This document shows positions 1 to 64,000 of a stretch of DNA of 64,000 nucleotides, piece after piece. Source of the stretch: a virus; the IMG/VR virus record IMGVR_UViG_3300031521_001337, positions 149,487-213,486 of that record, one strand, 5' to 3'. Made by a program: the position numbers and the translations under genes. The notes under the pieces are model-generated. The model made no database searches. It was not told the DNA's origin and saw only the letters and a list, made by a program, of their open reading frames with translations. Positions within the stretch are counted from its first letter, which is position 1; each line of letters opens with the position of its first letter.

Positions 1-3000
1 CTACGTATAGTATCAAAATCAGAATCAGATATTTTAATTGGATCAAGAATTACTACTTGATCAAATTCTTCACCTTGTACATTTTTAGAATAAACTTTAA
101 TGTCAGCAGATTGAATACCTAAAGTACTTGTAATTAAAGATTGTGTTGAATCAGATAATTTACCACTATCAGTTAAGAACACAATTTCTTTAGAAGTATC
201 TAATTTTAAAAGATCAGCTTTTGTAAGATTATCTACAAACTTATCTCCATTTAAAAATGTTTTATCATAATAAACTAAAGTAGGTCTATATTTAATAGGT
301 TCTTTCAAATATGAATCTCTATAAATAGCATCTGTAAAATTCTCCATAAGAATACAATTATCATTATGGTGTACATTCTTAGATCTAATTGTACTTTTAA
401 GTTTAATAGATCTAGGAGTAGATATATTCTGTGTAGAAAATGATGTAGTACCAATTTTACTTCCATTTTGTAAATTATCACCCATTGCAATAACATAGTA
501 GTTATTGTTTTTAGCTAGATAATTAAACATTTGCCATTCAAGTGTAGATAATTGACTCATCTCATCAATCATTACAATTTTAGAACCTTCAATATTATGA
601 CCTAAGAATACAGAATCTAACCATTTTTCATTTATAGCAACTGCACCATCTCCTTCACCTTTTATAAAAATCTCAGGATTTAAATCATCATATTTATCTT
701 GTTCTATTAAATTTAATTGTTCCATGTATTCATCATACTTAGAACCAATCATTGTTTTAATGTAGTCTTTAATTAAGTCTTCTTTTATTTCAACAGATAC
801 CTGATTCTTTAAATTCTCTTTTAATCCAGTAAGTGTTTTAGGTGTTGGTGCTAAAGCATGAATAGAAATATTTTCACTCGGAACTTTAGAATCAATTATC
901 ATTCTTAAAGGAAAGTTTCCTAAAATTGTAGTTTTACCTGTTCCAGCAGAGCCAAGAACATTAAATACATATCCAATAGAGAAACTTCTAGATTGATCAA
1001 TAGCTTGTTTATAGGCTTCTTTTTCAGTAATTGTAGTACCTGCATCTTTTGCATCAGCAAGTATAGAATTCTTTAAAGTATAAATACTAGGTTGTACAAA
1101 CTCTATAGAATGAGCCATTATATCTTTTCCTAATCTACCATTAAAATAAGCTTGTTCTTGTCTTTGTACAAATTGTTGTACAAAAAATGGAGCTTTTACT
1201 TCCGACAAAGATACTTCATTTTCTAGTAACTTTTTATAGTTTAGATAAAAATCTTTACTACTAAGAGCCAGTACAGAATGTAAATAAAAATATCAATCTT
1301 TTTTCTCAAGTTGAGTCAAATCCTTTGTCAGATTAGAATCCTTACCATCAATAATTGACTTGATAATATTTTCAGAATTATCATTGCCTTTAAACGGAGC
1401 AAAAACTTCATCTAATTTGTCTGTCAAGTTTCCTTCAGCATTATGAAAATTAGTATAAATTCTATGTTCAAATTCAGCAAGTTTACTTTCAGCTAAAACT
1501 ATTTTATTAATAGCATCAAGATCATTTTGATTTATTAAAGTTCTTCCATTCACAGTTAGTTTACCTGCTGAAATTTCAGAACCATCAGTCATTCTTTTTA
1601 AAATAGAACTAACTAATGCTGTTTTGATTAAATTATGTTCTTCAATTAAAGATCCAGAGTTTCTTTCTGCAAGAGTTTTAAAATAGTTTAATTTATCTGA
1701 AATGAAAGTTAAATCATCATTTATGATCTTAGCTGACGTACTATCAACCAATCCAAATTTTCCACTAACTTCTTCGAACTTTTCAGCAGCCATATTTAAT
1801 GAAACATTATAACCATACAAATCACCACCTAATCCTACTTCTGTAGAAGTCATTGCTGAAATTACAGAACGTACAGCAGTTATTGTAGATAAAGCTTTAT
1901 TTAATTGATCAATTTGAACATTATTTCTAATAAATTGAGACGGTGCTACAATATTATCAAATAAATCATAATTATCTCTTAATAGTTTAAAGAATGAAAT
2001 AGGACCTGTTTTACCTCATAGATTTATCTGAAACTCATTCAACTTGTCCAAAAACGTATTCATTTTACGTTTATTGTATTTAAGAATTTCATGAATGTTT
2101 AAATAGTCTTTATATCCACGATCAATTAAAGCTTTACCTAATTCTGAATTTTCATCGAATTCAAAATTATCTAAATCAGGAATTAATGCAGAAAGAGAAC
2201 TATTTTGAATATTTACTCTAATTTCATTAGCAGCATCTGTTAATTCTTTAACCGCTTCATTATCTAAATCTTCACCTCTAGCAATTACATTATTAGCATA
2301 TTTAATTAATAAAGATCTACGTGGTGAAATCTTATCATTGCCTTTTGTAAAAGTATAATAATCATCATCAGAATGTAGCGCTTCATTATAAACTTCTTCT
2401 AATTTAGGATCTGAATTTCCTTGATTGATAGATATTTGATCCATTTTACTTTTAACAGTAGAATTGAATACATCTTGAATTTCAGTAAGTGTTACATCAG
2501 TTCCTTTATTTTGAACATAAGTATCTAATGCTGTAACAATATCATGAGTAACTTCATCAGTATCTTTGTCAAATCAGTCTGCTAAAATTTGGTCAGCATC
2601 AGAAAAACTAATAATTCCATCTTCATTAGTAACACTAGATAATTCATCTAATACTTTATTAGCTTCAACTAATAATTTAGATTTTATTAAATCTTTATTA
2701 ACAGCTTTCTTTTCATATCCATTAACGTGGATTGTTCCAATGTTCCCAATAGTTGTAATTTCACTATCTTTGGCTAAATGTTGCATTAGAACATCTTCTG
2801 TAGCTAAATCCGCAGATTGAGAAATTGTTTCTTTCTCACCCATGATTTGTTTTACTCGTCCATTTTTACTTCCGTTATAAGCATCAAATGCTTTTTGTAT
2901 AATACCGTAATCTAACTCTGTAGACGGAAGACCTAATGAATTTACAATAGCAAATAAATGTTCTTTATCTCCAGTACTTAAAGTATTAATATCCCTCTTT

Positions 3001-6000
3001 TGATTTAATTCTACATCAGCATTATTAATATCAGTATTAATTTCTTCTTGAAGTGGAGCAATTTTTTCATTTATTGTATTAATTTCATCTGGTTCTGTAA
3101 CAGTAGATAATTGTTCTTCTAACTTATTTAATTCTTCAAGTTTAGGATTGATTAAAGCATCACGTCTGTTAATTATTTCAACTTTTTGTTCTTCTGGTAA
3201 ACCAATTTGAATTAAATTCATATCGTTTAAGAAATGAGCAACATCAATATCAGTATCAGATGTAAGACTTGCAGTTCTAAAACCATTCTTATCTAATTCA
3301 GTATTTAATTGTTGTAATCATTGTCAGTTAGTATAAGCGTCAGTTAAACTTAAACCTTTACCTTTATTTCTAAAGTTAGCTAAGAATGAACTTCTAGTAT
3401 TAGCATATCCATCAGCATTAAACTCTGCAATTGAATGTGAGAACTCTTCATTAATTTCCAAAAATCTATCAAACATTGATTTCATTTTGTTTTTAAAATC
3501 ACCTTTACTTTCATCAAATATATTATCAAATTCTGCTTTATAAGTTTTCTTTTCAGATTCACTAAGTGAATAGAAATCTTTATCATATTTATCTTTAACA
3601 TAATCGTCAACAGATAAAGAAATAAATGGTGCGTGTAAATTTTTATTTAATGTAAATAGTGATAACTTATGATAGTATTCAGCCTTTTCACCTTTTAATA
3701 ATTCTTCAACTAACTTTCTTTTTTCATTAAGTTTAGATTGAATATCACCTTTACCTACTTCATTTTTATTTACACTTTTATCATCTTTTTCAGTTTGTAC
3801 ATTTTCTAATTGAGTAGTAAGATCTACAATATCTCCAATTAATTGAGTAAAATCTGATTTTACAAAAGAATCAGTTCCGTTTTTCTTTAAATCAGCAATT
3901 CTAATATCATCAACAATTGCTTTTCTAATAACAGATTCATCATCTTCTTTTATGTTTTCAAGATTTAAAATTCTATCAGCATTTTGAATATATGCTTTAG
4001 TAGCATTAGCAATAACATCAGCTTGACTCATTCCACTATCACCATCTTTAGCTAGATAAATTTGTTTACCATCTACATTAGTTGTAACTGGAGATAAATC
4101 AGTACTTCCAAATCTACTTTTTTGTTTATCAATTTCTTTATATAAATCTTCTGCTTGACCATTAGCTACAAGTTGAAGTACATTATATTTTGTTTCTTGT
4201 TCAATACCGTGTCCAGATAAAATAGGTGATATAACTGAATGTTCTAATTCAAACATAGGTCCTCCAACCATACCTCCAACTAAGTTAGATACATAACGTT
4301 CAAATCCTGATTTACTAAATACATTATCAAATCCTCCAAATGAACCTTGTTTCTTAGTAAATCCACAAGCACTCATAATATCAACAATACCTTTAGCTGC
4401 ATCAGAAGCAAGTTCTTCTGAAACTTCTTCAATACCTTCAATCATTGATACTTTAAATAATTTTTCAGCTAATTGACTTTCTCCAATAGGTTGTGTAATT
4501 AAATTTTGAAATCCTTGTTTAGCTTTTGAAAATACATTCCCCAATGCTTTTTTACCAGCAATTTTATCTGTTGCAAGTAAATTAACAGCTTCTTGTGTTT
4601 CACCCATTAATTCACGAGTAACACTTCTAATTCCAGCTTTATTAACTTCTTCAGTATAACCTGTAGATTTATCTAAAAACCAGTGACCTAAATTATTATT
4701 CTTCATTAAAGCATATTGACCTGATGCGGCTAATAATGCAGCAAAACCTGCTGTTCTATTATCATATCCTCCAGCTTTAGCATCACCATAAACATCAGCA
4801 GATTGCGTCATAGCCATGTAACCTAAGTTTAATGTTTCAGCTAATTGTGATCGTTTATGATTTATAGATTCAAGTGTTCCAATTTTATCGTAGGCAACTT
4901 GAGCAAGACGTTCGTAGTTTTCTTTACTTCTAGTTATACCTTTTACAGCATCACCAATAGCAACATCTTGAAGAATATCTTCAGTTTGATTAGCTAATTT
5001 TGCTAAATATTCAGTCTCATGTGACTTATAAAATAAATTAGACAAACTACCAGCAGCACGTTGTTCATAGATTTGTGAAAAAGTATCTGCAACCATACTT
5101 CCCATTTGTTCATAATTCCACATAGATTGTGAACCCGCATCTGAAATACTTCTAACATCATATTTAGAAAGATATCCTTGTGCAGTATTCATTGCTTTCC
5201 ATAGTGATGTTTCATTACCTTTTTCAGTATCACCTGTAAATAATGCTTCTGCGGCTTTATAAAAAGTTGGAAGTACAGTAGCTAAACCTAATGCCATTTT
5301 CATTCCACCATAATATACATTAACTCCAGGAATTAAATAAGGTGCAACTTGTGTAGCAAGTTTCATAGTAGTCCCAAATACAGATTTATCTTTACCATCA
5401 GAATCAAAGAAATCTACTTTATTTAATTTAGAACCATCAACAGTAATTAAATCCATAGGATTTACTATTTGTTTACCATATACTTCACGTTTACCAAGTG
5501 TTTCAATATAAAGATTTCCATCTTTATCATATTTCCAATCACCTTTTTTATGATTTACATGTCTTTTTGTCATAGGATCTATATCAGCACCATCTTCATC
5601 CCACTGAGCATAAACCATTGTAGGTCCCACTAAAGAACCCATTAAACCCATGTCATTAGCTGATTTATCTAATCATTGTTTAGATTCAGAATCATATACT
5701 TTTGATTGTTGAGCTAATTCTCTTAAAGATAAATCAGATACATCAATACTATTTATTCCAGTTTTACTATATAATTGTTTAAACGGATTATAATCCTTAG
5801 TTATAACTGGAGCTACATCTGCACGTAATGCTCCTTTTGGAGCAGTAAAATCTGTTGGATCATATTCTAACGCTTTAGCTAAAGCTTTATCATTTCCTAG
5901 GTCATTATACAACGACGCAGCTTTTTGATAAGCTGCGTTGAAGGTTTTGTCATCGAATTTACCAGATGCATCTTTAAACATCGATTGAACTTTATCTAAT

Positions 6001-6131
6001 TTTTTATAATCGTCCATAGGTAATAGTTGAGTATTACTTGGAACAACATTAGAACTAGCTAAATCGAATAAATTTAAATCTGGTTTCTGCACTAATGCAG
6101 AAAATATATCATTTGGTTTTGTAATTTCCAT
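1..6131 (-). CDS. giant crAss-like ejection/cargo protein with C-terminal SF1 helicase (partial, 3' end outside window)
   Basis: This is one open frame of at least 2,043 residues, from ATG at 6131 to beyond base 1, interrupted only by TGA codons read as Trp (for example at 5673, 3324, 2574, 2016 and 1293). A hydrophobic stretch near residues 255-290 (LATQVAPYLIPGV) resembles segments of giant crAss-like virion proteins thought to be ejected with the DNA. The C-terminal 350 residues carry superfamily 1 helicase motifs: Walker A GSAGTGKTT near residue 1728, Walker B VMIDEMSQL near 1855, MGDNLQ near 1883 and VQGEEFDQVVIL near 2018. It is the last gene visible in the leftward structural cluster, 8 bp after the previous stop. 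I infer a virion-packaged protein whose helicase acts on incoming DNA. No RNA polymerase DxDxD motif was seen in the visible part. Confidence 0.8.
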
Positions 6132-6139
6132 ATTATTGT

Positions 6140-7993
6140 TTATTTACTATTGAAAAAACTGAAATCAGCTTTAACTTGTGGAGTTTCATATTTTTGCAGA
6201 TCTACTCTAGCATCTGTTAAGTTTTGTTGTTTATTCTGCATATGACCTGCAATTGAAGCAGCATATATAGAAGCATCTCGTTTATATGGAACTGCAATCA
6301 TTCCTTTATAATAAGTGGTTGTCATATCAGTTCAACCAGTAGGAGCCTTAACTTTATTATCTTTTCATACTGTTTTTAAAGCATCTGATACAGTATCTTG
6401 TTCTTTACTGTCCAAGGCTTTAACTTCAGAATTATTATCTGCTTCAGAAGCACCTTCAGCAGTATAACCATACATTATTAAGAATGGTTTTATATTATTG
6501 TTTTCTCGTACTACAAAATCATTACCAACTTGAACATATCCAAATCCATGACGTTTGTAATAATCATTGATTATAGCAGGAGACCAATCATTTTTATGTT
6601 TTTCAATTTCTGATTGAACTTCATTAAATTGTTTAAGTGCATTATAATTAACAGTACCATCATTATTAGACGGCATATATACTTTAGCAGCAGTTCCACC
6701 ATCATAAATAATATCATTAGCGCCTTTCATTCCAATAATTTTATCACCAAATGTAGCCTTACTCATATCAACAAGAGAACCATTTTTAGAATTCATTATA
6801 TTTTTAAATGTAGTCATACCTAATGGAGTTCCATCTTCTGTAGCTAATCTTGCAGCACCTGTAACATGTAATATCATTTTCTTATTAGTTGTAATATCAT
6901 TTCATTGCATTGGAGCTGAACCAGTTTTGCCATTATGTAATAATTCAAAAGGTGATACATTAGCTAATCCTTTTGCCGCGGCTGAAGCTTCTTCTGTAGC
7001 TCCTGGTAATTTCTCTGGAGAAATCGCAGAAGATGTTTTAGCAGTTGTATTAGTAATCAACATATCTAATATAAAATCTCTTGGATCTTTACCACCATTA
7101 ACTATAGCAGTTGCTTTTAGTTTTTGTTGAGCATGAACATCCATTGTTTTTCATAAATAGTCTAAAGCTTTATCAATATGATTTCTTTCTGAACTATTTT
7201 CTGTAATAACTTTATAATGATCTCCAGGAGTGTTAATTATTTGATTTAAACTTTCTAAAGCAGATTGTTGTTCTTTTGTTGGACCTTTTACTGATACTTG
7301 TGATTTTAAAATATCATACTGTCCTTTAACTTGATCTTTAGAATAAAAATTTTCATTATGAGTATCTTCTGTTCCTAAAGAAGCAATTAAATCTTTAAGA
7401 TTAGTTTTTATTTTATCTAACCCAATAGCATTATTTGCAACATCAAATATTGAATTTTGTCCTGATAATTTAGGATTATATTGTCTTTCATTTAATAACT
7501 CTGCAACAGATAATAGTTTATATTGATCTTTGTGTTTATCGTATTCGTTAACGTTAATTGCACTAACATTTCCTTTAGCATCTTTACCATAAACCATATC
7601 ATTATTTACAGCAACTTCACCATAACCTCCTGCAGCAGTAGCTGTTTTAGCAGCTTCATCTCAAGCAGATTTACTTTGTTTAAGTTCATTAATTTTACCA
7701 ACTAATCTTAATGACATTGCTCTATTATTACTTTGAGCATATGGATACATACTTCCCGAATTAGTTGATTCAATTTTAGCTAATTCAGAAACAAATCCGT
7801 TAACATCATTTACTAAACCTTTACCCATTAAATCTTTAAATACATCATCATCTAACATAGATGAAATAGTATGTTTACTTTCTTTAGATGAACTAGATGA
7901 TGAAGAAGTTGCTTGTACAGGTTGTTGTTCAATGATGGGGGTGAATGTTGCAAACCCACCCCCTTGTTGAAATTTATTTATATTATATTTCAT
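6140..7993 (-). CDS. crAss-like cargo/virion protein with N-terminal FQQGG motif
   Basis: This 617-residue protein is rebuilt by reading TGA as Trp at 6365, 6902, 7151 and 7661, plus one at about 6332. Its N-terminus MKYNINKFQQGGGF carries the short K-F-Q-x-G-G motif that recurs on neighbouring virion proteins. The rest is polar and partly low in complexity (a serine run near residue 33), with no catalytic motif that I recognise. Its ATG overlaps the upstream gene's TAA (TAATG), which implies translational coupling. Its place between the other motif-bearing large protein and the giant helicase protein suggests a capsid cargo or ejection role; this is inference. Confidence 0.75.
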
Positions 7994-10900
7994 TATTTTG
8001 CATTTACTTTCTTATTGTTTGATGCTATTGTCTCATAAAATAATTTATCTGAATCTAAAGCATTTGTTTCAGTTTGACTCAAATCTATATTATGTTTATC
8101 CACAGGATTATTAACACTATGAATTACTTTATAAAATTGTTTTCTGTCTGCTTCTACTTTTTTAGCTATTTGTCCACCTTTCTTTAAAGATTGTCCGTAC
8201 ATCATAGCCATTTGAATATTTTTTAAACGTTCATTAAATGGTTTAATTTGAGATTCTTTAGCTTTAAGAGCAGTTTGTCATTTAGCATAATCAGATGATT
8301 TTTCCCAATCAATAGGAGTTATTCCAGGAGTTTTCATTTGAGTATCATAATTCTTTCTAAATGAATTATTAGTTTCATCAGCTAATGTATTATACTCTTC
8401 ACCTAATTGTTTATATTTAGGATCTTGTAAAATATTAAACATTCCAGTTTGACCTTCACGTTGTTTTTTCATTATATCGTTTTTCTGATTAGCTAATAAT
8501 AGAACATTAAGAGCTGTATTCTGAGCTGAACTTTGAAGCGCATTTATTCCGTGGATTTTTCCAAATGCGTTAGCGGCTAAACCTCTATTCTTACCAAGAA
8601 CTTCAGTATTATATTTAGCGGTATTAGCGTTCATTTGTAATTGTTGTCCACGCATTTGATCAAGTCTTTGAGTATCTGCCATTTGAGCTTTATCTTTTAA
8701 AATATTACCTTGATTAATTCCAGATAATCTAACACTAAATCCTTTATCAATGTCAGCAGTTGAAGCAGCCATTCTAGCAGTTTTACTGTTAACAGCAGCA
8801 GCTTGTTTGTCAGCTTCTAAAGTATGTGGTCTATCAGCTCTAATATAAGTATTTGACATATAAGGTAATGTGTACATACTATCTGCAACACCTTTCCTTT
8901 GAGCATTTCCAATATCTTTATTAGTTCTAACTGTATTTAAATACATTGCTGTATTTAATAAATCAACTTTATTAAGTTTAGGAAATTTAATTCCTTCACT
9001 TTGTTTATTAACTGTTGTTCCAGATTGTGTAGTTGGTGTAGTTGTGTTTCCAAATAAATTAGTTGGAAGTTTTACTGCGGCAACATCAAATCCTTTATTT
9101 TTAGGTTCTAATCTTGTAGCAGATTCATTAAATTTATTAGTCATATAATTATGATATGGACCATATTTATTATCAGTAGCTAATCCTTTAACTTGTGCTA
9201 AATCTTTTACTGATACATTACTTCCAGCAGATTGAATAAATTTATTTAAATCTTCTTTATTTCTAGCTAACCAATTTTCATCAAGACCATTAACAAAATT
9301 AGTGTATTCAGGAGTATACCCTCCATCTTTAGTTTGCCATGTAGATACATCTTTTAAATCACTATAAGGTAAATAATTACCTGAACCTGGATGTTTATAT
9401 GTAGTATTAGCTGTTGGTGCAACTGTAACTTTAGGTGCAATAGTACCAACTAATTTAGTAGGAACAATTGGTTTATTAATAACAGGTGCAGATATAATAG
9501 GTTGTTTTGTAGAATCAGGCAATGTCATAGATTGACCTTTATTATTAGTAAATGTATGACCAGAAGCTCCGATTGTTTCATTAGTAAATCCAGCCTTTCT
9601 AAGTTTACCTTCTTTTAAAGCTTTATCTAATACAGAAAAATCCATTTTAAATGCTCCACCTTGTTGGAATTGTATAACTCCACCTTCTTTATGTTCTACC
9701 ATATTTTTATTATATTTGTTTCAGGCTTTGTTTAAACTTATTTTTCTTTTATAATCAGTGGCTTTATTAGCTCTATCTAATCCAAGAATAGCTTTTACTT
9801 TAGGATCTTTAAGTTTTTCTAAATTCTTTTGTTCACCTTGACGTAATTTACTAATAGCACTTTCTTGGAATTTCTTACCATATCAAGAACGTGGATCAGA
9901 TTCTTCTTTTATAACTCGTTCTGATTTAGCTTTGTTATCATTCATACCCGTAACCTTAGCTACTTTACCTTTAATACCTAACCAACCTTTATCAATTTTA
10001 GCAGCTTTTTTAGCTTCATCAAGAGTTTCTATTTCAGCTTTAAGTTTAGAAATAGCACCTTCATCAGGAGTTTCTTTTGCATTTAAAGCATCTAATACTG
10101 ATTTTTTAGGTGCAATTACTTTATCAAAATGTTCATTAATTGCAACTTCTGGATCAGTTCCTTTAGGAATTGTAATTTTAGATTCAACACCTTCTGGTAC
10201 ATTCTTTAATTTAAAGTCCGTACTAGCTTCTTGTGTTTGAATTTTAGTAGTTCCAGCGTGTACTTGTGCTAAATTATATAAACCTTTAACAGCTTGCACA
10301 CCATGTACTAAACCTCTAGCATCTTGAATAGAAACATTTCCTAATCCACCTTCTTCTATATCTTGTGCAGTTTGTCTAGCAGCTGTTCCAGCATTTACTA
10401 AACCATAACCTAAAAATGCAGGTTTTGCTAATTTTGCAGCTTTTGATACTATTGATGATGCTGGTTTGAATGCTCCTTTTACTAAAGCTTTAGTTTCTGG
10501 AATTCCATATTTAGCAATTTTAGCAACTTTTTCAACTTCACTTAAACCCTCAGCTGATTTTACAATAGCTTTAGCTCTATTTAAATTTAATAATTCTTTA
10601 CCTACTAATTCAACACCTTCTGCATCTTTAATTGCAGTTTTTGCAATTTTAAGAATATGTTCAGCCTTTTCAGCTTTAGTTGCAAGTTTAGCTATTTCAA
10701 TACCTGTTTTAGCACCTTTTAAACCAAGTTTAGCAGATGCTGCTCCTGGAATTAATGATAATGCTGTAAATCCTAAATTCAATGCAGCATTTCCAGCAGT
10801 TTCTCCAAATCCATGTCCACGTAATATATCTGAACCTAATGTTGCAGCTGTTGATGTTAAACCTCCTGCAAGTCCGGCAGCGGTTCCACCTAAACTTACA

Positions 10901-11901
10901 ACATCTCCACCTAATGCAATAGCATCTAAATAATCTGCTGTAGATCCTTTTCCAGATAACATATCTCCAACTTTACCACTACCTGTAGCAGTTGGTTTTT
11001 CTTTTGGATGAAAATAAGTTGTAGTTGTTTTACGAATATATGCTTGTGGTTTATGTGGTGTTGGTACTACTGGTGCAGTTTTTGCAGCAGTTGCTGCTGT
11101 TAAAGCAGCTGCATCATCAGCAGCTTTCTTTTCTGCATCTAATTCAGTTTGTGTTTTTGGTGGAATCAAATAATCATTCATTTTCCAACCTAATGCATAT
11201 GCTTTCTCAGTTACTTTATCCCAATTAGGATTTGGTTCACTTAAAGCAAGTTTTAATGCCTGAGCATTATCGTAATCTTTATAATCGTAAGAATCTTTAT
11301 TCTTAGTGTAATCATTTAAATAATCATCAACTCCTTCTTTTGCCCAACCTAATACTCTAGCTTTTCTTTCATCATTAGTTTTGAAAGTATTTAAATGTGT
11401 AGCAAGTGCATTAACATCATCATGATAATGTTTATTTGATACAATATTAGTTAAACCTTGTACTTCTTTTGAATACCCTGTTTGCGCTGTTGGAGTTGTA
11501 GTAGAATTTGTTGACTCTATGTGTGTTCTTAGTGCATTCATTGCTGAACTAAGTGATTCTTTATCAGCATCATTACCTCTAATCTTAACACCTAATCCTA
11601 ACATATCTTTACTAAGAGGTTCGTCATGACCTGTTCAGTTGAATTTCTTTAATTCTTCTGGAAGTTGAGATGTGTCAATACTATATGTTTGATCTGGATT
11701 AAATTTTAAAGCTTTATCCATAGCTCCACTTTTTACAAGAGCAGCTACTTGATCGTAAGCAGGCTTAGCTCTTCTAGCTTCTTTAGAAGACATCGAATAC
11801 AAATTATCGTATAATGCCTTTTCTACCTGAGAATAATCTTTTGGAGTATTATTTGGATCAGGAGCTTTACTTCCCGTTTGTAATTTTCTTACTAATGCCA
11901 T
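7993..11901 (-). CDS. large crAss-like cargo protein (1,302 aa), possible fusion of two cargo proteins
   Basis: A single frame from ATG 11901 to TAA 7993, with TGA-encoded Trp at 11635, 9883, 9721 and 8278. N-terminus MALVRKLQTGSK is followed by an Ala/Thr/Lys-rich region. Residues about 325-390 form a Gly/Ala-rich hydrophobic segment, typical of crAss-like cargo proteins that may insert into or cross membranes. A second targeting-like motif, IQFQQGGAFKMD, lies near residue 745, just after an internal ATG at 9702. That makes the second half look like a separate cargo protein fused in frame. The gap to 9883 has no TAA or TAG in this frame, so I call one gene. No enzymatic motif was found. Confidence 0.72.
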
Positions 11902-11928
11902 GTTTATAATTTTTTTAAATTAAACAAT

Positions 11929-11962
11929 AAAAGGGAAACAGGTTTTTTACTGCTTCCCTTTT
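11929..11962 (-). terminator. intrinsic terminator
   Basis: A 13-bp stem (AAAAGGGAAGCAG with CTGTTTCCCTTTT, one G-U pair) encloses a 7-base A-rich loop and is followed on the minus strand by TTTTATTGTTT. It lies between the small Gly/Ala-rich protein gene and the large cargo gene, so it may lower expression of the ejection-protein genes relative to upstream structural genes. Confidence 0.75.
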
Positions 11963-11971
11963 AAGGTAGGC

Positions 11972-12268
11972 TTATTTTCTGCCCACGAATACTAGTTTAC
12001 CGCCTTTTCTTTGGTAAGTAGGTTGACCTTGTGCTTCTGGAGCTCCACCTTGTTCACCTTGTGCACCTTGAAGCATTTGCATGATCATTTGTGCTAACAT
12101 AGCAGCTGCTTCTGGTCCTAATTGTTGAACAATTTGTTGTGCCATTTGAGCAACTTGTTCTTCTGCTCCACCACCTTGTTGTCCACCTTCTGCAGGTGCT
12201 GCTGCCGGAGCTGCACCTTGTTCTGGAGCAGGAGCTGCTCCACCTTCTTGTAAAAATTTTACTTTCAT
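11972..12268 (-). CDS. small Ala/Gly/Gln-rich virion protein
   Basis: A 98-residue protein starting MKVKFLQEGGAAPAPEQ. The N-terminal K-F-L-Q-E-G-G is a variant of the motif on the larger cargo proteins. The body is Ala/Pro/Gly/Gln/Met-rich with an amphipathic helix (AQMAQQIVQQLGPEAAAMLAQ), and a basic tail follows. It contains no Trp. Such small QEGG-starting Ala/Gln-rich proteins are common beside cargo genes in crAss-like phages, but I know of no established function. Internal virion protein or packaging adaptor is inference. Confidence 0.7.
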   Translation of the reverse strand: MKVKFLQEGGAAPAPEQGAAPAAAPAEGGQQGGGAEEQVAQMAQQIVQQLGPEAAAMLAQMIMQMLQGAQGEQGGAPEAQGQPTYQRKGGKLVFVGRK

Positions 12269-12276
12269 TTTAATTA

Positions 12277-12855
12277 TTAATTTTTGGATTTTACATATTC
12301 AGGATCAGTTTCAGACTGTACCTGTAAAAACTTAAACATTCTTTTACCTAATGTTTTGTAATCATTATCATTATTAGTTATTGCAGCTTTTTTCGCAAAC
12401 TTAATTAATGTTTTAGTATGTGTCCGACTAAATATTCTTTCACCACCAACTAATTCCATTTGAGAATTTCCTTCTGCATCTAACACGTGCATTTTATCTG
12501 ATTTTAGTTTATTATCAGGTTTGAATTCTAGTTCATCACCTTCTTTAACTCCAGAATCTTTGTTTAATTCTAACACATACATCACATTTTGTTCTGTGAT
12601 TAAGTCTTCTGATTCAGGTACTCCTTCATGAACTGATATAACGTTCATTTCTTCATCTATAAAAATTATATCTAATGGAATATGAGTATCTTTCATATAG
12701 AAAGAAATCTCATCAGGCTCATTAAATATAAATAACATTCCTTCGTTTTCAGGTAATTCAGTTACACCTTGTAATCCTTTATCATGATCTTCATCAGATT
12801 CAGCAAGTTTAACCGTATATTCTTTATTACCAATCTCTATTTTTATTTCTTTCAT
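12277..12855 (-). CDS. DUF192 domain protein with crAss-like C-terminal extension
   Basis: Residues about 1-95 match the DUF192 fold pattern: KGLQGVTELPENEGMLFIF, then FYMKDTHIPLDIIFID and a return strand ending near residue 98. Cellular DUF192 proteins are small beta-barrels of unclear function. The C-terminal half (MELVGGERIFSRTHTKTLI onward) is a conserved block seen next to virion genes of this phage group. The gene has no TGA. Its ATG lies inside the last codons of the upstream gene (13-bp overlap). Structural or assembly role is inferred from position only. Confidence 0.75.
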   Translation of the reverse strand: MKEIKIEIGNKEYTVKLAESDEDHDKGLQGVTELPENEGMLFIFNEPDEISFYMKDTHIPLDIIFIDEEMNVISVHEGVPESEDLITEQNVMYVLELNKDSGVKEGDELEFKPDNKLKSDKMHVLDAEGNSQMELVGGERIFSRTHTKTLIKFAKKAAITNNDNDYKTLGKRMFKFLQVQSETDPEYVKSKN

Positions 12856-13103
12856 TTGGTTAATATCTCAGGGATAATACTATTTAAAATTCCTCCATTT
12901 TCATGATGTCATTTTTTTGCATTTTGAGCAAAAATTGCACGTTTCTTCGTTAATGGATTTTTACTATGTGTAAGTTCTTCTGTAGATTTTCCAGTTTTCT
13001 TTTTAGTTGCAGTAAATTTTCCTTTATTTGCAGGATTAATATGAATACCACCCGATTTAAAACTTTGGATATTATTCATTTGATTTGATATTGTATATTT
13101 CAT
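12843..13103 (-). CDS. small crAss-like conserved protein
   Basis: An 86-residue basic protein with TGA-encoded Trp at 12909 and 12852. It starts MKYTISNQMNNIQSFKSGG, another variant of the F-x-x-G-G N-terminal motif. It continues with IHINPANKGKFTATKK and SKNPLTKKRAIFAQNAKKW, a Lys-rich pattern I recognise from small crAss-like structural-cluster proteins. The 3' end overlaps the DUF192 gene by 13 bp, and the 5' end overlaps the 3' end of the inserted HNH gene. Its function is unknown; it may bind DNA or act as a capsid cargo. Confidence 0.68.
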
Positions 13104-13719
13104 AATTTTTTATATATTCATTAATTAATCGTTGAGATTTTATATCTCCATCATGAGCAATATAATGACAATATATACACAAAGTTATTCCATTAGTTTC
13201 ATCAAATTCTAATGAGTTATCAATTGATTTTGGAATAATATGATGAGCATGTTGTATAGTTTTTTCAGAATTACCACAATTTTGACAAGTATAATTATCT
13301 CGAGTTTTTACTAATTTTCCTCATTTTCTAAATGCGTCTTTTCTTCCTTCAATATGATTACATTCTTTTCATTCATAATGATTTTTACCTATTGTGTATT
13401 CTTCTGAACATTTTTTACAACAGAAATTATTTGTAGAATTAATAAGATGTTCTTTTCTATTAAAATTTGAACCACAATTAGTACATTGTATTGCTATTAT
13501 ATCTGAACTTTTATTTTTAACTTTACATTCATGCGAACAAAATTTAGAATCTCTATATTCTTGAACTTCATACTCTTTATTACATTCTTCACAAATTAAT
13601 ATCTTTCTTAATTTTCTAGAATTATGTGAACATTCTTGACTGCAATATTTTCTAGTTTTTATCCCTTGAAATTCAGCTCCACAATGTTCACATATTTTAG
13701 ATTCTTTCTTATAACCCAT
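13072..13719 (-). CDS. HNH homing endonuclease with zinc-finger repeats
   Basis: A 215-residue frame with Trp at TGA codons 13369 and 13321. The N-terminal half holds Cys-pair knuckles (CEHCGAEF, YCSQEC, CEECNKEY, FCSHEC, CTNCGSNF, FCCKKC). The C-terminal half is an HNH nuclease: YTCQNCGN, QHAHHIIPKS, then N-G-I-T-L-C-I-Y-C-H. It sits between two conserved structural genes, its 3' end overlapping the start of the next by 32 bp, as expected of an intronless homing gene. It is probably a selfish nuclease that cuts related phages lacking it. Confidence 0.85.
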
Positions 13720-13802
13720 ATTTTATTTTTTGATATTATACAAAAGTATAATAATTTTTCCATATAATATCTATAAACTGATTAAATTTTTAATTACAAA
13801 GA

Positions 13803-14942
13803 TTAAGCTTCAACAGTTTCTATAAGTCCTGTATTGTCTTGAGTATTTTCTAATATCTCATAAACTAACAACTTACCAGCTTTAAGTGCTATGTCTTCAT
13901 CTCCATCTTTATATTGTTTAAACATCTCTTCTAACTTGTCTGTAACATCTTTATTAAAAATGATTTCATTAAGTTCAATTTCTGCGTGTTGAGTTATAGC
14001 ACCACCTTCATCCATTGTTACAACCGGAATACCTTTATCAGTAACTTGTTCTGAAATTTCTTCTGGCAGATCGTGTTTTCTAGCATGTAATGCTCCATCA
14101 GGTATAACATTAAATTTACCACCATCTTCAAATACATCTATTTCAGGAACTTCAATTACTTCTATGATCGGTTTAACTCTTAAAGAATAATTAACCCGAT
14201 TTTTAATATTAGTCATTTGTAGTTTACTTCCGCGTTTTGCAGCTAATATATTAGTTGTTATACCTCCAAACAATTTCTGTTGATTTTTGGTAGCGATGTC
14301 TCCAAATGAATTCGCAGAAGCTAACATATTCTGTTTACTTTGAAACATAGAATTACCCGCAAGTAAATTCTGTTTATCATCATATTTAGTCAAATTGTTA
14401 GCATTTCTAGTTTTACCAGCTCAAGTACCTAATAAAGTCTGTTTCTTTCCAGCATTAGTATTCATATTAAATGAATATGCTCCAGTATCTAATCCAGTAG
14501 TACCTTGCTTTTTAGCTGTAGTTCCTGCAAATTTATTTAATGTTGTAAGAGCAGTAAGACCAGCTCCGATTCCCATTAATGCAGGATTACCAGATTTAAG
14601 CATCATACCAGCTCCTTTATCCATAAGTCCCATTGTACCCTCTTCTAAATCTGAGCCAGTTTCAGCACGTTTTAAACCTGCTGCTTGTAATCCAGTTTCT
14701 AATAGTTGTGGAGCTTCTCCAAGTATTTCAGATCCTACAGAAGCAGCGGGTGCTGCTCCTGGGATTTGTGTTGAACCTGATTTAATAGTAGATCCATTTG
14801 CATTCATACCTAAGTTTTTATTAAGTCCTTTTATAATTTTATTTATATCTAGACTATTTGTAGATAAATATGAATTCTTAGAACTTAATTGTTGTAAAGA
14901 TCCAGATGGTGTTTGATATTTTTTAATTAATTCTTTAGGCAT
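13803..14942 (-). CDS. crAss-like conserved virion-cluster protein
   Basis: A 379-residue protein from ATG 14942, read through the TGA at 14421. It starts MPKELIKKYQTPSGS, a K-Y-Q variant of the recurring N-terminal motif. A Gly/Ala-rich middle (GLMDKGAGMMLKSGNPALMG) suggests membrane or capsid-interior contact. The C-terminal third carries FEDGGKFNVIPDGALHARKH and a second EGG, which I recognise as a conserved crAss-like block near cargo genes. Its start overlaps the stop of the muzzle-type gene by 8 bp. No enzymatic residues are recognised. Cargo or assembly role is inferred. Confidence 0.7.
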
Positions 14943-17900
14943 AACTTATAGTGAATAATGTTCTTAGAGCATTAATGACTGCATATTGTGTACCATCATA
15001 TTTTACTCGTATTTTAATATATTTATCTCTAATTTTCATTTCATTTGCTTTAGTAAATAATAATTCATTATTTTTAACATAAGCATAAGTAAAATTAATT
15101 GGTTGAATTTGAATATCTCAAGAATCTTCCATATATTGCATATTACCTTTTACTCTACCAAATTGTTTAAGGTTTAAACCTTGTTGATAACTGTTAACTA
15201 ATTTTTCTTTAGTTTTATTATGTTCTTTAATACTTATATCTTTAGTACGTATTAAATTTCCATAAAATGAATTTGGTAAATTAATATCAAAATATTCACT
15301 ATTAGAATTACTATCTTTTTGTGTAATAATATAAGGAAGTTTTGGTGTTAAAGGTTTTGCAATTAAATAAAGTCTATAGCGTTCATCTAAATCTGTGATT
15401 CCAGTTAAATTAACTCCATTAACATTATTTATTGTGATGTTATTTAATTTTAATATTAAATCTTTATCTTTATTCCAATCAAATCCTTCGCCAACAACTT
15501 CATAATAAAATGAGTTGGGTTCTGCTAAATTAGATATAATTTTTAAGTTATTAAATATTTTCTGAACTCCAGGAATTCCATTAGCAACAAATTCAAATTC
15601 GAATGGATATTGGGCATCATACCAATAAGTTGGAAGAATTGTTCCTTGCTCTTCTTCGAATCCCGCAAATCCGTGTTTATACAAGTAATTAGATGCATTT
15701 TCATGCTTCTCTGTATTTGCAAAGGTATAAAAAATATTATTTATATTTTCTGAAAATTCTGGAAACCATGTATATTGAGTAACCCATTTGTTTGTAAGTT
15801 CACTATGACATAAATGTCAAGATACATTATTATATTTAAACACAAACATAACATCTTGTTTAAATGCGTTATAATGTGATTTTACAAAATTTACATTTAT
15901 ACTATTATCATAATCAGATTCTTTTAAATTAATATGATCATTTAAGAATTTTTGAATTTTCAAATCAGATATAACTTCAAATTGTTGTCCATTAGTTCTC
16001 CAAATCTTTTTAGCAACAGTATCAATACCGTAAATAAACTTAGATGTTTTAATTATAGAATCTGCTCACATAGATCCAAATGTATTTGATAATACTTTAG
16101 GATTTTTAGGAAGTACTGTATCAGTATTAATGTATACATTATCTCCTTGTGCATTTGTCATCATTGCTCTTTCGTTTACAGGAATCATTAATACTCCATG
16201 TTCCATAACAGCAATAAGTGTTCCATATCATTCCTCTAATTTTACAAGTTCACCATGTTCAAGAGTATAATCTTGATAATTTGGAGATTCGAATATACGA
16301 GTTCCATTTACAAATGATGATTGTTGTAATTTATTTGAATAATTGATTCTATTTGTAAATGAAGTTTTGATAAAAGGAACATCAGGGATTTCAAAATAAT
16401 TTTTATCTCCTAATGATTTACTAATACCTCCATTAATTATATGAGATTCAGGTAAACTATCTTGCATATCAATTGAATGATAAGGATAGAATCCTCTTTT
16501 CTTTTTATGAACAGCTTCTTCCATTGGATTTGAAAAATCTACATCTCTCATTGCTAAATTAGTATTACTGCAAACTTTAATTGTAACTCAATAACCTAAA
16601 GGAACTGCATTAACATCAGGTTTATTAATCTTCTGTGATCCAAATAATCCATTAATTTCAGAATACTTTTTGAACTTCTTACCATCAGCTTCAATTATTG
16701 AATTATTTCCAGGTTCTCCATCACTAGTTTCTCCTGAGAATGATGCAACAAAGTTTCCTCTATAAGTAAAAACGGGTAAAAGTTTTCTATACGATAATGA
16801 TTCAGTTGTAAGTGTTCCATCTGTTCCACCTGACTTAACAATTGTAGAAGCTTTATTAATAACTCTAAAATTTTTATATCAAGTTCAAGGATCTATAATT
16901 TTTTTATTAGTTGGAACTTCACCATCAGTAAAATTTCAAGTCATTCTTTGAGTTACTGTATTTATATAACAATCACCTCTAAAAATATTATTAATATATT
17001 TTGAGTCAGTTCCAGATAATTTACTTCATTCAATTCTATCAGTAATAGGAAAAAATGGAGAAGAATTATTATATCTTATTTTAAAGTAATCTTTTCAACT
17101 TACATTAAAATTATAATCTTTTTGAAAAATATTATAGTATTCACCATCAACAATAGCATCTGATTCAGTTGCTAAATAAGTATTAAATATACCTCTAACT
17201 TTAGTAGATGTATAATTTACATTATCATCAGTAACTGTATTTTCTAAATCTTCATATGCTCCATATTTAGGATCTGCATATTTAGAAACATCAATATCAT
17301 TACCTGCTTGTGAACTAAATGAGAATTTACTATTTTTAATTAATTCAATACCTGGTTCAATTAAAGTAATTGGGGTATTAATTTCTGTAACATCTGATAC
17401 TTTTGGAATAGTATTTTCTAATATTAAATTTAAATAATCTTTGGAATTATTTATAAATGATTTATTAGAACGAGTATACTTAGTAGTTCTTAATAAGAAT
17501 TCAGATGAATTAAAAAATGAATTAAATGTATTTACTTTTAAAGTAGCTTCTGGACAAAGTAATGCATTATGATTAATATCATCTACTTTAAATAAACTTG
17601 TTCCTAATTTAGGTTTACCTGAATTATTTGTAGGACTATTAGTTGTAGTTAAGAAAGATTGTCCAAAATGAGCATCATTAATATCTTCTTTATAATTGTT
17701 ATTTACAATTTTTAAAGTTGGAGTGTATGCTTTTGTTGATGTAGATATACCTACAGCCTGAGCTAATATAGTAGGAATTCTTTTTTGTCTAACAATAAAA
17801 AATCCTTTAGTTATGTCTTTTAAACCATCAATTATATCAGATCCTTCTAATACACTATTTCCAAGTTCATCATTTTGAAATGATACTTTTAAACCAATTG

Positions 17901-19194
17901 GTTTAATTGATAAAGTTCCATTCATCATTGACTTTTCAGTCATATCTATTTTGAATACACCTTTTACATTTTCATCAGTACCTTCGATTAAATAATCATC
18001 TCCATAATTAATATCATCTCCAATTTTAGGAAGATATGAATATATTGTATTTTCATTAATAACTTTTTTACCTCTAATATTAAATACTGGAGATAATGTA
18101 TAATCATTCATAATATAAACTATTCCTAATCGATAAACTTCTTCATCTCAATATCCTAATTTATAATATATATTATTTGCATTAAAATATTCATTTCCTA
18201 TAAATGGATATCTTTCATTATAATTTTCATCTAAATATCCAATGCCATTAGTATCATACATAGGAGTAGGTATAGCATATAAACTATACTTTTCTAATGT
18301 TTTAAATACTTCATAATTATTTGTAATATTTCCAGCAAAACAAATATTTTGACAAGTTGCCAATGTTTTTACTGAATCAAAATTTGCATATTTAATATTA
18401 ATACTATCTGTTGTAATTTCAGTATGATTTTCATAACCTGTAATAGAAATTTCAGTATTATTGTTTACAATTTTAAATTTGTCTTCAATAAAATATGTTT
18501 TAACTATTTCAGAATCTCCATCACCTGTAGATCTTGTATAATATATATTAATGTAATCATAAGCTAAATCTAAATTGTTTAATCTAAATTTAATAACTTT
18601 ATTACTATTCTCATCTAATTGACCTCCTCTTATTGATTTAGGTGAATTTACTGTTCCTATGTGACATATTACTTTTCCTGATTCAGCAATAAAATCTGAT
18701 TCATTTCCATCATAATCTGCTAATTTAAAATAAAAAGTATAATTTCCAACTTTCATATTACCACCATCTTTAATTCCTAAAAAATCAATAGTAGTAATTT
18801 TATTAGTATTCTTTATTAAACTTGCTTCAATTTTAAAATTGTCAGCTGAATAAATATTTGTGTCTAAGTTACCATGTCTATCTGCAATTTTATATTCAGT
18901 TGAACTTGTCAAATAGAATCTAGAATTTATGATTTTAGGAGGATTAACATCATCCGTAACTATTATATTTACTGAATCATCATAAGATACTTCAGTAGTA
19001 ATCGCTATAGGATGATCAATATTTACTTTTGCTACATCAGCATCTAATCTTAACGGTAAAAGAGATTTTTCAGGTACAGTTGCACTAGGATTCAATAAAT
19101 TATAAAAAGGAGCATATTCATATAACAGGGTTCCTGATTCAGGAATCCCGTATATAGAATTAGTTATTGATAAATTTATTATTGGTAATGCCAT
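14935..19194 (-). CDS. very large crAss-like tail protein (muzzle-type, 1,419 aa)
   Basis: One frame from ATG 19194 to TAA 14935, with many TGA-encoded Trp codons (18148, 17095, 16228, 15118 and others), so a standard-code gene caller would split it into pieces. It is beta-rich and repetitive in Asn/Thr/Ile, with a fibronectin-like region near the N-terminus (DGNESDFIAESGKVICHIG). Size and place (after ring proteins, before cargo genes) match the large tail 'muzzle' protein of crAss-like podoviruses. The typical muzzle N-terminus is absent here and is found instead on the gene two positions upstream, so the ancestral gene may have been split. Confidence in gene extent is high; the role is inferred. 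Confidence 0.75.
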
Positions 19195-19195
19195 T

Positions 19196-19843
19196 TTATT
19201 TTATTCTTAGTATATAATTAACTACAAAGTAAGGAGGCATATTATTATGAGGCATTGTTACTCCACTATCTCCACCAGCGTTACCTGTAAGACCTTGATA
19301 AGTACGTGCATTATTTTCACCAACTATTGTATTTGTAGCATTACCAGGCATTCCTGTAGTTACTTTATTATATACAAAGAAAGAACCATTATCATCCGCA
19401 ATACCATTTGGATGATTATGTACTGGTGATTCAGTAAGATCTAATTGATGTGAAAATTCACCTGCTGAAGCACCTAATTCAAGAGTTGCATATGCATATA
19501 ATGGAGGAATTCCTGCTTGAATTAATGATGATCCAGGTTTAATATAAGGAATACCTATAGTTGTAACTCCATCTCCTCCATAAACTAGAAACATAGGTCC
19601 CATTGTAGAAACAAATGAAGGATGACAATCTGCTACATTAACTGTTTGACCTGGAACATTACATCACACATATCCCTCTGGTGGTAACGTACTTGAGAAA
19701 AAAGGTTTAGGTATTCCTCAATCTGAATAATATAATGCTGAAATCATTTCATCATTTGCATTCACATGATCACCTCTCTTTATTTTATTCCCAGCTACTG
19801 GAATATAATTTTTTACAGCTGTTTTTATTGCTTCTAGTAACAT
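19196..19843 (-). CDS. tail collar domain protein
   Basis: A 215-residue protein starting MLLEAIKTAVKNYIPVAG, with TGA-encoded Trp in YYSDWGIPKP and PPEGYVWCNV. The latter is the usual 'P-x-G-W/Y-x-x-C' opening of phage tail-collar domains. The C-terminus (GVTMPHNNMPPYFVVNYIL) is the equally typical ending, and a central SPVHNHPNG supplies metal-binding histidines. Such domains form trimeric tips of short tail fibres. The gene lies between two muzzle-type genes, which is an unusual position. Confidence 0.82.
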
Positions 19844-19864
19844 ATTTTTATATTTTTTTTGTGT

Positions 19865-20974
19865 TTAGTAATAATCATATCCTTCATAATCATTGGAATC
19901 ATAATTAAAAACATTAGTTAGTAATTCAGAACCTGAGAGAGTATATTTATTTAAGTATATTGTTGGTAATTCATCTGTTACATCATCAGTAGTTCCAGGA
20001 TTATTAAATACAGGAGTTATACTAAATTCTAATATATTTCCTTCTTCAGAAAATGGAATAGTAATTATATAATCATCTGTAGGTGAACCTAATATAATAT
20101 CAGTTCATGTTCTTGTAGCTCAACCATCTAATGAATAGTTTATTCGTAAATGTGTAATATTTCAAGTAGTTTGATTATCAACAGAAATATTAAATGTAGC
20201 TTGATAACCTTGTCCATCTATTTGATCTAAATTATAATAATTTAAATGAAATAAAGGTAAATCTTCAAGTTCAACAGATAAAACTAATTTACCTTTAAAG
20301 TTATTTTTACAATAATATTTGAAAGTTGGATCATCAAACCAAAATTGGTCAGTTAATGTTCCACCTTTAAAACGTGCATATTCATTTCATACATCCGTTG
20401 TAAGGTCAATAAATCCATTAGTTAATTGAAGGTATAGTTTGACATTATATATTCTTAAATCTGATGAAATTCGTAAATTTCCTGAGTAATGATAGCGAGT
20501 TACATTTGATAAATCTAAATCAACTCCTTCAAATACAGTATATTCTCCAGCTTTAAATATATAATTATTTAAAACATTAGAAGTAAATAATGAATATTTT
20601 GTTGGATCATTAAATGTAAACTGAATTCCATTTCCTACTGATTCTTCTGTTAATATTTGTGGACATGGATAACTTCCAAACTCTACTTGATTAGTATTTT
20701 TATTAGCAGATACAATATATAATACTCCACCAAATTCTCTTATTCCAATTGGATAAAATCCATCTGTTAAAGATATATATTTTGGAGTTTCTTCTGTCCA
20801 ATCTGGTGCTTTAATCTTTGTATTTCCAGCATCATTTTGTAATGCCATTTCATCTGAATTAAAAGTTATGAAAGTTCCATTTATACAATCAGTTAATGTA
20901 TTAGAAGGCATCATAATTGGATTAATATCGTAATTTAATCCTTCAGAAAAAGTATTTATTGTTTCTTTTTTCAT
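19865..20974 (-). CDS. crAss-like tail protein with muzzle N-terminal domain
   Basis: A 369-residue protein read through TGA at 20387 and further TGA codons at about 20103-20165. Its first 120 residues (TFSEGLNYDINPIMMPSN, TDCINGTFITF, FYPIGIREFGGVLYI) match the N-terminal block I associate with the very large crAss-like muzzle protein. In relatives this block is normally followed in the same chain by over 1,000 residues. Here it ends after about 370, and the large remainder is a separate downstream gene beyond a tail-collar gene. ATG overlaps the TAA of the upstream homing endonuclease (TAATG). Confidence 0.75.
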
Positions 20975-21918
20975 TAATTAAAAATTTTATATTTAATTAT
21001 TATTTTCTGTCCATCTTTAGTTTTACAATATTTAGTTTTTCCAGATAATACATTAGATGTAGATGAACTTGTTATATTATAATAATCACAAACATCTTTA
21101 GCACAATTAAAAGTTTTAATAAAATTATTTTCAAAATCAAAAATATCAACAATTATTGGTTTTAAAATTTTTTTATCTTCTAAATTAAAATTATCATCTT
21201 TATATCTTCAAATTAATCTTAAATTTTCTAATTTACCACATGTTTGTACTATTCGTTTACAATTTTTTGTCACAGAACTAGGGTCAACATTATAAAATTT
21301 TGCTCCATCTTTAATACATTGAAATGTATTTATTAATGCTCCATCTTCTGTAAAAATATTAACCCCAAGTTGTAATCCTTCTTTTATTTTTTTAGATCTT
21401 TCAGGATTATTTTCACAAGCTATTTTAGTATTAATTTTTATTTTTTCTTTATGTCCTTCAGAAAGTGAAATATTTAATTTAGCTTGTCTAATTCTTTCTT
21501 TAGATTCATCTGATCTTTTTGTTCCTAATTGTAAATCTCTTAATTTTTTTCTAGTTTCTGCAGATACAATTCTTCCTTTACTCCCTATACCACCTAAATT
21601 AGAATTATATCCATTTTCAAAAGAATCAAACTCTTTAATGTAACTAATTTCTAATTCAAATAATTCGTTATATAAAGAATCTTTATCTATATTCCTACAA
21701 ATTTTAATAATTTCTCAATTAAAATTTTCTTCTCCATATTTACGGATTGCATTATAAAAATATGAATTTCGATCTTTATGCTTTTTATTTCTTGCAGCAC
21801 TTAGATGTTCGGTTTTTCTTCTTTTTAAAGATCTAATTGTTTCACCAATATAACATTTATTGTTTAATTTACAAGTTGCTTTGTAAATATATCCTTCATA
21901 TTCATTATCTTTCTTCAT
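20974..21918 (-). CDS. GIY-YIG homing endonuclease
   Basis: A 314-residue frame, read through TGA at 21715 and others. The N-terminal GIY-YIG nuclease domain shows GYIYKATCKLNNKCYIGET, the catalytic Arg in SLKRRKTEH, and a conserved Glu near residue 65. A NUMOD3-like basic region (GRIVSAETRKKLRD) and two IENR1-type helix-turn-helix repeats (for example FQCIKDGAKFYNV) follow and probably contact DNA. It is inserted precisely between two conserved tail genes, overlapping both, so transcription and coupling are kept. Predicted to be a selfish homing gene. Confidence 0.87.
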
Positions 21919-22924
21919 TTCTTAATTCTTGTCATGTTTTGTTAGATGGTGTGAACTTGTGTTCATAAGCTTCACCCATATATTCTAAATCTCTAACTTT
22001 TAAACTATCTGCTCAATAACTCCATCCTTTAAAAGTTTTACTTTTAAATCTAAATACATAAATATGTTTTGCTTTATAATAAAGTTCTTCCTTAATTTTA
22101 CGAGGAATAATATTATTAAATTTGACAATTGATTTGCTAGTTTTATTATCTTCTAATCATTTGTTAAATCCGGTTGGATTTAATCCTATATAGTAATATC
22201 CATCGAATGGAGTTTTCTTTCATCCTTCGATCTTTCTTAATTTTCTATCTCTACGAATACTGTATTCTTTAATCTGTATATCAGGAGTTAGTGTTAAATG
22301 TCCGATATAAGCTAAACAATTAATATGTCTTTTTGATATTATAGATATGGCACATCCATACTTTATAGCGGAATGCATACGTCTGAATCCATGTGTCAAT
22401 AATCTTTTTATTTCAGGTTTTGTAAAAGTATTGAATTCCATTTGAACTTCATCTATAAAGTCATCTAAGAATACATCTTTTGTTGTGTAAAATTTAACTC
22501 CAGAGTTAACTCCTTCCATAAATTTTCTCTTTAATTCACTCCCAATATATATGGGAATCATTTTAGGATATGCTCTAGTTTTAAAATAATAATTCATAAA
22601 ATATCCTGTAAAATCAGATTCTACAAAATCAACTTCTTGAAATCGTCCATTCTGACGTTGTGTTATAAATTTATCACCCGTTACAATTTCGAAGTCTATA
22701 TAAGACTCCGCAACTGTAGGGATTACAAATCTAACTCTATCATCAATAACTCTATGTAATATTAAACCAAGACAATATCTAAAAGGACCAGCTATAGCAT
22801 CTTCATATGTTGCATTTCATCCATAAGTATCATTAAGATTCCTTCATTTTTTATCAGTAACCTTTGTAGGAGTATTTGAATAAATCTCCCCAGGTGTTAG
22901 TCCATGATTAAATAATATACGCAT
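21905..22924 (-). CDS. crAss-like conserved structural protein (ring/tail connector cluster)
   Basis: A 339-residue protein from ATG 22924 (TAATG overlap with the upstream stop) to TAA 21905, with TGA-encoded Trp at several sites including 22220. It begins MRILFNHGLTPGEIYSNTP and has a mixed alpha/beta composition with a basic, aromatic-rich C-terminal third. I recognise it only as part of the conserved block between capsid and muzzle genes, where crAss-like phages encode ring and tail-hub proteins. The 3' end overlaps the start of the homing endonuclease gene by 14 bp. Confidence 0.68.
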
Positions 22925-23628
22925 TAACGAGTTGGTTTAAATGATTTACCGAAACGTTTTCTATCTCATGAAGAAGAAACATTAAGGATTTCATCCATTT
23001 CATTTTGATTTATATATTCGGGTACTCTAGCTTGAGTACACATTAATTTTCATTTCTGTTCAAGTAATTGAGACATTTGAATTATTCCTGAATTCATAGT
23101 AATTAAACCTTTCTTAAAAAATTCAGCTTGCGCACAAAAAGCCGCAACAGCATCAATCTCTCTAACATCTAAATAAGGTAATCCTTCTTCATCAACAATA
23201 ACTCCTTTATAAAGAATATTTATTTTATTAAATTTATCAGCTAATTGAATTGTGTTTCCGGTTTGTTGATATTTAATAAATTTACCTGATGAATATCCAA
23301 ATCCTGTATTATATTTTCTTGATTCAACATAACCTTCAATTCATCCATTTTGATTATTTCCAGCTAATGTTGTTGGTGTAGTCTTTTGATAATCTTCATA
23401 ATCTGCTGTAACAGCTTCGATTATATCACAATTACAAGGAAGATCTACATAAAAACTACCATCAGCATTTTTTTCAGCTTCAGTTTGGTAGTGATATCAT
23501 CTATATTGTTTGTTACCTATTTTATCTCAAGCAATTAAACCTAATGTTTCAAATTCATCAGGGTTTATTTCAAGACCGTATAATTGTCTCATTTGAGTAT
23601 ACGCTGTATTAAATGGAAATCTTTTCAT
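22924..23628 (-). CDS. crAss-like ring/connector-type protein
   Basis: A 234-residue protein starting MKRFPFNTAYTQMRQLYGL, recovered only when TGA is Trp (several sites, for example 23521-23530 and 22971). It contains an aspartate-rich strand region (YVDLPCNCDIIEAV), then IDAVAAFCAQAEFFKKGL helices. Such predominantly helical C-terminal halves after a beta domain are common in portal-ring connectors. Start and stop both overlap neighbours as TAATG. Role inferred from position; I cannot assign a specific ring. Confidence 0.65.
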
Positions 23629-24299
23629 TAATGAGGAGCTTGTGTGTTAGGTATGGGTTGAGCAGCCATTTGACGATAATAACGTAATTTCTTTTCAGTT
23701 AAACGTTTTTTAATCTCAGCTGATATAAATGTATAATTTTCTAAATCATCTCCAGCACAACAATCATATTGTGTGAGTTGTCTTGGATCTTTTGGTATAA
23801 ATATAATTGATACTTTCTTTAATAACGGAGTATTAAATACTCAACAATCATACATGTTATTTGCATTTGGTGTAGTATCAATATATACGTGAGGTTTATT
23901 AGAACCATGTCTAAGATATCTATGTGATCTAAATCCGTTAATTGTAGTATAAACTTTAAATACAATTTCTTTATGAATTGAACCTAAATAATCAATTGCA
24001 TCACAACTTAAATCATTTACTATTTGAGGAATTTCAAAATGCATTTCAGGTCTACTATAATCAGGAAGATTACAAGGACATTTATCTAATGATTTAGTAT
24101 CAACATCTACACAATTAATAGACATTACTAAATCTCTTTTTGGAACAATTCCTTTTAAAGAATATTCCTTAATAATTTGAAGACGTTCGTCAACACAATC
24201 ATCTTCTAATTGTTGTAGTGATAAATTAGGAGTACTTGTTATACCAGCAAGACCTCCAATAATATCATTATATATAGCTGATGCTAATTTAGTTACCAT
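23628..24299 (-). CDS. crAss-like conserved structural-cluster protein
   Basis: A 223-residue protein starting MVTKLASAIYNDIIGGLAG, read through TGA at 23841. The N-terminal half contains a Cys-rich stretch (SINCVDVDTKSLDKCPCNL); the C-terminal helix is basic and Gln/Arg-rich (LRYYRQMAAQPIP). It begins right after the terminator that follows the Ig-like capsid-associated gene and shares a TAATG overlap with the next gene. Tail/connector function is inferred from the cluster; I do not recognise a named family. Confidence 0.65.
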
Positions 24300-24313
24300 A
24301 AGTTAGATTTAAT

Positions 24314-24345
24314 AAAAAAGGGTGAGGCAAGACGCCCCACCCTTT
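24314..24345 (-). terminator. intrinsic terminator after Ig-like capsid-associated gene
   Basis: On the minus strand a 12-bp GC-rich stem (AAAGGGTGGGGC with GCCTCACCCTTT, one G-U pair) encloses GTCTT and is followed by TTTTTT. It is the strongest hairpin in the leftward cluster and probably sets off high expression of the upstream gene. Confidence 0.85.
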
Positions 24346-24361
24346 AAGTAATTAATTAATA

Positions 24362-25444
24362 TTAAGCGATTACTGTAATTGTGATTGTACCAGTTGCACC
24401 AGTAGCATCAGTAGCAGTAATTACTGTAGTTCCAGCAGCTACACCAGTAACTACACCAGTTCCAGCTACAACAGTAGCAGTAGCAGTAGTTCCAGAAGCG
24501 AATGTTACAGCTCCTAATGCTCCAACAGGAGTAATAGTAGTAGTATCACCTACGACGATTAAGTTATCATTAGTAGTTAATTGGAATGCACCAGCACCAG
24601 GACTAGAAGCTAAAATAGATAAACCAGTATTAGTAATTGCAGTTTCAAATGTTGTTACATTAGCAGCAGGTACATAGAATACATGAGTTGTGATTGAATT
24701 ACCTTCTGCGAGGATTCCATCAGCACTATCTTTTTGGATTTTGTAACGAAGTGTATATTGAGAATAGTTTCCACCAATGATTGGTCTTTCTTCTTTGTTT
24801 GTACCAAAGAAACGAGTGTTTTCATAAGTAGGGAACATAATTGATCTTACCATGAAATCGTCATCTCCAAAACCAACAAGACCAGCAGTTGTAACTGTAC
24901 CTGTAGCTTTTACTGTATATTCAGGTTGAATAATTGAGTTAGAGTTTAAAGTTAATGCAACTTCTTCAGTTTGTTTAATTGAGAAAAATCTTTGGTTATT
25001 ATCAGTAGCGGTTAATGTAATAATACCAGAACCACCAGAAGTAGCAGTGATATAAGAGAAACCGAATCTATCTTTAAGTCCGTTAATTTGAGCAATAAGA
25101 GCAGTTGCGTCAGTAGCAGCTACACCTGATGAAAGTACTTCAACTACAACCGGTTTTTTGAAATACAAATAAGTATTTGCATATTCAGAATTGGTTTGTT
25201 GAGATAATCTTACATCTACTTCTAATCTATTTACTAGCCCACTTGTTGAAGCGGCGATTGTAATTGAAGCTACTTCTTTAACACCAGCACTATAAGCTTT
25301 TTTATAAACGCTTACGATACCTGCTTTCTTGAAGAAATTTACTCTAGTTACATTCAGACCTTGGGCAGTTCCAGCATATTTAGCTGTAGAACCATTTGAA
25401 TCTAATTGAGAATTTAAAATTGTTGTTGTTGTAAATTGATACAT
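24362..25444 (-). CDS. capsid-associated protein with C-terminal Ig-like (Big_2) domain
   Basis: A 360-residue protein lacking Trp. Residues 1-270 are a beta-rich domain with Thr/Ala/Ser repeats and an ARG-poor surface. Residues about 280-360 have the bacterial Ig-like Big_2 pattern (TTITPVGALGAVTFASG, GVVTGVAAGTTVITATDA). Crassvirales encode auxiliary capsid or head-fibre proteins near this point, and Ig-like domains on phage heads can bind mucus or cell-surface glycans. It has its own strong terminator and a clean 29-bp leader, suggesting abundant expression. The exact virion location is inferred. Confidence 0.75.
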   Translation of the reverse strand: MYQFTTTTILNSQLDSNGSTAKYAGTAQGLNVTRVNFFKKAGIVSVYKKAYSAGVKEVASITIAASTSGLVNRLEVDVRLSQQTNSEYANTYLYFKKPVVVEVLSSGVAATDATALIAQINGLKDRFGFSYITATSGGSGIITLTATDNNQRFFSIKQTEEVALTLNSNSIIQPEYTVKATGTVTTAGLVGFGDDDFMVRSIMFPTYENTRFFGTNKEERPIIGGNYSQYTLRYKIQKDSADGILAEGNSITTHVFYVPAANVTTFETAITNTGLSILASSPGAGAFQLTTNDNLIVVGDTTTITPVGALGAVTFASGTTATATVVAGTGVVTGVAAGTTVITATDATGATGTITITVIA

Positions 25445-25473
25445 TTTTTATAGTTTATATCATTTAAAAATAT

Positions 25474-26661
25474 TTATCTATGTCTTTGTTGTTGTTCTTG
25501 TTGTGGACCAGCTACTGATGTATTAACAGGAATATGTGATTGTAATCTAGGATCACTAGCATTTTCCATTAATATATTAGTTAGTTCATTTATAATTTCT
25601 TGAACAACGTAATCTGGGAATTCTAATATTTGAGATGTATCTTCTACTGCATCTACCTGTTCTTGTGTAAGTCTGATAAATTGTGGAGATTTTAAATAAT
25701 CTACATATATTCTTGTTGGTTGAAAAATCTTATCATCTTTTCCAAATCTTAACTCCATTCTAGTTGCATCTCTATTACCGTAGCGAATATCTTCTTCTCT
25801 AGTTATTAAAGATCTTTCAACACTTTCATAAGTTAAAGTACCTGATGTATTAGATTTAGATACTACAAATGTATCATACATTGATTTAATTGTTAATATA
25901 TTAGTATTAACATCTAAAAAGTAGTATGCTCTTTGTATTTTAGGATCTGAACTTACAGATAATTTAGAATATAAATTTGCAAGAGTTCCATTATTAGTAG
26001 TATTTATTAATACTTCTAAAGGATTTGATATAGATGGTGAAGTTTTTAAAGTATATGTAATTCCATTTACTATAATTGTATCTCCATCTACTTCAGTTCC
26101 ATCTAAATCTAATGTATAAATATTAAAATTAGTTCCCGATAAGATTGTTTTAGAATCTTCTGTTGGGAATGTATTTATTGTATTTACGTTATGAATATAA
26201 AAATAAGGATTAGAATATGAAGGTCTTTGATAATAGTTATTAATTATTTGTGACCACATATCTCCAGTTAGACGTTTTGCACCCATTTGTAAATATGAAT
26301 TAGCATTGTAACATTTAAAAGATTTTAATACTTTATATTCTACAATACAATTCAAAATATGTACGTAATCTGGTGGTAAATCTACTTCATAAGTCGCTTG
26401 AAATAAAGGACTTGGTGAAGTAGGTGAGGTATAACCAGGGTATACCGTTTGTAATTTTGGTTCTAAAACAGCAGTACTTTTTAACACTCTCAAATCGTCA
26501 GTTTTCTGTTGATTCATGTCATAAGCGTTATACATTTTATTAACGTATTGCAAAATTGCTTTATTAATAAAATAGTTATAATCTTCCAACAATAAACTTG
26601 GAGCATTGACTTTATTTAATTCTGTTAGAGCTGCTTCAAATAGTTGGCTAGCTGTGATAAT
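25474..26661 (-). CDS. crAss-like ring/connector protein without a canonical start codon
   Basis: The frame ends at TAA 25474 and is open back to a TAA at 26671-26673. No ATG occurs before residue-level similarity begins. The nearest canonical start is TTG 26592, but the 23 residues before it (ITASQLFEAALTELNKVN and on) read as a coding helix continuous with EDYNYFINKAILQYVNK, a pattern I associate with the N-terminus of this family. I therefore placed the start at ATT 26661; an original ATG may have been lost when the adjacent GIY-YIG gene inserted. The rest is a mixed beta/alpha connector-like protein with a Gln-rich C-terminus. Confidence 0.6.
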   Translation of the reverse strand: MITASQLFEAALTELNKVNAPSLLLEDYNYFINKAILQYVNKMYNAYDMNQQKTDDLRVLKSTAVLEPKLQTVYPGYTSPTSPSPLFQATYEVDLPPDYVHILNCIVEYKVLKSFKCYNANSYLQMGAKRLTGDMWSQIINNYYQRPSYSNPYFYIHNVNTINTFPTEDSKTILSGTNFNIYTLDLDGTEVDGDTIIVNGITYTLKTSPSISNPLEVLINTTNNGTLANLYSKLSVSSDPKIQRAYYFLDVNTNILTIKSMYDTFVVSKSNTSGTLTYESVERSLITREEDIRYGNRDATRMELRFGKDDKIFQPTRIYVDYLKSPQFIRLTQEQVDAVEDTSQILEFPDYVVQEIINELTNILMENASDPRLQSHIPVNTSVAGPQQEQQQRHR

Positions 26662-26679
26662 TGTATAGTTTTAATAATT

Positions 26680-26691
26680 TAATTATATTAT
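26680..26691. repeat. 12-bp direct repeat, left copy, beside GIY-YIG gene
   Basis: TAATTATATTAT occurs here across the stop of the GIY-YIG gene and again at 27580-27591, just before its start. The pair brackets the gene with a 900-bp period. It is all A/T, so chance is possible, but the position fits an insertion scar. Confidence 0.4.
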
Positions 26692-27576
26692 CTTATTTGG
26701 AGGATTATCTGATCTGGTTCATAAAAATCCATTACACGATCTTTTTAATTTTATAGCAGAACTAATACTAGCTAATTTTAAATCTAGTTTATTTTTAGCT
26801 TGAATAATAGTATCAAAACTATCAATATATATTCCATCTAAAGAATATCTATTTAATTTTTCTGATTTTTTATTAACTATTATTTGTAATTTATCATATT
26901 TTTCAGTACTTATAAAGTATCCTGAAATTTTATAATTTGCTCTAATAGCTCTATTAAGATTTCCAGAATTTGTATCTAAAAATAATATAGCATCTGACAT
27001 TTTTTCAAATTCTTCTACTAAAAATCCATCAACATCATAAATATAATATTTATTAGGATTATGTAGATTATATTCTGAAATATTTATTAGATTATTATAA
27101 CTCCATAAAAACCCATTACAAGTTCTTTTTTCATTAATTGCTCCATATATATTAGATATATCTCTTTCTATAATTTTACTAGCTTCTATAGCAGATTCAT
27201 ATGATTTTAATAAATTTCCGTTAAAATCAAATTGATAAACAAAATTATATGGTCTAGGTCTTCCTTTTCCACCTAATGATGTATTGTATGTTTTATCACT
27301 ATTTATAAATTCTTCAGTAACTAATTCTGATTCTTTTATATACGCATCTTCTTCTTTTTCAAATACATATAAAATATCTCTTTTAAAATTTGATATTCCA
27401 TGTTTTATTATTGCAAAATGAAAAGGACGAATAGGATAATTCAAATAATGTGTATTGTTTAAATTAAATCCATTTCCTAAATATCCATCAAAAATATCAG
27501 GATTTTCAGTTTTATGTACTCCAATATAAATTTTATTGTTAATTAAACAAGTAGTTTTGTAAACAATGTATTTCAT
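26683..27576 (-). CDS. GIY-YIG homing endonuclease with IENR1 repeats
   Basis: A 297-residue frame read through TGA at 26719. The GIY-YIG domain opens MKYIVYKTTCLINNKIYIGV and has HFAIIKHGISNFKRDIL and a Glu in a later helix. The C-terminus has repeated helix-turn-helix modules (SAIEASKIIERDISNIYGAI; TIIQAKNKLDLKLASISSAI), each ending in C-N-G-F-L-W. In the last one the Trp is a TGA, in the first a TGG. It lies between two conserved structural genes and is flanked by a 12-bp direct repeat. A selfish homing gene; an intron around it cannot be excluded, because the downstream gene lacks a start. Confidence 0.86.
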
Positions 27577-27579
27577 ATA

Positions 27580-27591
27580 TAATTATATTAT
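27580..27591. repeat. 12-bp direct repeat, right copy, beside GIY-YIG gene
   Basis: TAATTATATTAT, identical to 26680-26691 and placed in the short gap between the upstream structural gene's stop and the GIY-YIG start. Confidence 0.4.
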
Positions 27592-27599
27592 GGTTAATA

Positions 27600-28514
27600 T
27601 TATTTTTTAGATGTTGGTCCTTTTTTGACAGTAACTGTTTCAACAGGTTCTTCATAATAAGGAATATCTTTAGTGATATCTTCTTGAGCAACGTCAATTT
27701 CACGTTTAGTCATTAACTCAGGATAAGTTTCACGTTTAATAGAATCTAATAGTTTTTTGAATCTAATATCTCTTAGGAATGTTATTGTTGATTCTAATGA
27801 ACCTCCAAGCATTTTATCATCGTATTTATATATTCCGTCTGAACGTCTAATTACTCCACGATCAACTGCATCGAGAATAAACAAATGCATTTTCCAATCT
27901 TCTCCTTCGTATAATTCAATTATCCTTTTTGGAGTTTTCTCAGCGATTTCAACTAGATAATCTAGTATATCAGCAGGGATTGCATTTCCTAAATTGCGTC
28001 CTAACACTCTACATTTTTTGATTCTTTCCGATTCTGAATCTTCATAGATATAACTTAAAGCTCTATAAACAAATTGTTTTTTGTCCATTTTAACTTTAGT
28101 AAGTTCTCCTGGTCTTTCAACATATAAATCAGCAATGCCATATTTACGAGCACCACCATCTACAATTAAATTACCATCTGAATCTCTTTGGAATCTATCT
28201 TTTGCAATCCAGTTACAATATTCAATAGCTTCTCATTTAGCTTTATCTATTACATCATCTAAGTCAAATGAAGTTCCGTCCACTATTTCAAATACGTGAT
28301 CGGCTGCAATATAATGGGCTTCACCATTACTCATTTTAGTAATATCATCTTCTGACAAAACCATTTCGGTAGCACCTTTATTGACATCACCTCTGACTAA
28401 TCTAACACAATCGGGGTATCTTCCTGTACGTGGATTTGGACAGGGTTGTATAAAGTACGTTTGATTAACTTTTCCATAAGCACTTCTAAGAATTATTTCA
28501 TTATTCATATTCAT
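27600..28514 (-). CDS. crAss-like conserved protein next to the capsid gene
   Basis: A 304-residue protein from ATG 28514 (MNMNNEIILRSAYGKVNQTY), joined across the TGA at 28233. The internal ATG at 28088 lies in the same frame, so what looks like two genes under the standard code is one. The N-terminal half is a small beta domain (YFIQPCPNPRTGRYPDCVRL) followed by an EDD-rich loop. The C-terminal half is helical and acidic. It is the first gene after the major capsid protein in transcription order, a position kept in crAss-like phages. Virion or head-completion role inferred. Confidence 0.7.
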
Positions 28515-28563
28515 ATTTTTTTGTATTTTTTAATTTTCATCTACTTGTAAAATATCTAAAATT

Positions 28564-28592
28564 AGGGGAAGGTTAATCCTTCCCCATTTTTT
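28564..28592 (-). terminator. hairpin after major capsid gene
   Basis: GGGGAAGG-TTAAT-CCTTCCCC forms a perfect GC-rich stem 12 bp past the capsid stop. The T-run is stronger on the plus side (ATTTTTTATT) than on the minus side (TAATTTT). It probably ends or protects the 3' end of the capsid transcript. Confidence 0.7.
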
Positions 28593-28596
28593 ATTA

Positions 28597-30027
28597 CTAA
28601 ACTTCTTCAATAATGAATGATTTATAAGGAGCGAATGCTGCAATACCAGAGTATCCTGCAACGATCAATTTAGATCCTGCGATTGGAGAACTAACGATAC
28701 CACTAGTGATACCATCTACACCACCAACACCTGGATATTTAGATGTTACAAATTCTGCACCTTCTAATGTAAATGCTGCGATAGCTGGTTGATTTGTTGA
28801 AACGTCAGGTGACATATCAAGACAAATACCGTATCCTTTTCTATCATATTCTTTAGTAAGAGCACGATCAACCATGAATGTTACCATATTACCGGCAATT
28901 TCATAAGAAGTGAAAGTTCCACCAACTTTGATAGGATTATCAGCTTTAACCATTGATTGAGCTGCTTTAGAATACATCATTGTTGGAGTTGATCCCCACA
29001 ATTTCAACCAGTCTCCTAAAGTAGAGTTAATTTGACCCCAAAGTCTATCATTAACAATAAATGTGTAACTGTTACCAATTGCATTTGCTGCTTTTTGATT
29101 CATTTGATCAATTACTGTATTGATGATGTTTACATTCAATTTAGCATATTTATACTTAGATGCAAATCTTTCGATTTGAGGAATAAGACCATCACCCGCG
29201 ATAAGTGGACGACCATCTTCTGTAAGTACAGTAGATTTACCATTAACATCCATAGTTGTTTTTCCCCATAGTAAGTGGTTATTTTTAACTGTTTGGAAGT
29301 TTTCAAACAAATCTTTTTCCATTTTGTTTAACTTAAAGATCTTTTCTTTCAAGTCTCCAGCTCCATCTCCTGATGCAATTTTGATAAATTGATCTTCCAT
29401 TTGAGCATAACGAGAAGAGTAAGAAATGTCATTTCTATGTTCTGTGATCCATTGACGATGTTTTTCAATGTTTGATTGATACTTAGTATAACCTTCTTCA
29501 TGGTACTCAGGCATAATATTAGATAAGAAACGAGTTGTTCCACCTACTTGACATGCTGAAGCATCAAGAATTGAAGAGAAATCTGCATCAATTAATTGAA
29601 CCGTATATTCCCAGAATACATCTGCTTTTCTTTGTGGGGTTGCTTTAACAATACATTGCTGACGCGATCCGTCAATTTTGAATGTATCATATTTTTCATA
29701 ATATCTTTCTTTGAAATACATTATGATATCTGCACCACCTGCACCAGTACCCGTTGGTGCTGCTGCGAATTCAACTCTTTTTACGAATTCTACATCAATT
29801 TCCCATTCTACCATTAAGGTATTAAGTGGTTGAAATTTATTAGCTGTTTTAGAGTTGTAATAAATGTTCATTAAGGCTTCTGTTAAGAAAGTCGCTGTAT
29901 TATGTGTATACATGCGAGCCATAACTCCCATCATTTTAGGACGAGTTCCTAAAAGTTTGTAGAAATCCTCATAGGTTCTACTGTGTGCCAATTCTGGCTT
30001 TACGTTAACGTAACTTGCTACTACCAT
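28597..30027 (-). CDS. crAss-like major capsid protein
   Basis: A 476-residue protein starting MVVASYVNVKPELAHSRTYE, with FYKLLGTRPKMMGVMARMY and a C-terminal TLEGAEFVTSKYPGVGG. Length and pattern fit the HK97-fold major capsid protein of Crassvirales. All seven Trp codons are TGG and there is no TGA, unlike many neighbours, which would keep capsid synthesis independent of recoding. It ends in TAG followed at once by TAA, the tandem stop suggesting TAG alone may be weak. It follows the scaffold-like gene by 14 bp and is followed by a GC-rich hairpin. Confidence 0.88.
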   Translation of the reverse strand: MVVASYVNVKPELAHSRTYEDFYKLLGTRPKMMGVMARMYTHNTATFLTEALMNIYYNSKTANKFQPLNTLMVEWEIDVEFVKRVEFAAAPTGTGAGGADIIMYFKERYYEKYDTFKIDGSRQQCIVKATPQRKADVFWEYTVQLIDADFSSILDASACQVGGTTRFLSNIMPEYHEEGYTKYQSNIEKHRQWITEHRNDISYSSRYAQMEDQFIKIASGDGAGDLKEKIFKLNKMEKDLFENFQTVKNNHLLWGKTTMDVNGKSTVLTEDGRPLIAGDGLIPQIERFASKYKYAKLNVNIINTVIDQMNQKAANAIGNSYTFIVNDRLWGQINSTLGDWLKLWGSTPTMMYSKAAQSMVKADNPIKVGGTFTSYEIAGNMVTFMVDRALTKEYDRKGYGICLDMSPDVSTNQPAIAAFTLEGAEFVTSKYPGVGGVDGITSGIVSSPIAGSKLIVAGYSGIAAFAPYKSFIIEEV

Positions 30028-30041
30028 TGTAATCTAATTTT

Positions 30042-31040
30042 TTAAAAATTTAAGTCGTAAATGCTATTTTGTGTTTTGCCGGAAGGATTATTCCTAATAA
30101 CGGCGGGTTTTGGTTTTATCTGTGATTTAAGTTTTGCTATCTCCGACTCATATGCATTCTTCAATGCATCGAATGAATCTTTTCCGTAACGTGAAAACCA
30201 AGCAAGTTCATATAATTTTTTTGGATCATTTAAACTTTTATAAAACTCACTGGTTCCATTTTCGTCTAAATCCAAAATCTGTGAAAGTACTTCATTTTTT
30301 TCATCATCATCTAACTCTATTCCGTAGAATTCTGGCGTTTGCAATGCCACATTAACCATAGTTTCAGAAAATTGGTTAAATTGTTCTTCTCTTTCGGTTT
30401 CAGCTTCTTGCTTTTGAGCTTCGTTATATTGATCTTCTAGTTGTTTATATTCTGTTCTAAGCACACCTACTTTTTTAGTAAATAATGCCTCATCTTGTAA
30501 TTCTTTTTCTAATTCTCTAGCTAATTCTTCTTCGGTTAAATCATACTTTTGTTTTAAGTCTAATAAGAATAATTCTTGATCATCGTAAGAATCAATACTA
30601 TATTCAGATGCAGCTCCTTGTGTAAATTCTTTAATTACTGAAGTTTTATATGCTTCAAGGAATTCTTCAACTGTTAAATTTTCACCTCTAATTTGATTAA
30701 TAAGTTCAATTTCTTCATCATCTAAATCGTGATCTACAGGTTCTTGTTCTGGATCAGCAGCTTTTAAAATTTCTAATTGTTCTTCTTCTGTCAAATCATA
30801 GAAATCAATTTCTTGTTCATTATCGTTTTCATCCAAAACACTAATTTTAGAATTTTCAATTCCAAGTGTTTTAAGATATTTATTTAAAATAAACTCTTCG
30901 GTATCAGGTCCTTCGCTTTTTTCTGCAAAAAAGTCATCGACATCATCTCCAGGAATATCTAATTGTATTTCGGGTTCGTGTTGGGGGTTATCGGGCAAAA
31001 GATCGCCTTCAAAAAGTTCATCAAATTCATCCATATTCAT
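30042..31040 (-). CDS. acidic scaffold-like protein upstream of capsid gene
   Basis: A 332-residue, strongly acidic, Glu/Gln/Asp-rich protein (MNMDEFDELFEGDLLPDNP) with long coiled-coil segments around residues 165-240 (ELARELEKELQDEALF; EEQFNQFSETMV). The short basic C-terminus (KSQIKPKPAVIRNNPSG) could bind the capsid protein. This layout, just before the major capsid gene, is typical of phage scaffolding proteins. No protease motif is visible. It is the first gene after a clear promoter-like box, so it probably begins the capsid transcript. A single TGG Trp and no TGA. Confidence 0.75.
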   Translation of the reverse strand: MNMDEFDELFEGDLLPDNPQHEPEIQLDIPGDDVDDFFAEKSEGPDTEEFILNKYLKTLGIENSKISVLDENDNEQEIDFYDLTEEEQLEILKAADPEQEPVDHDLDDEEIELINQIRGENLTVEEFLEAYKTSVIKEFTQGAASEYSIDSYDDQELFLLDLKQKYDLTEEELARELEKELQDEALFTKKVGVLRTEYKQLEDQYNEAQKQEAETEREEQFNQFSETMVNVALQTPEFYGIELDDDEKNEVLSQILDLDENGTSEFYKSLNDPKKLYELAWFSRYGKDSFDALKNAYESEIAKLKSQIKPKPAVIRNNPSGKTQNSIYDLNF

Positions 31041-31124
31041 TTATCATTTATAATGTGTATTATTTTTCTATCTATTAAATATATTCATCTTTCATAATGA
31101 TTTTTATATATTCATTATTTTATA

Positions 31125-31193
31125 CAAAGTTACCACCTTTATCAACAATAAAATATATAAACTATAAACTTTATTGAAAATAATTGTGGTAAC
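31125..31193 (-). promoter_or_regulatory. Bacteroidota-type promoter with flanking inverted repeat
   Basis: On the minus strand TAACTTTG (31125-31132) fits the Bacteroidota -7 box TAnnTTTG; TTGTTG upstream could be the -33 region. GTTACCAC (31129-31136), overlapping the -7 box, is mirrored by GTGGTAAC (31186-31193), giving an 8-bp perfect inverted repeat that could bind a regulator or form RNA structure. It lies in the 165-bp gap ahead of the scaffold/capsid genes. Confidence 0.6.
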
Positions 31194-31205
31194 TATTAAG
31201 ATGCA

Positions 31206-31721
31206 CTAATTGAAGAATTTAACTTCGCCAGTATTAAATAACATAGCTTCAGACTGACGTCTAAAACTTAATCCTTTTAGAACTTTACCTCCAGCTTTAT
31301 TTCACATCATGAATGCATGTTCAATATTAGCAGGAGTATCTTTTGCAATAATCCTTTTTAAAAGTGTACTCTTTGCAAGAGATCCAAATCCTACATTATA
31401 TGAAAATGAAATTAAAGCTTCATATTGATTCTGAGTTAAATCTAACTTCAATTTATCAATTTGTTTAGCAAATAGTTCCAAATCAACCTTTAACATTTTA
31501 GTAGCATCTTCAATAGTATTAAGTTTATGATAACTATATGCTTTTTCTTTATTTTCAGCACCTCTAATCATTTTACCATCTCTATCTAATATAACTTTTC
31601 CATAACCTTCAGTTCAGATTCCAATAGGATCCATTTTAGGTTGAAGTCCAATATGAGAGAGATCTCCGTCATGGAGACTCTCATAATGGGATACTAATTT
31701 AATCAGTTTGTCTGTAATCAT
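31206..31721 (-). CDS. phage lysozyme (GH24-type endolysin)
   Basis: A 171-residue protein starting MITDKLIKLVSHYESLHDGD. Glu14 is followed by GIWTEGYGKV at residues 34-43, the E...G-x-x-T-x-G-Y-G pattern of T4/P21-type lysozymes that cleave peptidoglycan glycan strands. LTQNQYEALISFSYNVGFG is the conserved C-lobe helix, and N-K-A-G-G-K-V-L-K-G-L follows a TGA-encoded Trp (31302), where this family has W. Ends in TAG. No signal peptide or TM segment. With the FISUMP and fibre genes it could be a virion-associated lysin or the crAss-like endolysin. Confidence 0.87.
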
Positions 31722-31722
31722 T

Positions 31723-32007
31723 TTATTTATTTAATTCAGAGAATATTGTATCAACATCTATTACAATTGTACTTCTAATTAATACTTCTGTATTTGAAGT
31801 AAAATTAAAATTAAAATTTATATTATTTTCAATTCCAGGATTATTCGATACATTAAAATTTCCTTTATTAACACCTTCTATATTAGCAGAGCCATTAAAA
31901 GATATTATTTTACTTTCTTTAATTGAATAATTGAAAGTATAATCTACATTTCCAATTGTTACTTTAGCTTCAACACTAGTTGATTCATTTGTTTTTGTAA
32001 TTTCCAT
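31723..32007 (-). CDS. small hypothetical protein, possible tail/fibre accessory
   Basis: A 94-residue, beta-rich, Asn/Thr/Ile-rich protein (MEITKTNESTSVEAKVTIGN) with no TGA, Cys or Trp. Its strand-like alternation suggests a small beta-sandwich. It sits between the lysozyme gene (1 bp gap) and the FISUMP adhesin gene. Function unknown. Confidence 0.6.
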   Translation of the reverse strand: MEITKTNESTSVEAKVTIGNVDYTFNYSIKESKIISFNGSANIEGVNKGNFNVSNNPGIENNINFNFNFTSNTEVLIRSTIVIDVDTIFSELNK

Positions 32008-32032
32008 AATTTTATTTTATTAATTTTTTATT

Positions 32033-33136
32033 TTATAATCCACCTTTAGCATAATGATATGTTCCACTATTTGTAGGAGATACTGAAAGTAATGTTAATC
32101 CAGTAAAATAACCTCCGATTATAGTACTAGTTGATTGAGATTGTCCTGATGATATTGTTAAATTAGCTCCTGATACATTAAATGATCTTCCTGCAGCAGC
32201 ATCATAATAACTATAATTAAATGTTATAGTAACATTTGTATTTACAACAACTGCACTCGGTGATCCTGCATATACTGAATACGCATACATTTTTCAATTT
32301 GTACCATCATATAAATAATCTACATATATTTCAACATATGTATCATTAATTACATAATTATCTGCATAAGCTCAAGCATCATTATTATTGTAACTACAAC
32401 AAGCTCCACTAGTTAAAGTAGATCATGTAGTATTATCAGTTACTATTGAAATATCATTTCCATTTCTATATTTAGTACCTCTTAAATTTGATGCCATTCA
32501 TACTTGATTACCAATTTTTACTGTCTTATAAGTATAACCACTATTATCAGTCATTATACCTGAATTAGTAGAATCATCTTTGATTAATCTAACTGAAGCA
32601 CCTGTTGCAGATCCACCACCTTCTAAACTAACTCATTCAGAATCATAATGCATATCCATCATAGTTGAAGTAGATAAATATAATCCAGTCTGTTTTATAT
32701 ATGCAAAATTTCCAGTATTATATCTAAATCCTCCGCCGACAGCAGCAAATTGATATATATCTGTAGCATTAGTATTTGGAGTTAACCAATGAGTTGTATT
32801 TGCTTCTTTCAATTTTCCACCACCTGTAGTTGTTCCTCCAATAGTTGAAACTAAAGTTTCTAATTCTGTTAAAGTTGGAACATGTCATCCACTTGGAGAT
32901 ATATTTCTAGAATCTAATACAGCATATGAATTATATAATCTACCATAACCACCATTAGGTAGTATGTGTTGATAGTTTCTAAAATTATATAAACTGTTTT
33001 TACTACCTACGTAGTTACTATCAAATGCACCAATAGCAGCGGAGAATAACTCAGTTAAACTCCTATTACTACTATCAGCATATATTTCAGTAACTACATC
33101 TCTTTGATTAAAATGATCATTATCTGGAACTGACAT
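32033..33136 (-). CDS. FISUMP-domain adhesin, likely fibre tip
   Basis: A 367-residue protein starting MSVPDNDHFNQRDVV, joined across several TGA codons (32885, 32638, 32294 and others). It contains the FISUMP pattern of Fibrobacter/Bacteroidota surface proteins: GYGRLYNSYAV, ISPSGWHVPTLTELETLVS and VKIGNQVWMASNLRGTKYRN. In SPSGWHVPT the Trp is a TGA, which is direct support for the code. A Gly/Ser/Thr-rich C-terminal domain follows. Its start lies within the end of the fibre gene (17-bp overlap), implying joint expression. Receptor-binding at the crAss-like tail is inferred. Confidence 0.82.
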
Positions 33137-35924
33137 ACTTTTCCTCCAATTGTTTTATTCTTGATTCAGCACTAGCAAGTTTTGCTATTATCAAGTCAAT
33201 GTATTTTACTTTATATTCACCCTCTCTATTTCCAACTACAAATTCACTAAATCCATTAGATAATAAATCTTGAGCAATAGTACCAAATCTTAATTCTTCT
33301 AAGTTATTTTTAAAATTAAATGAAACTAAATTGAGCCTACTATAGTCTTTAATGATTGGTTGAATATTAGTCTTTAAAGTTCTATCTGACGATAAAATAA
33401 AATTACTAGCAGTAACATTACCATTGAAATGAGAATTATCACTTCCATCAATATAAAATGGAGTTGTACCATCGGAAGCATTTCTAATTGAAAATCCAGT
33501 GTTTGAAATTCCTTGTATTGAATTTTTAATATAGTATTGCTTAACTCCTGCTTGTGAACCTTGTAATTGTATTCTTGCCTCACCTCCAACATCATTTCTA
33601 ATTAGCACAGCACTTTTGTTAATTAGAGCAATATCACCTGTTCCACTTTCAGCACTAATATATACTGCATTGCCAGTAAACTGTAAGTAACCTTGTCTAA
33701 CTGTATTTGCTGAATTATAACCACTCAAATAAGCGGCATCAGCAATCATTTTTATTCCCTCACCTGCATAAGTATTAACAGTTCCAGTTGCCATTAAAGT
33801 ACCATTCACTGCCAACTTATACCCTTGGTCAGAAATATATCCAATCCCAGTATTACCATTAGGGCTAATATAAAACCTCCCAATATCGGGTACTGTATTA
33901 GCACTTTGGGTTGATTGAGTAGTAATTGCAAAATCTCCATAAGACTGATAATCTGTATGTATGAACCATTTCCTAGAACTACCATTAGATACATTATGGT
34001 CAAATGATAACATTCCTACCCAACCTGAACCGCTAGGCAATGATAATCTTCCGTTAATTCCCATCCCACCATTAAGAACTAATGCTCCTGTTGATGGTGA
34101 TAGTGATTGAGTTGTGTTTGGTATACTTACTACTCCATTACTTTCAATAGTCAATAAGGGAGTAGTTGCATAATTAAAAGTAAAGGCTTTGTTTCCCCAC
34201 TGTCCAACAGAATTAAAAATCATTGACCCATAATTATCTCCACTACTAATAAAATAGTCAAAAGAAGAACCTGAACCAAATTTTAATTTACCTGAATAAT
34301 TATTAGATGGTATATTAATAGCAAAATAATCACCTCTAGCTGATGCATTTGTCCCATCATCACTTATCAAACTATTTACAAAATTACTCCCATTCCATTT
34401 AGGAATGTAGTTTGTTGATAAACTTGATAAATCTTGTGTAGCAATATTATTTACGCCAATAAAATTTCTAATTTGAGTACTAGTAGCAGGACTCATTCTA
34501 GCATTAGGGGCATCGTATACCATTACATAACTTACCGTAGACGCAAAATCAGCGCCATAGTATTTTAAACCATTTACCATTTCAGCATTCAAATTCCCCA
34601 CCATAGTAGTAGAATTTACAGTTAATGGTGCTGTTCCAGTTGCTACTGTTGATTGTAGTTGAGTTGCATTTACTGTAGAAGTAAAAGTTACTGCTCCTGT
34701 TTTACTTAACCTAAATCTTTCTGTATAAGTATGTGCAATAGCTTCTGTATTGTATGCTCTAGCATCAGAATAATCAATTACTAAATCAGTACCACTTCCA
34801 CTGTATTTGTTGGCAATTCTATAAACTCTTTGGTCAGTTCCACCATCGGCATATAAGTACATAGCACTACCATAATCAGAATCCAATGCTCTTAATTCAA
34901 CACTATGATATGTTACACCAAATTTGCCTTTTCCATACGCTGTAACATCCCCACTAATCCACATATTTGCAGATTGTGCAGAGCTATTTTGGTTTAATAT
35001 GTGGTCGTTATTGTTGGTATAAGCCGATGAACCTAGACCTAACCAAGATTGTATTTGATTTTGTGTAAAATTATAAACATATCCGTTAGAGTAACCTCCT
35101 AGTAAATTAGTAGGTACGGATTGATTAGCAGTTCCATTATATACTGTTCCTAGTGTTATACTAGAGCCTAAAGTCCCACTAGAAGATACAAAGTCTCCAG
35201 TGTTACTACTGGCTGCTGAACCGAATGTTCTAGTAGGTAGTGGAGTATAACCTAAAGCAGTAGTAACCATTCCTGAGTTGATACCAGTTATCCATCCACC
35301 GTAGTTACCAAGATTATTATTAAATTGACTGAGATTAGTAGGTCTTGCTGCTGTCAATGCATAAGGTGCTAAACTACTTGCAGTTATAAAACCATTTGGA
35401 TTAGTTGAATTATAAGGTACATATCCCAAAGCATTAGTAACAAGTGTTGAACTAATTTGTGTTAATGCTCCATTCTCAACACCAATCAATCTATTATTCA
35501 TTTGATTGATTGTGTAGGCATTGAATGTATCAGTTAATGTTGCATTACTGAAAGAACCACCTAAATTAGCATAACCGAATACTGTTTGTATTAGTCCACC
35601 AGATCCAGAACCACCAGAAGTAACACCAAATGCACAAACTTCACCTTTAACAGATAAATTACCATTACTATCTAAAGTCATTAAATCAGTGAATGTTCCA
35701 TCTGTATTAACAGTTGAAAAATTTCAACCATTATCGGTTAACAAATAATTAGAAAGTGGTAATTTTATCACACCATTAGCACCAGCCAAATTAGTTGACT
35801 GTGCTACTAATGATAAATAATTAAGTGGTACATAAGCACTACCAGAACCACCAGAACTATAATTATTAATAGCAGTAGTTGTTGAACCTCTTTGTAAGGC
35901 TATATTTTTACTTTGAAATTCCAT
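33120..35924 (-). CDS. tail fibre with C-terminal S74 intramolecular chaperone (copy 1)
   Basis: A 934-residue fibre from ATG 35924 (MEFQSKNIALQRGSTTTAIN), with a single TGA-encoded Trp at 35724; the other Trp codons are TGG. The long Ser/Gly/Thr/Asn-rich shaft is typical of trimeric fibres. The last 80 residues begin SSDRTLKTNIQPI, the Ser-Lys signature of the peptidase S74 chaperone, which folds the trimer and then cuts itself off, and end in a coiled coil. The shaft from 33395 upward repeats at 62056-64000, but the chaperone there is different. Its 5' half belongs with the siphophage hub gene, its 3' end with the crAss-like cluster. Confidence 0.85.
33395..35339. repeat. long direct repeat in tail-fibre shaft, copy 1
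   Basis: About 1,945 bp that match 62056-64000 with no indel (constant offset 28,661) and no difference in the stretches I compared. The repeat begins exactly at the shaft/chaperone junction and continues past the window end, so copy 2 is truncated by the window. Confidence 0.93.
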
Positions 35925-35951
35925 TTTATTATTGTTTTACTGTTGTTTCTG

Positions 35952-38066
35952 TTATTTCTTTGATACTATATTCAATAGATTAGTATCATTTTTTATATCT
36001 ATACTCATACCATCAACAATAAATTTTTCAGTTGGAAAAATACTATTTATTGTTAGTAATGAATACGGTTTAAATATATTAGCCAGCGTTATATTTAGTT
36101 TTTTGGCTGGTGTTGAATACTGATTCACATAAGACTGGATAATGTTGTATTCTTGTTTCTGGTCAATTCCTAAAGCCTTTGTTTTGATACTTTGATTGTA
36201 TGTATAATCTGTACCTATTTTTTGAATAACAGATGAATAATTCAATCCTTTATTTGTATCACTACATACTTTTAAATTCATATCAGAAAATTCATTTACA
36301 AACGCTGTATTGATTACGTTTTTATATTCTGTATCTGTTTCCGCTTTTTTCTCACTTGTAGGTTTAACTAACTTGATGTCAAAATCTTTCAATCATACAG
36401 CACCACAAGTACCACCCTTATATATTTCAGATGGTTCATATAATGAAAACTCAATATCACCGAATAACATATCTGCCTTTTTAATGGTTATTTTATTACC
36501 AACTTCATTTATAAATGCTGTTGTATCAACTTCGTTTAATATGTTTTTCCAGTTGTTATAAAGATGTCCATCTTTGTATTCAAACTTAATTGGGAAAGTC
36601 ATTTCAATATTAGTTCAATACTTTTGATAACCGTTCCAGTATTTATTTCCGATCTTTAATTTTGCATATAATAATACGTAAGTTGATAAATAATAATCAC
36701 CTGTAGATGCTTTTTTACTTTCATCTATATAAGCTACATTAACCGCTGAATCCCAATAAGCAGAGCCACTAATTATTAAATAGTAATCATCATAAAAATA
36801 ACTACCCTCATTGCTTGATGAATATTTCAGTACAACATTATTTGTACAGTCAAGCCAAGTTTGTAAAGGTAATGCGCCAGTTGGTGCAACATATCCAGAC
36901 CTATAAAGACAAACATAATCAGAGAAACTAACAGAAGAACTTAATGCTACATTATTTTCATAGTTTGCCATTCTTACAAAGGATGCACCCTCTTTAGTTG
37001 ATATTGTATCATAATCAAGTTCGGTTAATTCAGACCAAGTACCACCAGTTTTATTATATGTTTTGTATTTATCATTTTTGAAATATTTAAACACATAGTT
37101 CTTACTTCCATAAGTTTTAGGAATAGAAGAAAACCAGTTTGTTGTTCCTGTTACTTTTGTAATGTTGGTTAGATCATCATCAGAAAAAAACTCTGGTATC
37201 AAACTATCATTTGTGCTTACACTGGTTTTAATGCTTACTTGATTATAAACCTCAGCTAATTCAATACTAGCACCATTCGATTTAAAACTTTCATTTGTAA
37301 CATCTACTGTATTACTTAATGTTGTGTAGCCAGTTGAATAATTCAACCAATTGTTTGCAGTAGTATAGGTATGATAGTTTACAAATCCACCTTTTATATA
37401 ATCATAGTTCAATATATAAACCTCATCACCATCTGCTACAATTGTATAGTTTAGGAATTGAAGAAGCTGTGTTAGTACTTCTTTGTATGTTATTGCTTCG
37501 TTATCATCAAAGAAATTTTGCTCAGCTACGAGTAATTTATCTATGATTTTTTGATCTTCAAAGCCCGGTAAATAGTTGTTTTCATTCACGTATATTTTAG
37601 AATAGCAATTACACTTTTTGATGATATGAATCAATAAATCTTCAAAGCTTTTTATCTTTCTGTTTACCAGATCAACCGTTTCAAATTTGTAATTGTCTAA
37701 TGTACTCAAACCATCTATTGCTTCAAGTTCAATACTTTCATAATGTTGTTCAAAGCCTTGTGTATATATGTTTGGTGTCAAGTAACCAACTCATTTAATC
37801 AGATTATTATCAACATCTTTCAAAGTCATTTTAGTACCTTGTGCAGTTGCTGAATAAAGGTTGAAATTGTAACTATCAGATATAATTGTACAAGTTGCAT
37901 TTGATAATTTCAACGGTTCGTAAATTGTACTATTTGTATTTAATTCGATTTTAAATGGTTCATCTGAGAAAATAATCTCAGATGTTCCACTATTACCATC
38001 ATTCACATTTATATCCACTTGATATAAAGTGTTACTTATATTTTTAAATTGTCCTGTGTAAATCAT
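35952..38066 (-). CDS. siphophage tail hub/tail-tip protein
   Basis: A 704-residue protein from ATG 38066 to TAA 35952, joined across TGA at 37791, 36615 and 36393. It starts MIYTGQFKNISNTLYQVDIN and has a long beta/alpha tract with IIKKCNCYSKIYVNENNYL. Its position, right after the tape measure and before the fibre, and the N-terminal beta strands fit a Dit/Tal-like hub for siphophages of Bacteroidota. No peptidase motif is recognised. The next gene, the fibre, starts 27 bp downstream. Confidence 0.72.
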
Positions 38067-38067
38067 A

Positions 38068-41000
38068 TTACTTTGCTTTGCTTTTTATATTATCATAGTT
38101 AGTTAGAACGCCTTTTAAATTCTTTCCCTCAATAATAAATTTTACTTCACTATTATTTGTTGTAGTTCAATTTATACCACCTTGACCATTTAAAAGAGCA
38201 AATAGTGTACTTTGTTGACCTTGATTTAATATCATTTCACCAGCATTTACTCTAGCTAGTATTTTATCACCAGAAATAGAACCACCTTGTACAATACCAC
38301 CGTTTGCAAACTTTGGAATACTTGAAGCTAATATAGCACCTTGCATTACTCCAATTTGAGCCAATGCTAAACCTTCACCTACAAAGGGAATAAAAGCATA
38401 AGCTGCTGCTGTTTCTGCTGCCATAAGTCCAGTATAAGAAGCTGTTTCTGCAACATTGGTTGCAATTTTAGCTGCTGCTGTTCCCGCTTCAATTCCTGCT
38501 TGTGTTTGTTTTGCTGCTGTCAAAGCAGTGGTTACTGCTGTAAGGTCTTTAATAGTTTTTACAACTGACATTATACCATCCAGCGTATTAGTTAATGCAT
38601 CTCATATTGCTAGAAACTTTTCAAATCCAGAAGCATCTACATTATTAAGTGTATCAGTTAATGCTTTAAATCCTTCATACATATTTTTAGCACTACCAGC
38701 AATATTTTTTATACCCTCGTATATACCACTATTTAATTGTTTCTGTAGGTCTTTTATATCCTTCTTAACCTGCATTAGTTTTAATGCTTTGGACAAGTCT
38801 GGTGCATTTAATAATGCTTTATTTAGTGATTCAATTAAATCATCTGCTTGACCGTGAAACTGTGCTTTTAGTTTACTTAGATCACCACCCGCATCAGCTA
38901 TTTGTTTTTCAATATTCTTTACACCTTTATCACTAAATTCTTTTTCAATGGCTTTTATAAAATCGTCATTTTGCTGATTTTTATCCTCTTGTTTTTCAAC
39001 ATCTGACTTTTTATAATCAAATGTATGATCTATTGGATTACTCTGAGGTAGTACAAAAGCAAAATCTTTTTTAGCTAAATCTGCTTGTTTCTGTTTTACT
39101 ATTTTCACTAAATCATTAGTCGCAAAATTTACTCCTTTGATTGTTGAAATAGTTCTTAATGTTTCATCAACAATACCAGACATAGCATTAGTATATTCAT
39201 CTTGTGTGATTATACCATCTTTTAAATATCCGTCTTGTTCAGTTAGTTTTTTAAGATAATCTTCTTTAGCTGTTTCAATTTTATCATCAGTAGAGGATAA
39301 TGGTTTATAGGCTTGAATTTGTCCATAAATAACATTAGTTTTAGCTTCATCTTTCGTTAAGATTCCGCCGTAATTCTTTTTACCATCTTCTACGTGCTTA
39401 TCAAATAATTCATTGTATTTCTTTTGTGATATTACACCGTTAGCTAATTCATTATTTAGTTTTTGAGTTTCTTTTACATAAGCATCTTGTACAGAATCAA
39501 TTTCTTTTTGATGTTTTTGTACTTCAGTATCTTCACCAGAACCAGCACCTAAACCACTTAAATTAGTATCGGTTGTTTCACCTGTATTTTTACCAAGTTC
39601 AGATTTTAATTTGTTCTTTTCTCTAGCTATATCATCTCTAACTTTTAATAGAGGTGTTAGTTCATCTAAATAACCAGCTCTTTCTTTTACTAATCCACTA
39701 TCTACACCTTTGCCACTATTAAGATCTTTTCCTAACTGATTATTAATTATATCAATCTTACTTTGAGTTTCGGCAATTCTATCATCATTAGGATTCTGTT
39801 TATTTAGTAAATATTGATACCTGCTTTGTTTATCTAAGAGGTCTAAACGCTCTTTGATTTTTACGTTAATATCACCGTTGATTTTTAAGCCGTTTTTATC
39901 AAATTGATAATTAGTACCTAAAATAGAATTTATTGTTTTTAGTGCAGTTTGACGCTCTTTTAATGAAGTATTAGTGTCATTTACAATCTTCAAAGAGTTT
40001 TTAATCTCGTTTGATTGACTGTTTGTTTCAACTGCATTTTTTAAACCAGATCTATAATCTGTTCAAATTGCTTTTAGTTCTTTAGCTTTCTCTGCAAGAT
40101 TTGAAAAGTGTTGATATATTGCCATTGCACCACTAAATAATATCATTGGTAAGAATGACATAAAAGCAGTTTTAATTGCTAAACCTACAGTTTTAAAAGC
40201 GAAATTAGAGGTTAAACTAAATTTGTTTACTGCTGCTTCTTGTTCAGCATAAGATTTTGCTGCTGCAAGTGATTCATCTAAATATCTTTTTTGAGATTTC
40301 TTAGATAAATTACTATTTGCTAATTCCTGTACAACTGCACTTTTTTCTGCTTCTACAGCCTGTTTAACGTAACTAGTAGTAGCTGCTGTTGATATTGATG
40401 TGTAACCTTTTTTAATAGCTCCAAAAGCTTTACCTACAATAATAGTTACTGCTATATTTGTAATAGTATCACCAACTAATTTAAAGTGTTCGGTTATCCA
40501 TTTAAAAACCTCAGAAGTTTCATTTACTATAGTTTTATAAATGTTACCCACATTTAATTTAGCTGTTAGTTCTTCAAAACTGTTACCAATTCTATTTAAA
40601 GCACCACCTATTGTATTGGTGTCAACATTACCAAATGCTTTTTCTAGTTCTGCACCAAATTTAGGAAATACATCACTAGCTAATAATTGACCGTGTTTAG
40701 CCATATCTCTCAGTTTTTCAACTGATACACCCATAGCTTTAGCCATAATTGAAAGTGATTCTGGTAAAGCAGAACCAAGCCCAGCAATTAAGGGTTTGAG
40801 TTGAATTGTACCCTTTTGCATCATCTTTGACATAGCATCAAAAACTTCTGCTTTTTTATCACCGCTTGCACCTGTTGCTAACAATGCAGCATTTAATCCG
40901 GTGAATAATGTTTGCTGATCTTTTAAAGGGATATTACTAGTTTTTGCAGATGCTGTAAACTTTGCAAATGCACCAGTCATTTCGTTTATACTTAAACCAA

Positions 41001-41280
41001 ACTTCTCACTAGTTTCAATTATATATTTTTGATTCTTTCCGTATTCTTCTCATCCACCAGAAGCCACTTTTAAAGCCTTGTTAACTGCTGCTGATTCTCT
41101 AGCAACAGTTATCATTTCCTTTATAATATGCTCAAAACCTAGCCCTGCACCAAGTACACCAGCCATTTGTAAAGCAGTAGATTTTATTTCTCTAAAACCG
41201 TTTTGAATTTGTGCTTGACCTCTTTTAAAATTTTCTGTTAGTAGATTTACTGCTACCCCAAAACTTAAATTATTTGCCAT
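38068..41280 (-). CDS. tail tape measure protein
   Basis: A 1,070-residue frame from ATG 41280 to TAA 38068, joined across TGA at 41050, 40063, 38602 and 38167. The N-terminus (GVAVNLLTENFKRGQAQIQN) has the usual tape-measure pattern, and MAKAMGVSVEKLRDMAKHG matches the tape-measure domain of many siphophages. A Lys/Glu/Asp coiled-coil middle is followed by hydrophobic segments (TGLMAAETAAAYAFIPFVG) near the C-terminus. Its length would set a tail of roughly 150 nm by the usual 0.15 nm per residue rule. It lies between the tail chaperone and hub genes. Confidence 0.88.
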
Positions 41281-41284
41281 ACTA

Positions 41285-41923
41285 TTATTGTTTTTGTTTA
41301 TTTATTTTATCAATTAGATCTGCACCAGCTTTAAACATATCTGGAAGTTCTTCAGCCATAATTTTGAACTCTGTTTTATCTTGTTCTAATTGTTTTTCAA
41401 GTTCCCAAGGTAGAGGATAAAATTTAGAAGGACTATTTATTTTTGAGGTGTCTATGTGAGGTATAACAGATAAATAAGTTCATAGTCTGCTACTTTCCAT
41501 TTGTTGCTTCACGCTCTTATTATAGGCTTCCATATATAAAGAAATATCGTTTATACTCATTTCATTCATTACAAAATTTATATCCAATCCAACATTCACT
41601 ACTAGTATTGCAGCTATATCTTTTATAAATATTACTTCTCTTTCTGGTTGTTCTTCTGTAACCTCTTTTACTTCTTTATTTGCAAATAAATCTATCAATT
41701 TAATTTCTGTGCTTAATTTATCCGAAATGGTTTTGCTTATCTTCTTACTCTTTATTAGCTCTAAAAACTCTTCATAAGTAAATACATCTGGATTGTTTGA
41801 AAGTACTATACAGTACATCAATTTCAATAAATCATCTGTATTTGTATAGTCTATTTCATTGAATGATTTATTAGTAAACTGTTCAAATTTGATGATACTT
41901 TTAATGTTTAATTTTATATTCAT
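41285..41923 (-). CDS. tail assembly chaperone
   Basis: A 212-residue protein starting MNIKLNIKSIIKFEQFTNKS, joined across TGA at 41480. It is mostly helical, with an acidic EEQPEREVIF linker, and lies directly before the tape-measure gene, where gpG/gpGT-type chaperones are encoded. No slippery heptamer for a programmed frameshift was evident; TGA readthrough as Trp produces the longer form instead. Function assigned from position and length. Confidence 0.7.
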
Positions 41924-41944
41924 ATATCAATTTGAATTTAAAAC

Positions 41945-41970
41945 AAAAGGCGGTATAATCACCGCCTTTT
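41945..41970 (-). terminator. intrinsic terminator after major tail gene
   Basis: AAAAGGCGGT-GATTAT-ACCGCCTTTT on the minus strand, followed by GTTTT, 16 bp after the major tail protein stop. It would favour abundant tail-tube transcripts over the downstream tail genes. Confidence 0.85.
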
Positions 41971-41985
41971 AAATTTTTGATCTTA

Positions 41986-42429
41986 TTACGCTGACACTTT
42001 AACCAAAGCACCAGAACCTTCTAAAGATACAGAACAAGATACTATTGCATTATCTTCTGCTTTCATAGTTAAAGATGTAATGTGTGCTGTTCCTGTATAA
42101 AGACCTGTTCCAGTTAATGCAAAAGTTGCAGGATCTGCAAGTCCAATTGTAAAACTAACAGAACTACCTGCTATTTGACTAGCTAAAAGAGTATCGAATG
42201 AAGTATCACCCGCTACAGTTGTATATAAAAAATCTGATGAAATTGTATAAGAAATTTGTCCAGCTAAACTAGCTTTTCAATTTCCTGACATTTTATTAGT
42301 TGTATCAATTGATGCTGCACTAATTGATAAATCACAAGTTTTTGCAAATGCAATAGGTGTTGAGCCTACAAATAACATTAAGTTATTACCTTTTACTAAA
42401 TCGGTATTTGAATTATATGATGTTGACAT
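41986..42429 (-). CDS. major tail (tube) protein
   Basis: A 147-residue protein starting MSTSYNSNTDLVKGNNLMLF, recovered only with TGA as Trp in NKMSGNWKASLAGQ. The Ser/Thr-rich beta pattern (TSLTMKAEDNAIVSCSLSLEG) is that of TP901-1-type major tail proteins. It is bounded by the tail-completion gene upstream and a strong terminator downstream, both usual for a highly expressed tube protein. Confidence 0.8.
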
Positions 42430-42451
42430 TTTTATTTTGTTTTATTGTTTG

Positions 42452-42844
42452 TTATTTGATTTCAAACTGTAAAGTCTGAATATATTTTTTATCTATTAAA
42501 TCCTCAATTGAATCTACTAATCTACATTCATAATTGTAGTTGTCTTTATTTTGGTGAATACCTTCAATTAAATCATTTAAGGCTTCTGTTATTGCAATAC
42601 TTCTGTCATAATCTTCTGAAACAATTATAAAAGTAACATTACATTTTTCCTCATAAATTCCAAATTGAGTGTGTTGTTTAGCGTACTTTTCCCTATAATA
42701 AATTATAGTATCGCCTTCTGTTCCTTCTGGTGCAACTATTGGAAATACATTAGTACCTACTCAATTAGTTAGACCACTATCTGCAACAATTAATTTTCTT
42801 AATTCTGTTGTAATTGAAAATTTTGTAAATGCTTTTGTAATCAT
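42452..42844 (-). CDS. tail completion protein (DUF3168-like)
   Basis: A 130-residue protein starting MITKAFTKFSITTELRKLIV, with TGA-encoded Trp in SGLTNWVGTNVFPI. The pattern (TIIYYREKYAKQ; VTFIIVSEDYDRSIAITEAL) is that of DUF3168 tail-terminator proteins. It sits between the gp10-like and major tail genes, the conserved siphophage order. Confidence 0.77.
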
Positions 42845-42845
42845 C

Positions 42846-43283
42846 TTACCCTTTATTAATTATGTTTGTAATTGCTCTTTCAATACCACTATAAACTTTT
42901 TCAATTGCAGCGGTTTCGTTTAATTCAATAGCATCTTTTCAGAAACTATTACCTTCTACTTTCCCCCTGTTTGCTCCACTTTTAGTAGTTCTTACTTGTG
43001 TACCCATATCTAAAAGATGTGCGTGCATACCTAATTGATTGAATCCAGCAATTGCTCCTAAACTTGAACGTTTTAGTTTGTTTTTAAAAGACTTCAATAA
43101 ATTACCAGAATCACCTTTTTTGGATTTCATTCTATCTCTTAGATTCTGTTTACCTGCATTAATAAACAATCCTGTTGCATCTTTTAAACCTTGACCTACA
43201 ACTTTATCTTTTTGAAAATCCTTTAGATTATCAATAGCTTTGTAAACTCGATCATAATCAATTAATGTAGTTTGAATTTCCAT
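42846..43283 (-). CDS. HK97 gp10-like head-tail/tail-completion protein
   Basis: A 145-residue basic protein starting MEIQTTLIDYDRVYKAIDNL, joined across TGA at 42939 (EGNSFWKDAIE). It contains KAGKQNLRDRM-type and RTTKSGANRGKVEG segments, typical of the HK97 gp10 family, with a Trp in the final helix as expected. It lies between the head-tail joining gene and the DUF3168-like gene. Confidence 0.8.
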
Positions 43284-43284
43284 T

Positions 43285-43605
43285 TTATTTATTAATTTTT
43301 TCTAGTATAATATCAATTGAATTATCAAATAGATTTCTATCAAAAGAGTTTATTTTATAATCATTCTTTTCATATTCAACAATTAATAATTCAGATAATA
43401 GTTTATTATATCTAATCTTAAAAGCTATTGTATTACTATGAAATAATTCTTTAGAATCTAATGAGTAATTACCAGATTGTTTAACTTTAGCTGCTCTGCA
43501 TTTAAGTAGTTCAGTTAAGTGTTTTGTAACTGCTCCCGATTCAGATTGTACAGTTTGATTTTCTTTAAATATTAAACTATATAACAGTGTTCCCGCTGGT
43601 ATCAT
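43285..43605 (-). CDS. head-tail joining protein
   Basis: A 106-residue protein starting MIPAGTLLYSLIFKENQTVQ, resembling the phage head-tail joining (SPP1 gp16-like) family: a small beta-barrel with RAAKVKQSGNYSL and a C-terminal IIxxxx strand. No Trp and no TGA. Position between connector and gp10-like genes supports the call. Confidence 0.75.
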   Translation of the reverse strand: MIPAGTLLYSLIFKENQTVQSESGAVTKHLTELLKCRAAKVKQSGNYSLDSKELFHSNTIAFKIRYNKLLSELLIVEYEKNDYKINSFDRNLFDNSIDIILEKINK

Positions 43606-43611
43606 ATAAAT

Positions 43612-43920
43612 TTAGTTTGAATAGTTTTTGTAAAAATCTAAAAGGTATCTATAGTTAAAAGGTATTTCTGTAGTTTTACTTGCAAAACTTATCATTTCCC
43701 TGTTTGCATATAAATTACCAATCATTAAAAGCATTGCGTGCAATAATGGCAAGGGTAGAACCTCACCATTAATTGCAGCAACATCAACTAATTTTTGATT
43801 TATATGTAATTCAACAGTTGCTTCTGCCACTTGAATTAGTGAAGTGATATAAATATCATCTTCAATAAATTCTGCTTCCAGATTCAAGTGTTTTTTAGCT
43901 TGTTCGATTGTTAAATACAT
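43612..43920 (-). CDS. head-tail connector protein (HK97 gp6-like)
   Basis: A 102-residue helical protein starting MYLTIEQAKKHLNLEAEFIE, with DDIYITSLIQVAEATVELHI, the hallmark of gp6-like DNA-packaging/connector proteins that ring the portal. It immediately follows the capsid gene. No TGA. Confidence 0.83.
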   Translation of the reverse strand: MYLTIEQAKKHLNLEAEFIEDDIYITSLIQVAEATVELHINQKLVDVAAINGEVLPLPLLHAMLLMIGNLYANREMISFASKTTEIPFNYRYLLDFYKNYSN

Positions 43921-43930
43921 ATATTATAGA

Positions 43931-45124
43931 CTATTTTAAAATAGCAGTTATAAAAGATTCATTTCTACGAGGTTTAGCATCAAAATAAGCATTGATTACT
44001 AAACGAACTTTACCATTAGCTGCTTGTGTGTAAGGATCAACTGTCAAGTCAATTCCACCCCATTGTCCAATAACATAATCTTCAAAACATCCAAAGATTA
44101 CACCTTTAGAAGGTACAGCAGAAGTTGACAAAGTATTATAGCCGTTAATTTCTGTTCCTTCCATTAAATAACCTGCTGCAACACCTGCTGCTTTAAGAGT
44201 TGATTTAAATTTACCTTTTGCAGATGGTGAAACGATAAACGTTTTCTTTCCAGTTACATTAGCAGATTCTAATATTGTTTCCATAGCTACAACTTCTAAA
44301 TAACTTACATCTTCTGTATCAACAGGAGTACCATATAAAAGTCCAGAAGGTTGAGTTGTAGAACCAGCTACAGAACCTAATACAGTCGATTCTAATTTGT
44401 TTGAAATTGCTTTTACAATATCAGATTTAAGCATTGATTCAGCACTAATTGAATCTTGAATCAAGAACTGTTTAGAAATATCTAAAAATGCAGTGATTCT
44501 TTTTGGTTCTAAAGTTACTTCTGTGAATGAACCAGCACCATCTGATGCACCAGCAGTTTCACCTGCTCACAATACATTTGATCCAGAATAAGCAGGGATA
44601 GATACAGTACCAGTTAAACCAGTCATATATGTTGCACCAGCTTGAACCATTACTAGATTAGCTCTAAGAGGTTCTAAAATTCCAAGTTTATCTTCTGCTA
44701 CTACTTCTTGTCCAGCAGTTGCTACTGTTGCAGAAATTGTTGCTCTGGTTTCCATTGGTAATACAATTTGACCTTGTGTGTTTTGTCCAGCTTTACGAAA
44801 TTCAGCTTGCCCTGCGTTAGTAATTTCTAATGCTCTTTCGTCTAGTTGACGGTTGTTAGCTACATCATTAATAGCTTTCAATAATGAAAAATTTTCCATA
44901 GTTTGTTTTTGTTTTGTTGTTACTTTATTAAGGTTTCTTTTATTATCTTCTTCGATCTTTCTGATCTCAGCATCAATAGTTGCTAACTCTTTAGTAATTT
45001 CATCAAATTGAATACTTTCTAAATCGTTAAGTTTTCTAGTTTCTTTTTCAGCATTAGAAATTAATTCTGTTGCTCTTACTTTTAATAGATTTTTATCATC
45101 TAATAACTCTAGTGTGTTCTTCAT
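43931..45124 (-). CDS. HK97-type major capsid protein of the siphophage
   Basis: A 397-residue protein from ATG 45124 to TAG 43931, joined across one TGA at 44567 (SNVLWAGETAG). The first 100 residues are a Lys/Glu coiled coil (DEITKELATIDAEIRKIEE), the delta/scaffold domain removed by the protease. The mature part has FTEVTLEPKRITAFLDISKQ and GVIFGCFEDYVIGQWGGIDL, typical of the Phage_capsid family. It is unrelated to the crAss-like capsid gene at 28.6-30.0 kb. The start shares TAATG with the protease stop. Confidence 0.88.
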
Positions 45125-45672
45125 TAGTTTAATTTGTTTTTTAAGGTTTTATAATATCCAGATAAATCTTCTGTATTCAAATCATTCATTTTTCTAAGTG
45201 CTACTGTTGTGTCTGGATAGGCTTCTTTATAAACTGGTGAAACGTCAAAAATTTGTTTAAACTTTGTAATCTTTCTAAGATAACCAGTACTTCTTTTTTC
45301 CCATACATCACTATCAATAGTAAATGCAAAGCTTGAAGTGGTAATATCACCACGTTTTAAACCTTCTAAAAGTTCATCACCTAGTGAAGTGTTAGGTGCT
45401 TCAAATCTGTATTTCAAACCTACATTATCAACTTCTAATTTTAATGAACCAACACCAAATTTTGAGCGTGCCAAAACACCTCTATCTTCACTGTGATTTA
45501 GTAAACAAAGTATATCAGATTGTTCTAAAATACCATCTAATGCTTCTGGTTCTATAACCTCAACAAAACCCCCTAAATCCCTAGATTCTTTATTAAATTT
45601 TAAAGCATACCCTTCTACGGTTCTGCTGTTTTCTGTAGTTCTTAATTCTCAACTACTGTTTCGTAATTCCAT
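45124..45672 (-). CDS. HK97-type prohead protease
   Basis: A 182-residue protein starting MELRNSSWELRTTENSRTVE, with TGA-encoded Trp at position 8. The fold pattern is that of HK97 prohead proteases: VEGYALKFNKES, catalytic His60 in CLLNHSED, and the Ser in GDITTSSFAFTI (residues 113-114). It cleaves the capsid scaffold domain during maturation. The gene overlaps the portal stop by 20 bp and the capsid start by one base. Confidence 0.87.
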
Positions 45673-46891
45673 CATTTTTTTGTGTATTTACAATTTGTGT
45701 TTCTTTTACTGCATTTTGCAGCGTAATAGTATTTACTTGTACAAAACTATTATCACCATTATCTATAGCAGGTAAATCTAATTCCTTTCTAATTTCGTTA
45801 ACTGTCATTACACCAATTTGGAAAAGCTTATTAAAATACTCTGCTTGTGATACTTTATCGGCTCTCAATAAAACAGAAGTATCAAATCTAACATCTATAG
45901 TATCTCGTTCAGATGGTTTATATAGTTTGCGTTCAAATTCCAGTTCTATCTTTTCTAATAAAGGGGAAAGTGTATCTGTGAGGAATGCTAACTGTGTAGC
46001 TTCTACAGTTGCATAATTAGCTTGTGTAAGATCAAAACATTTCATTGGTGAAACACCAAAGAATCTACAAACATCAATTACATTAAATTGTCTTGTTTCT
46101 AAAAGTTGTGCATCTACAGGACTAACTGTTATAGGTTGAAAATTCATATTACCTTCTAATACAGCTATCCCGTTAGGTGTTCCAGTAGAAGCATTAAATG
46201 AAGTTTGTCAAGCTGCTTTTAAATCTTGTTTTTGTTCTGGAAGTAGTGAACCATCAACTTTTAAAATACCTGCTAAATTAGCACCACCTTTAAAAAATCC
46301 TGCTGCGTGTGCTTCTGAATCTGTAGCTAACCCAAGTGTTAACCTTGCGTGTTCCAGTGTACTTATTCCACGAATACCATCATAACTAAAGTTTAGTATA
46401 TGAATCATATTAATAGGCTCTACTAAAGCATTAAAACCAGTAATTGAATACATCAATTTATTATTTTGTATATCTGTTGTAACTACTGTTACTCACGAAC
46501 TATCTATAAATTGCAATGCTATTACATTACCGCTTCGATCTCTTTCTATATAAGCATAAGCATTACCCTTTAAAAGTACACTTTGAACTAATGTTTTCAT
46601 AAAAGTAAACCTGCTCATTTTATTGTTCGGTTCACTATTTAAAAGTCTATATGTAGGGTGTGTTTTATGCTTTGTTTTATAACCGTTATTGTCGATTAAA
46701 TAAGGTTCTAAAGGTAATTGTGCAACAGAATCACTAATCACTTCTACACATCTATAAACAGCAGGTAGAAGCATAGCTTTGTTAGTTGTATAACCGCTTT
46801 GTGAATTATACATCAAAGAATCAAAAAAGCTTCTTTTTTCTGTTATAGGTGCAGGTGTTGATTTCTTTTTAAATCAGTCATTAAATGCCAT
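45653..46891 (-). CDS. portal protein
   Basis: A 412-residue HK97-type portal, ATG 46891 to TAG 45653, joined across TGA at 46871, 46493 and 46208. Diagnostic segments are AVYRCVEVISDSVAQLPLEP, LLKGNAYAYIERDRSGNV and FNVIDVCRFFGVSPMKC. It forms the dodecameric ring through which TerL pumps DNA. The start lies 11 bp after the TerL stop and the end overlaps the protease start. Confidence 0.9.
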
Positions 46892-46901
46892 TTGTATTAT
46901 G

Positions 46902-48515
46902 TTAAATTGTGTTTGAATAATGAGGAACTTGTAAATACATACCTAAAGCTTGTATCATAGAAATTACACCATCAATTTTATTATTGTCTATATATTTTAC
47001 TGGTTTTGTGTTACCATTTTGATCTGATTTTAAAACTACATTTTTAAAGCAGAATCTGTTGATCTCATTGTTATCAATAACTGCTTTGTCAGATAATATA
47101 AGCCTTTCTATTTCTTTGGTTGGTCTATTAAAGTTTCCAATTGTTTGAGAATAAACTTCAAGTGGTAAACCTTTAGCAGTTGCATCAATTGCTCACTGAG
47201 TAGAATTATAGCTGTCATATCCAATTACTTGTATATTTACAATCTGTGAATACTTCATCAAATCGTTAGTTATATATTCATAATCGGTTACATTGCCAGG
47301 CGTTACAGTTAGTTGCCCTTTTCGCTTTCAATCTTTATATAATTCTTTGTTAGACTTAGTTCTTAAAGCTTCTTCTGGAAGGTAGTAATGAGTTTTGAAA
47401 TAGTATTTATTATCATTTACAACTAAATAAGAAACAGCAGTTAAATCTGATGTTTGACCTAAATCAACACCAACATAACAAGCTTTACCTTTAAAATCAT
47501 TTAGATCAATATTTTTACTACAGCTTAGAATATAATCATCTGGTAGCCAAACATTCTCAGAATCACACCAAAGATTTAGTGTTTTAGTTTTTATACCAGT
47601 TTCTTCTGATGGGTTGTTTTTAGCCTGTTGAACTTGTTCTTTAATATATTTAGAAGGAACTGTTACACCTAAATTAGGTGCGCATTTAATTCAATTATTT
47701 TTATCAGTTCAATCATCATCAACATCTAAAGAGAAGATAGCTATAAACATAGAATCATCTGTTTTTACAGCATTTAGAACTTCTATTGCTACTGTTCTTA
47801 GTTGATAGCAGGGTAAGGACTTATTAAAGCCAGCAGTGGTTATTGTACACAAATGAGGATTGTTTCTCATTCCCATACTAGACTTTATTACATCTCTAAC
47901 TTTACTGGTGGGTGCTGCGTGGTATTCATCTAGTAAACCAAATGATGCATTAAAGCCGTCCAATTTTGAATCATCAGCGGCTAATACTTTAAGTTTACTG
48001 TTTGTGAGGTTGAATTTTATTTCTGCTCTATATGGAGTAAAATATTTTGTTTTGGGATCAATTCCTTTTACAAAAACAGAACACATATCAAAAGCAATTT
48101 TTGCTTGTTCTTTACTGTTTGCAGCTAAAAGAACTTCTGCACCTTCTTCGTTATCTGCAATTAGATAATATAAACATAACGCTGCTGCTAATGCTGTTTT
48201 GCCTTGTTTTCTACTTACTTCTATATAAGAACTAGAAAACCTTCTTGTTCCAGTTTCTTTTCAGTAGAAGCCAATAATATTTGCAATTAAAAAAGTTTGC
48301 CAAGGTTCTAATATAAATGGTTTACTTGAATGATTTCCAGTGAAGTGTTTTAAAGTTGCTATAAACTCAATAGCTCGATCAACTTTATCTTCTCTAAATT
48401 CTAAATCATCTCTGAGTAAATCACTTTTAAATCTCTCACAAGCTAATTGAATATTTTTACCTGTTACTATACTACCATCTAGCACATTATTTACATATTG
48501 ATAATATAGTTTCAT
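46902..48515 (-). CDS. terL: terminase large subunit
   Basis: A 537-residue TerL, joined across TGA at 48261, 47709, 47691, 47328 and 47194. The ATPase has Walker A SRKQGKT at residues 101-107 and Walker B GLLDE with Asp197-Glu198. The RNase H-like nuclease begins YVGVDLGQTSDLTA near residue 335. It cuts concatemers and drives packaging. Together with TerS it opens the leftward late operon. The many TGA codons mean no functional packaging motor can be made without Trp at UGA. Confidence 0.93.
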
Positions 48516-48517
48516 TG

Positions 48518-48898
48518 TTACCTCGTTTCTTTACCTTGTTTTATAAATTGCTCAAATGGTGAATCCTCATCGCTTTCATTATCTTTTTGTATTAGTTTGG
48601 TTCTAGCCTTTGCAGTTAGTCCAAATTCTAACATAACTTTCATAGCCTGTGTTTGTGCATCTTTAGCCACCTTGATTAATGGGTGTTGTGCTATATTACC
48701 TCTATCACTTTCGACAGTTAAACCATCTTTTTCTAATTGCTTAGAAGCCTTTATAAACATTGAATAATTACGAGCTAACATAGTTAGTGCAGCACTATCA
48801 ACTTCTTCTAGTATTCCACTAGATTCTAGTTTAGATAATACATCCTGCATATAAACAGTAGCATCTTTTTCAATATCCTTTGGTATTTGTCATTTCAT
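48518..48898 (-). CDS. terS: terminase small subunit (P27-like)
   Basis: A 126-residue protein starting MKWQIPKDIEKDATVYMQDV, with Trp3 from TGA. Helical regions (AALTMLARNYSMFIKASKQL) and a Glu/Asp-rich C-terminus fit P27-family small terminases that recognise the packaging site. It lies 2 bp before TerL and is the first gene of the leftward late operon, beginning next to the divergent intergenic region. Confidence 0.82.
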
Positions 48899-49158
48899 AT
48901 TATTTTGTGTTTTTGTGTTGTTATACTCATAAAGATATAAACTTCAAGACTGTAACACAAAATTTATAAAAATAATCAACATCTAAAATATTAATTGTAA
49001 GCACTCTTAAACATATAAAATCAATTAATCACTCAAATAAATAACATATAAGTTAGCTTCATAACTACCTCATTACTATGTTTACACATAAATAGTATTT
49101 ATAGTTTTTATGTTAAGAAATTGTTGTAATTTTGTAGTCTAATCAAAATCAAATAATT
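48899..49158. promoter_or_regulatory. divergent late/early control region
   Basis: A 260-bp, very AT-rich gap between leftward terS and rightward early genes. On the plus strand TAATTTTG (49127-49134) fits the Bacteroidota -7 box TAnnTTTG, 25 bp before the RHH gene's ATG, with a weak -33 (TTTA) upstream. No convincing minus-strand promoter box was picked out. No tRNA or hairpin seen. Confidence 0.5.
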
Positions 49159-49347
49159 ATGAAAAAGAACACCAAAACAAAAACTCTCAATTGTCGACTA
49201 GAATTTGATACTTATGAAAATTTAGAATTAATGAGTAAATCAACTAATACATCAAAATCAAAGCTAGTTAGAATGATATTAAATGACTGATTTAAAGATA
49301 AAGAAGAACTATTAAACCAATACTATGAAAAAACAAAAACAGACTAA
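49159..49347 (+). CDS. ribbon-helix-helix regulator
   Basis: A 62-residue protein (MKKNTKTKTLNCRLEFDTYE) with a strand followed by ENLELMSKSTNTSKSKLVRM and LNDWFKDKEELL, the RHH pattern of small DNA-binding repressors. The Trp is a TGA. As the first early gene, 25 bp from a promoter box, it may regulate its own operon. The 3' end overlaps the next gene by 23 bp. Confidence 0.72.
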
Positions 49348-49792
49348 AGAAACACTATTACAATACATCTTTGATTATGGAATAGAAAACACTTGTAAAG
49401 AATGAAATATTACAGAAGAACAATTAGATAAAATATTGAATCCTGTTGTAGATTCTAATCCTAAAAATAGAAACTTAAAAACCAATTTAATTACTATAAA
49501 TGCTGAAGTATCTAATATCATATCAAAGAATTATACTAAACTTTGAGATAAATATGTGAAGGATAAAGAAAGACTTTCAATGTGTCAAACATCAGAGGAT
49601 ATATTCCACAACACACTTTTAAAAGTGATGGAAGAACTGTCTGAACTTGATGAAAAACAAGTACTAGAATATATAGATTATAAGCTTAAAATGGTAAATT
49701 TCCAGATAAAACAAGATCAAAAAGAACTATACAAACATCAAATATATTTGGAAGATGCCGACAATCAACAAGCCCCAGAAACAGAATATTAA
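49325..49792 (+). CDS. hypothetical early protein
   Basis: A 155-residue Lys/Glu-rich helical protein starting MKKQKQTKETLLQYIFDYGI, with TGA-encoded Trp in CKEWNITEEQ and YTKLWDKYVK. EDIFHNTLLKVMEEL is loosely like the sigma-70 region 2 helix of ECF factors, but I do not consider this enough to name it. It overlaps both neighbouring genes, so is part of the early operon. Confidence 0.6.
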
Positions 49793-50060
49793 ATCAAACA
49801 ATACTAAGGCAAGACAAGCTGTGTATAACACCACCAGATGAAAGAAACTAAGGTTATCTAAAATGATGGACAATCCACTTTGTGAGGTCTGTTTAGCTAA
49901 AGATATAATTACAGTAGGTGAAGATATACATCATATTATTTCTTTCTTATCTACAGATGATTCAAATAAAAGATCAAATTTAGCATACGATTATAACAAT
50001 TTACAAACAGTATGCAAAACCTGTCATCAAAAAATACATAATGGAAACACAAATAATTAA
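49755..50060 (+). CDS. HNH endonuclease (terminase-associated type)
   Basis: A 101-residue HNH protein starting MPTINKPQKQNIKSNNTKAR, with TGA-encoded Trp in TTRWKKLRLSKM. CEVCLAKDIITVGEDIHHII and NNLQTVCKTCHQKIH give the two zinc CxxC pairs and the H-H...N...H nuclease core. Small HNH proteins of this type, encoded beside terminase genes, help cos cleavage in HK97-like phages. Here it is in the early operon, separated from terS by the divergent promoter. Confidence 0.85.
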
Positions 50061-50532
50061 TAATTGAAATAACTATTCTATTTCTAATACTGGAATTGTT
50101 ACTAATATAAAAACCGAAAAAGAATTAAAAGCTATTATTAGATCAAATGGTTATCTACAAGTAAATTTATCTATAAACGGTAATAGAAAAAGTGTAATGA
50201 TTCATCAACTAGTAGCAGAAGCATTTTTAGATAAACCTTTAGATTATGGTATCAATAAAGTGATTAATCATATAGATGGTAATAAACAGAATAACAATTG
50301 ATTAAATTTAGAATACATTACTCAAAAAGAGAATATAAAACACGCTATTAATACTGGTTTAATGGATTTTAATGGTGAAAATAGTTGCAACTCTAAATTA
50401 ACCAATATTGAAGCAAATAAAATTAGAAATATATATTTATCCGAGAAAATTAGTTTAATGAATTTAGCTAAACGGTATAATGTAAGTGAAAGAACAATTG
50501 GTAGAATTATTCATAATGAAACTTATAAATAA
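50041..50532 (+). CDS. NUMOD4/HNH homing endonuclease
   Basis: A 163-residue protein starting METQIINNWNNYSISNTGIV, the NUMOD4 opening, followed by MIHQLVAEAF and INHIDGNKQNNNWLNLEYIT (HNH_3). A C-terminal helix-turn-helix (MNLAKRYNVSERTIGRI) follows. Both Trp codons are TGA. It overlaps the HNH gene by 20 bp and is a paralogue in architecture of the gene at 56.9 kb. Selfish homing activity inferred. Confidence 0.85.
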
Positions 50533-50654
50533 TTTGTAAGGAATGCCACCAGAGGCTTCACAACCCCAAAATCCCAAAATTAGCCTTCTAAAATCCCGAA
50601 ATTTAGGCTACAGTTATACCTCACAACTATGTTTAAGAAAGGTCATACTTTATA

Positions 50655-50685
50655 GATTTTAAGTGAGTTAATATCGGTAACTTTG
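50655..50685 (+). promoter_or_regulatory. promoter-like element inside early noncoding gap
   Basis: TAACTTTG at 50678-50685 fits the Bacteroidota -7 box; a TTTT tract at 50657-50660 lies at the right distance for the -33 region. Confidence 0.5.
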
Positions 50686-50691
50686 TATCAG

Positions 50692-50787
50692 AATTTAAAA
50701 ATAGTAATTGTCGTAAGTTACTGTATTAAAAGTTGTTTGAAATAGATAATCGGAAATAAGGCGTTTAAAACACGCCTTATTTTTTTA
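50692..50787 (+). ncRNA. candidate small RNA or leader RNA
   Basis: Transcription from the TAACTTTG box would begin near 50692 and meet a strong terminator at 50754-50787, giving a transcript of about 95 nt with no ORF of note. It lies in the 297-bp gap (50533-50829) between the NUMOD4 gene and the replication genes. The rest of the gap has only short GC-richer sequence (about 50540-50600) with no structure I can name. Role unknown. Confidence 0.4.
50754..50787 (+). terminator. intrinsic terminator
   Basis: AAATAAGGCGT-TTAAAAC-ACGCCTTATTT followed by TTTT on the plus strand; a strong rho-independent type signal 42 bp before the next start. Confidence 0.85.
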
Positions 50788-50829
50788 ATCCGACAGGACA
50801 ACAAATAAAACAAAATAACAATAAATAAT

Positions 50830-50994
50830 ATGTGAAAATACAAAAACGAAATTTACGAAACACAAAAAGAAATTAGAGTAAAATGTGGTTTGTCCGGCTC
50901 AGTTCTACGAGCAAAAATAAAAGATAATGAAATAGTAAAAATTGAAAATACAGGTTGCCAAACTTATGAAAACTTACACTACAATATCAAATAA
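50830..50994 (+). CDS. small hypothetical early protein
   Basis: A 54-residue basic protein (MWKYKNEIYETQKEIRVKCG) whose Trp2 is TGA. It resembles short NUMOD1-like helix-turn-helix pieces (KEIRVKCGLSGSVLRAKI) and could be a remnant or a small DNA-binding protein. It overlaps the replication gene by 29 bp. Confidence 0.5.
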
Positions 50995-51718
50995 TATTGG
51001 GAAATACTTAAACTTTGAGGATACATTTAGATATACTTGTTTAACTTTTACCCCAACGAAAGAAAATAACTCATTTACGGATTCAACATTTAAACAAATA
51101 ATGTGATTAACCAAAGATACATCAGAGAATACTATTAAGGATTTTGTAAGTAGACTTAGAAAATCTGGATTTATTGAAATTGAATCATACTTTGAAACTT
51201 CACATATAAAAAGAAACAAATACTATATGAAAAAAGACACTGTAAATTTTAGAATGATAGGTAATGAAATAATTGATCTGGATTTAAAACCTGCTCACAA
51301 AGGCTTTTTAATACAACTATTTGGATTATGTCTTAATAATACTAGAAGGTGTGAATTTACCGATTCAAAAATAGCCCAAGAATTGAATGTCGCTCCTTCT
51401 ACGGTGGGAAAATATACAAAAGAACTAATTGTATTAGGACATCTAAAGAAGTTGAAAAAAGGCTATGAAATACAAGGTGAGCATTTTATTAATGTAATTA
51501 CTGAAAAGGAAAAAATTAGAATTGAAGAATTGGAATTTGTGAAACAAAAATCAGAAGAACTTAAACAATTATATCCAAATAATTTCATTTCAAATATTAT
51601 TGATAATACTAACTGAAATAATGTTTTGTTCCCTAAGCAATATATTTTAGCAATAGAAGCTGGAGTTGCAAATTTCCCCAAATTAGAAATTAAAAATGAT
51701 GAAGAAATTGTTGTATAA
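50966..51718 (+). CDS. winged-helix replication-initiation-like protein
   Basis: A 250-residue protein starting MKTYTTISNNIGKYLNFEDT, with TGA-encoded Trp in FKQIMWLTKDTSENTIKDFV and NTNWNNVLFP. Two winged-helix modules are visible: ENTIKDFVSRLRKSGFIEIE and DSKIAQELNVAPSTVGKYTK, each followed by a wing. This layout is typical of phage replication initiators and DnaD/RepA-like proteins. Short iteron-like repeats lie directly downstream. A transcription regulator is the alternative. Confidence 0.65.
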
Positions 51719-51773
51719 GCAATTTAAAAAATCTTCGATTTTCCACCTATGTGAATTTCCACTAGACCCCTAT

Positions 51774-51805
51774 ACTATAATACCTAACTATAATACCTAC
51801 TATAT
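51774..51805. repeat. iteron-like direct repeats downstream of replication gene
   Basis: ACTATAATACCT occurs at 51774-51785 and 51787-51798, with a partial third copy (ACTATA) starting at 51799. The 12-13 bp spacing and position beside the winged-helix gene resemble initiator-binding iterons. The surrounding 130-bp gap also holds the small hairpin GGTGC-TTT-GCACC. Confidence 0.4.
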
Positions 51806-51848
51806 GGTGCTTTGCACCTTCAAAAAAAACCTATAAAATCAAACAACT

Positions 51849-51917
51849 ATGAATACAATTATCATTTTACTCTTTGGAATCTTTTTACAACTTGTAATTC
51901 TCAACACTAAAAACTAA
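51849..51917 (+). CDS. possible 22-aa membrane peptide
   Basis: MNTIIILLFGIFLQLVILNT-KN is one hydrophobic helix with a short polar tail. It sits in the early operon with 6 bp to the next ATG. It may be translated, but at this length coding is uncertain. Confidence 0.35.
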   Translation: MNTIIILLFGIFLQLVILNTKN

Positions 51918-51923
51918 ACAACT

Positions 51924-52169
51924 ATGAACGAACTTATGACAGAACAAGAATTTGATAGATTTATCAAAAATGCAGCATTACTTTTATCTGTAAGTAATTT
52001 AAACAATGAAATTAAATTGGATGAAATGGAATCCAAATGAGATGCAAAGTGTGCTGAAATAGAAGCTACGTTTGCCGATTTTGATAAACGATTAACGGAG
52101 CTAGAAACTATTTTAAATGTAAAACCTCGCACAAAAGCAATTAAAAGACCTTGACAAGATGAGAAATAA
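51924..52169 (+). CDS. small hypothetical early protein
   Basis: An 81-residue acidic helical protein starting MNELMTEQEFDRFIKNAALL, with Trp at two TGA codons (ESKWDAK, KRPWQDEK). A likely coiled coil spans residues 30-65. Overlaps the nuclease gene by 11 bp. Function unknown. Confidence 0.6.
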
Positions 52170-52665
52170 TAGAGAAAAAGAATCACTTAAATTAGTATCT
52201 GATTTGATAAAACAACAATTTGGAGATATTCAAGTATGAGAAAGTAAAGATAGATTTGCACATTATGATTTGTTTCTCAAATACAAAGAACAAAATGTAT
52301 TTTTTGAAGTAAAAGAACGTATGAACAAATATGTTGAGCTAGAAAATTTTATTAAATTCAGTAATGAAGGTTGACAATTAGAGATGACTAAATATAACTT
52401 CTTAGTTGGTAAACCCAACAGATATATTAACCTATTTAGGGTTAACGGTGAAATTATTATTATGACTTGAGATATAAACAATATTACCAAAGTACACAAA
52501 GATCTAAATTGTCCAGCAACTACAGAATTTAATAGAAATAACTTTCACAATAAAAGTTCATTATTATTAACCCCAGAAATGGGAATAACTTATATATTAA
52601 AAGATAACAAATATGAAGTTATAGACTTCAAAGAATTAATTACCAAATTGACCAAATTAAACTAA
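52159..52665 (+). CDS. PD-(D/E)XK nuclease-fold protein
   Basis: A 168-residue protein starting MRNNREKESLKLVSDLIKQQ. Asp37 in AHYDLFLKY and the EVK at residues 50-52 (VFFEVKERM) form the D...E-x-K core of restriction-endonuclease-like folds. All three Trp codons (QVWESKD, EGWQLEM, MTWDIN) are TGA. It probably processes phage DNA (recombination or resolvase-like), given its place among replication genes. Specific family not assigned. Confidence 0.68.
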
Positions 52666-52667
52666 CT

Positions 52668-52841
52668 ATGAAAGAACAAACTGAATTACAATTTAAAGTA
52701 AGTATTGAAGATGCAAACATTATATTGAATGCATTAAGTACACAACCATTTAATCAAGTTGTTAAACTGATTGATGACCTGCGAAAACAAGCACACATAC
52801 AATTATATCCAGAATCATTACAAAAACCAAGTAAAGAATAA
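52668..52841 (+). CDS. small hypothetical early protein
   Basis: A 57-residue helical protein starting MKEQTELQFKVSIEDANIIL. The ANIILNALSTQPFNQVVKLI segment is similar in layout to the next small gene, so the two may be diverged duplicates. No Trp. Function unknown. Confidence 0.6.
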   Translation: MKEQTELQFKVSIEDANIILNALSTQPFNQVVKLIDDLRKQAHIQLYPESLQKPSKE

Positions 52842-52846
52842 ACAAA

Positions 52847-53035
52847 ATGGAAAATATTAAATTAGAACTAACTTGACATAAAGTACATAATTTATTAAAA
52901 TTATTAGGTGAACAACCTATTAATGAATATAATGATTTATATAAAACAATAGATGAACAATATCAAAAACAAAAAGATGAACAAATTCAAAAAGAATTTG
53001 AAGAAGCTAAAATTAAACAACCAACTAAAAACTAA
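52847..53035 (+). CDS. small hypothetical early protein
   Basis: A 62-residue protein starting MENIKLELTWHKVHNLLKLL, Trp from TGA, with a charged coiled-coil C-terminus. The strand-helix beginning (LELTWHKVHNLLKLLGEQP) parallels that of the preceding gene. Function unknown. Confidence 0.6.
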
Positions 53036-53040
53036 ACAAA

Positions 53041-53364
53041 ATGGCACTAACTAAAAGAATCGACTTTTTAAACGGAGTAGTAACAGAATCAGCTTATATA
53101 GTTGTAAGCAATATTACTATTGACTGAGATAATAAAACTGCTAATATCAATGTAAAAACATATCTAGATAAAGCAACAAAAGAAGCAGGTTTGCAACCTA
53201 TGCAAACAGAATATCTTCATATCTCAGATAATGCACTTCCAATGCAAACAGAAACACCGGTACTAAACTTTACAAATCATTTTTCTGATGGTAATACTAA
53301 AGTTGATGCTGAAACTTATCTGTTGACACTGGATAAATACAAAGATTGTACAATAGTTGAATAA
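53041..53364 (+). CDS. hypothetical early protein
   Basis: A 107-residue beta-rich protein starting MALTKRIDFLNGVVTESAYI, with a TGA-encoded Trp in ITIDWDNKT. The composition looks like a small beta-sandwich. It is followed with no gap by the GNAT-like gene (ATG directly after TAA). Function unknown. Confidence 0.62.
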
Positions 53365-53688
53365 ATGGAATTAATACAATATGTTCAGTGGTGGGATTAT
53401 CACAAATCAACTCACTATATAAAAATGGATATAGATAAAGTTGTTTATTCTTTTGAATTTAATACATTGACTAATCCAGATGAAATAGTATTATCTGGTG
53501 TATATGTTCAAGAAGATTATAGAGGTAATAATTATTTCTGCGAAATTATGAATATTGTATCAAAATTGGATTACAAAAAAATATGAATACAGGTTTTAAA
53601 AGATTCCAGTATAATTAATAAATACAAAGAATACGGATTTGTTTATGAATTTGAATATGATGATAAATTTGACTGGTATTCCAGATAA
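53365..53688 (+). CDS. GNAT-like N-acetyltransferase
   Basis: A 107-residue protein starting MELIQYVQWWDYHKSTHYIK. LSGVYVQEDYRGNNYFCEIM (about residues 43-62) fits GNAT motif A, with YRGNN in place of the usual R/Q-x-x-G-x-G acetyl-CoA loop. EYGFVYEFEYDD gives motif B. One Trp is TGA (KKIWIQV) and three are TGG. It is the last gene of the rightward early operon. Target unknown; a host-takeover or antidefence role would be inference. Confidence 0.6.
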
Positions 53689-53691
53689 AAC

Positions 53692-53725
53692 AAAAGCTAC
53701 TTAGTTAATTCTAAGTAGCTTTTTT
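53692..53725. terminator. bidirectional terminator between convergent genes
   Basis: AAAAGCTACTTAG-TTAATT-CTAAGTAGCTTTTTT forms a 13-bp stem with A/T runs on both sides, ending the rightward early operon and, in the other direction, the single leftward gene that follows. Confidence 0.87.
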
Positions 53726-53745
53726 GGTTTGTAGTGGTGAAACAT

Positions 53746-54102
53746 TTAGTTTTCTTTAATCTCCTTGATTATTTGAAATAAATGAATTAAATCTATACGA
53801 ATTTGCCGATTTACTTCATCTCTAAAGTCAATAAATATTTCCTTACTTCTTTTAGATGAATTATTTCTGGTTGAATTTGTGTAACTAGATATAACATAAC
53901 TAACTTCTTTTCCACAAGTATGTGAAAGTGAAGAAACAGTATCAAAAGATACATAATCAGGACTAAATTCACGATATAATTCAAAAACTTTATCCGATAA
54001 TGTATTAACGATACGTTTATAATTATAACCATCACTTTCTTCTAATAAACCATTATATAAATGATTTATTTCTATTAATAATTCTTGTTCATTTTGTTTC
54101 AT
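53746..54102 (-). CDS. hypothetical protein
   Basis: A 118-residue, Trp-free helical protein starting MKQNEQELLIEINHLYNGLL with a Ser/Asn/Arg-rich loop (YTNSTRNNSSKRSKEI). It is a lone leftward gene with its own promoter-like box and upstream tandem repeats. In position it could be a lysogeny regulator, but no DNA-binding motif is clear. Confidence 0.6.
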   Translation of the reverse strand: MKQNEQELLIEINHLYNGLLEESDGYNYKRIVNTLSDKVFELYREFSPDYVSFDTVSSLSHTCGKEVSYVISSYTNSTRNNSSKRSKEIFIDFRDEVNRQIRIDLIHLFQIIKEIKEN

Positions 54103-54129
54103 ATTATTTCATATTTTAATGTTTATATG

Positions 54130-54188
54130 CAAATCTAATAAAACTAATCTACTTACTTACAGATATATAGTTAAATGTATAGTTAAAT
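54130..54188 (-). promoter_or_regulatory. promoter-like box with tandem 12-bp repeats
   Basis: TAGATTTG on the minus strand (54130-54137) fits TAnnTTTG. Just upstream, TATAGTTAAAT is repeated with a 12-bp period (54166-54176 and 54178-54188). This may be an operator or activator site for the gene ending at 53746. The rest of the 54.1-54.29 kb gap holds nothing else I can identify. Confidence 0.42.
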
Positions 54189-54290
54189 ATGTAATCAAAT
54201 CTATCTACTTAGTACTACATTAAATTCTACTTTATGAATAGTTTAAATTAGAGATGTTCTAGCAGAAATTACAGTATAATTAGAATGAAT

Positions 54291-54321
54291 AAAAAGCCTA
54301 CTAATTTCTAGTAGGCTTTTT
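54291..54321. terminator. terminator after serine integrase
   Basis: AAAAAGCCTACTA-ATTT-CTAGTAGGCTTTTT directly follows the integrase stop, with runs suited to both strands. Confidence 0.87.
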
Positions 54322-54326
54322 CTGGT

Positions 54327-56048
54327 TTAATCTATTTTCTTTAAATAGTTGTATTTCTTCATTATTTCCCAAATATCAGTATAACTATATTCACCAAATA
54401 CTTCATCATTAAACAGCTTATTATTTGAAGAAGTAACTGTAAAATCTTTACCCTTTAAAATCTCTCTAACTTCTTCTGGTGCATTAAAAATATTATTAAA
54501 TGTTACATCATCATCATCAATAATACAATATGAATTTACTTTGTATTGACTATTAAAAAGGATATTGAATGTTAACCCTACTTTTAGTTTTACCTGCATC
54601 AGTTTAATATAATCAGTATATCTATATACATTTACCACCTCAATTAAACTATTACAAACCTGTTTCTTTTCTTCTAAACTTAGTTCCCTAGTTTTTAAAT
54701 AATCAAACTCAAATTCTGAATTAATTCTATCATTTAGTAAAATGATTTTAGATTGTATTTCTGTGATAATTTTATTAAATCTGTCTTTCTCGGTTGTGAT
54801 TCTATGTTTTTGTTCTAAAGCATCAGCATCATTATAGAACCCTTTAGCATATCCAGTATTAACTTTAGAAATTTGATTATCTAAATCAGTGATGTTTTTA
54901 TTCAGTTCAGTTAATGTAGTTTCATTCTTTATCAATTCAAGTTTAGATTGTTCTTTATCATCTACACACTTCTTTTTAAATGAATCATATTCATAAATAC
55001 CTTTAATAGCAGTCCAAACTAAATTATCTGCCATTGTAATAGTGAAACTACCATTTTTACAACCTACTTTGTTGTTTATATTGGCTCTAATATCACCATC
55101 TTTATAGACCCTTACACCATTATTATTACCTAAAACATAGTATTTATTACATTGACCACATTTTAAAATACCTCTTAATATTGCGGGGTCTACTGCTTTA
55201 CTCTTATCACCACTATTTATATTAATTGTAAACCGTTCTTGAACTGCATCAAACAAATTCTTTTCAATAATAGCATCAACATCAAAATATCTTACTGATT
55301 TTTCAGCAGGTGTAGTTGCAGTTGCTTTTTTAGTTATTGATTCTAGTTTACCTTTGCCATAATATACAGGATTTTTGAGCATTTGATAAATTGTGCCTTT
55401 TACCCAGATAATATTTGTTTTACCACTCTTTAAAGGTATATTCTTTGAATTAAATATGTCTGCTATATATTGTGTGTCTTTACCAGAATGAAATAGATCA
55501 AATGCTAATTTTACAGATTCTGCTTCTAACTCATTAACATATAAATACTTATCAATAATATCATATCCAAAAGGTGCATTATTAGTATAACTATGACCTT
55601 TTCTAAGTGCATTTTCTTTACCAGATTTGAATTTAGATTTTAAATTCTCAGCATCCATTTGAGCAAATACACCTAACATATATAAATATATAGATGCAAC
55701 ACCCGATATTTTACCATCATCATCTAAAGTAATAATATTCTTATCTTTAAAATGAATGCAAACACCTTTTTCTGCAAATTCATTTACTAATGCAATAAAA
55801 TCTGATGCTTTTCTACTTAATCTGGATATATCCCAAACAAATATTTTATCAACATCATCACTAGTTAATTTTCGCATTTCTGTTAATTGCTCTCTGGTGT
55901 CCATATCTAAAACACCAGATGCTTTTTCCTCAAACACTTTAGTTATTTCATAACCAAAACCGTTTGCAAGCAATCTTAATTCTACTTCTTGACGTTCATA
56001 ATTTTGATCTGTAGTAGAAACTCGTAAATAAATAGCTGCTTTTTTCAT
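54327..56048 (-). CDS. large serine recombinase (phage integrase)
   Basis: A 573-residue protein starting MKKAAIYLRVSTTDQNYERQ, with the catalytic Ser11. DKIFVWDISRLSRKASDF supplies the conserved resolvase Arg-rich motif. A recombinase domain (NAPFGYDIIDKYLYVNELEA), a zinc-ribbon (LKCGQCNKYY with a later GCKNG) and a long coiled coil near residues 370-430 complete the large serine integrase layout. All four Trp codons are TGG and there is no TGA, so host ribosomes can make it without recoding. Transcribed leftward from next to a 54-bp dyad likely to be attP. Confidence 0.93.
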   Translation of the reverse strand: MKKAAIYLRVSTTDQNYERQEVELRLLANGFGYEITKVFEEKASGVLDMDTREQLTEMRKLTSDDVDKIFVWDISRLSRKASDFIALVNEFAEKGVCIHFKDKNIITLDDDGKISGVASIYLYMLGVFAQMDAENLKSKFKSGKENALRKGHSYTNNAPFGYDIIDKYLYVNELEAESVKLAFDLFHSGKDTQYIADIFNSKNIPLKSGKTNIIWVKGTIYQMLKNPVYYGKGKLESITKKATATTPAEKSVRYFDVDAIIEKNLFDAVQERFTININSGDKSKAVDPAILRGILKCGQCNKYYVLGNNNGVRVYKDGDIRANINNKVGCKNGSFTITMADNLVWTAIKGIYEYDSFKKKCVDDKEQSKLELIKNETTLTELNKNITDLDNQISKVNTGYAKGFYNDADALEQKHRITTEKDRFNKIITEIQSKIILLNDRINSEFEFDYLKTRELSLEEKKQVCNSLIEVVNVYRYTDYIKLMQVKLKVGLTFNILFNSQYKVNSYCIIDDDDVTFNNIFNAPEEVREILKGKDFTVTSSNNKLFNDEVFGEYSYTDIWEIMKKYNYLKKID

Positions 56049-56090
56049 TATCTTTGTGCTTTAAATATGTACAAAGATATATTTATTTTA

Positions 56091-56144
56091 TGATACGTAC
56101 AATAGAAATTGACCGCAAGCGTTCAATTGTTTTTGTACGTATTA
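56091..56144. other. candidate attP site
   Basis: Two 26-bp arms (56091-56116 and 56119-56144) match as an inverted repeat at 21 of 26 positions without gaps, around a central AA at 56117-56118 (CGC-AA-GCG). Outer arms share ACGTACAA. Size, symmetry, non-palindromic central dinucleotide and position 43 bp before the integrase start fit a serine-integrase attP. A regulator's operator is the alternative. The site is undivided, so this copy is not in an integrated (attL/attR) state. Confidence 0.62.
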
Positions 56145-56172
56145 TCAATTAATTGTAAATCAGTAGGTTATA

Positions 56173-56625
56173 ATGGAATTAAATTCTCATAATAAGAAAG
56201 AATATCCACCAATGCACACTGTGGAGCATATTTTAAACCAAACAATGGTTAAAATGTTTGGTTGTGATAGATCTAAAAATAGTCATATAGAGCGCAAAAA
56301 GAGTAAATGCAACTACTTTTTAAATGAAACACCAACAGAAGAACAAATAATAGAAATTGAAAAACAAGTTAATAATATTATAGATCAAAATCTATCTGTT
56401 ACTAGTGCATTAGTAGCACGTTCAGAAGTACCAGTTAGCGTTGATTTAAGCAAACTTCCAGAAGATGCTAGTGAAACACTAAGGTTGGTGTATATAGGTT
56501 CTTATGATGTTTGTGCTTGTATTGGTGAACACGTTGAAAATACAGCCGAAATAGGCAGGTTTAAAATAGTCAGTTCAGATTATAATGATAATCAATTTAG
56601 AATAAGATTTAAGCTTGAAATTTAG
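56173..56625 (+). CDS. AlaX-like tRNA-editing (SAD) domain protein
   Basis: A 150-residue protein starting MELNSHNKKEYPPMHTVEHI. The zinc-binding H-x3-H (His15, His19) and C-x3-H (Cys116, His120) pairs are those of the second additional domain of AlaRS/ThrRS and free-standing AlaX, which deacylate mischarged tRNA. FGCDRSKNSHIERKKSKCNY and LPEDASETLRLVYIG closely follow a small chromosomal Bacteroidota protein I recognise. It has no Trp. It faces away from the integrase, beside the attP-like site, so a captured host gene (moron) is likely. Confidence 0.75.
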   Translation: MELNSHNKKEYPPMHTVEHILNQTMVKMFGCDRSKNSHIERKKSKCNYFLNETPTEEQIIEIEKQVNNIIDQNLSVTSALVARSEVPVSVDLSKLPEDASETLRLVYIGSYDVCACIGEHVENTAEIGRFKIVSSDYNDNQFRIRFKLEI

Positions 56626-56919
56626 TTTTTACGTGAATTATGTAGTAAATGAGGTTTAAGATTTTTGAAAAAATACCTCTCGTGTAAGGGAGGGAGGGGT
56701 GAGGTTTACTCCATTAGTTAATAACATTTTGACCCCATATGGGGGTGTGACGTTAACAATCAACGCTTTGATCTAACAATCAGCATATTAACATATATTT
56801 ATTGTAAAATAATATGTTAGTTACACTATAATAACTATGTTCTAAATATTAAGTGTATGATAGTTTTTTGTTGTAATTATTTTGTTAACTTTGTGGTTAT
56901 TAACCAATAACAAAATAAT
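56626..56919. promoter_or_regulatory. complex noncoding region with G-rich tract, palindrome and promoter box
   Basis: This 294-bp gap holds a G-rich run on the plus strand (GGGAGGGAGGGGTGAGG, 56688-56704) flanked by ACCTC/GAGGT, a perfect CCCCATATGGGG palindrome at 56733-56744, and several GTTAAC/GTTATT motifs, including GTTATT-AACC-AATAAC. TAACTTTG at 56886-56893 fits the -7 box for the following HNH gene. It is unusually GC-rich in places for this genome and looks like an operator region. Confidence 0.45.
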
Positions 56920-57414
56920 ATGTGAGAAGTAAAAACAATTGCAAACTATCCAAACTACACCATAAGTAACACAGGTGTAGTATTTAATTTAAGAACACAA
57001 AAGATAATGAAGTTGCACCCAGATAAAGACGGCTACTGAGTACTTAATCTTTCAAGCAACGGACACAAAAGATCTATGAGAGTACATAGATTAGTAGCAG
57101 AAGCGTTTATATGAACCAATGATACAACACTAACAGTTAATCATATAAATGGAATTAAAGAAGATAACACAGTTGAAAATTTAGAATGACTAAGTAATAT
57201 AGATAATATTAAACACGCCTTTAGAACAGGACTAACACCAATCAATCCTAAAGGGGAAAGATCAAGACGATCAAAGTTAACTAATACTGATGCTAATCAA
57301 ATAAGAGAATGAATAAGTAATAATACACATACTCGTAAGGAAATAGCAGATATGTTTAATATTTGTTTATCATCAGTAAGTAATATTATCAACTACAAAA
57401 CATATAAAGACTAA
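56920..57414 (+). CDS. NUMOD4/HNH homing endonuclease
   Basis: A 164-residue protein starting MWEVKTIANYPNYTISNTGV, with RVHRLVAEAFIW and VNHINGIKEDNTVENLEWLS (HNH_3), then a helix-turn-helix (HTRKEIADMFNICLSSVSNI). All five Trp codons are TGA, including the second codon, so it cannot be made at all under the standard code. It shares architecture with the gene at 50.0 kb. It has its own promoter-like box and terminator, and lies among TGA-free genes. Confidence 0.85.
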
Positions 57415-57438
57415 TCAACACACAACTGAATACAAACT

Positions 57439-57470
57439 AAAAAGGCTGCTACATAATTGTAACAGCCTTT
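57439..57470. terminator. bidirectional terminator between convergent genes
   Basis: AAAAGGCTG...CAGCCTTTT with inner TACA/TGTA pairing, located between the rightward HNH gene and the leftward gene ending at 57493. Confidence 0.82.
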
Positions 57471-57492
57471 TAAATTTGGATTGATTTATTGA

Positions 57493-58116
57493 TTAGTCTT
57501 CTAATTCAATATCAATACTTGTATAATCTTCTGAATCTTCTGGATCAATATCATTACAATCAGTAGAATTACTAACTAAATATTTATTAATTAGATCATA
57601 TTCTTTACTACCTCTTTCGCAATCTTGACTGATTGTCAACAATTTCTTTGCATCAAGTTCAGTTATATCTTTACCGATAACCAGTTCTGCTTCACGTCTT
57701 ACTACTTCTCTAACTACTATTTTAATTGTTTTACCTTCCATAATGTTGTTTGTTGTTTGTACTGTTTGGTCGTTTTCTTTACCAAATACTAAATTAATGT
57801 CGAAAATATCACCCTCTGCTAAAGAACTATATAATGCAGGTGGCATTATATTTCTACCAGTAATAGCTTTTAAGGCACTAATAAACTCATCTGACTTTGC
57901 TATTTCGTCTAAAATAGGTTGTAATAACGCTTCTAATTTAGGTGTAAATGTATGAGTACTTGTTAAGTATGTATTACTTATCATACCAGATATCATTGCA
58001 CTCATTCTAATTTTATCTGATTCCTCAGCTAAATTTTTAAAAACCATTTGTTTGATGTTTTTCTTAAAAACATCTTCTTGTCCAATTACAAAAATTTCAC
58101 CCATAATATTAAGCAT
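57493..58116 (-). CDS. hypothetical protein of the lysogeny/accessory region
   Basis: A 207-residue protein, start either ATG 58116 or ATG 58104 (MGEIFVIGQEDVFKKNIKQM). The former overlaps the upstream stop by 8 bp. Helical N-terminal half (ALLQPILDEIAKSDEFISAL), then a beta region (KTIKIVVREVVRREAELVIG) and a very acidic tail (DPEDSEDYTSIDIELED), which suggests a DNA mimic or partner-binding tail. No Trp or TGA. Function unknown. Confidence 0.65.
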   Translation of the reverse strand: MLNIMGEIFVIGQEDVFKKNIKQMVFKNLAEESDKIRMSAMISGMISNTYLTSTHTFTPKLEALLQPILDEIAKSDEFISALKAITGRNIMPPALYSSLAEGDIFDINLVFGKENDQTVQTTNNIMEGKTIKIVVREVVRREAELVIGKDITELDAKKLLTISQDCERGSKEYDLINKYLVSNSTDCNDIDPEDSEDYTSIDIELED

Positions 58117-58402
58117 TTAAAAGGTTAATAATTTCTGCCTTCTCTTCTGCACTCATAGTACTTACAGAAGTCTTTAATGCTTCAATTCTTTGTGCTTTAA
58201 TTTCGGCTTCTTTTTCAGCTTTCAATGCTGTTAAATTAGCTGTCCATTTCTCACACTTTTCAAGTTGTTCATCACACCTTTTTAGTAGCTCGTCAGATGT
58301 TAATAACTTACCAAATGAAGTACCATAAGAATCTATTGATTCTTTTCTCTGACCTACTTTTTTTACTTGTGCAGCATCTGCACTTTGAATATTTTTATTC
58401 AT
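58109..58402 (-). CDS. hypothetical coiled-coil protein
   Basis: A 97-residue protein starting MNKNIQSADAAQVKKVGQRK, with a Lys/Glu/Ala-rich coiled coil in residues 40-85. Its one Trp (CEKWTANL) is TGG. Overlaps the next gene by 8 bp, forming a two-gene operon. The 112-bp upstream gap (58403-58514) contains no strong promoter box that I can confirm. Function unknown. Confidence 0.6.
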   Translation of the reverse strand: MNKNIQSADAAQVKKVGQRKESIDSYGTSFGKLLTSDELLKRCDEQLEKCEKWTANLTALKAEKEAEIKAQRIEALKTSVSTMSAEEKAEIINLLNA

Positions 58403-58514
58403 TTAAATAAAGCAATCTGTTTTAGTTTGTTTGTGATTGCGATACAAAGGTGCGACAATATGAAAAGCCCAAAAGTAATGGTTAAAATGGTCTAATTTAC
58501 CTACCCCGCATTAA

Positions 58515-59384
58515 TTAATGCCACATAGCAGAATATTTATTAAATCTAAAGTCTTGTGTTTTGGTTTTAAACTCTCTATAACAGGACTTTAAATGTTCAT
58601 CGCCATATAACCAATCTTCATTATTATATATACCTGTAAGATATATTAATTTTGAAATAAAAGTAAATTTATTCAAAGATGCTATTTTATCTCCATTTTT
58701 AACAGGTTTATCTACAACATATTGTTTAAAGAAGTCAATCATTATTTTAGTGAATAGACAAATACGTGCATAATTTGGTGCATCTTTAGAATTACTTTCT
58801 TCAAGCTTAGCAGAATTTAAAACACTACCAGTTTTTAAACCGTTCAATTCCTCATCACATAACGAAGCCATTAAATAAATCGCTGTATTATTATCTATGA
58901 CAATACTTTTTTTACCAATTTTCAACGTAATAGTAGCTTTCTGTTTAAATTCAATATCATTACCATTAATTTTACCTGTTGAATTATCATCTATAGCTTT
59001 TACAAATTTTTTCATTTGACCAGCTGGACTTTCTTTTGCAACCAAACCACCTACACAATTAGTATATGCAAAATCAAATGCAAATAACAGAAAATACCAA
59101 AACTTTTTAGAATCTATATTAAACGCTTTTAATATGAGTTGTATATTTTTATCTTCTTCATCACCATTCATATAATCATTATAAGTAAAATTGGTTTTTA
59201 TTGTACCTTGATTATAATTTTGCACAAAAGTATATAATCCATTCAATGAACACATTAACATACCATTTCCTTCAGCATCAAAATCTGCATCTGGAAGGTG
59301 CGTATAAACCATATTACATACATATTCTAATAATGGTTCTTCTTCTATACAATCGTCTATATCAAACTGATCTACTACACTCAT
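58515..59384 (-). CDS. hypothetical protein, TGA-free
   Basis: A 289-residue protein; the start is placed at ATG 59384 (MSVVDQFDIDDCIEEEPLLE), which follows a near-consensus promoter box at a 5' leader of about 12 bp. A longer TTG start at 59432 is less likely because it lies within that promoter. KKFWYFLLFAFDFAYTNCVG is an aromatic helix, and three Trp codons are all TGG. It is expressed independently of the lysis genes upstream. Function unknown. Confidence 0.66.
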   Translation of the reverse strand: MSVVDQFDIDDCIEEEPLLEYVCNMVYTHLPDADFDAEGNGMLMCSLNGLYTFVQNYNQGTIKTNFTYNDYMNGDEEDKNIQLILKAFNIDSKKFWYFLLFAFDFAYTNCVGGLVAKESPAGQMKKFVKAIDDNSTGKINGNDIEFKQKATITLKIGKKSIVIDNNTAIYLMASLCDEELNGLKTGSVLNSAKLEESNSKDAPNYARICLFTKIMIDFFKQYVVDKPVKNGDKIASLNKFTFISKLIYLTGIYNNEDWLYGDEHLKSCYREFKTKTQDFRFNKYSAMWH

Positions 59385-59402
59385 AATATTGTTATTTTTT
59401 GA

Positions 59403-59433
59403 CAAAAGTAAAAAAAAGTCTGTAATCAACAAA
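59403..59433 (-). promoter_or_regulatory. near-consensus Bacteroidota promoter
   Basis: On the minus strand TTTG (59430-59433), 19 bp, then TACTTTTG (59403-59410): an exact match to the Bacteroides pattern TTTG-N19-TAnnTTTG. It drives the gene starting at 59384 and overlaps the terminator of the lysis operon. Confidence 0.7.
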
Positions 59434-59447
59434 GACTACAGACTTCA
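59411..59447 (-). terminator. terminator of lysis operon
   Basis: AAGTCTGTA...TACAGACTT stem followed by TTTTTT on the minus strand, 4 bp after the holin stop. The same bases contain the next promoter. Confidence 0.75.
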
Positions 59448-59450
59448 ATA

Positions 59451-59657
59451 TTATTTACCAATCTTTTTATATTGGTAATCTACCCCAAACAAAGCACCTG
59501 CAAAGGTGCATATTTCCCCAAAGGCTACTAAAATACTGTTATGTATAACTCCAATGGGTACTACTCAAAAACCCATAAATAAAAGGCATATCCCAGCCAA
59601 CACCAATACACAAGCTACTGCTAATTGTACGTTCAATTTTGTTTCTTTCAAATTCAT
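59451..59657 (-). CDS. holin-like membrane protein
   Basis: A 68-residue protein starting MNLKETKLNVQLAVACVLVL, recovered only with TGA as Trp in LLFMGFWVVPIG. Two transmembrane segments (about residues 11-32 and 40-58) with a short basic C-terminus (YQYKKIGK) fit a small holin. It follows the spanin-like and M15 endolysin genes and precedes the operon terminator, so it completes a lysis cassette. Confidence 0.75.
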
Positions 59658-59678
59658 TACTTACTTTTTTATTTGTTT

Positions 59679-60272
59679 CTATTTTAACACCTTTATAAAT
59701 CGAAAGTCTTTTACCTCTGAATGAGGATTTAGTTCTTTCACTTCTATAACCTGTATTGTTTGTTTTTTCTGGAACAACCTTCACAAAAAGAATTTCTTTG
59801 GTGGTTTTATTGTTTCACGCTTATCATAAGTAATTGCTATTACTTCATTTCTTACTTTCAAATCTACATTAAGCGTATCTGGTGCTTTAAATTTCAAATC
59901 TAGGCTGTACCATTCATCACCAGTTTTAGCTTCATAATCACGAATAAACACACTGTCTTTTAATGTTACAGTATCTTTTATTTGTGTTTGGGAATTTATA
60001 AAAACCGTTTCAGTTACCTTTTTAGGTTTAAGTTTTAATTCACCTATCAACGTTTTTACTTTTAAATCAGATGAATCTTTACTATCCTTCAAATCAGCTA
60101 AAGTAAATTGATAAACTACGTTCTTTCTAACTGATGCTTTATAGTTATTGGTAGCCGTTTTTAGCTCCTCATTCAGTTGTTTTGTGTGGTTATATGAAAA
60201 CCACAATAAAACCCCACAAATCAAAGCTATTGAAGCCAGCAGTATAATTAAATATTTCTTTATTGCTATCAT
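59679..60272 (-). CDS. spanin/Rz-like protein
   Basis: A 197-residue protein starting MIAIKKYLIILLASIALICG, an N-terminal membrane anchor followed by a Lys/Glu/Thr-rich periplasmic stalk. Reading TGA at 59781 as Trp extends it by 34 residues to TAG 59679, 22 bp before the holin start. If TGA were stop, a GTG start overlapping it would open another frame running into the holin, which fits less well. Between endolysin and holin, an Rz-like spanin joining inner and outer membranes is inferred. Confidence 0.65.
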
Positions 60273-60658
60273 TACGTTTTTATTAGTTGTTTCTTATTAT
60301 CACCTTCTCTATATTCTATGTGAACTCAGGCAAAATTATGTTCATCTATCAACTGTCTAAACTCAAAATGTTCTTTTATTAGCTTATAAAGTAAAGCATT
60401 ATCATCACAATCTAAATCAGCACAAGTACCTAATAAATGACCAGAAGTACTTACACCACCAACCGCTTTATTTACATCTGGACTTCTAAAACCGCTGTTA
60501 ATTTTAATTGGTTTACCATACAATTCCCTCAAAGGATCTAACACATTTGTAACTAATCTTTGCAGATTAGCTACTTGTGTTTCATTAGGAATATTTACTA
60601 TCTTTTTATCTGTATGAACTAGTTCTTCATACGTGAATCATTTTGATACTATTTTCAT
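60272..60658 (-). CDS. M15-family peptidase (endolysin)
   Basis: A 128-residue protein starting MKIVSKWFTYEELVHTDKKI; Trp7 and the Trp in FAWVHIEY are TGA. SGFRSPDVNKAVGG, SGHLLGTCADLDC and WVHIEY supply the H...D...H zinc site of M15 peptidases, which cut peptidoglycan cross-links. It overlaps the spanin gene as TAATG. Distinct from the glycosidase-type lysozyme at 31.2 kb, consistent with two different phages. Confidence 0.87.
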
Positions 60659-60675
60659 ATTACATTTATTTGATA

Positions 60676-61710
60676 TTATTGTAATGGTGGTTGATTTGAA
60701 ACGATAGCTGAGTAAGTTTGTGACCATCCATCATTATTAAAATTCACTCTATAATAGATTGTTGAACCTACAGAAAATTTTGATATTGCACTTGATAAAT
60801 CAAAATATGCTGAGCCACTTTGTACTGATGTTCCTGGACTTGTAGTATTAGCATTACAAGTAGCTGATGTGTTAGTTAGGAACTCATTAGTAGTAAAATT
60901 AGAATCTGATGCAATTTCAAATTTGATATTTACATTATTGTTTTGAACCCTCAAATCACCTAAAATATTTAATGATGCAATTATACCCGAATTACCTGTT
61001 TTTCTATATGCAAAGAAAGTCAAATCTGTATATCTCATTGAATTTGTCCAAGGGTCTGATGGTATTACTACAGAAAAAATATAACATTCACCATCTCCAT
61101 TATTAGAGATTGCATCAATACCACTTATCCATCTTCTATCGGGTGAACTCTTATGTACAACTTTAAACCAAGCTGTTGAACCAACAGTTAAAGCACTACC
61201 ACCATCGGGTGGGCTTTGTGGGTTAATTTGAAATTGAAAATATGGGTAATATCCTGTTTGGTCACTTATCATTTTTACAAAGTTTGTATGTACAAAATCA
61301 TTACCATATCTATTAAAATATACATCAAAAGTATGAGCAATTGTAACAGGTGTTTTTGTGCTCATATCTTCTTTTGCATATACTATAGGTAATCTCATAT
61401 ATATAGGTGAATAATAATTTATTGAATCGCTAGTTTTATACCCATTGTTTCCAGTGAACGTTATCCAGTTGTGGTCATAATTTCTAAAAACCCCAAGCGG
61501 ATAACCTTGTTTTGGGAAAACTGTTTGATTTTCATTTTGTCTTTGATATGGTGTTTTTCCAAAGTATGCAGATTGTTCTTTATAATCGGGACTATTAAAA
61601 CCATATTCATTAACTAATGAACTCAAACACAATGTTGATACATTATGAGTATTTAAACCTAGTTCTTGCCCTACTAATGTAGTAGTAATATTTGTTGATG
61701 GTAATGCCAT
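60676..61710 (-). CDS. tail-associated structural protein of the siphophage
   Basis: A 344-residue protein starting MALPSTNITTTLVGQELGLN, a beginning common in structural proteins of Flavobacterium-type phages. KTPYQRQNENQTVFPKQGYP precedes a beta-rich C-terminal half (SNFTTNEFLTNTSATCNANT; YYRVNFNNDGWSQTYSAIVS) that could be an Ig-like domain. Trp codons are TGG. It lies 1 bp after the fibre stop and before the lysis genes, so a receptor-binding or fibre-accessory role is probable. Confidence 0.65.
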   Translation of the reverse strand: MALPSTNITTTLVGQELGLNTHNVSTLCLSSLVNEYGFNSPDYKEQSAYFGKTPYQRQNENQTVFPKQGYPLGVFRNYDHNWITFTGNNGYKTSDSINYYSPIYMRLPIVYAKEDMSTKTPVTIAHTFDVYFNRYGNDFVHTNFVKMISDQTGYYPYFQFQINPQSPPDGGSALTVGSTAWFKVVHKSSPDRRWISGIDAISNNGDGECYIFSVVIPSDPWTNSMRYTDLTFFAYRKTGNSGIIASLNILGDLRVQNNNVNIKFEIASDSNFTTNEFLTNTSATCNANTTSPGTSVQSGSAYFDLSSAISKFSVGSTIYYRVNFNNDGWSQTYSAIVSNQPPLQ

Positions 61711-61711
61711 A

Positions 61712-64000
61712 TTATTTATTTTTTAAAGTATTTATTTCTTGTGTTAGTTCTTGAATTGCTCCGATTAAATATGGTATTAACTTGATATAATCAACTGATA
61801 AAAATTCATCGTTATAAATGTTATGTACTAGGTTTGGAAGTACTTCTTTTAATTGCTGAGCAATAACACCAACATCTGTTTTTTCATCCTTATTTGGGTT
61901 TAATTCTTTAGCTTTTTCATTCCAATTATATTGCACTGGATTTAATTTATTGATTACGTCCAAAGAATTATTTAATGGTTGAATGTTTTCTTTTAACCGT
62001 TCATCAGATGCACTATAAGCTACTATTTCACCCGCTGCTATTACATTTCCATTTGAAATAAAATTACTAGCAGTAACATTACCATTGAAATGAGAATTAT
62101 CACTTCCATCAATATAAAATGGAGTTGTACCATCGGAAGCATTTCTAATTGAAAATCCAGTGTTTGAAATTCCTTGTATTGAATTTTTAATATAGTATTG
62201 CTTAACTCCTGCTTGTGAACCTTGTAATTGTATTCTTGCCTCACCTCCAACATCATTTCTAATTAGCACAGCACTTTTGTTAATTAGAGCAATATCACCT
62301 GTTCCACTTTCAGCACTAATATATACTGCATTGCCAGTAAACTGTAAGTAACCTTGTCTAACTGTATTTGCTGAATTATAACCACTCAAATAAGCGGCAT
62401 CAGCAATCATTTTTATTCCCTCACCTGCATAAGTATTAACAGTTCCAGTTGCCATTAAAGTACCATTCACTGCCAACTTATACCCTTGGTCAGAAATATA
62501 TCCAATCCCAGTATTACCATTAGGGCTAATATAAAACCTCCCAATATCGGGTACTGTATTAGCACTTTGGGTTGATTGAGTAGTAATTGCAAAATCTCCA
62601 TAAGACTGATAATCTGTATGTATGAACCATTTCCTAGAACTACCATTAGATACATTATGGTCAAATGATAACATTCCTACCCAACCTGAACCGCTAGGCA
62701 ATGATAATCTTCCGTTAATTCCCATCCCACCATTAAGAACTAATGCTCCTGTTGATGGTGATAGTGATTGAGTTGTGTTTGGTATACTTACTACTCCATT
62801 ACTTTCAATAGTCAATAAGGGAGTAGTTGCATAATTAAAAGTAAAGGCTTTGTTTCCCCACTGTCCAACAGAATTAAAAATCATTGACCCATAATTATCT
62901 CCACTACTAATAAAATAGTCAAAAGAAGAACCTGAACCAAATTTTAATTTACCTGAATAATTATTAGATGGTATATTAATAGCAAAATAATCACCTCTAG
63001 CTGATGCATTTGTCCCATCATCACTTATCAAACTATTTACAAAATTACTCCCATTCCATTTAGGAATGTAGTTTGTTGATAAACTTGATAAATCTTGTGT
63101 AGCAATATTATTTACGCCAATAAAATTTCTAATTTGAGTACTAGTAGCAGGACTCATTCTAGCATTAGGGGCATCGTATACCATTACATAACTTACCGTA
63201 GACGCAAAATCAGCGCCATAGTATTTTAAACCATTTACCATTTCAGCATTCAAATTCCCCACCATAGTAGTAGAATTTACAGTTAATGGTGCTGTTCCAG
63301 TTGCTACTGTTGATTGTAGTTGAGTTGCATTTACTGTAGAAGTAAAAGTTACTGCTCCTGTTTTACTTAACCTAAATCTTTCTGTATAAGTATGTGCAAT
63401 AGCTTCTGTATTGTATGCTCTAGCATCAGAATAATCAATTACTAAATCAGTACCACTTCCACTGTATTTGTTGGCAATTCTATAAACTCTTTGGTCAGTT
63501 CCACCATCGGCATATAAGTACATAGCACTACCATAATCAGAATCCAATGCTCTTAATTCAACACTATGATATGTTACACCAAATTTGCCTTTTCCATACG
63601 CTGTAACATCCCCACTAATCCACATATTTGCAGATTGTGCAGAGCTATTTTGGTTTAATATGTGGTCGTTATTGTTGGTATAAGCCGATGAACCTAGACC
63701 TAACCAAGATTGTATTTGATTTTGTGTAAAATTATAAACATATCCGTTAGAGTAACCTCCTAGTAAATTAGTAGGTACGGATTGATTAGCAGTTCCATTA
63801 TATACTGTTCCTAGTGTTATACTAGAGCCTAAAGTCCCACTAGAAGATACAAAGTCTCCAGTGTTACTACTGGCTGCTGAACCGAATGTTCTAGTAGGTA
63901 GTGGAGTATAACCTAAAGCAGTAGTAACCATTCCTGAGTTGATACCAGTTATCCATCCACCGTAGTTACCAAGATTATTATTAAATTGACTGAGATTAGT
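61712..64000 (-). CDS. tail fibre with S74 chaperone (copy 2, 5' end outside window)
   Basis: At least 763 residues, open to the window end. The shaft from 62056 upward is identical in the compared stretches to that of the gene at 33120-35924. The C-terminal domain is different: YSASDERLKENIQPL is a classic S74 Ser-Lys motif, followed by NPVQYNWNEKAKELN and VGVIAQQLKEVLPNLV. No TGA in the visible part. With the following tail and lysis genes it represents the siphophage's own fibre ending, while copy 1 carries the crAss-like ending. Confidence 0.87.
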   Translation of the reverse strand, partial: TNLSQFNNNLGNYGGWITGINSGMVTTALGYTPLPTRTFGSAASSNTGDFVSSSGTLGSSITLGTVYNGTANQSVPTNLLGGYSNGYVYNFTQNQIQSWLGLGSSAYTNNNDHILNQNSSAQSANMWISGDVTAYGKGKFGVTYHSVELRALDSDYGSAMYLYADGGTDQRVYRIANKYSGSGTDLVIDYSDARAYNTEAIAHTYTERFRLSKTGAVTFTSTVNATQLQSTVATGTAPLTVNSTTMVGNLNAEMVNGLKYYGADFASTVSYVMVYDAPNARMSPATSTQIRNFIGVNNIATQDLSSLSTNYIPKWNGSNFVNSLISDDGTNASARGDYFAINIPSNNYSGKLKFGSGSSFDYFISSGDNYGSMIFNSVGQWGNKAFTFNYATTPLLTIESNGVVSIPNTTQSLSPSTGALVLNGGMGINGRLSLPSGSGWVGMLSFDHNVSNGSSRKWFIHTDYQSYGDFAITTQSTQSANTVPDIGRFYISPNGNTGIGYISDQGYKLAVNGTLMATGTVNTYAGEGIKMIADAAYLSGYNSANTVRQGYLQFTGNAVYISAESGTGDIALINKSAVLIRNDVGGEARIQLQGSQAGVKQYYIKNSIQGISNTGFSIRNASDGTTPFYIDGSDNSHFNGNVTASNFISNGNVIAAGEIVAYSASDERLKENIQPLNNSLDVINKLNPVQYNWNEKAKELNPNKDEKTDVGVIAQQLKEVLPNLVHNIYNDEFLSVDYIKLIPYLIGAIQELTQEINTLKNK
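62056..64000. repeat. long direct repeat in tail-fibre shaft, copy 2
   Basis: Second copy of 33395-35339, same orientation, offset 28,661 bp, continuing to the last base of the window. Confidence 0.93.

Follow-up and report, generated by a model that had tools for sequence, protein, structure and literature searches.

The window analysed here, the terminal 64 kb of the 213,486-bp IMG/VR record IMGVR_UViG_3300031521_001337, carries an integration cassette (53731-56649) made up of a small gene, a large serine integrase, an imperfect DNA dyad and an alaX-like gene. The integrase (573 aa; 54327-56048, minus strand) contains the Resolvase catalytic domain (PF00239, E 5.3e-28, residues 4-152) followed by the Recombinase domain (PF07508, E 1.5e-15, residues 175-273) and gives a distant match to the A118 integrase structure. 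Its zinc ribbon (PF13408) reaches E 9e-4 and 20 bits, below the gathering score of 25.3, with the KCGQC cysteines visible in the protein. Relatives of the integrase in phages and plasmids are all less than 30% identical, and genome searches at the family and class level found no close relative. Directly beyond the dyad, on its P' side, the plus strand encodes a full-length alaX-like (tRNA_SAD) gene (56173-56625). Its 150-aa product matches PF07973 (E 1.2e-10) and AlaX-type structures and has both zinc motifs, HxxxH (HTVEH) and CxxxH (CIGEH), which make it AlaX-like; at 69 bits against the AlaXM model NF040865, whose cut-off is 300, it falls outside AlaXM. The phage protein is 59% identical to the chromosomal alaX product of a Paludibacter MAG.

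Between the integrase and alaX lies a 54-bp imperfect dyad (56091-56144), in which the P arm (56091-56116) and the P' arm (56119-56144) read TGATACGTACAATAGAAATTGACCGC and GCGTTCAATTGTTTTTGTACGTATTA on either side of a central AA (56117-56118). The initial annotation had described 26-bp arms that match at 21 positions around this AA next to the integrase start, and we confirmed this pairing. In 60 dinucleotide-preserving shuffles of the window the best pairing was 19/26, and 20,000 shuffled versions of the 124-bp intergenic spacer likewise stayed below 21/26; the window itself holds two sites at or above this level, the dyad and a hairpin at 57455. A repeat search lengthens the dyad to 39-nt arms that are 77% complementary. 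The core, a non-palindromic dinucleotide, is located 69 bp upstream of the integrase ATG, so that the element has the form of an attP: an imperfect dyad of about 50 bp adjoining the integrase. Within the arms, a 10-bp block at positions 15-24 is fully paired and matches in position the segment of an attP half-site assigned to the zinc domain (bp 16-24 of 25; PMC3783163), which further supports the idea that the dyad is an attP. Judged from these features and from the junction described below, the dyad is very probably the site at which the phage DNA is inserted.

The attP is unbroken in this record, and two more IMG/VR contigs carry it unbroken and identical. The siphophage unit to which it belongs (35343-64000, about 28.7 kb if closed at a fibre repeat) encodes its own TerS, TerL, portal, protease, capsid and tape measure and is colinear with two sister prophages, L019 and G303. 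The other 176 kb of the record have separate portal-like and terminase genes, a tRNA array, a tmRNA and crAss-like relatives. Both joins between siphophage and foreign DNA fall within a tail-fibre repeat of about 1.95 kb. Copy 1 (33395-35342, minus strand) has crAss-like DNA to its left and siphophage DNA to its right, copy 2 (62056-64000, minus strand) forms the end of the record, and the two are 100% identical over 1945 bp in a self-comparison; a hybrid fibre ORF (33120-35924) spans the join at copy 1. The view that attP had no part in the joins between siphophage and crAss-like DNA is thus supported, as the initial annotation had held, which discounted the integrase as the agent linking the siphophage to other DNA in this molecule.

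The same annotation had favoured homologous recombination or chimerism at the fibre repeat, and this view is supported by contig L144 from another metagenome, in which crAss-like DNA runs through the repeat into crAss-like DNA without any siphophage, and by the complete sister prophages, which consist of siphophage only. Four further contigs (L124, L130, L142 and L145) end 127-130 bp into the repeat, as expected of a k-mer branch point. The overlapping ends of the record would allow a different reading, a real 205-kb circular phage in which the siphophage has recombined into the crAss-like genome at the repeat. The repeat is present in both phages, and in G002 and L128, from other metagenomes, siphophage is joined to crAss-like DNA through it, which keeps true recombinants possible. 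We rejected the circle after seeing L144 and the siphophage-only prophages and regard it as unlikely: the crAss-like relatives measure 172-178 kb, each part has a terminase and portal of its own, several contigs stop at the presumed branch point, and the record ends are identical except for five bases, all in the first 27, beside a branch to a hisB-type sister strain. An assembly chimera at the repeat is, in our judgement, likelier than a rare true recombinant. Caution is warranted with the 213-kb record, which appears to be two phages joined at a common tail-fibre repeat.

The strongest evidence on the function of the dyad comes from a relative. Among 393 Bacteroidales genomes, one, the MAG G439, contains a close relative of the integrase (66% identity over residues 1-253), the single junction-yielding hit in about 1,090 genomes searched at the family, order and class levels. 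Its contig L117, which breaks off within the integrase, shows in order the integrase start, a 69-70-bp spacer and arm, AA, the 3' portion of an alaX gene of the host, proC and an argD-like gene, these gene names being read from translations. The left arm and core of L117 are identical to the P arm and core of the window at 20 of 28 positions, a level reached at one of about 2.4 million host DNA positions, and the distance from integrase to core is 70 bp as against 69 bp in the window. Similarity to alaX amounts to 10/40 to the left of AA and 39/60 to its right, and phage similarity stops exactly where host alaX similarity starts. By this comparison the L117 junction is a natural attR with its crossover at the AA singled out in the initial annotation, whose claim of an attP it bears out.

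In G439 the host alaX is cut at its HIER-KKSKC codons and its first part is lost; neither that 5' part, nor the attL partner of the junction, nor a second full alaX was found in this incomplete genome. The main argument is built on this one natural junction, from a relative and not from this phage; no integrated copy of the window phage was seen, and IMG/VR scans for each half of the dyad by itself, as expected at an integrated junction, returned intact sites only.

A probable attB sharing the AA core, for which the initial annotation had suggested searching host genomes, came to light in Paludibacter, the putative host, where it occupies the corresponding alaX codons. We scanned 1.23 Mb of Bacteroidales DNA with the motif GCGNTCAAT inverted about AA, the inner part of attP that is common to both arms, and obtained six AA-centred sites with at most 4/16 mismatches and none better, one of which is formed by the HIER-KKSKC codons of alaX in a Paludibacter MAG. 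This candidate attB is centred on GAGCGC AA GAAATC, with the outer zinc-domain motif only weakly present. The counterpart of its core in the phage alaX (56296-56297) has degraded half-sites, with 8/16 mismatches where the host gene has 4/16. The integrase may therefore act poorly on the alaX of its own phage, which is suggestive only, because the arm pair of the L117 attR likewise scores eight mismatches.

We propose that two integrase dimers would bind attP and the site in host alaX, and that cutting at the shared AA and strand exchange would yield attR and attL. The attR would comprise the integrase, the P arm, AA and the 3' part of host alaX, with the predicted sequence ...ATTGACCGC AA GAAATCAAAG..., and the attL would comprise the promoter and some 43 codons of host alaX, AA, the P' arm and the phage alaX, with the predicted sequence ...GAGCGC AA GCGTTCAATTG... 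at the junction. Host alaX would be split, and its attR fragment would lack the N-terminal zinc-binding HxxxH motif. The phage alaX, which has the same orientation and lies beyond attP, would be placed behind the promoter of the host gene and take over; the attL so predicted reads through 43 host codons, a short tail and a stop before the complete phage gene. In this model the window integrase presumably has the same alaX target as its relative, and the phage alaX would be expressed from the host promoter as a functional protein. The phage gene probably stands in for the host alaX that integration interrupts, so that the phage appears to replace, and not merely repair, the gene that it interrupts. 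Neither alaX as the likely target nor the neighbouring gene as its likely replacement copy had been part of the initial annotation.

A correct attP could also be paired with an integrase that targets another gene, the phage alaX being plain cargo or a remnant of an imprecise excision. Phages do acquire neighbouring genes, and the one junction at hand stems from a relative, but we consider this improbable given that the nearest integrase has no known target other than alaX itself, that the host alaX site fits the attP motif, and that the phage alaX is full length and correctly oriented. Far less probable is that the dyad serves as an operator or divergent-promoter element for the integrase and alaX and is no recombination site. 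It does lie between two divergent genes, and on the side facing the integrase both strands carry Bacteroidota-type TATCTTTG boxes, but in L117 this arm breaks off precisely at the core, where host alaX takes over, and the spacing between dyad and integrase resembles that of the attP of hisB-type relatives. A transcribed hairpin or terminator is scarcely credible, for although the dyad RNA folds better than shuffles (z -5.3), it has no terminator-like tail, lies between divergent starts and is explained by the natural attR. We assign a probability of about 0.9 to the full explanation, in which the dyad is the attP of the adjacent serine integrase, alaX is the target, the phage alaX takes over, and the fibre joins are unrelated to attP.

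The target gene of A118 is comK, and coding genes are also entered by phage 21 and e14, at icd, and by SpyCI, at mutL, where the element limits or regulates the damage. The window phage resembles phage 21/e14 and SpyCI in combining coding-gene integration with limited damage; those elements supply or displace a gene end, whereas the window phage seems to supply a whole gene behind the host promoter. The A118/LI-type attP of Listeria is a pseudo-palindrome of 25-bp half-sites with a central dinucleotide and an outer zinc-domain block (PMC3783163). The site described here is similar in its pseudo-palindromic form, its central dinucleotide, its outer conserved block and its intragenic target. It differs from the A118/LI systems in having an integrase that is only distantly related by sequence, alaX as the probable target and a full copy of that gene in the phage. 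With the large serine recombinases with predicted att sites (PMC10083194), whose targets were deduced from attL/attR, the system has in common site-specific integration into a conserved coding sequence. In the literature searched, the tables of that survey apart, alaX was not met with as a target. The serine integrase, its attP, its core and a probable attB in a conserved coding motif together form a candidate integration tool for Bacteroidales, for which few are available.

The sister prophages share with the window phage a TGA-recoded siphophage backbone, a serine integrase and a dyad attP, and they show the position of attP in this phage group. In the Paludibacter MAG L019, a 36-kb prophage separates hisB from a pafA-like gene, its neighbour in other genomes. 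G303 (IMGVR 3300031722_000097) is a second complete hisB-type prophage with both host flanks present. When their P and P' halves are joined, the rebuilt attP dyads pair at 17-18/26 around a core AC, 75 bp upstream of the integrase start. Unlike the window phage, both have an integrase only 27% identical to that described here (621 aa in L019) and integrate in the 3' end of hisB, with the core within the end of the gene, and they restore that end only. DNA similarity between the window and G303 stops at 53730 and restarts at 56650, and that with L019 stops at 53364. The right border of the cassette (56650-56739, plus strand) is a 90-bp stretch 91-93% identical to L019, G303 and record positions 1253-1342. 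These borders suggest that a single cassette comprising integrase, attP and target repair is exchanged. A more doubtful extension is that the group swaps whole cassettes, carrying either a hisB end or a full alaX under the host promoter, and that, with alaX guarding the accuracy of translation and TGA being read as tryptophan by the phage, the alaX exchange might allow the prophage to adjust host translation and not simply to mend the damage.

Bacterial hisB, whose protein is 99% identical to that of L019, occupies the initial 1.08 kb of the record, and the first 1.6 kb hold the host hisB junction of a sister prophage, which the initial annotation had not noted. We rejected this junction as an att junction of the window phage, as it belongs to a G303-like prophage with another integrase. 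The record start (L002:1-1348), with hisB and the left junction of the sister siphophage, is 99% identical to G303 and chimerically attached. A 155-bp stretch with repeated AAATGATACG units (L002:1438-1592 and L003:14327-14481, record 34327-34481; 98.7% identical) is further sequence common to a hisB-type prophage and the crAss-like phage.

The 1,945-bp tail-fibre segment that the crAss-like phage and the temperate siphophage have in common without a single difference points to a very recent fibre exchange between unrelated phages, which probably have the same host. Many siphophage genes, early and late, contain in-frame TGA read as tryptophan, which the integrase and the phage alaX lack. No suppressor tRNA was found in the siphophage (35343-64000) or in the prophages L019 and G303, the lone tRNA of G303 being apparently Glu. 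A tRNA with anticodon TCA (record 30014-30087) is encoded by the co-assembled crAss-like phage (record 8184-182880), and the temperate siphophage might need a co-resident phage for the reading of its lytic genes. An HNH homing endonuclease gene adjoining the cassette border (56920-57414) has five in-frame TGA codons at tryptophan positions, and a counterpart at the same place is missing from G303 and L019. Beside the hisB-type integrase of L019, a group of TGA-free genes (L104 10195-14950, L019 contig 414195-418948), among them one for a 715-aa protein, is possibly defence cargo expressed from the prophage.
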